Below, piece after piece: positions 1-36,011 of a DNA stretch of 36,011 nt. The number at the start of each line of letters is the position of its first letter. Position 1 is the stretch's first letter. The notes below the pieces were generated by a model, which saw only the letters and a list, made by a program, of their open reading frames with translations, did no database searches and had not been told where the DNA came from. The position numbers and the translations under genes were made by a program. This DNA comes from a virus. The stretch covers positions 1-36,011 of IMG/VR virus record IMGVR_UViG_3300046001_007790; one strand, 5' to 3'.

Positions 1-1
1 T

Positions 2-100
2 ACCGACGATGAATATACTGATCGTATTACACAATTTAATCCTGTAACGGAAGAGGTAGAACGAATATGCAATTTGATTCAAAAGCACCAACAGGATTGA
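2..100 (+). CDS. C-terminal end of an unidentified protein (left-truncated)
   Basis: An open frame enters from the left edge and stops with TGA at 98-100, giving about 32 residues that end in NLIQKHQQD. It overlaps the next gene by 34 nt, which suits this tightly packed phage genome. Too little remains to identify it. Inference only: in bacteria DUF2061 proteins (here at 424-639) often sit beside APS kinase (CysC), so an APS-kinase-like gene is one possibility. The residues seen neither support nor exclude that. Confidence 0.45.
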   Translation, partial: TDDEYTDRITQFNPVTEEVERICNLIQKHQQD

Positions 101-423
101 TGGTAGGACGATACCAACCATGGCACAAGGGACATCGTACTTTATTTGAACAGATTTTGGAAAAAGAAGGACAGGTATGTATCTGTATTCGTAATACGCA
201 AGGTACCAGTGAAAAAGATCCATTAAGTCCATTTGATGTGGCGGATCGTATCCATGCTGATTTAAGTACCGACTATGCAGGGAAATATGATATTTTTGTC
301 GTACCTAATATTACCGGTATATATTATGGTCGTGATGTTGGATATAAAGTTGAGCAAATTAAATTGGATGATACAATTGAATCAATTAGTGCAACACAAA
401 TTCGTAAAGAATTGGGTATTTAG
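67..423 (+). CDS. Nucleotidyltransferase, NMN adenylyltransferase-like (cytidylyltransferase superfamily)
   Basis: A 118-residue single-domain HIGH-type nucleotidyltransferase. Visible motifs are the N-terminal GRYQPWHKGH (HxGH at residues 20-23), which binds the nucleotide triphosphate, and the C-terminal ISATQIR (107-113), the ISxTxxR motif of this superfamily. The family transfers AMP or CMP to a phosphorylated substrate. The layout fits nicotinamide-nucleotide adenylyltransferases (NadM/NadR type), which make NAD+, but at 118 residues it is shorter than the usual 160-180, and substrate specificity cannot be read. GGAAGAGG lies about 10 nt before the ATG. It is followed directly by the DUF2061 gene. 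Alternative: a cytidylyltransferase such as TagD-like enzymes activating a sugar or glycerol phosphate. Confidence 0.75.
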   Translation: MQFDSKAPTGLMVGRYQPWHKGHRTLFEQILEKEGQVCICIRNTQGTSEKDPLSPFDVADRIHADLSTDYAGKYDIFVVPNITGIYYGRDVGYKVEQIKLDDTIESISATQIRKELGI

Positions 424-639
424 ATGATACATCCAAAACGACATATCGTAAAAGCAATTAGCTGGCGTATTATCGGCACTATAGATACAGTAATATTAGC
501 TGGATTAATATCTGGTAATTGGAAGATTGGCCTTTCCGTTGGTGGTGCGGAAGTATTAACTAAAATGACATTATATTATTTTCACGAACGAGTTTGGTAC
601 AAATTTATTAAATTTGGAGTTGACAACGATGAAGATTGA
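424..639 (+). CDS. DUF2061-family small membrane protein
   Basis: A 71-residue protein with the DUF2061 pattern: a basic N-terminus (HPKRHIVKAISWRIIGTIDT), a first hydrophobic segment (about residues 18-32, TIDTVILAGLISG), a GGAEVLTKMTLYYFHERVW block and a charged tail. The family is predicted to be inner-membrane with two short membrane-associated helices; its function is unknown. The ATG follows the stop of the preceding gene at once, so translation is probably coupled. The 3' end of this gene carries the -35 box of the polymerase promoter. Family assignment is by recognition of the conserved pattern, not by a search. Confidence 0.8.
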   Translation: MIHPKRHIVKAISWRIIGTIDTVILAGLISGNWKIGLSVGGAEVLTKMTLYYFHERVWYKFIKFGVDNDED

Positions 640-648
640 CGGTATATT
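620..648 (+). promoter_or_regulatory. Sigma70-type promoter for the DNA polymerase gene
   Basis: TTGACA (620-625), a 17-nt spacer and TATATT (643-648): a perfect -35 and a near-consensus -10. An 11-nt element, AGTATACCACA (652-662), lies around the expected start site and recurs at the 4040 promoter. GGTATA (641-646) and TATACC (654-659) form a 6-bp inverted repeat around the -10. The promoter covers a TTG at 636 that would otherwise extend the polymerase upstream, which favours the ATG at 675. Confidence 0.8.
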
Positions 649-674
649 GTAAGTATACCACAGGAGAAACTTAC

Positions 675-3197
675 ATGTATCAAAATATTTATGTTGAAGA
701 CGGTGAGGGGAGGGGCACAGTACATCTTTGGGACGACCAAAATGGATATACTACCCTCCCCTTTTCACAATTCAACTATGCATACAAACCAGATAACAAC
801 GGATCAGTTGTAAGCATGACAGGTGTTCGGGTCAGTAAAACAAAATATTATAAATTTGATGACCCAACAATGTTTGAGAGTGATATCCCACGAGAAACTC
901 GTGTGCTTACGGATTTGTATCTGCAGGACGATACCCCCTCCGCAGGACATAAAGTTGTTTTCTTTGACATTGAAGTGTCAATGGAAAACGGTATTCCTAA
1001 TATAGAAAACCCCAACAACGAAGTCACCGCTATTACACTGTATGATAGTGTGACCAAAGAGTATACCGTCCTTGTTCTCGACAAGACAGTTTCTCGTGGT
1101 AACTATAAAAAAGGTGATACCGACACATACTTCTTCAAAGATGAGATTGATCTCCTCTATAAATTTGTGGATGTTTATGAATCTATTGGCCCTACGATTA
1201 TCACGGGGTGGAATAGTGATTACTTTGATGTTCCATATTTGTACAATCGGTTGAAGCAACAATGCGGTAATGGTGTCGCCAATAAGTTGTCTCCTATCGG
1301 TAAATTAAAGTATTCTAAATTTCGTAAGAAATGGATGATTGCCGGTGTATCTTCATTGGACTATCTTGATTTGTATAAGAAGTTTACTTACGGACAACAA
1401 CCTAATTATCGTCTTGATACGATTGGTCGTATTGAAGTTGGTATGGGCAAAGTAGAATATGAAGGTTCGTTGGATGAATTATTTCGTACTGATCTTGATA
1501 AATTTATTGAGTACAATGTACAAGATGTACGCATCATTGTTGAACTTGACAAAAAGATGAAATTGATCGAACTGGTTCGTGGTATCTGTCATGTCGGGCA
1601 TGTACAATACGAAGATTATTGTTACAGTTCCAAGTTTCTTGAAGGTACGATTATTACTTACCTTCATCGAAAGGGAATCGTAGTAAGTAATAAGCCCGCC
1701 GATGGTCGGCAGTTAATGAACGATAGAATGGAAAGTGACGGTGAAGGATTTATTGGAGCATATGTGAAACCTCCTATTCCTGGGTTGTATGATTGGGTGT
1801 ATTCACTCGACTTGCAGTCACTTTATCCCAGCATAATTATGTCACTGAATATTAGTCCTGAAACAAAGTCGGGGTTCGTAACGAATTGGGATGTGGAAAA
1901 ACATCGTAATAATCAAATTGATGTATATTTGGTCCGTTCTAAAGAAACTGACCATGTGGTACGAATGAATAGAGAGAATTTTATGAAGTTTATGAATGAC
2001 TCCCACATTATGATTAGTTCAAATGGTGTGTTGTATGATACGAACAAGGTCGGAATCATTCCGGAAGTACTCAACCAATGGTTTGCCGAACGAGTAGAAT
2101 ACAAAAACTTGATGAAGAAGTATAAGAACGAAGGTAATTTGGAGTTGGCGGATTATTATGATCGTCGTCAACACATTCAAAAGATTTTCTTGAATTCTTT
2201 GTATGGGGTATTGGGTCTACCCATCTTCCGTTTCTTCGACATTGATAATGCACTGGCAGTTACGGCGACAGGACAAGATGTCATCAAGAACAGTGCGAAC
2301 TTTGCTAATAAGTTATATCAAGATAAATTACAGGACACGAAGGATTATTGTATCTATATCGATACGGATTCGTTGTATTTCTCGTCCAAAGCACTACTAC
2401 CAGAAAACAAAGATCCAAAAGAATTTACGATTAACTTGGCCCATGTTATTGAAAAGAAGTTAAACGCATATTATGATGATATGTCAAAGGAACTGTTCTT
2501 CTGTGATAATCATAGGTTTCATATCAAAGGTGAATCTGTTGCTAGTAAGGGACTGTGGATTGCAAAGAAACGATACGCGATGAATGTGGTATATGATTTG
2601 GAATCAAGTTTGGACATTGATAATAAAATGAAAGTAAAAGGATTGGATGTTATCCGTTCTACATTCCCCCCTGCGTTTCGGGAATTTATGAATACGGTAT
2701 TAAAAGATGTTCTAAATGGAATTGTAAAGAATGAAATGGATGCAAAGGTGTTGGAGTTTAGAATTGCGTTGGATAGTAGATACTATTTGGATGTTGCACG
2801 AAACACATCAGTTAAAAATATCAGTGAATACGAGAAGGGATTGTCTAAACAATTGAATGAATTTAAAAAAGGTACACCGGCACATGTAAAAGCGTGTATT
2901 ACTTATAATAAACTTCTACATCACTTTAAGATTACAAATCGATATGAAAAAATTAGTGATGGTGAAAAAATTAAATATGTGTATTTGAAAAATAATCCGT
3001 TGAATCTAGAAACTGTTGCGGTCAAGGGATACAACGACCCCGTAGAGATTGTACAACTCGCAGAAACATATATTGATTATGAGACATTATTTGTAAACGA
3101 ATTAAAAACTAAGTTGGAAGATTTTTATAGTGCATTGGGGTGGGGATTACTGCCTACCGATGTAAATCAAAAAGCAGAAGAATTTTTTTCATTCTAA
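675..3197 (+). CDS. 43: Family B DNA polymerase with 3'-5' exonuclease (T4 gp43-like)
   Basis: The 840-residue replicative polymerase. Exonuclease motifs: Exo I FFDIE (Asp98, Glu100), Exo II around GWNSDYFD (178-185), Exo III YNVQD (280-284). Polymerase motifs: A, DLQSLYPSI (from Asp379); B, KIFLNSLYG (503-511); C, YIDTDS with the catalytic Asp pair at 563 and 565. The C-terminus KAEEFFSF resembles the hydrophobic tail by which T4 polymerase binds its sliding clamp. The ATG at 675 is chosen because GGAG lies 8 nt upstream and a TTG at 636 falls inside the promoter. T4 gp43 is about 900 residues, so the length is typical. It should work with the clamp, gp44 and gp62 encoded downstream. Confidence 0.98.
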   Translation: MYQNIYVEDGEGRGTVHLWDDQNGYTTLPFSQFNYAYKPDNNGSVVSMTGVRVSKTKYYKFDDPTMFESDIPRETRVLTDLYLQDDTPSAGHKVVFFDIEVSMENGIPNIENPNNEVTAITLYDSVTKEYTVLVLDKTVSRGNYKKGDTDTYFFKDEIDLLYKFVDVYESIGPTIITGWNSDYFDVPYLYNRLKQQCGNGVANKLSPIGKLKYSKFRKKWMIAGVSSLDYLDLYKKFTYGQQPNYRLDTIGRIEVGMGKVEYEGSLDELFRTDLDKFIEYNVQDVRIIVELDKKMKLIELVRGICHVGHVQYEDYCYSSKFLEGTIITYLHRKGIVVSNKPADGRQLMNDRMESDGEGFIGAYVKPPIPGLYDWVYSLDLQSLYPSIIMSLNISPETKSGFVTNWDVEKHRNNQIDVYLVRSKETDHVVRMNRENFMKFMNDSHIMISSNGVLYDTNKVGIIPEVLNQWFAERVEYKNLMKKYKNEGNLELADYYDRRQHIQKIFLNSLYGVLGLPIFRFFDIDNALAVTATGQDVIKNSANFANKLYQDKLQDTKDYCIYIDTDSLYFSSKALLPENKDPKEFTINLAHVIEKKLNAYYDDMSKELFFCDNHRFHIKGESVASKGLWIAKKRYAMNVVYDLESSLDIDNKMKVKGLDVIRSTFPPAFREFMNTVLKDVLNGIVKNEMDAKVLEFRIALDSRYYLDVARNTSVKNISEYEKGLSKQLNEFKKGTPAHVKACITYNKLLHHFKITNRYEKISDGEKIKYVYLKNNPLNLETVAVKGYNDPVEIVQLAETYIDYETLFVNELKTKLEDFYSALGWGLLPTDVNQKAEEFFSF

Positions 3198-3206
3198 GAG
3201 GTTACC

Positions 3207-4025
3207 GTGGATAATATAGAACGACCAAATAAAATTACATTTTACCGAGCCAATAAAAATAAACACATTCCAGGATGGAATGTTCACGCAGCATCGCCAA
3301 AACGAGATTGGATGGAAATCCATACGCATATGTATCGTTGTTTACCAATAACAATTGCTAATCAAAATGGGTGGGTCATTGAATGCCCGTGTGATATCTC
3401 TGCCATATGGTTTGGTGGATTGGATCCAAAAACATCTATGCATTTTTGGGTAGATAAAGAATATAATGTTCCAAATCCGTGGGTAAAATGTCATTTTCTT
3501 GGTGGTATAATCACATTCGAATTTGATTTCATAATTAAAACTACAGAGAAGACAAATTTATTAGTTCGTGGGGCACCAAACTTTTTTATTGATGGATTAC
3601 ATCCATTGGAGGGATTGGTCGAAACAGATTGGTTAAATTATAGTTTTACGATGAATTGGAAAGTGACACAACCAAATAAATTGGTAACTTTTAAAAAAGG
3701 TGATCCAATATGCTTTATCCAACCAGTGCCGCATAATTATTCTGAAACTTTTAATTTTGAAATTGATTATTTAGAAAATAATCCCGAAATGCACGAAGCA
3801 CACAGTATTTGGCACAACAAGAGAATGGAATTTAGTAGTAATCGTAAACAAGGTGTTGACAATCGTAAATGGCAAAAAGATTATTTTGATGGACGAGATG
3901 TAAAAACAGGCACAGTACACGGTGATAAACAGCACAGTACTAAATTACATTTATCAGATCCCGTTGATCAAAAATTACCGTCTAATTCTCCGTCTGTAAA
4001 AAATAAACTTGAGATAATTAAATAG
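3207..4025 (+). CDS. DUF6065-like conserved protein of unknown function
   Basis: A 272-residue protein starting at GTG behind AAGAGGTTACC, a ribosome binding site pattern shared with the clamp gene. The N-terminal half contains SPKRDWMEIHTHMYRCLP, ITIANQNGWVIECP and a later FKKGDPICFIQPVPHN segment, which match my recollection of the DUF6065 family (phage and bacterial proteins of unknown function). The C-terminal 60 residues are polar, low in hydrophobics and probably disordered. No catalytic motif is obvious. It lies 9 nt after the polymerase stop, so the two are probably cotranscribed. The following gap holds a new promoter, so this gene likely ends the first transcription unit, though no terminator hairpin is evident. 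Confidence 0.7.
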   Translation: MDNIERPNKITFYRANKNKHIPGWNVHAASPKRDWMEIHTHMYRCLPITIANQNGWVIECPCDISAIWFGGLDPKTSMHFWVDKEYNVPNPWVKCHFLGGIITFEFDFIIKTTEKTNLLVRGAPNFFIDGLHPLEGLVETDWLNYSFTMNWKVTQPNKLVTFKKGDPICFIQPVPHNYSETFNFEIDYLENNPEMHEAHSIWHNKRMEFSSNRKQGVDNRKWQKDYFDGRDVKTGTVHGDKQHSTKLHLSDPVDQKLPSNSPSVKNKLEIIK

Positions 4026-4039
4026 TATTTAATTACTAC

Positions 4040-4068
4040 TTGACAATCTAGTGTATGTGTATTATATT
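4040..4068 (+). promoter_or_regulatory. Sigma70-type promoter upstream of the microprotein-ligase operon
   Basis: TTGACA (4040-4045), a 17-nt spacer and TATATT (4063-4068), identical in boxes and spacing to the polymerase promoter. AGTATACCACA (4072-4082) again sits at the expected start site. It drives a short leader with GAGG at 4086-4089 before the first small gene at 4097. Confidence 0.8.
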
Positions 4069-4096
4069 ACTAGTATACCACAACCGAGGTCAAAAT

Positions 4097-4228
4097 ATGT
4101 GTAAATACTGTATAAAGTACTTCCAGATGTTGTCAGGCCGCTGTACGGCCTATTCTTATGGTGAATGTGACTGCCCCAAGTGTCAGGGTATGTGTAGTTG
4201 TAAATCTACAGATACGAGAGGTAATTAA
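4097..4228 (+). CDS. Cysteine-rich microprotein (43 aa)
   Basis: A short gene directly downstream of a strong promoter, with GAGG 7 nt before its ATG. The 43-residue product has eight cysteines (positions 2, 5, 16, 24, 26, 29, 33, 35) in CxxC, CxC, CxxC and CxC arrangements, which suggests binding of one or two zinc ions or an Fe-S cluster. The stop codon TAA shares its last A with the ATG of the next gene, so the two are translationally coupled. No family is recognised. Position suggests an early-expressed regulator or host-takeover peptide, which is inference. Confidence 0.65.
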   Translation: MCKYCIKYFQMLSGRCTAYSYGECDCPKCQGMCSCKSTDTRGN

Positions 4229-4329
4229 TGATTGACGACTCTATGGATGAATACTGGGGATTTATGGTGTTTGGTGTAGGCCTTCTTTTGATGGGAATTG
4301 GTAAACTCTTTAAACACTGGTTTCGATGA
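4228..4329 (+). CDS. Single-pass membrane microprotein (33 aa)
   Basis: The start overlaps the preceding stop (TAATG) and the end overlaps the ligase start (ATGA), so it is a coupled link between the two. The product has an acidic N-terminus (MIDDSMDEYW), one hydrophobic helix of about 17 residues (GFMVFGVGLLLMGIG) and a basic tail (KLFKHWFR), giving an N-out/C-in single membrane span by the positive-inside rule. Function unknown; too short for a family call. Confidence 0.6.
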   Translation: MIDDSMDEYWGFMVFGVGLLLMGIGKLFKHWFR

Positions 4330-5459
4330 AAATTATTAAAAGTAGTGACTTGCTCATTTCTGAAAATAAGGCAGGTAATCGTAAGTTCTGGCGGTTGCAT
4401 ATTCTTCAAGACGATACCGCATATGACGAGGGTCGCCGCGTTGCACGCGTTGATTTCTATACACAGAGTGAATGGTATCAGTTGACCAAAACGGGTCGTG
4501 AAACAAAGAAGCAACAATCCGAGCCATACTTTGCCGCACCGACTAATGTTGGACGAGCAAACGAACGGAACAGTGAAGAGCAGGCGTTCTTTGAGTTTGA
4601 TGCCATTATCAAGAAGCAGTTGGATGCGGGATTCTACCGTGAAGGTGAGAAGGTCGATAGTTGGCCCATGCCGATGTTGGCTCACAAGTTCAAGGATCAT
4701 ATGAACAAGGTGGAATGGCCGTCCTATATTCAGCCCAAGTTGAATGGGATGCGTATGTTGTTCAACGGCACTGATGCACGCAGTCGGGGTAATAAAGAAA
4801 TTATTCCCGAAGTGATTCAGCATTTGCAGTTTGATACGGGTGGATTTATTCTTGACGGTGAACTGATGCTTCCTAACAATCAGTTATTGCAGGAAAGCAT
4901 GAAGGCTATCAAGAAGTATCGTCCAGAACTGTCTCCACTACTTATGTATCATGTATATGACATTGTGGACAACGAACTTCCTTATGCCATGCGTCAGCAG
5001 ATTATCGTTGACTTGATGCATGACGCACCACCGAATGTCGTTATGGTAAAGACAGCGGCGTGTACAGATGAGACAGAAGTCTATAAGCAGCACACACAGT
5101 TTGTGTCCGAAGGATACGAAGGTACAATGATTCGTAATCCTTCGATGGTATATGAGATTGGAAAGCGTTCCTATTCACTACTTAAACTAAAGGATTTTGT
5201 TGATGCAGAATACCGTATTGTTGATGTTGTTGCCGGTGCTGGTAGTGATACCGGCCTTGCAATTTTTGAATTGGAGACTGATTCAGGTGCTCGGTTCAAT
5301 TGTCGTCCAGAAGGCACGCAAAGTAATCGAGCGGAACTATTTGTCAATCGTAAGAAACTGGTGAACAAGTTCCTGACAGTTAGGTATCAAGAATTGTCTA
5401 GAGATGGTATACCAATCTTCCCTGTGGGAGTATCTATTCGAGAGTGGGGTGAGTTTTGA
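4326..5459 (+). CDS. ATP-dependent DNA ligase
   Basis: A 377-residue ligase that seals nicks in replication and repair. The nucleotidyltransferase signature is KLNGMR, with Lys138 as the expected AMP-accepting lysine (motif I). It is followed by FILDGEL (motif III), EGYEGTMIRNP (motif IV) and LLKLKDF (motif V), then a C-terminal OB-fold-sized region. Residues 1-105 form an added N-terminal domain (KFWRLHILQ, GRANERNSEEQAFFEF, LDAGFYREG) that looks like the WGR-type domain fused to many phage ligases. T4 gp30 is larger (487 residues), so this is a compact relative. The ATG at 4326 overlaps the previous stop. Confidence 0.95.
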   Translation: MKIIKSSDLLISENKAGNRKFWRLHILQDDTAYDEGRRVARVDFYTQSEWYQLTKTGRETKKQQSEPYFAAPTNVGRANERNSEEQAFFEFDAIIKKQLDAGFYREGEKVDSWPMPMLAHKFKDHMNKVEWPSYIQPKLNGMRMLFNGTDARSRGNKEIIPEVIQHLQFDTGGFILDGELMLPNNQLLQESMKAIKKYRPELSPLLMYHVYDIVDNELPYAMRQQIIVDLMHDAPPNVVMVKTAACTDETEVYKQHTQFVSEGYEGTMIRNPSMVYEIGKRSYSLLKLKDFVDAEYRIVDVVAGAGSDTGLAIFELETDSGARFNCRPEGTQSNRAELFVNRKKLVNKFLTVRYQELSRDGIPIFPVGVSIREWGEF

Positions 5460-5554
5460 TAGATACAAATAAATTACAAACTGTTGTTGCTCGTTTATCT
5501 GTGATTTTGTTTCTCATTGTATTTTGGTGGTTTATTTTTAGTAGTATGTTTTAA
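5456..5554 (+). CDS. Possible membrane microprotein (32 aa, TTG start)
   Basis: A TTG codon overlapping the ligase stop opens a 32-codon frame preceded by GGGGTGAG. The product has a polar N-terminus (IDTNKLQTVVAR) and one strongly hydrophobic helix (LSVILFLIVFWWFIF). This resembles the other coupled membrane microprotein at 4228. The TTG start and small size make it uncertain. Confidence 0.4.
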   Translation: MIDTNKLQTVVARLSVILFLIVFWWFIFSSMF

Positions 5555-5559
5555 TATTT

Positions 5560-5683
5560 AGCGGTGCAGTCGGTCGGGACGACGGTAGGAGTGGATATAC
5601 GGGCGCTACCCGAATGTTACAACCACACTATGCTAGCCAAGGACTTAGAGAAATCTATGTGGGGTTCGAATCCTCCACCGCTT
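5560..5683 (+). ncRNA. tRNA-like structured RNA (about 124 nt), not a canonical tRNA
   Basis: The ends pair as a 7-bp acceptor-like stem, AGCGGTG (5560-5566) with CACCGCT (5676-5682). A consensus T-arm core GGTTCGAATCC (5663-5673) sits just before the 3' strand. A D-arm-like hairpin follows the 5' strand: GTCG (5569-5572) / CGAC (5580-5583) with loop GTCGGGA. The interior has two mutually exclusive hairpins, GGTAG/CTACC (5584-5588/5606-5610) or CGGG/CCCG (5600-5603/5609-5612), a GTGG/CCAC pairing (5591-5594/5623-5626) and a GAAA-loop hairpin TAGA/TCTA (5646-5657). No anticodon arm with U33 can be built, no CCA is encoded, and the T-stem has only four pairs including a G-U. It may be a tRNA mimic or a decayed tRNA carrying an insertion. 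It lies in a gap otherwise without convincing genes. Confidence 0.45.
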
Positions 5684-5732
5684 CTATGAAGGTGATTGTG
5701 ATAAATTGAAAACACATAAGGTAGAGGATGTT

Positions 5733-6596
5733 ATGGAAATCGATTACAGCAGAATTTTACAACCGCAAGATGATGGATACGATGTACAAGTATTCAAACA
5801 ATTAAAGATACAAAACGGGTTTGTAAAAAAAGAATTTAATAATATTCCCAAACGATTTGATAATACAATATATATTCATTCTTGGCAGAAGGAAAGATTA
5901 CCAAGACCATTTGTCGATGCATCACATACATATTTTGATGTGTTGGAACAAGAGGCAAAAGATGCTGCCCCACTGGAATACTCTATATTATGTGGGTTAG
6001 TTGATGTATTATCCCCAATAGAATGTAACGATGGAAATGAATTCTCATGCCAACATCCAGCAGTTGAATATCCACACGCCTGGATAGTAATGACACCAGT
6101 AAACGGCAGACCGGCGGTTACCATTCGTAATATGTTACATGAAATGACACATTGGAAATTTACAACATTGGGATTTGGAAAGGGCTGTACACCTGATGTA
6201 TTTGACATGTTGGAACATAATAATCAATTTGTTTTAAATCCAATAGAAGAATTACATCACTCAATTGTAAACAGTTACGCAGATACTGCGCAATCCTCCG
6301 TAGGACACAAAGCATCGGGAAGACCAATCAGTGCAAGTATTCATGCATACGGATCATTTTTAATTGAAGCACATGTTGCATTGAAATTCGCACGACACAA
6401 CATTCAAAAAAACTACCAATGGTTTGGTTATGCAAAGAAGTGGGGTGGTAGATTGGAAGAATCTATGGAAGCGTTGTTGAAAGGTGCCAGAACAACTCCC
6501 AAGGGGGCACAATTACTATTGGGTATGTACAAGTGGACTAAACAGTTTCAGGAAGAATATACCGATACAGTAAAAACTTTATCAAAATTACTATAA
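5733..6596 (+). CDS. Zinc-metallopeptidase-like protein (HExxH)
   Basis: A 287-residue protein with HEMTH at 136-140 inside NMLHEMTHWKFTTLGFG, the HExxH zinc-peptidase signature (Glu137 as general base). EELHH near residue 190 could supply a third ligand, but this is a guess. The ATG at 5733 follows AGAGGA; a TTG at 5706 would add nine residues without a better site. No signal peptide is seen, so it should act in the cytoplasm or virion. The next gene overlaps its stop (TAATG). The substrate is unknown; remodelling of host or prohead proteins is possible. Alternative: a catalytically inactive fold relative. Confidence 0.6.
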   Translation: MEIDYSRILQPQDDGYDVQVFKQLKIQNGFVKKEFNNIPKRFDNTIYIHSWQKERLPRPFVDASHTYFDVLEQEAKDAAPLEYSILCGLVDVLSPIECNDGNEFSCQHPAVEYPHAWIVMTPVNGRPAVTIRNMLHEMTHWKFTTLGFGKGCTPDVFDMLEHNNQFVLNPIEELHHSIVNSYADTAQSSVGHKASGRPISASIHAYGSFLIEAHVALKFARHNIQKNYQWFGYAKKWGGRLEESMEALLKGARTTPKGAQLLLGMYKWTKQFQEEYTDTVKTLSKLL

Positions 6597-7201
6597 TGTA
6601 TTCGTTAACTGCATCGCTTCCATATCATTTATATGGGCAAGTTCGTCGTGAATTCATCACAAATGGAACGGATAGTGGAATAGATAATTGTATTATTCAC
6701 GCAGTTTCAGTTAAACCTACACAAGCATTAACATTTTCTGTGTTGCTGGAAAATGGTGCACAATATCGTGGTATTCCTATCCATGGATTTATTGTTGGTC
6801 AAGATGTAAACAATCGAATACCACCGGCAAAAAACTTACATAGCCACCAAGTATGGGGATGTTTTGGAACAGAATTCAGTATTATAGATATGAGTTTTTC
6901 CAAAGGATTGAGTGCTGAATGGCGTGATTCTACAGGAAAAACATTTTCAGGACGAGGATTGGGGTGGGCAATAGAATTTTATGATGATGGATATTCTAAC
7001 GCCCCACAACAAGATAAAAGTTTCAACATGCTTGTGTCACAAGAAGGTTATCTTGCTGCCATGCCAAATAATAGAGTTCGATGGTGGGAAGATTCATTTA
7101 CAAATTGGGAGTTACCTATTAATTTGAAAGTAAATCATAAGACATTTTATGTTGAGCAAATTGGAATAAATCCCGAAGAAACCGCGTATGTAAAGGAGTA
7201 A
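6596..7201 (+). CDS. Conserved phage protein of unknown function (201 aa)
   Basis: Coupled by TAATG to the metallopeptidase-like gene. The 201-residue product is rich in aromatic and glycine residues (GCFGTEFSIIDMSF, SGRGLGWAIEFYDDGY, NRVRWWEDSFTNWELP), which suggests a mostly beta soluble domain. No signal peptide, membrane helix or catalytic motif is seen. I do not recognise the family. Overlap with its upstream neighbour suggests the two products may work together. Confidence 0.6.
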   Translation: MYSLTASLPYHLYGQVRREFITNGTDSGIDNCIIHAVSVKPTQALTFSVLLENGAQYRGIPIHGFIVGQDVNNRIPPAKNLHSHQVWGCFGTEFSIIDMSFSKGLSAEWRDSTGKTFSGRGLGWAIEFYDDGYSNAPQQDKSFNMLVSQEGYLAAMPNNRVRWWEDSFTNWELPINLKVNHKTFYVEQIGINPEETAYVKE

Positions 7202-7204
7202 TAT

Positions 7205-7558
7205 ATGGGAATGTTCGATGAAATCAGAATAGAACAAATATTACCAGGTAAGACAGAAATTACCGATGAATGGTATCAAACGAAATCATTTGATAATGTA
7301 ATGACTAGATATGTTATTACGGCAAAGGGTGAATTGTATGAAGAACTTTGGGAGTATCAATGGATAGATGATGACACTGCCTTTTTTACAGGATATTCAC
7401 AAAAAATAGAAGGAAGTTATCACCGTAAGTACTTGACAAATTACCACGGTGATATTAACTTTTATATAGGATTAGAAAACAAAGTATGGCGTGATTATTA
7501 CGCACGATTTACCGAAGGGAAGTTAACAAAGATGTGGTATGAAGATACACAATATTAA
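7205..7558 (+). CDS. Small conserved phage protein, MGMFDEI family
   Basis: A 117-residue protein starting MGMFDEIR, followed by WYQTKSFDNVMTRYVITAKGELYEE. This opening and the later 'QTK...Y.IT..G.L' pattern belong to a widespread group of small phage proteins of unknown function. It is acidic, rich in Tyr and Trp, and soluble. It sits 3 nt after the previous gene, behind AAGGAG, and 20 nt before the clamp gene. Confidence 0.7.
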   Translation: MGMFDEIRIEQILPGKTEITDEWYQTKSFDNVMTRYVITAKGELYEELWEYQWIDDDTAFFTGYSQKIEGSYHRKYLTNYHGDINFYIGLENKVWRDYYARFTEGKLTKMWYEDTQY

Positions 7559-7578
7559 CAATTAAGAGGTTAACGGTT

Positions 7579-8298
7579 ATGGAAAAGTCAAAATTAGAAA
7601 AGTTTATTAGTAAATATAATCTTGGTGGTTCGTGTGAAAGTGTACTGTGGAAATCCGATGGAACCGATATCACTGTCAAGTGTATTTCCGATGACAAAAA
7701 TGTTCTTGGTATGGTTACAGTTAGGGATGTGCAATTGAGTGCGGGGGAGTACGGTATTTTTGATACGAAGCAGTTGTCGGCAATGTTATCTGTGCTAAAT
7801 GATGTGGTCACTATCACCCCCAAGCGTACAGAGAATAAAGTAACAGCAGTACACTTTGAAGATGGGAATGTAAAAGTTGATTATGTACTGGCAGATCCTG
7901 TGGTAATCCCCAATGCCCCTGAGTTGAAGCAACTCCCGAGTTTTGATGTAGAAATTAAATTAGATCAGAAATTTACTAATACATTTCTCCGAGCAAAGAG
8001 TGCTTTGTCTGATGCGGAAACATTCACTGTGATGAGTGATGGTACTTCTGCAAATGTAATTCTTGGATACTCTGATATGAATACCAATCGAATTACTTTG
8101 GATGTAGCTACCACAACGAACAATACTTTATCACCAATTAATTTCTCCGCACGATATTTCCGTGAAATTCTTGCGGCAAATAAGGAAGTAACTAGTGGTG
8201 TGTTGAAGGTTAGTTCGAAAGGATTGGCATATGTAAAGTTCGGCGCCACTGATTATAGTACTGATTACTACCTTGTGCAAATCCAGACAGCCTCCTAA
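7579..8298 (+). CDS. 45: DNA polymerase sliding clamp (T4 gp45-like)
   Basis: A 239-residue protein of the size of T4 gp45 (228), a trimeric ring that tethers the polymerase to DNA. The features fit: an N-terminal LEKFISKYNL helix, repeated beta-strand pattern, FDTKQLSAMLSVL in the first domain, FTNTFLRAKSALSDAETFTV at the domain boundary, and a C-terminal LKVSSKGLAYVKFGATDYSTDYYLV matching gp45/PCNA-fold endings. In T4-type phages the clamp also stimulates late transcription. AAGAGGTTAACGGTT precedes the ATG, a motif shared with the gene at 3207. The stop overlaps the start of the DruA-like gene. Confidence 0.85.
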   Translation: MEKSKLEKFISKYNLGGSCESVLWKSDGTDITVKCISDDKNVLGMVTVRDVQLSAGEYGIFDTKQLSAMLSVLNDVVTITPKRTENKVTAVHFEDGNVKVDYVLADPVVIPNAPELKQLPSFDVEIKLDQKFTNTFLRAKSALSDAETFTVMSDGTSANVILGYSDMNTNRITLDVATTTNNTLSPINFSARYFREILAANKEVTSGVLKVSSKGLAYVKFGATDYSTDYYLVQIQTAS

Positions 8299-9734
8299 TG
8301 TCATTCTTTGAGTTTGACGATACCCCGACACAAGTACAACATACACATTCCTCGGCAAAAAAACCGCCGAAGGGTGGTGTTGTTTTAAATACCGCTGCCA
8401 CCGACTTCTTTAGTGGTGAGGGAGCATCGTTTGACTTTGATGTAGAAAAGAAAAAATTTGTTGAGCATATGGACTTTCTAAAAAATCAGTCCGTACAAGA
8501 AAACACATTATATAAAAAGTGGAAAGAACTGACTGTTGATTTCAATAATACAAAAGATATTCAACTTGCACAAATTGTTGAAGCAAAGATTTGGAAACCA
8601 ACGGATATTTCAAACAAAGAATTAACTATCCAAGAAATACAAGAACTTTCGCCGGAAATAGTTATCGCCGAACCCGATGACATAACATTATTTACGGATT
8701 GGAAATATCTTCGTGTAATGTGCTCAACATTTGAATTCACAGCAAATCCTGGCCGATTGGTTCGTATCCTTATTCGTGATAGGAATACTAGTAAGTATCT
8801 TGGTGTCTGTGCGTTGGGTTCTGATGTGGCATCGGTTGGCGTTCGTGATCAGTGGATAGGGTGGACCAAAGAAAATAAATTCAAAGATGGATTACTTAAC
8901 TCAACATCAATTGGAACTACTATCGTCGCAACACAACCATTTGGATATAATTTTCTTGGTGGTAAATTAATTGCATCGTTGTTAACAACAAAACTTGTTC
9001 GTGATTACTGGAAATCTAAGTTTGGAAACACACTAGTAGGATTGACTACAACTTCACTGTATGGATCGCATAGTATGTACCAGCGAATTCCGTTCTGGAA
9101 GGAGTTGGGCGTTACTGCAGGAAAGATCGCATTAAAACCCGACAATGGAATCTTTCTAAACTGGGCAAATTACTTAAAGGTTCATTATTCCGAAGCATTT
9201 GACAAAGCAACTATTCCGTATGTGGCAGATATGGTCCATGAAGGTGAGGAGTGGGTGTGTGCTGATGAGTTTGTCCGTATTACCGCGACAACTAAAGAAG
9301 AATTAATATCTAAGTTGGAATCGGACAATTATTCTGTTCATAGTAACGGTGAAGTATACGATAAAAAGTCACGACACAAATTCCCACCAACAGGACCAAA
9401 ACAACAAACAATGTTACTCCTGTTTAAAATATTGGGCATTAAAGCAACGGAGTACCAACATGGATTTCAGCGGGGTGTTTATTTCGCACCATTATACGAA
9501 AATACTCGTGAGTATCTTCGAAACGAAATTGTTGATGAACAATTAGTATTATCAGCAAAGTTGACAAATGATGTTGATGCTGTTATATTATGGTGGAAGG
9601 AGAAAGCAATCAGACGATATATCAATTTATATGATAATAATAGATTGAATGGTGATCTATTATATTATAGAAAAATGACACAAATGACTTGGGATGCCGC
9701 AAAACAAACTTATTTAGGTGAGGTTGGTAGATAA
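8298..9734 (+). CDS. DruA-like (DUF4338) domain protein in the replisome operon
   Basis: A 478-residue protein coupled by TAATG on both sides to the clamp and to clamp loader gp44. The central region (about 150-285) matches the DUF4338 pattern of Druantia protein DruA: LVRILIRDRNTSKYLGVCAL, RDQWIGWT (183-190), FGYNFLGGKLIASL (215-228), TTSLYGS (251-257), FWKELGVTAGK (266-276). Residues 1-110 are a separate polar region beginning MSFFEFDD; 320-478 form a helical C-terminal part. In bacteria DruA belongs to an anti-phage system of unknown mechanism. Placement here points to a DNA-related role, such as processing, modification or exclusion of competitors, which is inference. Unlike Mom-like GNATs it shows no clear cofactor motif. 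Confidence 0.7.
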   Translation: MSFFEFDDTPTQVQHTHSSAKKPPKGGVVLNTAATDFFSGEGASFDFDVEKKKFVEHMDFLKNQSVQENTLYKKWKELTVDFNNTKDIQLAQIVEAKIWKPTDISNKELTIQEIQELSPEIVIAEPDDITLFTDWKYLRVMCSTFEFTANPGRLVRILIRDRNTSKYLGVCALGSDVASVGVRDQWIGWTKENKFKDGLLNSTSIGTTIVATQPFGYNFLGGKLIASLLTTKLVRDYWKSKFGNTLVGLTTTSLYGSHSMYQRIPFWKELGVTAGKIALKPDNGIFLNWANYLKVHYSEAFDKATIPYVADMVHEGEEWVCADEFVRITATTKEELISKLESDNYSVHSNGEVYDKKSRHKFPPTGPKQQTMLLLFKILGIKATEYQHGFQRGVYFAPLYENTREYLRNEIVDEQLVLSAKLTNDVDAVILWWKEKAIRRYINLYDNNRLNGDLLYYRKMTQMTWDAAKQTYLGEVGR

Positions 9735-10645
9735 TGGAACACACACTCTGGTGCGAAAAACACCGTCCTGATACGCTGGAAAATTATATTGGTAATGAAC
9801 ATATAAAAACCAAACTTACGCAGTTCATTCGAGAGCAAGATATTCCGCATCTATTGTTTTGTGGTACCGCTGGTACTGGCAAAACCACCGCGGCAAAGAT
9901 TTTAATTAAGAACATCGACTGCGATTATTTGTTTATCAACGCATCTGATGAAAATTCCGTAGACACGATCCGTACTAAGATTAAAAACTTTGCGGCAACA
10001 ATGAGTTTTAAACCGTTGAAGATTATCGTACTTGACGAGGCGGACTATGTTACTCCACAAGCACAGGCGGCACTCCGTAACTTGATGGAAGTATTCAGTA
10101 AAAATACCAGATTCATTCTAACATGTAATTATGTAGAACGAATCATTGATCCTCTTATTAGTCGGTCACAGGTATTTAAATTAACACCACCATCAAAAAA
10201 AGAAGTCGCTGTACACTTGATGAAACTTTTGGAGAAGGAAAATGTTGTATTTGATAAATCAGTTATCGCAACTTTAGTTAATGCATATTATCCAGATATT
10301 CGTCGTATTCTTAATAATTCGCAAAATCAAACAACTGGTGGACGATTACAACTCAACGTAGAAGAAATAATTGCAAGTGATTATAAGTTGAAAGTACTTG
10401 ATGTGTTGATGAGCAACTTGCCATTAAAAGATAAAGTTAATGAAGTACGACAAATAGTAACGGATAGTAATGTTAAAGATTACACAGAATTATTTCGATT
10501 ACTTTTTGACAAAGTTACAGATTATGCTCCAACAAAAATCCCACAAGCTATTTTGGCAGTTGCAGAGGGACAGTATCGTGATAGTTTTGTAGTGGATAAA
10601 GAAATAAATTTCGTCGCAACATTATATAACATTTTAAATAGTTAA
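9734..10645 (+). CDS. 44: Clamp loader large subunit, AAA+ ATPase (T4 gp44-like)
   Basis: A 303-residue AAA+ protein that, with gp62, opens and loads the sliding clamp using ATP. It opens with LWCEKHRPDTLENYIGN, the usual clamp-loader start. Walker A is GTAGTGKT (44-51), Walker B IIVLDEAD (97-104), sensor 1 ILTCNY (128-133) and the SRC-like arginine-finger segment SRSQ (143-146, Gln replacing Cys). T4 gp44 is 319 residues. A helical C-terminal collar domain follows. It overlaps the DruA-like stop and is followed after 9 nt by the zinc-ribbon gene. Confidence 0.95.
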   Translation: MEHTLWCEKHRPDTLENYIGNEHIKTKLTQFIREQDIPHLLFCGTAGTGKTTAAKILIKNIDCDYLFINASDENSVDTIRTKIKNFAATMSFKPLKIIVLDEADYVTPQAQAALRNLMEVFSKNTRFILTCNYVERIIDPLISRSQVFKLTPPSKKEVAVHLMKLLEKENVVFDKSVIATLVNAYYPDIRRILNNSQNQTTGGRLQLNVEEIIASDYKLKVLDVLMSNLPLKDKVNEVRQIVTDSNVKDYTELFRLLFDKVTDYAPTKIPQAILAVAEGQYRDSFVVDKEINFVATLYNILNS

Positions 10646-10654
10646 GAGGTAGAT

Positions 10655-10960
10655 ATGTCAAAGAATCGATTTGGTGGACCACCGCAGCAACCGCAGTTTA
10701 ATTTTGACATCGCACAGGCCGAGGATGTTACTTGTGAACGGTGTGAAAATTACACTTTTGAACAAGTCATGCTGATGAAGAAGGTATCGGCATTGGTTTC
10801 GCCAACTGGGAAAGAGGCGGTTGTTCCCATTCCCACATTTGCATGTAATGCATGTGGGCATATTAATAAGGGATTCCTTCCAGTAATACCAAAGAGATCT
10901 GATACCGAGAATTCAACTGAAACACCTACACGGAAATCAACTCTGATACTGGAACAATAA
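10655..10960 (+). CDS. Small zinc-ribbon protein
   Basis: A 101-residue protein with two CxxC pairs, CERC (about 27-30) and CNAC (about 64-67, followed by GH), separated by a beta-rich stretch: a zinc-ribbon fold. The first 22 residues are Pro/Gln-rich and probably disordered, and the C-terminal 25 are Thr/Ser-rich. Similar small zinc ribbons occur in T4-type genomes near replication genes; the function is unknown. The start follows TTAAGAGGT. The next gene (ClpP) starts 2 nt after the stop, so the two are probably cotranslated. Confidence 0.7.
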   Translation: MSKNRFGGPPQQPQFNFDIAQAEDVTCERCENYTFEQVMLMKKVSALVSPTGKEAVVPIPTFACNACGHINKGFLPVIPKRSDTENSTETPTRKSTLILEQ

Positions 10961-10962
10961 TA

Positions 10963-11559
10963 ATGCCAAGGAAAAAACTAGAAGAGACAATGGACAATCC
11001 GAACAGTCAGTTTATTTTTCCATCCACACCATCGATTAGTGACTCAGGTATCTATTATTTGTGTGACGAATTTAATAGTAACACCGCTAGGAATGTAGTT
11101 ACTTGGATACTCGATAGTAATTTACAAAAAAATAAAACTCCAGATCACCTAACACTGATGATTACTAGTTATGGAGGGGATTTGTCCGCTGCATTTGCGA
11201 TTATCGATGTAATGCGAGGTAGTTCTATTCCTGTGCATACGGTTGGGTTGGGTGTGATTGCATCTGCGGGATTGTTGACATTTATTTCAGGTGTCAAGGG
11301 ATATCGTACCCTTACACCAAATACTTCCATTCTTTCTCACCAATGGTCGTGGGGACAGGCTGGCAAAGAGCATGAGTTGATAGCAACCATGCGAGAATTT
11401 GAATTGACCACAACACGAATGATTAATCATTATAAGAAGTGTACTGGTCTTACTGAAAAATTTATTCGTGAACGACTGCTCCCTCCGCAAGATGTATGGC
11501 TGTCACCACTAGAAGCTAAGAAATATAAGCTATGTGATCATATAAAAAATATTAAGTAA
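10963..11559 (+). CDS. clpP: ClpP-like serine protease
   Basis: A 198-residue protein of the ClpP/crotonase fold. The catalytic triad can be read: Ser101 in GVIASAGLL, His126 in LSHQWSWG, and Asp177 in PPQDVWLSPLEAKKYKLCD. The substrate-binding glycine-rich strand ITSYGGDLSAAFAI (67-80) is present. Length equals bacterial ClpP (about 195-200), and the three residues match the usual spacing. ClpP needs an AAA+ partner (ClpX/ClpA); none is encoded nearby, so it would borrow the host one, or act as a prohead or host-directed protease. It lies between replisome genes, not among head genes, which favours a role in protein turnover. Confidence 0.88.
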   Translation: MPRKKLEETMDNPNSQFIFPSTPSISDSGIYYLCDEFNSNTARNVVTWILDSNLQKNKTPDHLTLMITSYGGDLSAAFAIIDVMRGSSIPVHTVGLGVIASAGLLTFISGVKGYRTLTPNTSILSHQWSWGQAGKEHELIATMREFELTTTRMINHYKKCTGLTEKFIRERLLPPQDVWLSPLEAKKYKLCDHIKNIK

Positions 11560-11560
11560 T

Positions 11561-12397
11561 ATGGAAGAAAACTTCGTTGATATATCTCGTGTTACTGTTC
11601 GTGAAATTAGTAAAGTAGTAGCACGAGATTTTATCGAAAAATATCATTATACAAAGAAATTTAGTTCTACACGATACGCACTCGGTATTTTCTACAAAGA
11701 AGATACCGAGCATGTGTTTTTCGCAGGTGATAATGAACAATTGATAGGATGTATGACATACGGTCATCCTGTGAGCAATCGTACAGTAAATTCTATTGTA
11801 GATGATTTGGAACTTGACGAAGTATTGGAATTAACTAGATTGGTATGTTTGGATGGGTATGGTAAGAATCTGGAAAGCTTTATAATAGCTCAATCATTTG
11901 ATTGGTTAAAGAAAAATGATTCGCAAGTAAAAATACTAGTTAGCTACGCCGACCCAGAGCAAGCACATACGGGTGGTATCTATCGGGCAACCAATTGGAT
12001 ATATCAGGGATGTGGTGCATCAAAACTCATGCCTGATTATAGTTTGAAATTAGAAGAAGATAGTATGTGGATACATTCTCGTTCTGTGTCGGCTAGGTTT
12101 GGTAATAAGAATATCCATAATTTGGCAAAGATTATTGGTCATACATTTTGGAGAAAAGAAGAAACTGCAAAGCATCGTTATATTTATTTTCTCTGCAATA
12201 AAAAAGAAAAGAAACGCATTTTAAATAATTTGAGAATGCCAATAATGTCTTATGGGGATATCAAAGAAACAATACAACTTATTCAAAAAATTCATGTACA
12301 CGATGGACTTATTGAAAAGGTAGAAGTATTACAAGGTGTAGATAATGGGTGGAAACCACAAAAAATAGAACTACAGGAAAAAATATATGAAAAATGA
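11561..12397 (+). CDS. Mom-like GNAT-fold protein, possible DNA-modifying acyltransferase
   Basis: A 278-residue protein. Residues 20-150 carry the pattern of Mom-like proteins: EKYHYTKKF (26-34), IGCMTYGHP, ELTRL (90-94), SYADPEQAHTGGIYRATNW (128-146) and IYQGCG. Phage Mu Mom converts adenine to a carbamoyl-type derivative that blocks restriction, and the fold is GNAT-like. The ATG at 11561 follows the ClpP stop by one nucleotide and lacks a strong ribosome binding site, implying coupling. The C-terminal 90 residues are a basic extension without a known motif. Other members of this group are annotated only as hypothetical, so the adenine-modifying role is inference. Confidence 0.6.
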   Translation: MEENFVDISRVTVREISKVVARDFIEKYHYTKKFSSTRYALGIFYKEDTEHVFFAGDNEQLIGCMTYGHPVSNRTVNSIVDDLELDEVLELTRLVCLDGYGKNLESFIIAQSFDWLKKNDSQVKILVSYADPEQAHTGGIYRATNWIYQGCGASKLMPDYSLKLEEDSMWIHSRSVSARFGNKNIHNLAKIIGHTFWRKEETAKHRYIYFLCNKKEKKRILNNLRMPIMSYGDIKETIQLIQKIHVHDGLIEKVEVLQGVDNGWKPQKIELQEKIYEK

Positions 12398-12836
12398 ACA
12401 AACTAAAACAAAAAGTTTATTTGATCATGTAGATGCAATCTATGCCAATAAAAAAATTGACTATTTTGATACATTGACGGAGGCAGATAAGAAATCCTAT
12501 AACAATTATATGGTAAATAGATTTCTGAGTATGAACATACACCAGTTACCGTTTGTCAATGAATTACAGAAATACACATTGGACACCAAAACTCATTATT
12601 TATTTTTTAGTCAATTACTTCCTCGTGGAAAACAATTTAACAAATATGTGAAAAAAACAAAAGAAGTGAAATACGAAGATTGGTTGATTAACATAGTGGT
12701 TCGACATTTCCAGGTATCAACTTCGGAAGCCTGCGAGTATCTAGAAATTTATTACAAGCATCATAAATCTTCCTTAAAAGAATTATGTCAAATGTATGGC
12801 GTTGATAGTAAACAATTAAAGAAAGCAAAGCTATGA
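12387..12836 (+). CDS. 62: Clamp loader small subunit (T4 gp62-like)
   Basis: A 149-residue protein with the gp62 signature: YMVNRFLSMN (41-50), a helical middle, LPRGKQFNKY (78-87), which parallels the PRGKRYGKW of T4 gp62, then NIVVRHFQVSTSEACEYLEIY, which parallels its AKRYQVNTNDAINY. gp62 completes the clamp loader with four gp44 subunits. T4 gp62 is 187 residues, so this one is shorter. In T4 the order is 62-44; here gp44 lies 2 kb upstream, with zinc ribbon, ClpP and Mom-like genes between. The start overlaps the preceding stop by 11 nt. Confidence 0.8.
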   Translation: MKNEQTKTKSLFDHVDAIYANKKIDYFDTLTEADKKSYNNYMVNRFLSMNIHQLPFVNELQKYTLDTKTHYLFFSQLLPRGKQFNKYVKKTKEVKYEDWLINIVVRHFQVSTSEACEYLEIYYKHHKSSLKELCQMYGVDSKQLKKAKL

Positions 12837-12958
12837 ATAATCCAGTATCAAGTTCAGTGGGTTACACTATGAAAGAGATTTTACAGAATCCGCTGTATAT
12901 ACCTTATTTTCCACTTGTGTGGGTAGACGCTAAAGATTGGGGAATTAAAAATGAGTGA
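12833..12958 (+). CDS. Small hypothetical protein (41 aa)
   Basis: An ATGA overlap with the gp62 stop opens a 41-codon frame, and its own stop overlaps the next ATG by 8 nt. The product reads NNPVSSSVGYTMKEILQNP, then PYFPLVWVDAKDWGIKNE. There is no membrane helix or cysteine motif. Coupling on both sides supports expression. Function unknown. Confidence 0.6.
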   Translation: MNNPVSSSVGYTMKEILQNPLYIPYFPLVWVDAKDWGIKNE

Positions 12959-13205
12959 AAATGGCAAAGGATCAAAAGTGCGCCCATTAAGTGTTGATCA
13001 AAAAACATTTTCTAATAATTGGGAACGGGCATTTAATAATTCTGTATGCGAATATAGTGGATTACCTAACACAGCAAGTTATGGGGAAATGGATAAGGAA
13101 TATGCAGAAATACGCGCCTCGGGAGTATTCTGGGAATTATTTCCTGATTTGACAGGTCATTGGGAAACCGATAAACTTCGATGGAACACGGTACATAAAT
13201 CGTGA
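12951..13205 (+). CDS. Small hypothetical phage protein (84 aa)
   Basis: An 84-residue protein. Its N-terminus NGKGSKVRPLSVDQKTFSNN and the phrase NWERAFN are typical of small phage proteins of unknown function. GGGGAATTAAAA precedes the ATG. The end overlaps the next gene by 4 nt (GTGA). No catalytic motif or membrane segment is seen. It is part of a string of coupled small genes after gp62. Confidence 0.6.
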   Translation: MSENGKGSKVRPLSVDQKTFSNNWERAFNNSVCEYSGLPNTASYGEMDKEYAEIRASGVFWELFPDLTGHWETDKLRWNTVHKS

Positions 13206-13408
13206 GTATTTATCAAGCAAAGAAAGTGGGAAACACCGCATCTGGAAATAAATATATTATATTACAAGATGGCCCCAAATCATTTCATATTTCTGTTTCC
13301 AATGAAAGTAATACAATATATGATTATTTTTTTGACCCACCAAATCTAGAGTTTTTGGATAATAATATATTATTATTAGAAACTGAACTTCTGTCAAAAA
13401 CCCCTTGA
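13202..13408 (+). CDS. Small hypothetical protein (68 aa, GTG start)
   Basis: A GTGA overlap with the preceding stop opens a 68-residue frame reading SIYQAKKVGNTASGNKYI and ending ETELLSKTP. It looks beta-rich and soluble. The stop codon lies inside the terminator hairpin that follows, so this is the last gene of the gp45-gp62 transcription unit. Function unknown. Confidence 0.55.
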   Translation: MSIYQAKKVGNTASGNKYIILQDGPKSFHISVSNESNTIYDYFFDPPNLEFLDNNILLLETELLSKTP

Positions 13409-13423
13409 TTTTTAAGGGGTTTT
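13397..13423 (+). terminator. Intrinsic (rho-independent) terminator
   Basis: A perfect 10-bp stem, AAAACCCCTT (13397-13406) and AAGGGGTTTT (13414-13423), with a 7-nt loop GATTTTT. The U-rich 3' arm is the run-off tract. The complementary A-run upstream means it could also terminate from the other strand. It closes the replisome operon. Confidence 0.85.
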
Positions 13424-13433
13424 GTGTTAGATT
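13405..13433 (+). promoter_or_regulatory. Possible sigma70 promoter nested in the terminator
   Basis: TTGATT (13405-13410), a 17-nt spacer and TAGATT (13428-13433). The following ACAGTATATC resembles the CTAGTATACC that follows the -10 at 4063-4068. Both boxes match the other promoters in spacing but are weaker. The -35 lies inside the terminator stem. It would start transcription just before the gene at 13463. Confidence 0.5.
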
Positions 13434-13462
13434 ACAGTATATCTTTCGGAAGAGGAACTACT

Positions 13463-13795
13463 ATGGGGCATGTTAATTATAAAGGATATACACGAGAAGA
13501 TGCACTTACAAGTGTTGGTTCCGGATGGGCACAGTTAATCAATCGTGTGTTCGATAAACTGGCATCTATTAAGGGTACAGTAAAAATTGTACAGGTCAAA
13601 GAAAAGTTTGGAGGACTTAGTATCTACACCGATTATGGTAATGTCGAACTTGACAAAGTAATTCGTGATGTGGGAATAGAAAGTGTACAGACCTGTGAAC
13701 AGTGTGGAACCGCTGGTAAGATTCGTGGTGGTAGTTGGTATAAAACCCTGTGTGATGCACATACAAATAATAGTTCCACAATTAATCCCGTTTAA
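13463..13795 (+). CDS. Small protein with C-terminal CxxC pair
   Basis: A 110-residue protein. The ATG at 13463 is preferred because AGAGGAA lies 6 nt upstream; the GTG at 13424 lies inside the terminator/promoter. The segment VKEKFGGLSIYTDYG followed by SVQTCEQCGTAGKIRGG is a pattern seen in many small phage and bacterial proteins, a globular domain ending in a zinc-binding CxxC; a later Cys (TLCDAH) with His could complete the site. Function unknown. It is the first gene after the terminator. Confidence 0.65.
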   Translation: MGHVNYKGYTREDALTSVGSGWAQLINRVFDKLASIKGTVKIVQVKEKFGGLSIYTDYGNVELDKVIRDVGIESVQTCEQCGTAGKIRGGSWYKTLCDAHTNNSSTINPV

Positions 13796-13796
13796 T

Positions 13797-14033
13797 ATGC
13801 CACGAAAGAAAAAGGAAAAACTTACCAGTTTTGAGTTGAAATTCACGGGTAAGATGAGTATATTAATTGAGCAAGAAAATCACGGGCCAATAGAGTTCCG
13901 TTTCAACGACATGGATACCGTCATGGCGGTCGTTCGTGTTATCTTGGATAAGACGGATAATAAAACATCGGTGGATGCATATGATACTCGCACACAAAAA
14001 ACCTTTACTAAAATTCTGGATAGTATCGAATGA
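13797..14033 (+). CDS. Small basic hypothetical protein (78 aa)
   Basis: The ATG at 13797 is one nucleotide after the previous stop; a longer frame opening at 13683 would run inside the preceding gene and is rejected. The product starts with a basic patch (PRKKKEKL), then FELKFTGKMSILIEQENHGPIEFRF in a beta pattern, ending TKILDSIE. It overlaps the nuclease gene by 4 nt (ATGA). Its coupling to the nuclease suggests a DNA-related accessory role, which is inference. Confidence 0.6.
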   Translation: MPRKKKEKLTSFELKFTGKMSILIEQENHGPIEFRFNDMDTVMAVVRVILDKTDNKTSVDAYDTRTQKTFTKILDSIE

Positions 14034-14938
14034 ATAAGATTAGCTATTCGCAGTATTCGTTGTGGGCAAATTGCCCAATGGCGTGGAAATTAAAGTATGT
14101 TGATGGTCATAGATTTGATGATTCGTCAATTAATACAGTATTCGGTACCGCTATGCACGAAGTCATCCAAGAGTGGCTTGAACAATACTATTACGCGGGA
14201 AAGGATACACAAGCAAAGAGTATTGACTTGGGTGAACCGTTGAAGCAGAAATTCATTACTTTGTTTCAAGAAAATACTACGGTCGATGCAAACGGGAATA
14301 AAGTATTCTTGTGTGACAAGAAAACCTTAATGGAATTTTACAATCAAGGATGTGAGATTCTATCCTATGTTCAGCAACATCGTAATAAGATTTTTCCTTC
14401 CAAGGATACCGTACTTGCGGGTATTGAATATCCGATTGAAACAGAAGTTCGTCCTGGTGTGACTTTTATTGGTTATGTCGATATTATCACCAAGAATGAA
14501 AAGACGGGTAAGGTTACGATCATCGACTTGAAAACTGCTCGGGCAGGATGGACACAGGCACAGAAGAGTGACCATATTAAACTAAATCAGATTTTGTTGT
14601 ATAAGAAGTTTATCTCTGAAAAGTTTAACACTCCGTTGGAAATGATTGGAACAGAGTTTATTATCTTGAAGCGAACAATTAGTGAGAATTCTCCGTATCT
14701 AATTCCTCGGGTAAGTACCTTCGAACCATCCAACGGAAAACCGTCAGTTAATCGAGCATGGGGACACATTGAAAAGTTCTTGGATGAATGTTTTGATGGG
14801 GAAGGAAATTATCGCACGGATTTGATTACCGCGACACCCAGCAAAGATAGTTGTAAGTATTGTGTGTATAAGGATAAGGAAGTATATTGTTCCGAATCAT
14901 TTTACAAAATCAAAAAGGTGAAGGTTGTCAATGGCTGA
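14030..14938 (+). CDS. PD-(D/E)XK exonuclease with Fe-S cysteine cluster (Cas4/RecB-like)
   Basis: A 302-residue nuclease. Motifs: N-terminal YSQYSLWANCPMAWKLKY, GTAMHEVIQEWL (His43), GIEYPIE, FIGYVDII (Asp151), IIDLKTA (Asp166-Leu-Lys168) and LNQILLYKKF (QxxxY). Cys15 together with Cys275, Cys278 and Cys287 (CKYC...YC) reproduces the four-cysteine Fe-S arrangement of Cas4 and AddB nucleases. These enzymes degrade or resect DNA ends; T4-type phages use such nucleases in recombination and host DNA breakdown. There are no Cas genes or repeats nearby, so a CRISPR role is not supported. The last 8 nt overlap the methyltransferase gene. Confidence 0.88.
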   Translation: MNKISYSQYSLWANCPMAWKLKYVDGHRFDDSSINTVFGTAMHEVIQEWLEQYYYAGKDTQAKSIDLGEPLKQKFITLFQENTTVDANGNKVFLCDKKTLMEFYNQGCEILSYVQQHRNKIFPSKDTVLAGIEYPIETEVRPGVTFIGYVDIITKNEKTGKVTIIDLKTARAGWTQAQKSDHIKLNQILLYKKFISEKFNTPLEMIGTEFIILKRTISENSPYLIPRVSTFEPSNGKPSVNRAWGHIEKFLDECFDGEGNYRTDLITATPSKDSCKYCVYKDKEVYCSESFYKIKKVKVVNG

Positions 14939-15554
14939 AAATCCAATGGTGAATTATTCTAAAATCATCGCCGAAACAAATAGTAAAATGTTTAATGTTC
15001 GGGATGAATATAAGAATAATAGTGTTGAAGAAAACATTGCCATTTGCAATAAGGAGCACTTGAAGTTCTCCGTGGGATGTATTAATATTACAGGAGAACT
15101 CAACATTGGAATGATGTTGCGGTCGGCGTCTTTGTTGGGAGCAGAAAACTTTTATATCTTTGGACGCAAGAAATTTGACGCTCGTTCCACGGTTGGGGCT
15201 GAGAATTATATTAATATCAAGCAAATTGTATTTGATGACCCGATTCACGCTGATGAAGAAATGCTACTGTATCTACAGAAATTATATGTTCATCATCACG
15301 AAATAGTTATTTGTGAACATGGTGGTGATCAATTGGGAACATTTACTTGGAATGATATTGGTATCTATCCACACAAAAATCATACCCCATTGTTTTTGTT
15401 CGGGAGTGAAAGTCATGGAGTTCCAGAGATTATTTCCAATGAACGTGCGTTTGCAAAAGTCAGTATCGGTCAACGTGGGGTGCTTCGGAGTTTCAATGTC
15501 AGTGCGGCAATGGCAATCGTGTGCTGGGATTACATCAAGGAGATGGGACTGTGA
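14931..15554 (+). CDS. TrmH/SpoU-family RNA 2'-O-methyltransferase
   Basis: A 207-residue SPOUT methyltransferase that would add a 2'-O-methyl group to tRNA or rRNA. Three family motifs are clear: motif 1, NIGMMLRSASLLGAENFYIFG (N and R conserved); motif 2, LFLFGSESHGVPEII (G-E-HG); motif 3, VLRSFNVSAAMAIVCWDY, which closes the trefoil knot that binds S-adenosylmethionine. The ATG at 14931, behind AAAGGTGAAGG, is preferred to the TTG at 14925. It lacks the extra N-terminal RNA-binding domain of larger SpoU proteins. A phage enzyme of this type may alter host tRNA to suit viral translation. Confidence 0.9.
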   Translation: MAENPMVNYSKIIAETNSKMFNVRDEYKNNSVEENIAICNKEHLKFSVGCINITGELNIGMMLRSASLLGAENFYIFGRKKFDARSTVGAENYINIKQIVFDDPIHADEEMLLYLQKLYVHHHEIVICEHGGDQLGTFTWNDIGIYPHKNHTPLFLFGSESHGVPEIISNERAFAKVSIGQRGVLRSFNVSAAMAIVCWDYIKEMGL

Positions 15555-15808
15555 ATAAACGAGAACTATACGAGGCTAATATGAACCTACAATTAGAAGA
15601 CCTTAAAAAGTCGGCAACGATTGCATGGGACGAATTGGATAAGTCTCATGCTGCCCGTGCAAAGTTGCATGATGAATTAGTTATTGCAGAAGGGCAACGA
15701 GATCAGGCGCGGGCCGAGCGTGATGCACTGAAGGCCGAAGTGGACACGCTTCGCGCTCAACACGCGCCGCCGCGCCTGAGGACTACACGTATGTGCACGT
15801 ACGTGTAG
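15551..15808 (+). CDS. Coiled-coil N-terminal part of a split gene
   Basis: GTG at 15551 behind AAGGAGAT overlaps the methyltransferase stop (GTGA). The first 70 or so residues are a charged coiled coil (LEDLKKSATIAWDELDKS, AEGQRDQARAERDALKAE, VDTLRAQ). The frame then enters a hairpin and stops with TAG at 15806-15808 after 85 residues, ending RTTRMCTYV, which looks like read-through of the hairpin, not native protein. If the 55 nt between the two copies of the 19-nt repeat are skipped, the frame continues into the zinc-knuckle segment ending at 16001, giving a protein of about 130 residues. Base composition is GC-richer than in neighbouring genes. Translation as an 85-residue truncated protein is the simplest alternative. 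Confidence 0.65.
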   Translation: MNKRELYEANMNLQLEDLKKSATIAWDELDKSHAARAKLHDELVIAEGQRDQARAERDALKAEVDTLRAQHAPPRLRTTRMCTYV

Positions 15809-15829
15809 TCCTCAACACGCGTCGCCGCG
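15756..15829 (+). repeat. 19-nt direct repeats separated by a 38-nt hairpin (55-nt repeat unit)
   Basis: CTCAACACGCGCCGCCGCG (15756-15774) recurs as CTCAACACGCGTCGCCGCG (15811-15829), one mismatch in 19, offset 55 nt. Between them TGAGGACTACACGTA (15777-15791) pairs perfectly with TACGTGTAGTCCTCA (15800-15814): 15 bp, extending by a U-G and a G-C pair to a 17-bp stem with loop TGCA. The 3' arm runs into the second repeat. The first four bases of the stem's 3' end, CTCA, are shared with that repeat. No T-run follows, so it is not an intrinsic terminator. Likely origin: insertion of a palindromic element with duplication of target sequence, or a programmed bypass signal. Confidence 0.8.
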
Positions 15830-16001
15830 AGTGTTGCCTGTTGTGTGTGCGGAGTGCAAAGGCATCGGGTACACCACGGTGCATTCAACCAGTGCGAACG
15901 GGGGCACCGTGATGACTCGTAAGTGTTCATGCAATGTTTCACCGTTGCTGATAAATGCCACCGCCGAATTCTGGTCAAAGGAGAATACACATGAAAGTTA
16001 G
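15811..16001 (+). pseudogene. Zinc-knuckle C-terminal part of the split gene, in a different frame
   Basis: Read in the frame of 15813, this stretch is open to TAG at 15999-16001 and encodes VVCAECKGIGYTTVHS, then GGTVMTRKCSCNVSP and a tail ending EFWSKENTHES. CxxC plus CxC with glycines looks like a small zinc knuckle of DnaJ type. There is no ATG before 15912 and no ribosome binding site, so alone it has no plausible start. Aligning the two repeat copies joins it exactly in frame to the coiled-coil part at 15551. It is marked a pseudogene provisionally; if ribosomes bypass the hairpin it would be the second half of a functional gene. The end overlaps the next small gene by 11 nt. Confidence 0.6.
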
Positions 16002-16103
16002 AGAACTGATTACAAAACTCCAAGGGTTAGACCAAAAAAATCTTTGAAATTATTAGGAAATACCGATAATATCTATTATATAGTATTTAAAAGACCCCCT
16101 TGA
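15991..16103 (+). pseudogene. Short MKVRELI-type phage protein with a frameshift at an A7 run
   Basis: The ATG at 15991 follows AAAGGAGAA. The zero frame gives only 18 residues (MKVRELITKLQGLDQKNL) before TGA at 16045-16047. The opening is typical of small phage proteins starting MKVxELIxxLQxLxQ, which are normally longer. Slipping -1 on AAAAAAAT (16034-16041) gives a frame continuing KKSLKLLGNTDNIYYIVF and ending KRPP with TGA at 16101-16103, about 37 residues. The zero-frame reading A AAA AAT is a canonical slippery heptamer. The stop overlaps the -35 box of the next promoter. Either a true mutation, a homopolymer sequencing error or programmed slippage explains it. Confidence 0.5.
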
Positions 16104-16129
16104 CAAATCCCCTGTGATTGTATTATACA
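16100..16129 (+). promoter_or_regulatory. Sigma70-type promoter for the 16183 gene cluster
   Basis: TTGACA (16100-16105) with TTATAC (16123-16128, 17-nt spacer) or TATACA (16124-16129, 18-nt spacer). It follows the end of the frameshifted short gene and precedes a 50-nt leader. An inverted repeat overlaps the -10 (see 16125-16148). Confidence 0.7.
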
Positions 16130-16148
16130 ACAACTGAAGATGTTGTAT
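16125..16148 (+). promoter_or_regulatory. Inverted repeat overlapping the -10, possible operator
   Basis: ATACAACA (16125-16132) and TGTTGTAT (16141-16148) are perfect complements separated by 8 nt (ACTGAAGA). The left arm covers the -10 box and the right arm lies in the transcribed leader, so it is placed as an operator for a dimeric repressor. If transcription begins upstream of it, it could instead form a leader hairpin. No protein binding it is identified. Confidence 0.5.
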
Positions 16149-16182
16149 TTCTTCCCATCCTAAATGTAGTAACGGAGTAAAT

Positions 16183-16503
16183 ATGGAAAATCTTGATGAT
16201 GATGGTTACCCGACTGATGCAGTATTAGATAAAATTACGAATTGGTCGCACACGGATAAGTTTGTTCATTTAATGGAATTTGTAAAGGATATTTGGTGGC
16301 AAGCGGATTGGGGATGGAGGGAGTATAATACCAAAGATTATAACAACCGTGATGAAATTACATACGACATTTCTACAGGTGGGTGGTCTGGTAACGAAAG
16401 TATTATTAATGCCCTTCAAGATAACAGATTGTTTTGGATGTGTTGTTGGGAGCAAAGTAACCGGGGTGGGCATTATATTTTTAAAGTATTAACGGAGAAT
16501 TAA
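16183..16503 (+). CDS. Hypothetical acidic Trp-rich phage protein (106 aa)
   Basis: The first gene after the 16100 promoter, with CGGAG upstream of the ATG. The 106-residue product starts MENLDDDGYPTDAVLDKI and has many tryptophans (FVKDIWWQADWGWREY, WMCCWEQSNRGGHY). The 'DDDGYPT...L..I..W' opening recurs in small phage proteins of unknown function. Soluble, acidic, without membrane segment. Followed closely by another small gene. Confidence 0.65.
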   Translation: MENLDDDGYPTDAVLDKITNWSHTDKFVHLMEFVKDIWWQADWGWREYNTKDYNNRDEITYDISTGGWSGNESIINALQDNRLFWMCCWEQSNRGGHYIFKVLTEN

Positions 16504-16525
16504 ATGTTTCTTAAGGAGAACAAGT

Positions 16526-16759
16526 ATGCAGAAGCGTGATAGGTTTTTACTAGAACAGATGATGATGAAATGTTGGCATGTTACTGATGATATGGACACG
16601 ATTTCTGAGTATGTGGCAAACCAGTATTCCGACATTCCTACTAAACATGTGGATGCATTGTTGAACATGTTGGTTGGTATGCGAACATTATATGACCAGC
16701 GATTTAGTAATACAATGGATTTGTTTGCGGAACTCATTAGAAAAGGAGATGTTAAATAA
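16526..16759 (+). CDS. Small helical hypothetical protein (77 aa)
   Basis: ATG at 16526 behind AAGGAGAACAAGT, a strong ribosome binding site. The 77-residue product is mostly helical (KRDRFLLEQMMMKCWHVTDD, TKHVDALLNMLVGM, NTMDLFAELIRKGDVK). No motif is recognised. One nucleotide separates its stop from the next ATG, so coupling is likely. Confidence 0.65.
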   Translation: MQKRDRFLLEQMMMKCWHVTDDMDTISEYVANQYSDIPTKHVDALLNMLVGMRTLYDQRFSNTMDLFAELIRKGDVK

Positions 16760-16760
16760 T

Positions 16761-16985
16761 ATGTATGGAATTGACAAATATAAAGAATTGACCTTGACGG
16801 CAAGTGCATATAACAGAAAGGTGAATGTTGAACTTCCCAAGGACAGTGATGCTAATACCGTGTTTGAGGCATTTAAAACCTTGATGGTTGGTCTGACCTT
16901 TAGTGAACACATGTTTAACGATGCGGTAGCAACATATTTTTATGAACATGAATTAGACAGGGGTGTTGGGCGGGGTTGTATTTAA
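16761..16985 (+). CDS. Small hypothetical protein (74 aa)
   Basis: The ATG at 16761 is chosen because AAGGAGATGTTAAATAAT precedes it; the longer frame from 16674 runs inside the preceding gene. The product begins MYGIDKYKELTLTASAYNRK and has VFEAFKTLMVGLTFSEHMF, one amphipathic or weakly hydrophobic helix. Function unknown. Its TAA overlaps the next ATG (TAATG). Confidence 0.65.
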   Translation: MYGIDKYKELTLTASAYNRKVNVELPKDSDANTVFEAFKTLMVGLTFSEHMFNDAVATYFYEHELDRGVGRGCI

Positions 16986-17314
16986 TGTCAGAATTTTATG
17001 GAACCGGTGAAGATTCGGTAGAGGCCATATCTACTGTACCTTACAGATATCGTGAAGATATCGCACTTCGTGATATTGCAGAATATATTAATGCCACTTA
17101 TCAACAACACTATTCCCAAAACAATATTCAAACCACCGAGTTTGTGATTGACGCTGGACATGGTGTTGGGTTTACAGTCGGCAACATTATGAAGTATGCA
17201 CAACGCTACGGAAAAAAGAATGGTTATGATCGTAAAGATATTATGAAGATAATACATTATGCAATTATGCTATTGTATGTTCATGACACACAAATGGTAA
17301 ATACAGATGAATAA
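16985..17314 (+). CDS. DUF3310-like small phage protein
   Basis: A 109-residue protein; the ATG at 16985 overlaps the previous stop. Its second half, HGVGFTVGNIMKYAQRYGKK followed by NGYDRKDIMKIIHYAIMLL, follows the 'F..GN.IKY..R...KNG..DL.KA..Y' pattern of DUF3310, a small helical domain common in phage genomes, sometimes fused to nucleotide-related enzymes. Its own biochemical role is unknown. It overlaps the cupin gene by 8 nt. Confidence 0.65.
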   Translation: MSEFYGTGEDSVEAISTVPYRYREDIALRDIAEYINATYQQHYSQNNIQTTEFVIDAGHGVGFTVGNIMKYAQRYGKKNGYDRKDIMKIIHYAIMLLYVHDTQMVNTDE

Positions 17315-17666
17315 TGTAAAGTTTGTAAAAAAACCATGGGGGTCTGAAACGATTTGGGCTCATACTGATAGTTATGTTGGTAAGATACTGCATGTATATA
17401 GCGGAGAATCGCTTAGCGTGCAGTATCACAATTTAAAAGATGAAACCATGTATGTACTTACAGGAAAGGGTATTATCAAGTTTTACATCATGCAAAACGA
17501 TGAACTGATATTGGATGGTGTACATTTCGTGAATCCTGGAGATTCCGTGCATATCCCACCAAAACAAATTCATTCAGTTGAAGCATTTGAAGATATGGAT
17601 ATTGTAGAAGTTTCCACCAATCATTTGGATGATTTGGTACGACTAAAAGACAGATACGGACGGTAA
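17307..17666 (+). CDS. Cupin, mannose-6-phosphate isomerase type II-like
   Basis: A 119-residue single cupin domain. The opening VKFVKKPWGSETIWAHTD matches the 'KPWG.E.....T..Y.GK.L....G..LS.Q.H..K.E' start of the phosphomannose isomerase domain of ManC/Pmi enzymes. Cupin motif 1 is LSVQYHNLKDETMYVLTGKG and motif 2 PGDSVHIPPKQIHSVEA, with metal ligands His, Glu and His. The family interconverts mannose-6-phosphate and fructose-6-phosphate. This could supply mannose-1-phosphate and hence GDP-mannose for the epimerase at 23021, although the genes are 5 kb apart. Alternative: a sugar-binding cupin without isomerase activity. Confidence 0.8.
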   Translation: MNNVKFVKKPWGSETIWAHTDSYVGKILHVYSGESLSVQYHNLKDETMYVLTGKGIIKFYIMQNDELILDGVHFVNPGDSVHIPPKQIHSVEAFEDMDIVEVSTNHLDDLVRLKDRYGR

Positions 17667-17668
17667 TT

Positions 17669-18346
17669 ATGATTTTAATCTTAAGTGATATTCATGGAGA
17701 TTACAAAACTCTTCAACGAGCCATTGATAACGCTAACGAGGTTGGTGCAGCTGCACTGATTCAAATTGGCGACTTTGGATTGTTCCGTGGATTTGGCATG
17801 AACAACGAAGAGCAATTTAAAAATGTAGTGCATACATCAAACTGTCCAGTGTATTTTATTGACGGTAATCACGATGACTGCACACGGTGGACAACATATA
17901 CGGAAGTATCACAGGTATATCCAGAACTTCCATTGTATTATGTTCCCCGTGGGACGGTTATGGACATTGATAATCGTACAGTTGCCTTCATGGGTGGTGC
18001 GGCAAGTATTGATAAGAATATACGATTGCAGGAAGGGTGGCACTGGGATGAAAACGAAAATATTAGTCCCTTTGAAGTATTACGCATGATGGATAATGCA
18101 AAGGACAAACATATTGATATGTTCATTACCCATTGTCCTCCACACAGTGTCATTGAAGAACATTTTGACCCCAGAGCAAAACTGCAATTCGGTGTAGGAT
18201 TGGATTGGCATGACCATAACCAAGATATCATTGAAAACATTTGGCATGCACTTGGAACTCCTATGGTATATTCTGGACACATGCATAGAAAGGTGGAAGG
18301 AATGACATATAGAATTTTGGATATAAACGAACTTTTGGCAGTTTAA
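17669..18346 (+). CDS. Calcineurin-like metallophosphoesterase
   Basis: A 225-residue enzyme with all five metallophosphoesterase blocks: LSDIHGD (Asp7, His9), IGDFG (Asp35), GNHDD (Asn67-His68), FITHCPP and SGHMHRK. The two-metal centre hydrolyses phosphomono- or diesters; T4-type phages use such enzymes as protein phosphatases, diadenosine tetraphosphatases or 2',3'-cyclic phosphodiesterases. Specificity cannot be read. It starts two nucleotides after the cupin stop, so it belongs to that transcription unit; the following 74-nt gap carries a possible new promoter. Confidence 0.92.
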   Translation: MILILSDIHGDYKTLQRAIDNANEVGAAALIQIGDFGLFRGFGMNNEEQFKNVVHTSNCPVYFIDGNHDDCTRWTTYTEVSQVYPELPLYYVPRGTVMDIDNRTVAFMGGAASIDKNIRLQEGWHWDENENISPFEVLRMMDNAKDKHIDMFITHCPPHSVIEEHFDPRAKLQFGVGLDWHDHNQDIIENIWHALGTPMVYSGHMHRKVEGMTYRILDINELLAV

Positions 18347-18363
18347 TTTATAAAATTCGTTGT

Positions 18364-18406
18364 TTTTCATAAACATCTCCATATTTATACTATAGATGGT
18401 CTATAG
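18364..18406 (+). promoter_or_regulatory. Possible promoter with inverted repeat before the GIY-YIG gene
   Basis: TATACT (18386-18391) is a good -10, but the best -35 at 16-nt spacing, TTTTCA (18364-18369), is weak. CTATAGA (18390-18396) and TCTATAG (18400-18406) form a perfect 7-bp inverted repeat with a 3-nt loop just before the ribosome binding site GAGGGAGAG. It may be an operator or a leader hairpin controlling the gene at 18421. Confidence 0.4.
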
Positions 18407-18420
18407 AGGGAGAGACTATT

Positions 18421-18807
18421 ATGAAGGACAACAAATTTTATGTATATGGACACTTCACCGACGAAAACTCAGAAATTCCTTTCTATATTGGCAAAGGATC
18501 CGGTGATAGATATAAAAATCATTCCAACAGAAATAATGAATGGAAATCCTTTGTAAAAACAAATGGGGTTATTCCAAAAATATTATATACTGATTTAACA
18601 GAGCAAGGTGCATTCAACAAAGAAAGGGAATTGATCGAACTGTATGGTAGACAGGATACTAATACAGGAACATTGTTAAATAAAAGTTCTGGTGGTGAAG
18701 GTGGTACTTATAATAACTATGTACCTGACTGGTTGGTGAATCATATAAAAATTACTATGTTCAAAGTAGCATTACTAGATTATAATTTTTTGAGAAACAA
18801 AATATGA
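18421..18807 (+). CDS. GIY-YIG endonuclease domain protein
   Basis: A 128-residue protein. KFYVYGHF followed by IPFYIGKGSGDRYKNH is a GIY-YIG core variant (YVY...YIGKG with the conserved Arg of GSGDR), and ERELIELYGR supplies the metal-binding glutamate. Such domains cut one DNA strand and occur as homing endonucleases or repair enzymes. No DNA-binding C-terminal domain (NUMOD type) follows, so this is a compact form. Strong GAGGGAGAG ribosome binding site. The next gene overlaps by 4 nt. It lies between metabolic genes, as mobile endonuclease genes often do in T4-type phages. Confidence 0.8.
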   Translation: MKDNKFYVYGHFTDENSEIPFYIGKGSGDRYKNHSNRNNEWKSFVKTNGVIPKILYTDLTEQGAFNKERELIELYGRQDTNTGTLLNKSSGGEGGTYNNYVPDWLVNHIKITMFKVALLDYNFLRNKI

Positions 18808-19040
18808 AACACACAAAAAATTCATATACAACAATACAAATAACAAAAGATTTCAACGAGCATATAAAAAAGTATTGTAAACAATATGAAATTAGCGCGT
18901 CAAAAATAACAGAACTTATGTGGAGTAATTATATATCTTCCAGTAATTATTTACAAGAAATTATGGTAATGTCGGAAGACGCGAGAATGCATTTAATATC
19001 TTCTAGTATGTCTGGTAGTATATCTTTTATGGGTGTATAA
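18804..19040 (+). CDS. Ribbon-helix-helix-like small protein
   Basis: A 78-residue protein coupled to the GIY-YIG gene (ATGA). TTIQITKDFNEHIKKYCKQY followed by ISASKITELMWSNYISSS follows the strand-helix-helix pattern of ribbon-helix-helix DNA-binding proteins. It may regulate the preceding endonuclease or bind the inverted repeat at 18390-18406, which is inference. The C-terminal 25 residues are Ser/Met-rich. Confidence 0.5.
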   Translation: MKHTKNSYTTIQITKDFNEHIKKYCKQYEISASKITELMWSNYISSSNYLQEIMVMSEDARMHLISSSMSGSISFMGV

Positions 19041-19041
19041 T

Positions 19042-19758
19042 ATGGGAACCAGCATCATACCAACAAATTCAACCTATGCGCATTATTACCATAATGTAAC
19101 GCCAAATCCACACACGCACGAAATTACACCAAATCCACATAGACATACTATGAAGTTTATAGAATCAGGATCTATTGATGGTCGTCCACGCGTGTTTAAT
19201 GATGGATGTAAATTGGAGTGTAATATACTAATTAAATTAATATACGATTCATTAAATACAGAATTAGCTGGTAGTAAGACTCGTGTCACAGCTGCAGCAA
19301 AAAAGGGTAATTGGATTACTGCAAATAAAATAGGTAAACCAATTTGTGATTATCTGGAAAATTACTATATTTATCGAGTAATTTGTTATTTACGATCCAG
19401 AGTATGGTATACGGAATACGAAGCATTAGCAAACATACCAACGGTATTGGATATACAATCAACAGGTGCAATGTTAACTAATGCTGGTGGACTACAAGGA
19501 ACAGAACAACAGGATACACCACCACAGCAACCAATTTCACACGCGGATGTTCCTTTACAAATACAGCACTCAGATGTTCCAGTGCGTGTCGATACACCAC
19601 ACGCTGATGTACCACACAATGATACACCGCCACCCCCACAAATAAGTTATATATATTGTAGACCACCTGGTGCTTCCTGTGGTTATTACCAAGTTACCGA
19701 TACGGTAACAGATTGTAGTCAATTAGGCGCTACACCAGGATCATTTGAACAATGTTAA
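19042..19758 (+). CDS. His/Pro-rich protein, possible virion or surface component
   Basis: A 238-residue protein starting at ATG 19042, one nucleotide after the previous stop. The N-terminus is His-rich (TPNPHTHEITPNPHRHTMKF). Residues 40-140 form a globular helical domain (LECNILIKLIYDSLNTELAG). Residues 150-205 are a Pro/Asp-rich linker with repeated HADVP, HSDVP and HADVPHNDTP units. A Cys-containing C-terminus (YIYCRPPGASCGYYQVTD, ending FEQC) follows. Linker plus cysteine tail suggests an extended structural or surface-display protein. I do not recognise the family. It precedes the glycosyltransferase locus. Confidence 0.55.
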   Translation: MGTSIIPTNSTYAHYYHNVTPNPHTHEITPNPHRHTMKFIESGSIDGRPRVFNDGCKLECNILIKLIYDSLNTELAGSKTRVTAAAKKGNWITANKIGKPICDYLENYYIYRVICYLRSRVWYTEYEALANIPTVLDIQSTGAMLTNAGGLQGTEQQDTPPQQPISHADVPLQIQHSDVPVRVDTPHADVPHNDTPPPPQISYIYCRPPGASCGYYQVTDTVTDCSQLGATPGSFEQC

Positions 19759-19778
19759 ACATTCACGGAAAATAAGTT

Positions 19779-21179
19779 ATGAAAAATGGTTATCTACCAA
19801 AAGATCAAAGAAAAAAAATATTATTTCTCGCAGATGATATGCGAGTAACCTCTGGTGTCGGTACAATGGCACGAGAAATTATCGAAGGAACGGCGCATCG
19901 ATACAACTGGGTTCAAGTGGGTGCCGCGGTATCGCATCCCGAAGTGGGAAAACTTATCGATATGTCGGAAGCTATTAATAATGAAACAGGATTAACGGAT
20001 GCTTCTGTTAAAATTGTTCCATATAATGGATACGGAGATAGTCGATTAATCCGACAATTACTGGAACTTGAAAAACCAGACGCAATCCTCCATTTCACCG
20101 ATCCTCGATATTGGATTTGGTTGTATCAAATGGAACATGAAATTCGTCAAAATATTCCTATGTTCTTTTATGCAATTTGGGATGATCTTCCGTATCCATA
20201 TTATAATGAAAATTTCTATCGGTCGGATGATTGGATAGGATGTATCAGTAAACAGACATACAACATTGTAAAACATGTATCCCGTAAGGAACCTCGTGCT
20301 CCGTGGTCATTGAGTTATGTACCACATGGTATTAATACCAGTAAATATCATCCACTACCAGATGATAATGAAGAATTAGTAGAACTTCGAAAGAAGTTAT
20401 TTAATGGTGATGAGGTAGATTATGTAGTGTTTTATAACAGTCGTAACATTCGTCGTAAAATGACTTCGGATATTCTGTTAGCATTCGATGTACTCATGAA
20501 AAAATTACCAGAAGAACAACGCAAGAAATGTCGTATGGTGATGCATACACAAAAGATTGATGAGCATGGAACGGATTTACCTGTAGTTATTCGTGATGTA
20601 GTTCCTGATATCGAACCGTATGTTGTTTTCTCCGATGAACGCATTGATTCGAAGAATATTAATTTGTTGTATAATATCGCAGATGTAACCATCAACCTAT
20701 CCAGTAACGAAGGATTTGGATTGGGCACATGTGAAAGTATGATGGCTGGCACCCCGATCATTGTAAATGTTACAGGTGGATTACAAGATCAGTGCGGATT
20801 CAAAAATGACGAAGGAGAATATCTCGACGCCGAACACGATTTTACTTACGAATGGGGTTCTAATCACGATGGTCGTTTCCGTGATCACGGTGAATGGGTA
20901 TTCCCTGTATTCCCCGCATCACGATCACTACAAGGATCACCACTAACACCATATATTTTTGATGATCGGTGCTCGTGGGAAGAAGCTGGGCAAAAGTTAC
21001 TGGAAGTATATAATCTAGGAAGAACTGAACGCAAACGGCGTGGTGAATTAGGCCGTCAATACGGATTAGGACCAGGACAATTTACTGCAGATCGTATGTG
21101 TGAATTGTTCATTGAACATATGGAAAATGCGTGGGAGAACTGGACCCCGCGTGAACGATTTACTTTGGTGAAGGGATAA
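19779..21179 (+). CDS. GT4-type glycosyltransferase (GT-B fold)
   Basis: A 466-residue retaining glycosyltransferase. The N-terminal domain begins KKILFLADDMRVTSGVGTMAREI, the typical GT4 start with a glycine turn. The C-terminal nucleotide-sugar domain contains SSNEGFGLGTCESMMAGTPI, in which Glu311 and Glu319 form the E-x7-E motif. Donor and acceptor are unknown. The middle (SYVPHGINTSKYHP) carries the conserved 'VPHGIN' hinge. It is followed 4 nt later by a second GT4 gene, so the two probably act in series on phage DNA, virion protein or host surface glycan. Confidence 0.88.
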   Translation: MKNGYLPKDQRKKILFLADDMRVTSGVGTMAREIIEGTAHRYNWVQVGAAVSHPEVGKLIDMSEAINNETGLTDASVKIVPYNGYGDSRLIRQLLELEKPDAILHFTDPRYWIWLYQMEHEIRQNIPMFFYAIWDDLPYPYYNENFYRSDDWIGCISKQTYNIVKHVSRKEPRAPWSLSYVPHGINTSKYHPLPDDNEELVELRKKLFNGDEVDYVVFYNSRNIRRKMTSDILLAFDVLMKKLPEEQRKKCRMVMHTQKIDEHGTDLPVVIRDVVPDIEPYVVFSDERIDSKNINLLYNIADVTINLSSNEGFGLGTCESMMAGTPIIVNVTGGLQDQCGFKNDEGEYLDAEHDFTYEWGSNHDGRFRDHGEWVFPVFPASRSLQGSPLTPYIFDDRCSWEEAGQKLLEVYNLGRTERKRRGELGRQYGLGPGQFTADRMCELFIEHMENAWENWTPRERFTLVKG

Positions 21180-21183
21180 GGTT

Positions 21184-22494
21184 ATGAATATTGAACGCAA
21201 ACCATTATGTATAGTACGTGCTCCGTGTGCAACGCGTAGCGGATATGGCGACATGAGTCGTGATATTATTCGTCATCTTATTGAATATGATAAGTTTGAT
21301 GTGAAAGTACACAGTGTAAATTGGGGTGACACGCCAATGAATGCGCTGGATAAAAATAATCCAAAAGATAAGATGATTTTGGATCGTATCATTCATGGAG
21401 GACAATTGTCACAACCAGAATTATATGTCACCATCACCATTCCAGCAGAGTTCGAACCTATTGGTAAGTATAACATTGGTATCACGGCGGGAATCGAAAC
21501 TAGTGTTGCGTCAGTTGAATGGGTACAAGCATGTAATAAAATGGATTTGGTGTTGACCATCTCAGAACATTCTAAGAATGTATTTAACTTTTCAAAGTAT
21601 ACACAACAAGACCAAAATGGAAATAAATTGGCCGAGATAAGTGTTACTAAACCTATGGAAGTTTTACATAATTGTATTGACACGAATATATTTAAGAAAT
21701 TGGAATATGAGTTTAATCTAGAACAATCTATAAAAGACACACTTAATACCATTCCAGAAGATTTTTGTTATTTGTTTGTTGGTCATTGGCTTCGTGGAGA
21801 ATTTGGCGAAGATAGAAAGAATGTTGCACTACTGGTTAAGATTTTCTTGGAGACATTCCGACAAGTACCAGGAAATACCAAACCTGCTTTGATTTTAAAA
21901 ACTAGTTCTGCTGGATTTTCTATTTTGGATCGTGAAGAAATATTGAAAAAAATTGATCAGCTACGAGAAACTATTAAATTAGACGCTGGACAAGTTATGC
22001 CTAATATTTATTTACTACACGGTGAGTTGACTGACAAGGAAATGAATTCTTTGTATAATCATCCAAAAGTAAAGGCACATGTTTCTTTCACAAAGGGAGA
22101 AGGATTTGGTCGCCCATTACTTGAAGCTTCGATTAGTGGTAAACCTGTTATCGCTTCTGGATGGTCGGGACAATTAGATTTCTTGGATAAAGAAAACTCT
22201 GTACTGGTTGGTGGTGAACTCAAACCGATTCACGAAAGTTCTGTTTGGGACACGGTATTGATTCGTGAATCTACATGGTTTGCACCAGATATGAATCAGT
22301 GTGCAAATGCAATGTACGCGGTGTATAAAAATTATGGAAACTTTAAAAAGAAAGCTTCTGTGTTGGCGAAGGACAATCGAAAGAAGTTTTCGTATGAAGT
22401 AATTCGTCAACGAACATTTGATTTGTTAAACAAGTATGTACCTGAATTTCCGAAAGAAACAAAATTAATTTTACCAACACTTAAGAAATTATAA
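21184..22494 (+). CDS. GT4-type glycosyltransferase, second copy
   Basis: A 436-residue GT-B enzyme behind AAGG. It starts KPLCIVRAPCATRSGYGDMS and has the C-terminal TKGEGFGRPLLEASISGKPV with an E-x7-E pair, then WSGQLDFL. VLHNCIDTNIFKKLE is the usual hinge after the N-terminal domain, and YLFVGHWLRGEFGEDRKN begins the second domain. It differs substantially from the neighbouring enzyme, so it probably has its own acceptor. Four nucleotides separate its stop from the next gene. Confidence 0.88.
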   Translation: MNIERKPLCIVRAPCATRSGYGDMSRDIIRHLIEYDKFDVKVHSVNWGDTPMNALDKNNPKDKMILDRIIHGGQLSQPELYVTITIPAEFEPIGKYNIGITAGIETSVASVEWVQACNKMDLVLTISEHSKNVFNFSKYTQQDQNGNKLAEISVTKPMEVLHNCIDTNIFKKLEYEFNLEQSIKDTLNTIPEDFCYLFVGHWLRGEFGEDRKNVALLVKIFLETFRQVPGNTKPALILKTSSAGFSILDREEILKKIDQLRETIKLDAGQVMPNIYLLHGELTDKEMNSLYNHPKVKAHVSFTKGEGFGRPLLEASISGKPVIASGWSGQLDFLDKENSVLVGGELKPIHESSVWDTVLIRESTWFAPDMNQCANAMYAVYKNYGNFKKKASVLAKDNRKKFSYEVIRQRTFDLLNKYVPEFPKETKLILPTLKKL

Positions 22495-22497
22495 TTC

Positions 22498-22896
22498 ATG
22501 GCGTTTTTTGATGATATTCGATCACAATTTGGTGTTCGTAGATTTACATCACAGAAAGGATTAACACCAGGCAAAGTAGTACAGTTCACATACGATGATG
22601 AACAAAAATATGCACTGGTGTTAAATCCTACGTGGGAGGGTAAGATGCACGCCCTGTCACTACGCTCTGTGAATGCGGGGTCTATGCAAGAAATTTTATC
22701 TTTGGTGGGAAGTAAACAAGCTCCCGATCAAATATATTCGTTATTCAAAACATCTAAATTTGTAGCGGATAGACCCTATAGAACATATTTATTAAGTAAG
22801 ATACAGGCTTTACGAGAAATTTATATAAAATCACCACTGATGGGAGAAGCAGATGCAAAACCCACTGACAGGGGAACTACAGAAGGAAAAGCCTAG
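22498..22896 (+). CDS. Hypothetical protein (132 aa)
   Basis: A 132-residue protein beginning MAFFDDIRSQFGVRRFT. GLTPGKVVQFTYDDEQKYAL followed by VLNPTWEGKMHALSLRSV gives a beta-barrel-like pattern (an SH3-like or KOW-like arrangement), then a helical part. The C-terminal 15 residues are polar. The family is not recognised. The last 44 nt overlap the start of the next gene, and its ATG follows the GT4 stop by 3 nt. Confidence 0.6.
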   Translation: MAFFDDIRSQFGVRRFTSQKGLTPGKVVQFTYDDEQKYALVLNPTWEGKMHALSLRSVNAGSMQEILSLVGSKQAPDQIYSLFKTSKFVADRPYRTYLLSKIQALREIYIKSPLMGEADAKPTDRGTTEGKA

Positions 22897-22999
22897 ATAC
22901 ACAAAACGATATATACAAGAAAAAGATTACTGGGCAGTTTGGAATTTTATCTTTACAGGTAAACTAGTAGATACTGTTTGGTTGCAGGAACCACAATAA
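22853..22999 (+). CDS. Small hypothetical protein overlapping its neighbour (48 aa)
   Basis: GGGAGAAG lies 4 nt before the ATG at 22853, inside the preceding gene in another frame. The 48-residue product is MQNPLTGELQKEKPRYTKR followed by YIQEKDYWAVWNFIFTG and ends VWLQEPQ. It is rich in Trp and Tyr, without cysteines. The strong ribosome binding site and open frame beyond the overlap support it. Function unknown. Confidence 0.6.
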   Translation: MQNPLTGELQKEKPRYTKRYIQEKDYWAVWNFIFTGKLVDTVWLQEPQ

Positions 23000-23020
23000 T
23001 TTAAGTTAAGGAAGGGTTAT

Positions 23021-24037
23021 ATGACAGAAGAAGGTAATGTTAGTAAAAAACCACTGAGTGCAGCTAATAAAGTTGCAGTAGTTCTCGGTGGTTGTGGTTT
23101 TATAGGACATCATCTAGCTCGTCGATTACAAACCGAGGGATATTGGGTACGCGTGGCAGACATCAAAAAACAAGAATATTGTGATGTGTCTACATTTGCA
23201 GATGATGTAATGTACGGGGACTTGTCCGACTACCAAACATGTGTACAGGCATTGAGCCTCGGTCGTACCGATGTGGAAGTATATCAACTGGCCGCCGATA
23301 TGGGTGGAGCCTCGTACATCTTCACTGGTGAGCATGATGCTAATGTGATGACCAACTCCGCGTTGATTAATTTACATACATTAAAAGCAATGGTGGCACT
23401 GGGATTGAAGCGAGTATTTTATTCTTCGTCTGCATGTATCTATCCAGAGCATAACCAGTTGAATCCCGACAATCCAAATTGCGAAGAAAGTTCTGCATAT
23501 CCGGCAAATCCAGATTCGGAATATGGGTGGGAAAAGTTATTTAGCGAACGATTATATTTGTCCTATATGCGTAATTATGGTATTGAACCTCGTATTGCAC
23601 GATTCCATAATGTATATGGTATAGAAGGTACGTGGGACGGTGGTCGTGAGAAAGCGCCGGCGGCAATCTGTCGTAAAATCGCCATGATGCAAGATGGTGG
23701 TGAAATAGAAATATTTGGTGACGGAAAACAAACACGATCATTTTTATATGTCGATGAGTGTGTTGATGGAATTTTACGGTTAATGCATTCCGAATTTTCC
23801 GGACCTGTTAATGTAGGATCCGAAGAAATGGTATCTATCAATCAGTTGGCCGACTTGGTAATGCATATTGCAAATAAAAAACTTAGTATCAAACACATAC
23901 CTGGTCCACTAGGTGTACGCGGAAGATCATCCGATAATCGTTTAATTCGTGAAAAACTTCAATGGGAACCAATTTCACCACTTGAGGTCGGAATGACGAA
24001 AACCTATAACTGGATTCTTTCGCAGGTACCGAAATGA
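23021..24037 (+). CDS. gme: GDP-mannose 3,5-epimerase
   Basis: A 338-residue short-chain dehydrogenase-type epimerase that converts GDP-D-mannose to GDP-L-galactose (and GDP-L-gulose). NAD-binding GGCGFIG lies at 23-29. The catalytic set matches plant GME with a constant offset of six: Cys139 in SSSACIYPE (plant Cys145), Tyr168 and Lys172 in YGWEK (174, 178), Lys211 in GGREKAPAAICRK (217). The stretches ARFHNVYG, DGKQTRSFLYVDECVDGI, PVNVGSEEMVSINQLAD and IPGPLGVRGRSSDNRLI are diagnostic. GAAGGG precedes the ATG. It would use GDP-mannose from the host or from the cupin-type isomerase route, and hand GDP-L-galactose to the adjacent GT11 enzyme. Confidence 0.95.
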   Translation: MTEEGNVSKKPLSAANKVAVVLGGCGFIGHHLARRLQTEGYWVRVADIKKQEYCDVSTFADDVMYGDLSDYQTCVQALSLGRTDVEVYQLAADMGGASYIFTGEHDANVMTNSALINLHTLKAMVALGLKRVFYSSSACIYPEHNQLNPDNPNCEESSAYPANPDSEYGWEKLFSERLYLSYMRNYGIEPRIARFHNVYGIEGTWDGGREKAPAAICRKIAMMQDGGEIEIFGDGKQTRSFLYVDECVDGILRLMHSEFSGPVNVGSEEMVSINQLADLVMHIANKKLSIKHIPGPLGVRGRSSDNRLIREKLQWEPISPLEVGMTKTYNWILSQVPK

Positions 24038-24870
24038 TTACTCATGTTTCACTAGGAAATGCTGGTCGGTTTGGTAATCAAATGTTTCAGTTGGCAGCAT
24101 TAATTGGTATCGCTGAAAAGAACGGGTATGACATTAAAATTCCTGTTGAAAATACAGGCAATCCATTTACCTTTTATGATTTGTCTACGCAACAAGCAGA
24201 ACCAACAGGAATGGAATTACGAAATCCGTTTGACATTCCCGATGAATATTTTGCACCGTTTGCCGACATATCGTCTGTGGTCGATAAACGATATCAAGAA
24301 CCATTCTTTCATTTCAATAATCAAACATTTGATATCCCAGACAACTCCGATATTTCCGGATATTTTCAAAGTGAAAAGTATTTCAAACACGCCGAAGAAA
24401 AGGTACGCGCACTCTTTACTTTTCGTCCCGAAATACAAGAATTAGCGAAGCAAGAATTAGCAAAGGTAAAGAACGATGCTCCACGAGTATCTATCCATGT
24501 ACGCCGCGGCGATTATGTAGCAAATTCTGTGAACCATACGGTAACTGGAATGGAGTATTACACAGAAGTTATTAATAAATTTTTTAGTAAGGAACCCTAT
24601 AGATTCGTAGTATTCTCCGATGATCCTGAATGGTGTAAAGAAATGTTTGAAGGTGGATATATCGTAGATATTAATAATTCGTATGTGGAAATGTGTATGA
24701 TGAGTATGTGCGACCACCATATCATTGCTAACAGTTCATTTAGTTGGTGGGGAGCGTGGTTAAACTCCAATCCCAAAAAGATTGTTACCGCACCATCGAA
24801 GTGGTTTGGACCAAATCTCCGTCACAACAGTGTGATGGATTTATTACCTCATGAATGGTTTTGGGTATGA
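24034..24870 (+). CDS. GT11 alpha-1,2-fucosyltransferase-like glycosyltransferase
   Basis: A 278-residue GT11-family enzyme overlapping the epimerase by 4 nt. Family motifs: GRFGNQMFQLAALIGIAEK (11-29), GYFQSEKYF (109-117), SIHVRRGDYV (153-162, the GDP-fucose binding HxRRGDY) and NSSFSWWGAWLN near the C-terminus. GT11 enzymes transfer L-fucose in alpha-1,2 linkage from GDP-L-fucose. Because the partner gene makes GDP-L-galactose, which differs from GDP-L-fucose only by a C6 hydroxyl, this enzyme may transfer L-galactose, which is inference. Confidence 0.9.
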   Translation: MITHVSLGNAGRFGNQMFQLAALIGIAEKNGYDIKIPVENTGNPFTFYDLSTQQAEPTGMELRNPFDIPDEYFAPFADISSVVDKRYQEPFFHFNNQTFDIPDNSDISGYFQSEKYFKHAEEKVRALFTFRPEIQELAKQELAKVKNDAPRVSIHVRRGDYVANSVNHTVTGMEYYTEVINKFFSKEPYRFVVFSDDPEWCKEMFEGGYIVDINNSYVEMCMMSMCDHHIIANSSFSWWGAWLNSNPKKIVTAPSKWFGPNLRHNSVMDLLPHEWFWV

Positions 24871-25466
24871 GATTAAAAGAATTTTATTATCAAATGGAAG
24901 ATGTTGACGGAATTGGTTTATCTGACAAGGGTGACCGACATCCATCACACAAGCACTTTTACATAGATGCATATGACAATTTATTTTCCGCGTGGAAAGA
25001 TGAACCTATTCAATTAATGGAATTGGGTATTGCTTCGGGTGCAAGTTTGTTACTGTGGTCGCAGTATTTTACTAAGGGGATTGTTACTGGATTGGACATT
25101 GTAGAACCTGTACGAAAGGAGTATTTGCAGAGTTTACCTAATACAAATATGATATTTGGTGATGCATATGATAACGATAATGCAAAATATTTAGTAGAAA
25201 ATTTACCAAAGCAAGATGTATTCATCGAAGATGGTGCACATGATATTGATAACCAAATTTCTGCGTTGATGAAGTATCATTCACTAGTAAAACCAGGTGG
25301 GTATTATATCTGTGAAGATTTATTTATTGCCAACCTTGCCAAATACTTGATCGACGGAGTATATCAAATTACAGACAGAAATTTCACCACTACTATATTA
25401 GATTATCACAATCGTCCAAATGGATTGGCAGATGATGTAATGGTTATTATTCAATTCTTAAACTAA
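24867..25466 (+). CDS. SAM-dependent methyltransferase-like protein
   Basis: A 199-residue Rossmann-fold protein; the ATG at 24867 overlaps the preceding stop and is preferred to 24855. The pattern HKHFYIDAYDNLFSAW, then LMELGIASGASLLLWSQYF (motif I), VTGLDIVEP (acidic end of strand 2), FIEDGAHDIDNQISALMKYH and VKPGGYYICEDL resembles the macrocin O-methyltransferase/cephalosporin-hydroxylase group. It would methylate or otherwise modify a sugar or glycan hydroxyl, fitting the flanking glycosyltransferases. A hydroxylase role is less likely, since no iron ligands are evident. Confidence 0.75.
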   Translation: MRLKEFYYQMEDVDGIGLSDKGDRHPSHKHFYIDAYDNLFSAWKDEPIQLMELGIASGASLLLWSQYFTKGIVTGLDIVEPVRKEYLQSLPNTNMIFGDAYDNDNAKYLVENLPKQDVFIEDGAHDIDNQISALMKYHSLVKPGGYYICEDLFIANLAKYLIDGVYQITDRNFTTTILDYHNRPNGLADDVMVIIQFLN

Positions 25467-25467
25467 C

Positions 25468-26238
25468 ATGAAAATAGCACTGTGTTTATCTGGCCAACCC
25501 CGAGGATTACCGTTATCACTTAAAATGTTAAAGGCAAATCTCATAGGCATTGAAAACATGGATGTGTTTCTCCATGCGTGGTTTGATCCCGATACTATCG
25601 GTCAGCCATATGATAGTGCTCAAGCGCATCAACAAGGTCGTGTGGGATTAGTACATCCACAAACCGAAGAATTGTTGCTGAGTTTAAATCCCAAAGAACA
25701 TTTGTTCGAACCGCAAAAAGATTTTCTATTTGCTAGACAATTTATATCGCCACCAGAAGCAAATCAAGAACGGATGGCTAGTATCTTCTATTCGATTTAT
25801 ACTGCAAATATGCTTAAAAAGAAATATGAATTGGAGCATGGGTTTGAGTATGATTTAGTTATTCGGGCACGATATGATTTGTTGTTTGAGAGTCCAATCA
25901 ATCCACTGGATTACTGGGAACAATCACGAACGCATATAGTAACTGCGGAAAAGTTTCAAGGACTTCGAAACGATCCCAACTTTCATCAGGGTGGATACAC
26001 CTTAACAGATATTTTCGCATTTTCTACATCAAAGAACATGGATGTATTTTGCGACACCTATCCACACATGTCATTTATCCATACGCAAATTAATCCTCCA
26101 TACGGAGAAAATTATTTGGGATTCCGAGTTAGAGTTATGGGTGGTATCGACGCATATTGTGCTCCGTTTAATTATGAAATTATGCATCGGGTGGTAAATA
26201 TTAACAATATAGATGAATTGGAAAAACTTTACTCATGA
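25468..26238 (+). CDS. Glycosyltransferase-like protein, MKIALCLSG family (copy A)
   Basis: A 256-residue protein starting MKIALCLSGQPRGLP, followed by NMDVFLHAWFD and YDLVIRARYDLLFE. This N-terminus and the 'YD.VI..R.D' strand define a family of putative GT-A-like glycosyltransferases common in marine phage and bacterial surface-glycan clusters. The acidic residues of RARYD may bind metal and nucleotide sugar. No signal peptide. The next gene overlaps by 4 nt and is a diverged paralogue. Activity is inferred from context and fold pattern. Confidence 0.65.
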   Translation: MKIALCLSGQPRGLPLSLKMLKANLIGIENMDVFLHAWFDPDTIGQPYDSAQAHQQGRVGLVHPQTEELLLSLNPKEHLFEPQKDFLFARQFISPPEANQERMASIFYSIYTANMLKKKYELEHGFEYDLVIRARYDLLFESPINPLDYWEQSRTHIVTAEKFQGLRNDPNFHQGGYTLTDIFAFSTSKNMDVFCDTYPHMSFIHTQINPPYGENYLGFRVRVMGGIDAYCAPFNYEIMHRVVNINNIDELEKLYS

Positions 26239-26990
26239 AAATAGCTGTATGTTTGTCTGGTCATTATAGAACCCACGATACTACTTTTATCAACTGGTGT
26301 GAAAAATTATATTCCAAATATGATTGCGATGTATTTTTTCATACATGGGATGTTAATGGAACCAGAATAGGATTTCAAAATGATGAGGTGGCGGTAGAAG
26401 ATTTAACTCCATTGGAATATACGGTTGATCAATTAAAAGAGAAGTTTAAATTTACTGATGTAATTGTTGAAAATTATAAAGATTTACATGAAACATTTTT
26501 ACATGTAAGTGCAGTCGCCAGAGAACGAAGAAAACATATACCAGAGTTGGAAAATAGACGAGCTGTTCATTTGTATTCCATGTGGTATAAAGCATTACAA
26601 TGTTTTGAATTAATGGAAAATTACGCAAATCAAAATAATGTTAAGTATGATATAGTAATAAAATCACGACCCGATTTGATTGTTTTTGATCCGACTATTC
26701 AAACCACATATCAATTTGAGCATCTGCCTCCGATTACTTTAAATGAATTAGAACTCGACAAAGTAACAATTCCACTGTTTAACAAATCAGATGAACTACA
26801 CGATTATTTTGCAGTGGGTACTGTAGACTTGATGCGTAAATATCACCAGTTGTATAATCATATGTCATATTTGTTAGACAATATTAGTTTGGCAGATTTT
26901 TTAAATCCACATACATTATTGTACAACTACACGGAATTATTTGATATACCCGTAAAACCAGTACGAAACTTTATAACTATACAACGATAA
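26235..26990 (+). CDS. Glycosyltransferase-like protein, MKIAVCLSG family (copy B)
   Basis: A 251-residue paralogue of the preceding protein: MKIAVCLSGHYRTHD, CDVFFHTWDVNG, YDIVIKSRPDLIVFD. The common start, central FFHTW and YDIVIKSRPD strand show descent from one gene, but the rest is highly diverged, so donor or acceptor probably differs. It overlaps copy A by 4 nt. It ends NFITIQR and is followed one nucleotide later by another putative transferase. Confidence 0.65.
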   Translation: MKIAVCLSGHYRTHDTTFINWCEKLYSKYDCDVFFHTWDVNGTRIGFQNDEVAVEDLTPLEYTVDQLKEKFKFTDVIVENYKDLHETFLHVSAVARERRKHIPELENRRAVHLYSMWYKALQCFELMENYANQNNVKYDIVIKSRPDLIVFDPTIQTTYQFEHLPPITLNELELDKVTIPLFNKSDELHDYFAVGTVDLMRKYHQLYNHMSYLLDNISLADFLNPHTLLYNYTELFDIPVKPVRNFITIQR

Positions 26991-26991
26991 T

Positions 26992-27861
26992 ATGAGAACA
27001 GATTTTACACCAGATAATGTTGAACTATGGATATCTAATTGGAAACGAAAGGATTTGATGGATGGATTCGCACGGCAATGGTTAAATACTTTTGATTTTG
27101 AACGAGTCAATATCATTACCAATAATTCATCGGTGACCATAGAAGATTTTGCTGATGATATCAAACCTAGGATAAAGATTTGGAATAATGTAATGCGACA
27201 CGATTATGCTATCGGCCCCATGGTCGAGAATTATAATCAAGCATATGTTCACACCTTTCTCGCAGGTAAAAAATATTGTATTACGGCGCACGATAATATG
27301 AATATTCTTCCAGGATGGGTTGACATTATCAAGCAAACTGATTATGATTTATATATGGCACCGCAAGGTGATCAAGTTACATTAATAACCTTAGAAGGGT
27401 TGCGACGATTTGGTTGGTGGGACGAACGATACGCAACCAACGGTAATCATGAACTAGATTATTCGTCACGAGCATTACGAAAGGACTTAGGACACAATAA
27501 AGCGTCTATTGTAGATTATCATGGGTGGCATAATTGGCCTGAACAAGTTCAAGTAGAGGGACAGATTATTAGTCCAATTTGTAAAACGGGGCATCTTGAA
27601 TATGGTGATGGGTTTCCATATCTCAGATGGAATGATGTAGGATTGGACAAGTATTGGGTACGCGTATCGAAACATCAAGTACCACAGTGTGGACCAAAAA
27701 CAGAAAAATTTGAGAAGTTAACGTGGAATGACAGGAAGTGGAGAGGTCAAGCACCAAACATCTTTGAAAATTTCGCACAAGGGCCAGCAGAGGAAGAAAT
27801 TGATTGGTACCCGTGGTTAGACATAAATTCTTTAAATTTCGACATTTGCAAAATTACATAG
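26992..27861 (+). CDS. Putative glycosyltransferase (GT-A-like), 289 aa
   Basis: A 289-residue protein. The N-terminal half resembles a GT-A glycosyltransferase: VELWISNWKRKDLMDGF at the first strand, RVNIITNNSS, then KKYCITAHDNMNILPGWVDI with a possible DXD-type AHDN, and GDQVTLITLEGLRRFGWWDE later, a typical acceptor-side segment. The C-terminal part is Trp-rich and unrecognised. It lies within the glycan locus directly before ribB. Without a search the family remains tentative. Confidence 0.6.
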   Translation: MRTDFTPDNVELWISNWKRKDLMDGFARQWLNTFDFERVNIITNNSSVTIEDFADDIKPRIKIWNNVMRHDYAIGPMVENYNQAYVHTFLAGKKYCITAHDNMNILPGWVDIIKQTDYDLYMAPQGDQVTLITLEGLRRFGWWDERYATNGNHELDYSSRALRKDLGHNKASIVDYHGWHNWPEQVQVEGQIISPICKTGHLEYGDGFPYLRWNDVGLDKYWVRVSKHQVPQCGPKTEKFEKLTWNDRKWRGQAPNIFENFAQGPAEEEIDWYPWLDINSLNFDICKIT

Positions 27862-27872
27862 GGGAAATATTA

Positions 27873-28508
27873 ATGTTAACAGAAAAGATACAAGCAGCAC
27901 TTGAAGACATCCGTAATGGTAAACCAATCATTGTCGTAGACAGTTATGATCGTGAAAACGAAGGTGACTTGATGATTGCTGCCGAAAAGGCAACACCTGA
28001 AACCTTGGCCTTCATTGCGAAAGAAGCACGGGGTATCATGTGCATTCCCACACCAAAGTTTATGTTGGATCGTTTGGGCATTCCCATGAGTCCGTCCAAT
28101 AATAACGATAAGTTTTCTACACCATTCGCAGTAAGTATTGACGCTCGTGATGGTGTCACTACTGGCGTTAGTGTAGAAGATCGTATGGTTACAATTGGAT
28201 TGGTATTGGACGAAAATACCAAGCCAGAGCAGTTAGCTTACCCAGGACATTTATTCCCACTTCGTCCACGATCAGGTCTCCTAAAAGATCGTCAAGGTCA
28301 TACCGAAGCATCAGTACAGTTAGCAATGATGGCGGGTACGAAACCAGTGGCTATTATTTGTGAAATCATGAATGATGATGGTAGTATGTCCCGCATTCCA
28401 GATTTGGATCCATATGCAAAGAAATGGAATTTAAATATGATTTCTATCGATGAAGTTATTGAATATTGTAATGAAATTGGATGGGAACCTTCAATTCAAG
28501 TTGGGTAA
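27873..28508 (+). CDS. ribB: 3,4-dihydroxy-2-butanone-4-phosphate synthase
   Basis: A 211-residue RibB, which converts ribulose 5-phosphate to 3,4-dihydroxy-2-butanone 4-phosphate and formate, the four-carbon precursor of riboflavin. Motifs: DSYDRENEGDLMIAAE (Glu-rich metal site 28-32), TTGVSVEDR (96-104), YPGHLFPLRPR and GHTEA (142-146), NDDGSMSRIPDL at the C-terminus. Length equals stand-alone bacterial RibB (about 217), so no RibA fusion. The ATG at 27873 follows GGGGAA; a longer frame from 27804 would overlap the previous gene. Embedded among sugar genes, it may raise flavin supply or use the pentose-phosphate pool. Confidence 0.95.
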   Translation: MLTEKIQAALEDIRNGKPIIVVDSYDRENEGDLMIAAEKATPETLAFIAKEARGIMCIPTPKFMLDRLGIPMSPSNNNDKFSTPFAVSIDARDGVTTGVSVEDRMVTIGLVLDENTKPEQLAYPGHLFPLRPRSGLLKDRQGHTEASVQLAMMAGTKPVAIICEIMNDDGSMSRIPDLDPYAKKWNLNMISIDEVIEYCNEIGWEPSIQVG

Positions 28509-28511
28509 TAT

Positions 28512-28853
28512 ATGGCACACAGAGTATACAAGGGTACATCAATCGGTGGTAGTCCGATTGTAACAATGGTAGACAATCATGTATATAAAGGAATGGCTAT
28601 CGAAGGAGCTCCGTTATACACGGTGAATGATAATCGTTTGTTTAGAGGGAGATCTTATTCAGGTTCTCCATTAGCTACATTACACGAGAATCGTATATTT
28701 TTGGGAATGTCCAAGCAAGGTGATCCATTAGCAACTATTGTGGATAATAAAAGTTATAAAGGAATGGCAGTATTTGGGTCGCCAATAGCAACATCACCTG
28801 ATAACAATAAGTTGGCGGTCTTTGCAGCAACATATCATATACTGAAAGGATAA
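28512..28853 (+). CDS. Small beta-repeat protein
   Basis: A 113-residue protein built of five imperfect repeats of 20-22 residues, each of the type VYKGxSxxGxPlaTvxDN: VYKGTSIGGSPIVTMVDN, VYKGMAIEGAPLYTVNDN, LFRGRSYSGSPLATLHEN, IFLGMSKQGDPLATIVDN, YKGMAVFGSPIATSPDN. The periodic hydrophobic and glycine pattern suggests a small beta-propeller or beta-flower unit. It starts 3 nt after ribB. Function unknown; a carbohydrate- or protein-binding role is speculative. Confidence 0.7.
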   Translation: MAHRVYKGTSIGGSPIVTMVDNHVYKGMAIEGAPLYTVNDNRLFRGRSYSGSPLATLHENRIFLGMSKQGDPLATIVDNKSYKGMAVFGSPIATSPDNNKLAVFAATYHILKG

Positions 28854-28854
28854 T

Positions 28855-29853
28855 ATGTCCGAATTAGTTACACGGGCCTACAATCGATTTGATGTGGATG
28901 CGACACGGGGGATACTTAGAAAGATAAGTTCTACCGAACGACTGCGTGATGAAATTTTGTATTATAAAACCCTGCAGACAACCTTCCCCGACAAATCAAT
29001 TTATTTTCCACGACTACTCGACAGCATTCATCATGTGAAAGATGATTACTGGATGGATCTGGAACTGTATGATTATCCCAATCTGGGTAGTTACTTACTG
29101 GCGGACAATATTATGCCGTCGTGGGATGATTTATTTTCTAAATTGTCGAACATATTAACGGAATGGTCAGAAGCACATCCGTATACAAAATGGACAGAGG
29201 ATGAAATTCGTTCGGCTGCATATGACATGTATATAACAAAGACCGAACGAGAATACACTAATTTTTATAATGGTTGGCGAGATAAGTTTGAATCTTTATT
29301 TATTGATCAAATAAGAAATCATATATTATACATCAATAACAAAGAATACAAACCATTTGAAATGATATGGCCGCAGATAAAATCATATATCGAAAAAAAT
29401 ATGTTACAATTTACACCATCAATGATTCATGGTGATTGTTGTTTCAGTAATATTTTATATGGACAAGAGAAAAACATTATTCGATTCATTGATCCTCGTG
29501 GATCGTTTGGTAAAGTAGGAATATTTGGTGACATTAGATATGATGTTGCAAAATTACAACACTCGGTTGATGGATTATACGAAGCGTTTATAACTGATAA
29601 ATTTACTGTCGATGCTCGTGGAAATGCATATGAACTGAATATTCGTACCGGATCTATTGCACATACAGAAATCAATATTGCGTATGAAAAATTTCATAAA
29701 ACATTTTTCCCACAATTTAAACTGAAAGATATCAAGATTATTCAGGGATGTATCTTTATTGGTATGTGTGCACGACACTATGATAGTATGGAAAGACAAC
29801 GAGCAATGTACTTGACTGGCATTCGTTTATTGAATGAGGCATCACAATTATGA
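28855..29853 (+). CDS. APH/choline-kinase-like phosphotransferase
   Basis: A 332-residue protein kinase-fold enzyme. The catalytic loop is SMIHGDCCFSNILYG (HGDxxxxN) and the metal-binding segment FIDPRGSFGKVGIFGDIRYD (Asp of IDPRG). These are signatures of aminoglycoside-phosphotransferase-type kinases acting on small molecules, such as choline, ethanolamine or sugars. The gene overlaps a nucleotidyltransferase gene by 4 nt, a pairing seen with LicA/LicC-type pathways in bacterial surface polymers, where a kinase makes the phospho-compound and the transferase activates it. Whether the substrate is a sugar or choline cannot be told here. Confidence 0.8.
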   Translation: MSELVTRAYNRFDVDATRGILRKISSTERLRDEILYYKTLQTTFPDKSIYFPRLLDSIHHVKDDYWMDLELYDYPNLGSYLLADNIMPSWDDLFSKLSNILTEWSEAHPYTKWTEDEIRSAAYDMYITKTEREYTNFYNGWRDKFESLFIDQIRNHILYINNKEYKPFEMIWPQIKSYIEKNMLQFTPSMIHGDCCFSNILYGQEKNIIRFIDPRGSFGKVGIFGDIRYDVAKLQHSVDGLYEAFITDKFTVDARGNAYELNIRTGSIAHTEINIAYEKFHKTFFPQFKLKDIKIIQGCIFIGMCARHYDSMERQRAMYLTGIRLLNEASQL

Positions 29854-30629
29854 ATGTACTTGTTTTGATGGCCGGTAAAGGTCAACGATTTGTAAAGGAA
29901 GGGTACGCAACTCCCAAACCACTCATAGAAGTAAATGGAAAAACTATACTACAATGGACTACCGAGTCCTGTCCATATATTAAACATGATGGCCGGAGTC
30001 AATATAATGATGTAAAATTACATTTCGCTGTGTTACAAGAACATTTAGAAACTGGATTGGATAGATTTTTATATTCCATATACGGTCGCAATATTGAAAT
30101 TATTCCGTTTAGAAAAATTACTCGTGGTAATTTAGAAACTGCTCACATCGCATGTAAACGAATGTTAAACACCGGGGATGATTTGTTGGTGTTGGATTCT
30201 GACAATAAATACAATGATAATAATATGTCACAGTTTATTGATCGTTTACCAAAACAAACACATACAATGGCAGTAATGTGTTTTGACAACCTTGACAAAT
30301 CATTACCGAACAAATGGTCGAATGTAAGTATTGAAAAAGGAGTTGCAACGGGTATACGAGAAAAAGATGATGCGTGGATAGAACATCCATCACTCATAGG
30401 TACTTTCTATTTTGCGAATACAGATTTCTTTATCAATTATTCATCGTATATTATTAATCACGAAAAACCTGTGATCTTCGGTGGTAACCGAGAATATTAT
30501 ATGAGTATGGTTCCTTCACACTTATTAAAAGTGCAACGGGTATATTCACATAAAATAACAGATGTAATACCGTTAGGTACACCGGAAGATGTCAAACAAT
30601 TTGAGGGAATATATGATTATAGCGTTTGA
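29850..30629 (+). CDS. NTP-sugar nucleotidyltransferase (GlmU/LicC-like)
   Basis: A 259-residue Rossmann-like enzyme starting VLVLMAGKGQRFVKEGYATPKP, in which GxGxRF and the later Lys (PKPL) form the NTP-binding signature. FRKITRGNLETAHIACKRM and VLDSDNKYNDNN (metal-binding DSD) are the second and third motifs, and FGGNREYYMS falls in the sugar-binding region. It would activate a sugar-1-phosphate or phosphocholine with NTP. It is coupled to the kinase upstream and overlaps the HAD gene by 17 nt downstream. Confidence 0.85.
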   Translation: MNVLVLMAGKGQRFVKEGYATPKPLIEVNGKTILQWTTESCPYIKHDGRSQYNDVKLHFAVLQEHLETGLDRFLYSIYGRNIEIIPFRKITRGNLETAHIACKRMLNTGDDLLVLDSDNKYNDNNMSQFIDRLPKQTHTMAVMCFDNLDKSLPNKWSNVSIEKGVATGIREKDDAWIEHPSLIGTFYFANTDFFINYSSYIINHEKPVIFGGNREYYMSMVPSHLLKVQRVYSHKITDVIPLGTPEDVKQFEGIYDYSV

Positions 30630-30993
30630 CCTGGACAACACTATCTGCGAAAATAAACTTGGTGATATGACGTACGCCGATGTGAAACCGTTTCCAGAAG
30701 CATTAGACACATTAAAATGGTTAAAGGCAGAAGGACATACTATTATTTTACACACCGCACGACACATGAAAACTTGTGGTGGGAATCAAGGAAAGGTATT
30801 GGCAAAACAAGGAAAAGTTTTATTCGATTGGTTAGATACATGGGAGATACCATACGATGAAATTTGGTGGAGCAAGCCACACGCCGATCTAATAGTAGAT
30901 GATGCAGTACATAGACACACAGAGTGGTCTTCCACAGTGGAAGCCATTAAGAACCGAATACAAAAAGGTCCGCGGGGACCGGAGAATCCATAA
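30613..30993 (+). CDS. HAD-superfamily phosphatase
   Basis: A 126-residue HAD enzyme; the ATG at 30613 follows TTGAGGG, and a longer frame from 30589 is less likely. Motif I is IIAFDLDNTIC (Asp6, Asp8), motif II LHTARHM (Thr), motif III a conserved Lys (likely of GNQGKV or SKPHAD), motif IV ADLIVDDAVH. The small size without a cap suggests a phosphatase of a small molecule such as a sugar phosphate. Proximity to kinase, transferase and transaldolase suggests it finishes one sugar-phosphate step. Confidence 0.82.
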   Translation: MIIAFDLDNTICENKLGDMTYADVKPFPEALDTLKWLKAEGHTIILHTARHMKTCGGNQGKVLAKQGKVLFDWLDTWEIPYDEIWWSKPHADLIVDDAVHRHTEWSSTVEAIKNRIQKGPRGPENP

Positions 30994-30995
30994 TT

Positions 30996-31829
30996 ATGTC
31001 AGAACCTACTTTCTTTTTCGACACAGCAGACACAAACTATATTCGTAAGACATGGGATAAACTTGGTAAACACATCGACGGTGAATCGGTAATTGGTATT
31101 ACGACAAATCCAAGTGCGTTGGCAAAAGTAAACTGTGATACTTTAAATAAGTTTGAAAAACTTGTTACTGAACTCTGTGAACTTGTTCACGACATTCGTG
31201 GACAAAGTGCATTTGGGTTGGTATATGTGCAAGTTCCTAATTCATTGATGGACCCCGATGAAATTATTGAATGGGCCAAGTACATTAAACAATTCAATGG
31301 TAATGGAGCAGCAATCGCATTAAAAATTCCACATTTTAATTACGCGGTACAACTAACAGAAGACCCAGAATTCCATGAGTTATATGTGAATGTCACTGGT
31401 GTTGCTGATGCTGGAACGATTGTGAAATCTATGAGTTTTAATAATATATTTTTTGGTAGTATTATTCCAGGTCGTATGGAAGAAGTGGGTATCGATGCTA
31501 ACTCTCATTTAGAATTTTTAGCAAACACACAATTCCACAAACATCAAAATATTATTGCGGGAAGTATGCGTACGATTGAAGGACTTCGCAATTCCATTTA
31601 TTATCACACCGTTCCTACGATTGGTAGTCGTGTGTGGGATATCATTGACACTGAAAATGGATGGGAACAGTTTGCTTCATACTGGGAATATACATATTCT
31701 GCACCTGAGTATCCTGTTGCGACCTATCCACCATTCACGACCGGAACAAATATTGACTTAAGTAAACAGTTCTTTGATCAAATGGATATATTAGGTGAAA
31801 GTATATACAAAGAGTTTATTGGTAAATGA
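30996..31829 (+). CDS. Transaldolase-family enzyme
   Basis: A 277-residue TIM-barrel enzyme of the transaldolase/fructose-6-phosphate aldolase family. Motifs: FFFDTADTNYIRK at the start, GITTNPSAL (34-42), ALKIPHF with Lys110 as the Schiff-base lysine, VNVTGVADAG (131-140) and IIPGRMEEVGID. TalC-type members of cyanophages are about 220 residues; this one is longer by a C-terminal extension (ASYWEYTYSAPEYPV). It moves three-carbon units between sugar phosphates of the pentose-phosphate pathway. It would link with RibB and the RuBisCO-like protein through pentose phosphates. It overlaps the next gene by 4 nt. Confidence 0.9.
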   Translation: MSEPTFFFDTADTNYIRKTWDKLGKHIDGESVIGITTNPSALAKVNCDTLNKFEKLVTELCELVHDIRGQSAFGLVYVQVPNSLMDPDEIIEWAKYIKQFNGNGAAIALKIPHFNYAVQLTEDPEFHELYVNVTGVADAGTIVKSMSFNNIFFGSIIPGRMEEVGIDANSHLEFLANTQFHKHQNIIAGSMRTIEGLRNSIYYHTVPTIGSRVWDIIDTENGWEQFASYWEYTYSAPEYPVATYPPFTTGTNIDLSKQFFDQMDILGESIYKEFIGK

Positions 31830-32557
31830 ATATAATTATTCCTATGGCTGGTGAAGGAACTCGTGTAAAAAGCACGGTTCCCAAACCACTGGTAGAAGTA
31901 TTACCAGGTAAAACCATGATTGAAATGGCATTGGAATCGTTAAATATTGATGGACATTATTGTTTTATTGTAAGACGATATCAAAATAATGATTGGAATG
32001 TGGCTCTTCGTGATTCGATTCGTAAAACCGTAGGGCAAGCAGTTGTTGTAGAAATTGATTATCTTACCGATGGTCCTGCTATATCCGCGTTACATGCACC
32101 TGAATTATTTTTTGGCAATACAGATTTGTTAGTTACAAATTGTGACCAAATTATGCATTGGGATGCTGATAAATTTATAGAATTTACCAAAACAACAGAC
32201 GCAGTTGGTGCTGTGGTGACTTATAATACCAACACACCAAAGAACAGTTACGCATTGGTTACCAATACAGAACACACATATCCGATATTTACCCAAGTAA
32301 GAGAAAAGGAAGTGATTAGTAACTATTCCTTAAACGGTATTCACTGGTGGAAGTATGGTAACGATTTCGCATCTTCTGTGCATACGATGATGGAAAAGAA
32401 AAATACTGTTAATGGTGAATATTATGTAGGTCCGACATATAACTACTTGGAAGGCATTAAACGAGTATATGATATACCTCCGTCAGAACACTATGCCGTA
32501 GGAACCTTGGAAGATATTGAACAATATAGAGTATTGTATGGAAATAAAACGAATTGA
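31826..32557 (+). CDS. NTP-sugar nucleotidyltransferase, second copy
   Basis: A 243-residue enzyme starting NIIIPMAGEGTRVKSTVPKP, with GxGTR and PKPL as the NTP site and VTNCDQIMHWD (metal-binding Asp). IDYLTDGPAISALHAPELFF and QVREKEVISNYSLNGIHWWK match the central and sugar-binding parts of this superfamily. It differs from the 29850 enzyme, suggesting two activated compounds. The cupin gene starts inside its last 20 nt. Confidence 0.85.
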   Translation: MNIIIPMAGEGTRVKSTVPKPLVEVLPGKTMIEMALESLNIDGHYCFIVRRYQNNDWNVALRDSIRKTVGQAVVVEIDYLTDGPAISALHAPELFFGNTDLLVTNCDQIMHWDADKFIEFTKTTDAVGAVVTYNTNTPKNSYALVTNTEHTYPIFTQVREKEVISNYSLNGIHWWKYGNDFASSVHTMMEKKNTVNGEYYVGPTYNYLEGIKRVYDIPPSEHYAVGTLEDIEQYRVLYGNKTN

Positions 32558-32876
32558 GGATATGACCCGTGGATGGTTTATTGGAAACTTTAATCCATCC
32601 GTGTTAATGACCAGTGACTTTGAAGTAGGATATCTTTGTCACAAAAAAGGGGAAACTTGGGGTACGCATTATCACAAGAGAGCTGTAGAAATTAATTATT
32701 TAATTCGTGGAAAGATGCGAATTCACGGACAACTATTGACAACAGGAGATATATTCACTATATTTCCGTATGAGATAGCAGATCCAGAATTCTTAGAAGA
32801 TTGTGAATTAATTGTTGTTAAATTACCGTCTGTCATAGGCGACAAATATAATTTAGTAGAAGAGGTAAAAAAATAA
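32538..32876 (+). CDS. Cupin-domain protein, second copy
   Basis: A 112-residue cupin. HYHKRAVEINYLIRGKMRIH contains the metal-ligand His pair and Glu of cupin motif 1, and TTGDIFTIFPYEIADPEFLE is motif 2, in which the usual His is replaced (FPYEIAD), so the metal site may be incomplete. The start at 32538 overlaps the preceding gene by 20 nt; ATG 32562, preceded closely by GAGG, is an alternative. Its place before the RuBisCO-like gene suggests it acts on a sugar or sugar acid. Function tentative. Confidence 0.75.
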   Translation: MEIKRIEDMTRGWFIGNFNPSVLMTSDFEVGYLCHKKGETWGTHYHKRAVEINYLIRGKMRIHGQLLTTGDIFTIFPYEIADPEFLEDCELIVVKLPSVIGDKYNLVEEVKK

Positions 32877-32877
32877 A

Positions 32878-34107
32878 ATGAGTGTGAATATTTTTACAAG
32901 AGATATTGATTTATCTAAATATTTTGTAGTTAAGTATTTTCTTTCGGGGAAAACTTCACTACGAGATGCCGCGTGGAATTTGGCAATTGGGCAAAGCATC
33001 GGCAATCCGAACAATCGTAGTGTGTGGGAAACGGACCAGATGTTTCGTGATCACAGTTGTTTTGTTCTCGCTGATGAAAATGAATTGAAGTCAAAGTTTT
33101 CCGGTGAAGTTGATATCGCATTTCCCTTAGAAAATCTCAACTTAGAAGAAGATGGTATCTCTCAAATTCTCTGTCATATCGCTGGTGGTCAAGTAGATAT
33201 TCTGGAAATTGAACAATGCCATGTGTTAGATGTAACACTACCGGTACATATTGAACAACAGTTTGCATTGAAACCAGCATATGGTATTGATGGATTCCGT
33301 AAATTTAATGGTGTCGAAGGTAAACCATTCTTCGGTGGTATTATCAAACCCAAGGTTGGAATGAGTCCCGAGGTATTGTTAGAAGCCGTGAAGGAAATGG
33401 TGTATGGCGGTGTAAACTTTATTAAAGAAGATGAACTCCTTGGTGACCCCGCACATTGTCCATTATCCAAACGAGTTCCACTAATTTCAAATTGGTTGGC
33501 ACAAAATGCCCCGAATGTAATGTACACATTCTGTATTAATGGTGACAGTCCGTACGCATTACAACGAGCACAGTTCGTTTCAGATGAAGGTGGATTGGGC
33601 GTCCATATTAATGTGTGGAGTGGATTGGGTATATATCGTGCAATCCGTAAACAGAATCCCAATCTGTGGATTCACTTCCAGAAGTCTGGGGACAAATTCT
33701 TTACTGACCGGCGTGCACCAAATCATATTTATTGGCCTGTCATCTGTAAGATTGCTGGTTGGTCTGGTGCAGATTCTATCCACGCAGGTATGATTGGTGG
33801 ATACATGAATCAAGACGATACCGAACTTCAAGATGCATTGAAAGTGTTGTGGAATTATAATGTCATCCCTGCACTTAGTTGTGGAATGCATCCTGGATTG
33901 GTTCAACATATTAATGGACTACTTGATAGTCATGATTGGATGGCAAATGTTGGTGGTGCAATGCATGGGCATCCCATGGGTACTCTCGCCGGTGGGTTGG
34001 CGATGCGTCAAGCAATCGATGGTACTCATGGAATGGAATACGAAACAGCCATTACGAAATGGGGACATGCAGAAGTTAATTCCGATTTACAATACAGAAT
34101 TTTTTAA
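32878..34107 (+). CDS. RuBisCO-like protein (form IV-type large-chain homologue)
   Basis: A 409-residue homologue of the RuBisCO large chain. Conserved: GGIIKPKVGM (Lys157 and Lys159, aligned to Lys175/177 of spinach), FIKEDE (Lys183, the carbamylation lysine, with Asp185 and Glu186), His266 and His302 (aligned to 294 and 327), SCGMHPG and GGAMHGHPMGTLAGG. Replaced: Arg295 by Phe267, and loop-6 Lys334 by Tyr309 (HAGMIGGY), so it should not fix CO2. It therefore fits the RuBisCO-like (form IV) group, whose members isomerise, enolise or decarboxylate sugar phosphates. Transaldolase, nucleotidyltransferase and cupin lie just upstream. The reaction cannot be assigned. GAGGT occurs 12 nt before the ATG. 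Confidence 0.92.
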   Translation: MSVNIFTRDIDLSKYFVVKYFLSGKTSLRDAAWNLAIGQSIGNPNNRSVWETDQMFRDHSCFVLADENELKSKFSGEVDIAFPLENLNLEEDGISQILCHIAGGQVDILEIEQCHVLDVTLPVHIEQQFALKPAYGIDGFRKFNGVEGKPFFGGIIKPKVGMSPEVLLEAVKEMVYGGVNFIKEDELLGDPAHCPLSKRVPLISNWLAQNAPNVMYTFCINGDSPYALQRAQFVSDEGGLGVHINVWSGLGIYRAIRKQNPNLWIHFQKSGDKFFTDRRAPNHIYWPVICKIAGWSGADSIHAGMIGGYMNQDDTELQDALKVLWNYNVIPALSCGMHPGLVQHINGLLDSHDWMANVGGAMHGHPMGTLAGGLAMRQAIDGTHGMEYETAITKWGHAEVNSDLQYRIF

Positions 34108-34116
34108 GAGAATTAT

Positions 34117-34782
34117 ATGACATTAATTAATAGAACCACCGATATCATTTCGAAGATTACTAAGTTACCTACCGACATATATGGACTAACGCATCGTCCA
34201 TCGCTGGAGCCACATATTTCCGATGATACGGATTGGCTCGGTACTCCTGATCCAGAACCACCATTACATTTTACACCGTTGGATCATGATGCATTGACAT
34301 ATGCGTATAATAAACTTACCTCACCACCAAAGTTAATTGTGGAAATTGGAGTCAATCGTTCTGAGAGTTATGAAGTATCATCTACTTCTACACTCTTGAA
34401 ATTAAAACCACAAGAGTGTATGTATATTGGTATTGATTTGGATGACAAGTCGGCAATCAATAGTATTGAACACAACATATTTACAATTCAAGATGATTCT
34501 GCTAATTATGAAAAATTGTATCAATTGATGGAATGGTACGGACACGAACAAATTGATTTCATGTTTGTGGATGGGTGGCATTCCGTTAATCAAGTATTAA
34601 AGGAGTGGAAGTATTGGGAAAAGATGATTACCAATGGGGTCATGGCATTCCACGATACCAATTATCATCCAGGTCCGGTGGCGTTACTTGACGCCATTGA
34701 CACGAGTATATTTTCCGTTGAATATTTTGGGCTCGGAGAAGCTGATTGGGGAGTAGGTGTGGTGCAACGATTCGAGGTGTGA
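34117..34782 (+). CDS. Methyltransferase-like protein (class I SAM fold)
   Basis: A 221-residue protein. The C-terminal 140 residues have LIVEIGVNRSESYEVSSTS (motif I), YIGIDLDDKS (end of strand 2), DFMFVDGWHSVNQVLKEW, then NGVMAFHDTNYH, the pattern of Methyltransf_24-type enzymes, which modify small molecules or glycans. The N-terminal 60 residues are Pro/His-rich and probably a linker. It follows the RuBisCO-like gene by 9 nt. Modification of a sugar made by the locus is a plausible role. Confidence 0.75.
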   Translation: MTLINRTTDIISKITKLPTDIYGLTHRPSLEPHISDDTDWLGTPDPEPPLHFTPLDHDALTYAYNKLTSPPKLIVEIGVNRSESYEVSSTSTLLKLKPQECMYIGIDLDDKSAINSIEHNIFTIQDDSANYEKLYQLMEWYGHEQIDFMFVDGWHSVNQVLKEWKYWEKMITNGVMAFHDTNYHPGPVALLDAIDTSIFSVEYFGLGEADWGVGVVQRFEV

Positions 34783-34783
34783 T

Positions 34784-35695
34784 ATGATTAAAGGTTTAAT
34801 TTCTATCTTTGTATTACCCCACGAGATTGATAATTTACATTTAACATTATATAATCTCCGTCGTAATGCAGAATTTAATCAAGATGTGCAATATAAATTT
34901 GACATCACACTGTGTTTAAGTGATGAGATGATTGATTGGGCACAATCAAAACTTCCTCGTGAATATTTTGCTGACAAGTTTCATGCTACCGTCACAACAT
35001 TATGTAAGTGGGCAGACGCAAATAGCACATTTAGAATAGAATACGAAGATAAAATATTGGGGTGTGTGTCGCAACGCCGACATACATTACAATATGTTGA
35101 TGAATGTGATTTTACTTTGTGGTTGGATAATGACTTATTCTTCGGTGATAAGTTTCTTGGATATTTGGGAAGTGCAATCAACGCTATTCAAAAAAATGGA
35201 ATTGAATATTATGTAGTAACCCCACAAATTACCAGACAATGGGATTCTACATGGGATGTACTCGTTAATGAAGATTTATTGAATAAACCATTTAATGATA
35301 ATTTGGTGGCAAATGTATTTGATTTGGGGTTACGAGACAATGGTGTTGGTGTTGTTCCCATCCCCAACTTTAAGGCAGCCGGTGGATGGGGTACGGTACT
35401 TAGTAGTAAGTTATTAAAGATGGTTGGCATACCCGACTCGTTTGGACATTACGGTTTAGAAGATACATATGTATTAACATGTGCGCAAATGCTTCGTGAA
35501 CACGGAGTACCGATACAACAATATGTACTCAACGGATTACTGGCATGCGAAAATCACAGTGGGCAAACTAATGAATATTTACGAAAGAATATTTATTTAA
35601 AAGATAGAAAAGATGAGTTTAGACAAATAGCAACACAGAATTACGGACAAGAACTTCAACGGTTTTATAATGAAAATATTCTACAGAATAAGTGA
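34784..35695 (+). CDS. Putative glycosyltransferase (GT-A, DXD-type)
   Basis: A 303-residue protein; the ATG at 34784 (GAGGTGTGAT upstream) is preferred to the TTG at 34757. GLISIFVLPHEIDNLHLTLY opens a GT-A fold, FTLWLDNDLFFGDKF has the DXD metal motif (DND), and AAGGWGTVLSSKLLKMVG followed by HYGLEDTYV is typical of the acceptor side of GT-A enzymes (the E-D-T segment). Donor unknown. It overlaps the last gene by 26 nt. Confidence 0.75.
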   Translation: MIKGLISIFVLPHEIDNLHLTLYNLRRNAEFNQDVQYKFDITLCLSDEMIDWAQSKLPREYFADKFHATVTTLCKWADANSTFRIEYEDKILGCVSQRRHTLQYVDECDFTLWLDNDLFFGDKFLGYLGSAINAIQKNGIEYYVVTPQITRQWDSTWDVLVNEDLLNKPFNDNLVANVFDLGLRDNGVGVVPIPNFKAAGGWGTVLSSKLLKMVGIPDSFGHYGLEDTYVLTCAQMLREHGVPIQQYVLNGLLACENHSGQTNEYLRKNIYLKDRKDEFRQIATQNYGQELQRFYNENILQNK

Positions 35696-36011
35696 ATCCA
35701 GTAATTCACAACATGCACAACAACGAACATGGCAAGTTAAGTTATCTAACGCCACGAAACAACGGTGTTTGTTAAATGTACTGAATTGTTTCCCCACGGC
35801 AGAAATTACCATATTTGTGGATTCGATTAGCGATGAAACATGGAAGTGGTTAAATGAATTATCGGATGCAACAGAACGAGTTAATCTCGTCAAGATACAA
35901 GCAGGGTCCGATGCTAAGTCAATGCGAGTATTATTAGACGAAGTGCAAAAGATTACAAATGATAAAGAAATTGTTTTGTTTCAAGAAGACGATTACCTAT
36001 ATCTTCCTGGC
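35670..36011 (+). CDS. Putative glycosyltransferase (right-truncated)
   Basis: The ATG at 35670 starts inside the previous gene, and the frame is open to the window edge (114 codons). It begins MKIFYRISESSNSQHAQQRT and reaches IVLFQEDDYLYLPG, where QEDD is a DXD-like acidic cluster in a GT-A-like context (strand, then EDD). Only the N-terminal part is visible, so the assignment rests on pattern and neighbours. Confidence 0.5.
   Translation, partial: MKIFYRISESSNSQHAQQRTWQVKLSNATKQRCLLNVLNCFPTAEITIFVDSISDETWKWLNELSDATERVNLVKIQAGSDAKSMRVLLDEVQKITNDKEIVLFQEDDYLYLPG

Follow-up and report, generated by a model that had tools for sequence, protein, structure and literature searches.

In phage T4 gene 60, translational bypass is associated with matching codons, a stop beside the take-off codon, a nascent-peptide signal and an SD-like motif before the landing codon (PMC5009743). 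The byp elements of Magnusiomyces capitatus mitochondria are found at 81 positions, in a system with relaxed mitochondrial decoding (PMC5009743). The locus analyzed here, which lies within a 36,011-nt stretch of viral DNA (the window), resembles gene 60 in that it belongs to an apparently T4-like phage and presents a gap of similar length (55 nt, as compared to 50 nt in gene 60), a hairpin with a UAG, two out-of-frame halves and matching codons. It shares with the byp elements a short palindromic block that breaks the frame of a coding gene, but is found as one copy (in 36 kb and the related contigs) and in a bacteriophage. REP palindromes and Rickettsia palindromic elements are likewise short palindromic DNA, the latter also within genes, whereas the present palindrome is single-copy, breaks the frame and has no family in the collections searched. 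With template-switch or quasi-palindrome mutations, the locus has in common a palindromic insertion, a short flanking duplication, a return microhomology (CTCA) and a stem-loop in the target. We consider it probable that an accessory gene was truncated here by a single 55-nt insertion, composed of a 36-nt palindromic filler and a 19-nt target duplication, that resulted from a replication or repair error. The features of the split site are the following (window coordinates).

15551–15808, plus strand: truncated upstream frame of 85 aa, starting with GTG; a coiled coil followed by an insert-encoded tail of about 10 residues, ending at the TAG 15806–15808
15756–15774, plus strand: direct repeat copy 1, CTCAACACGCGCCGCCGCG; position 15767 is T in L005 and L006
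15758–15838, plus strand: extended stem-loop, in which the new hairpin is enclosed by the stem that the target itself forms, CAACACGCG...CGCGAGTGTTG
15775–15810, plus strand: 36 nt without counterpart in the empty site, by comparison with L007
15777–15814, no strand assigned: near-perfect palindrome, TGAGGACTACACGTATGTG followed directly by CACGTACGTGTAGTCCTCA; 19-nt arms, one mismatch, no spacer
15811–15829, plus strand: direct repeat copy 2, CTCAACACGCGTCGCCGCG
15822–16001, plus strand: disconnected downstream frame with a CxxC/CxC zinc-knuckle-like segment, open to the TAG 15999–16001

The first-pass annotation, made from the sequence alone, had reported 19-nt copies with one mismatch lying 55 nt apart, and the same arrangement was found: the direct repeat CTCAACACGCG[C/T]CGCCGCG is present at 15756–15774 and at 15811–15829, with an offset of 55 nt and one mismatch. 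If only 15 nt are assigned to the duplication, the part without counterpart in the empty site becomes 40 nt (15775–15814). The 17-bp hairpin described between the repeats is indeed there, though its arms measure 19 nt and the 17 bp correspond to the stem with a 4-nt loop; the UAG assigned to its 3' arm was recovered as the TAG 15806–15808, and the TGA of the downstream frame is located at 15777–15779. The last four nucleotides of the palindrome, CTCA, are also the first four of the direct repeat. This palindrome is by far the strongest inverted repeat of the window (the runner-up has arms of 13 bp), the best arms in five mononucleotide shuffles of the window being 11–13. The RNA fold of the extended stem-loop 15758–15838 reaches -59.6 kcal/mol (z -4.8). 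A reading as intrinsic terminator, a GC-rich stem with a T run behind it, was rejected, no terminator-like site being detected in 15400–16250, and Rfam returned only sub-threshold microRNA hairpin look-alikes.

The window encodes a family B DNA polymerase, a ligase, a sliding clamp, a clamp loader and a SpoU methylase. The closest record to its polymerase is that of Microcystis phage Mel-JY01 (43.5% identity); Synechococcus T4-like phages come next. Because of these replication genes and closest records, the phage is classed as T4-like and probably infects cyanobacteria, probably in freshwater. The gene directly upstream of the split gene (14925–15554) is SpoU-family rRNA methylase-like (Pfam PF00588, E 1e-12) and has no PHROG match at E 0.001.

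When the coiled-coil half was used as a protein query, the contig IMGVR_UViG_3300017722_003108 (L007) was identified, in which positions 3687–4058, from an ATG at 3687 to the stop, form a single uninterrupted frame of 123 aa and exactly these 55 nt are absent. A single target copy without hairpin is found at 3894–3917 (...GCGCTCAACACGCGCCGCCGCGAGTGTTGCC...), and the DNA matches the window on both sides of the exact insertion junction. Since L007 displays an empty site, an intact frame and matching flanks, the 55 nt are an insertion. Removal of one unit had been predicted to join the two frames into about 130 residues; the joined frame does exist in L007 without the 55 nt, at the shorter length of 123. 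The proposal that a palindromic insertion with duplication broke the gene is thus supported, both by this homologue and by three contigs that share the insertion. The two other carriers, IMG/VR 3300042868_008706 (L005) and 3300044695_004146 (L006/L009), share about 99.8% identity with the window over 7.7–14.5 kb and contain this insertion down to its imperfect base. Their two repeat copies are identical to each other, as expected just after duplication. The three carriers surely represent one lineage, and the samples may come from a single series.

The L007 protein weakly matches phrog_27975 across both halves (residues 41–108, E 7e-4), which makes it probable that the joined form is ancestral and that the 55 nt were inserted, not lost from L007. 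AlphaFold, run on the single L007 sequence, predicts a long helix at residues 3–70 (pLDDT about 95 over most of its length), then a less certain beta segment. Among 50,697 phage records, none proved a convincing relative of the split gene (the best match, confined to the coiled-coil part, had E 0.6), the DNA of the locus gave no match in the phage collection, and a distant-relative search with the zinc-knuckle segment added nothing. In the related contigs L010–L013, the coiled-coil part is joined to other C-termini, and L010 contains it twice (5987–6158 and 6892–6987). As a side reading, the coiled-coil part could be a modular accessory domain reshuffled across these contigs. The split gene itself is a small accessory gene. 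From it, the phage would now produce the 85-residue coiled-coil protein and nothing longer, with presumably little or no translation of the zinc-knuckle segment.

All three carriers of the insertion have kept the downstream frame open. In the window, the usual TAA at 15975–15977 reads TCA, and the frame extends to the TAG 15999–16001. Comparison of the window with L006 over 7.7 kb showed that 13 of the 14 differences fall within 104 bp (15873–15976), three adjacent double changes included. Such a cluster points to recombination that left one lineage with another C-terminal segment, and not to decay in place. Between L006 and L007, the downstream segment differs by 7 synonymous and 5 non-synonymous changes, a lean towards the synonymous; together with the open frame, this could mean that the segment is still used, and most of the divergence may predate the insertion. 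The window-specific changes, small in number, are nearly all non-synonymous and have abolished the normal stop, a pattern closer to relaxed constraint. Two more clusters of differences (13951–14116 and 7719–8015) were observed between the window and L005 in otherwise near-identical contigs, suggesting small recombination patches.

Several other origins of the 55 nt were weighed at the DNA level. It is formally possible that L007 arose by a precise deletion between the repeats. Palindromes can also come from amplification and assembly, yet a false palindrome of this kind is very improbable: L005 and L006 are separate metagenome records with the same insertion and the same imperfect base, which makes an assembly error unlikely, and one of the two contigs differs from the window in the neighbouring segment. 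If the insert were one copy of a REP, MITE or RPE-like mobile palindrome that made a long target duplication, its palindromic nature, the clean duplication and a sequence foreign to the locus would be accounted for; the searches for other copies make this reading doubtful, and a multicopy mobile element is unlikely in view of the matches obtained. Neither the 36-kb window nor the ten other contigs examined yielded a second copy of the hairpin (Microcystis phage Mel-JY01, for comparison, has 190 kb). Exact and gapped patterns of the hairpin arms matched only L005 and L006 among viral contigs, and five unrelated loci among prokaryote genome contigs (85,000 genomes). Because about 5 matches are expected by chance (257 Gb x 21 spacings / 4^20), these five are at chance level. 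Blastn of the hairpin gave nothing in plasmids and only weak partial matches in phage records (E about 2 or more), the latter being the search of other phage genomes that the first-pass annotation had advised. The mobile insertion that it had also put forward therefore lacks a second copy in the window, related contigs, viral contigs, genomes, plasmids and phages. Moreover, a duplication of 15–19 nt exceeds the usual length for IS or MITE, whose target duplications are shorter. Hairpins of the form TGAGGACTAC...GTAGTCCTCA in L031 and L032 (intergenic) and in L033 (coding) have different bodies and no flanking repeats, and were taken as chance. The L031 (2997–3045) and L032 (2047–2095) stretches are near-identical and contain the intergenic hairpin TGAGGACTACAC...CTGTAGTCCTCA, the outer arm of which is common to the palindrome of the window. 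A longer palindrome arm, ACGGACTACACGGA...TCCGTGTAGTCCGT, is common to the unrelated bacterial contigs L023 (784–823), L024 (2392–2433) and L025 (4205–4240) and perhaps represents a separate dispersed palindromic repeat family.

The two remaining alternatives accept the insertion and assume that ribosomes overcome it. In a bypass, ribosomes would leave the message at a codon of the first repeat copy and resume at the identical codon of the second, 55 nt further on, giving the full protein. The codons CAA, CAC, GCG and CCG do match in register exactly 55 nt apart, the hairpin is stable, the frames rejoin, the downstream frame is kept open in all three carriers and the phage is of the T4 type. 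The first-pass annotation had proposed these four codons, identical in both copies, as take-off and landing sites; all four match, with only one CCG. However, such matches are inevitable once the target has been duplicated and, because any duplicated target supplies them, they are no evidence of bypass; here they stem from the 19-nt duplication, unlike in gene 60. Most gene 60 signals are absent. The candidate take-off codons are followed by CAC, GCG, CCG and CGC, so that no stop lies next to any of them, and the first in-frame stop (15806) is at least 33 nt beyond each. The 14-mers before the candidate landing codons contain no SD-like GAG or GGAG. As for a nascent-peptide signal, no KKYK-like stretch is present 25–30 residues before the site, the only KK being at residues 19–20, about 50 residues upstream. 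The gene 60 feature of a take-off codon embedded in a stem-loop that opens the gap has a less clear counterpart here: the core hairpin sits after, not around, the take-off codons, the compact form (15777–15814) excluding them and the extended fold placing some of them in its outer stem. An insertion-free gene exists in L007, and the nature of the window-specific downstream changes, lost stop included, also speaks against a maintained fusion. The idea of a phage bypass element is hence without positive support, and we regard it as highly unlikely. Fusion by a +1 frameshift is, if anything, even less credible. A shift between 15780 and the TAG 15806 would take ribosomes via the hairpin-coded frame into the downstream frame, which, beyond the TGA 15777–15779, stays open over 15780–16001, and a strong structure is present; but GUG UAG is no known +1 slippery motif, such as the CUU UGA of prfB, and the structure was created by the insertion itself.

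The replication or repair error that we favor may be pictured as follows. The replication fork would stall at the GC-rich stem-loop of the target, and the nascent strand would acquire a short foreign or fold-back sequence. Synthesis would then restart 19 nt back at the CTCA microhomology, leaving the frame shifted and the protein truncated. In L007, the empty target folds as a CAACAC-GCG/CGC-GTGTTG stem-loop, which is not unusually stable for its composition (z -0.97 versus shuffles). The CTCA common to the end of the palindrome and the start of the repeat is predicted by a return on microhomology. A search of the related sequence gave no donor for the 36-nt filler (no exact match longer than 11 nt), which leaves the template switch a proposed step. 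This is also where the locus departs from template-switch and quasi-palindrome mutations, since its filler has no local donor from which the copying step could be traced. By slippage from one 19-nt repeat to the other, the gene could perhaps be restored precisely.

A bypass would be exciting, as it would add a phage case to T4 gene 60 and offer a view of how such gaps originate, but no positive evidence speaks for it and its probability is very low. The insertion is probably an ordinary, though tidy, mutation, which most likely shortens the protein. It calls for caution in that matching codons around a hairpin gap are exactly what a target duplication yields, and this pattern alone is not evidence of bypass. 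With its empty and filled alleles, the locus provides a clean natural case of a palindrome with target duplication inside a phage gene.
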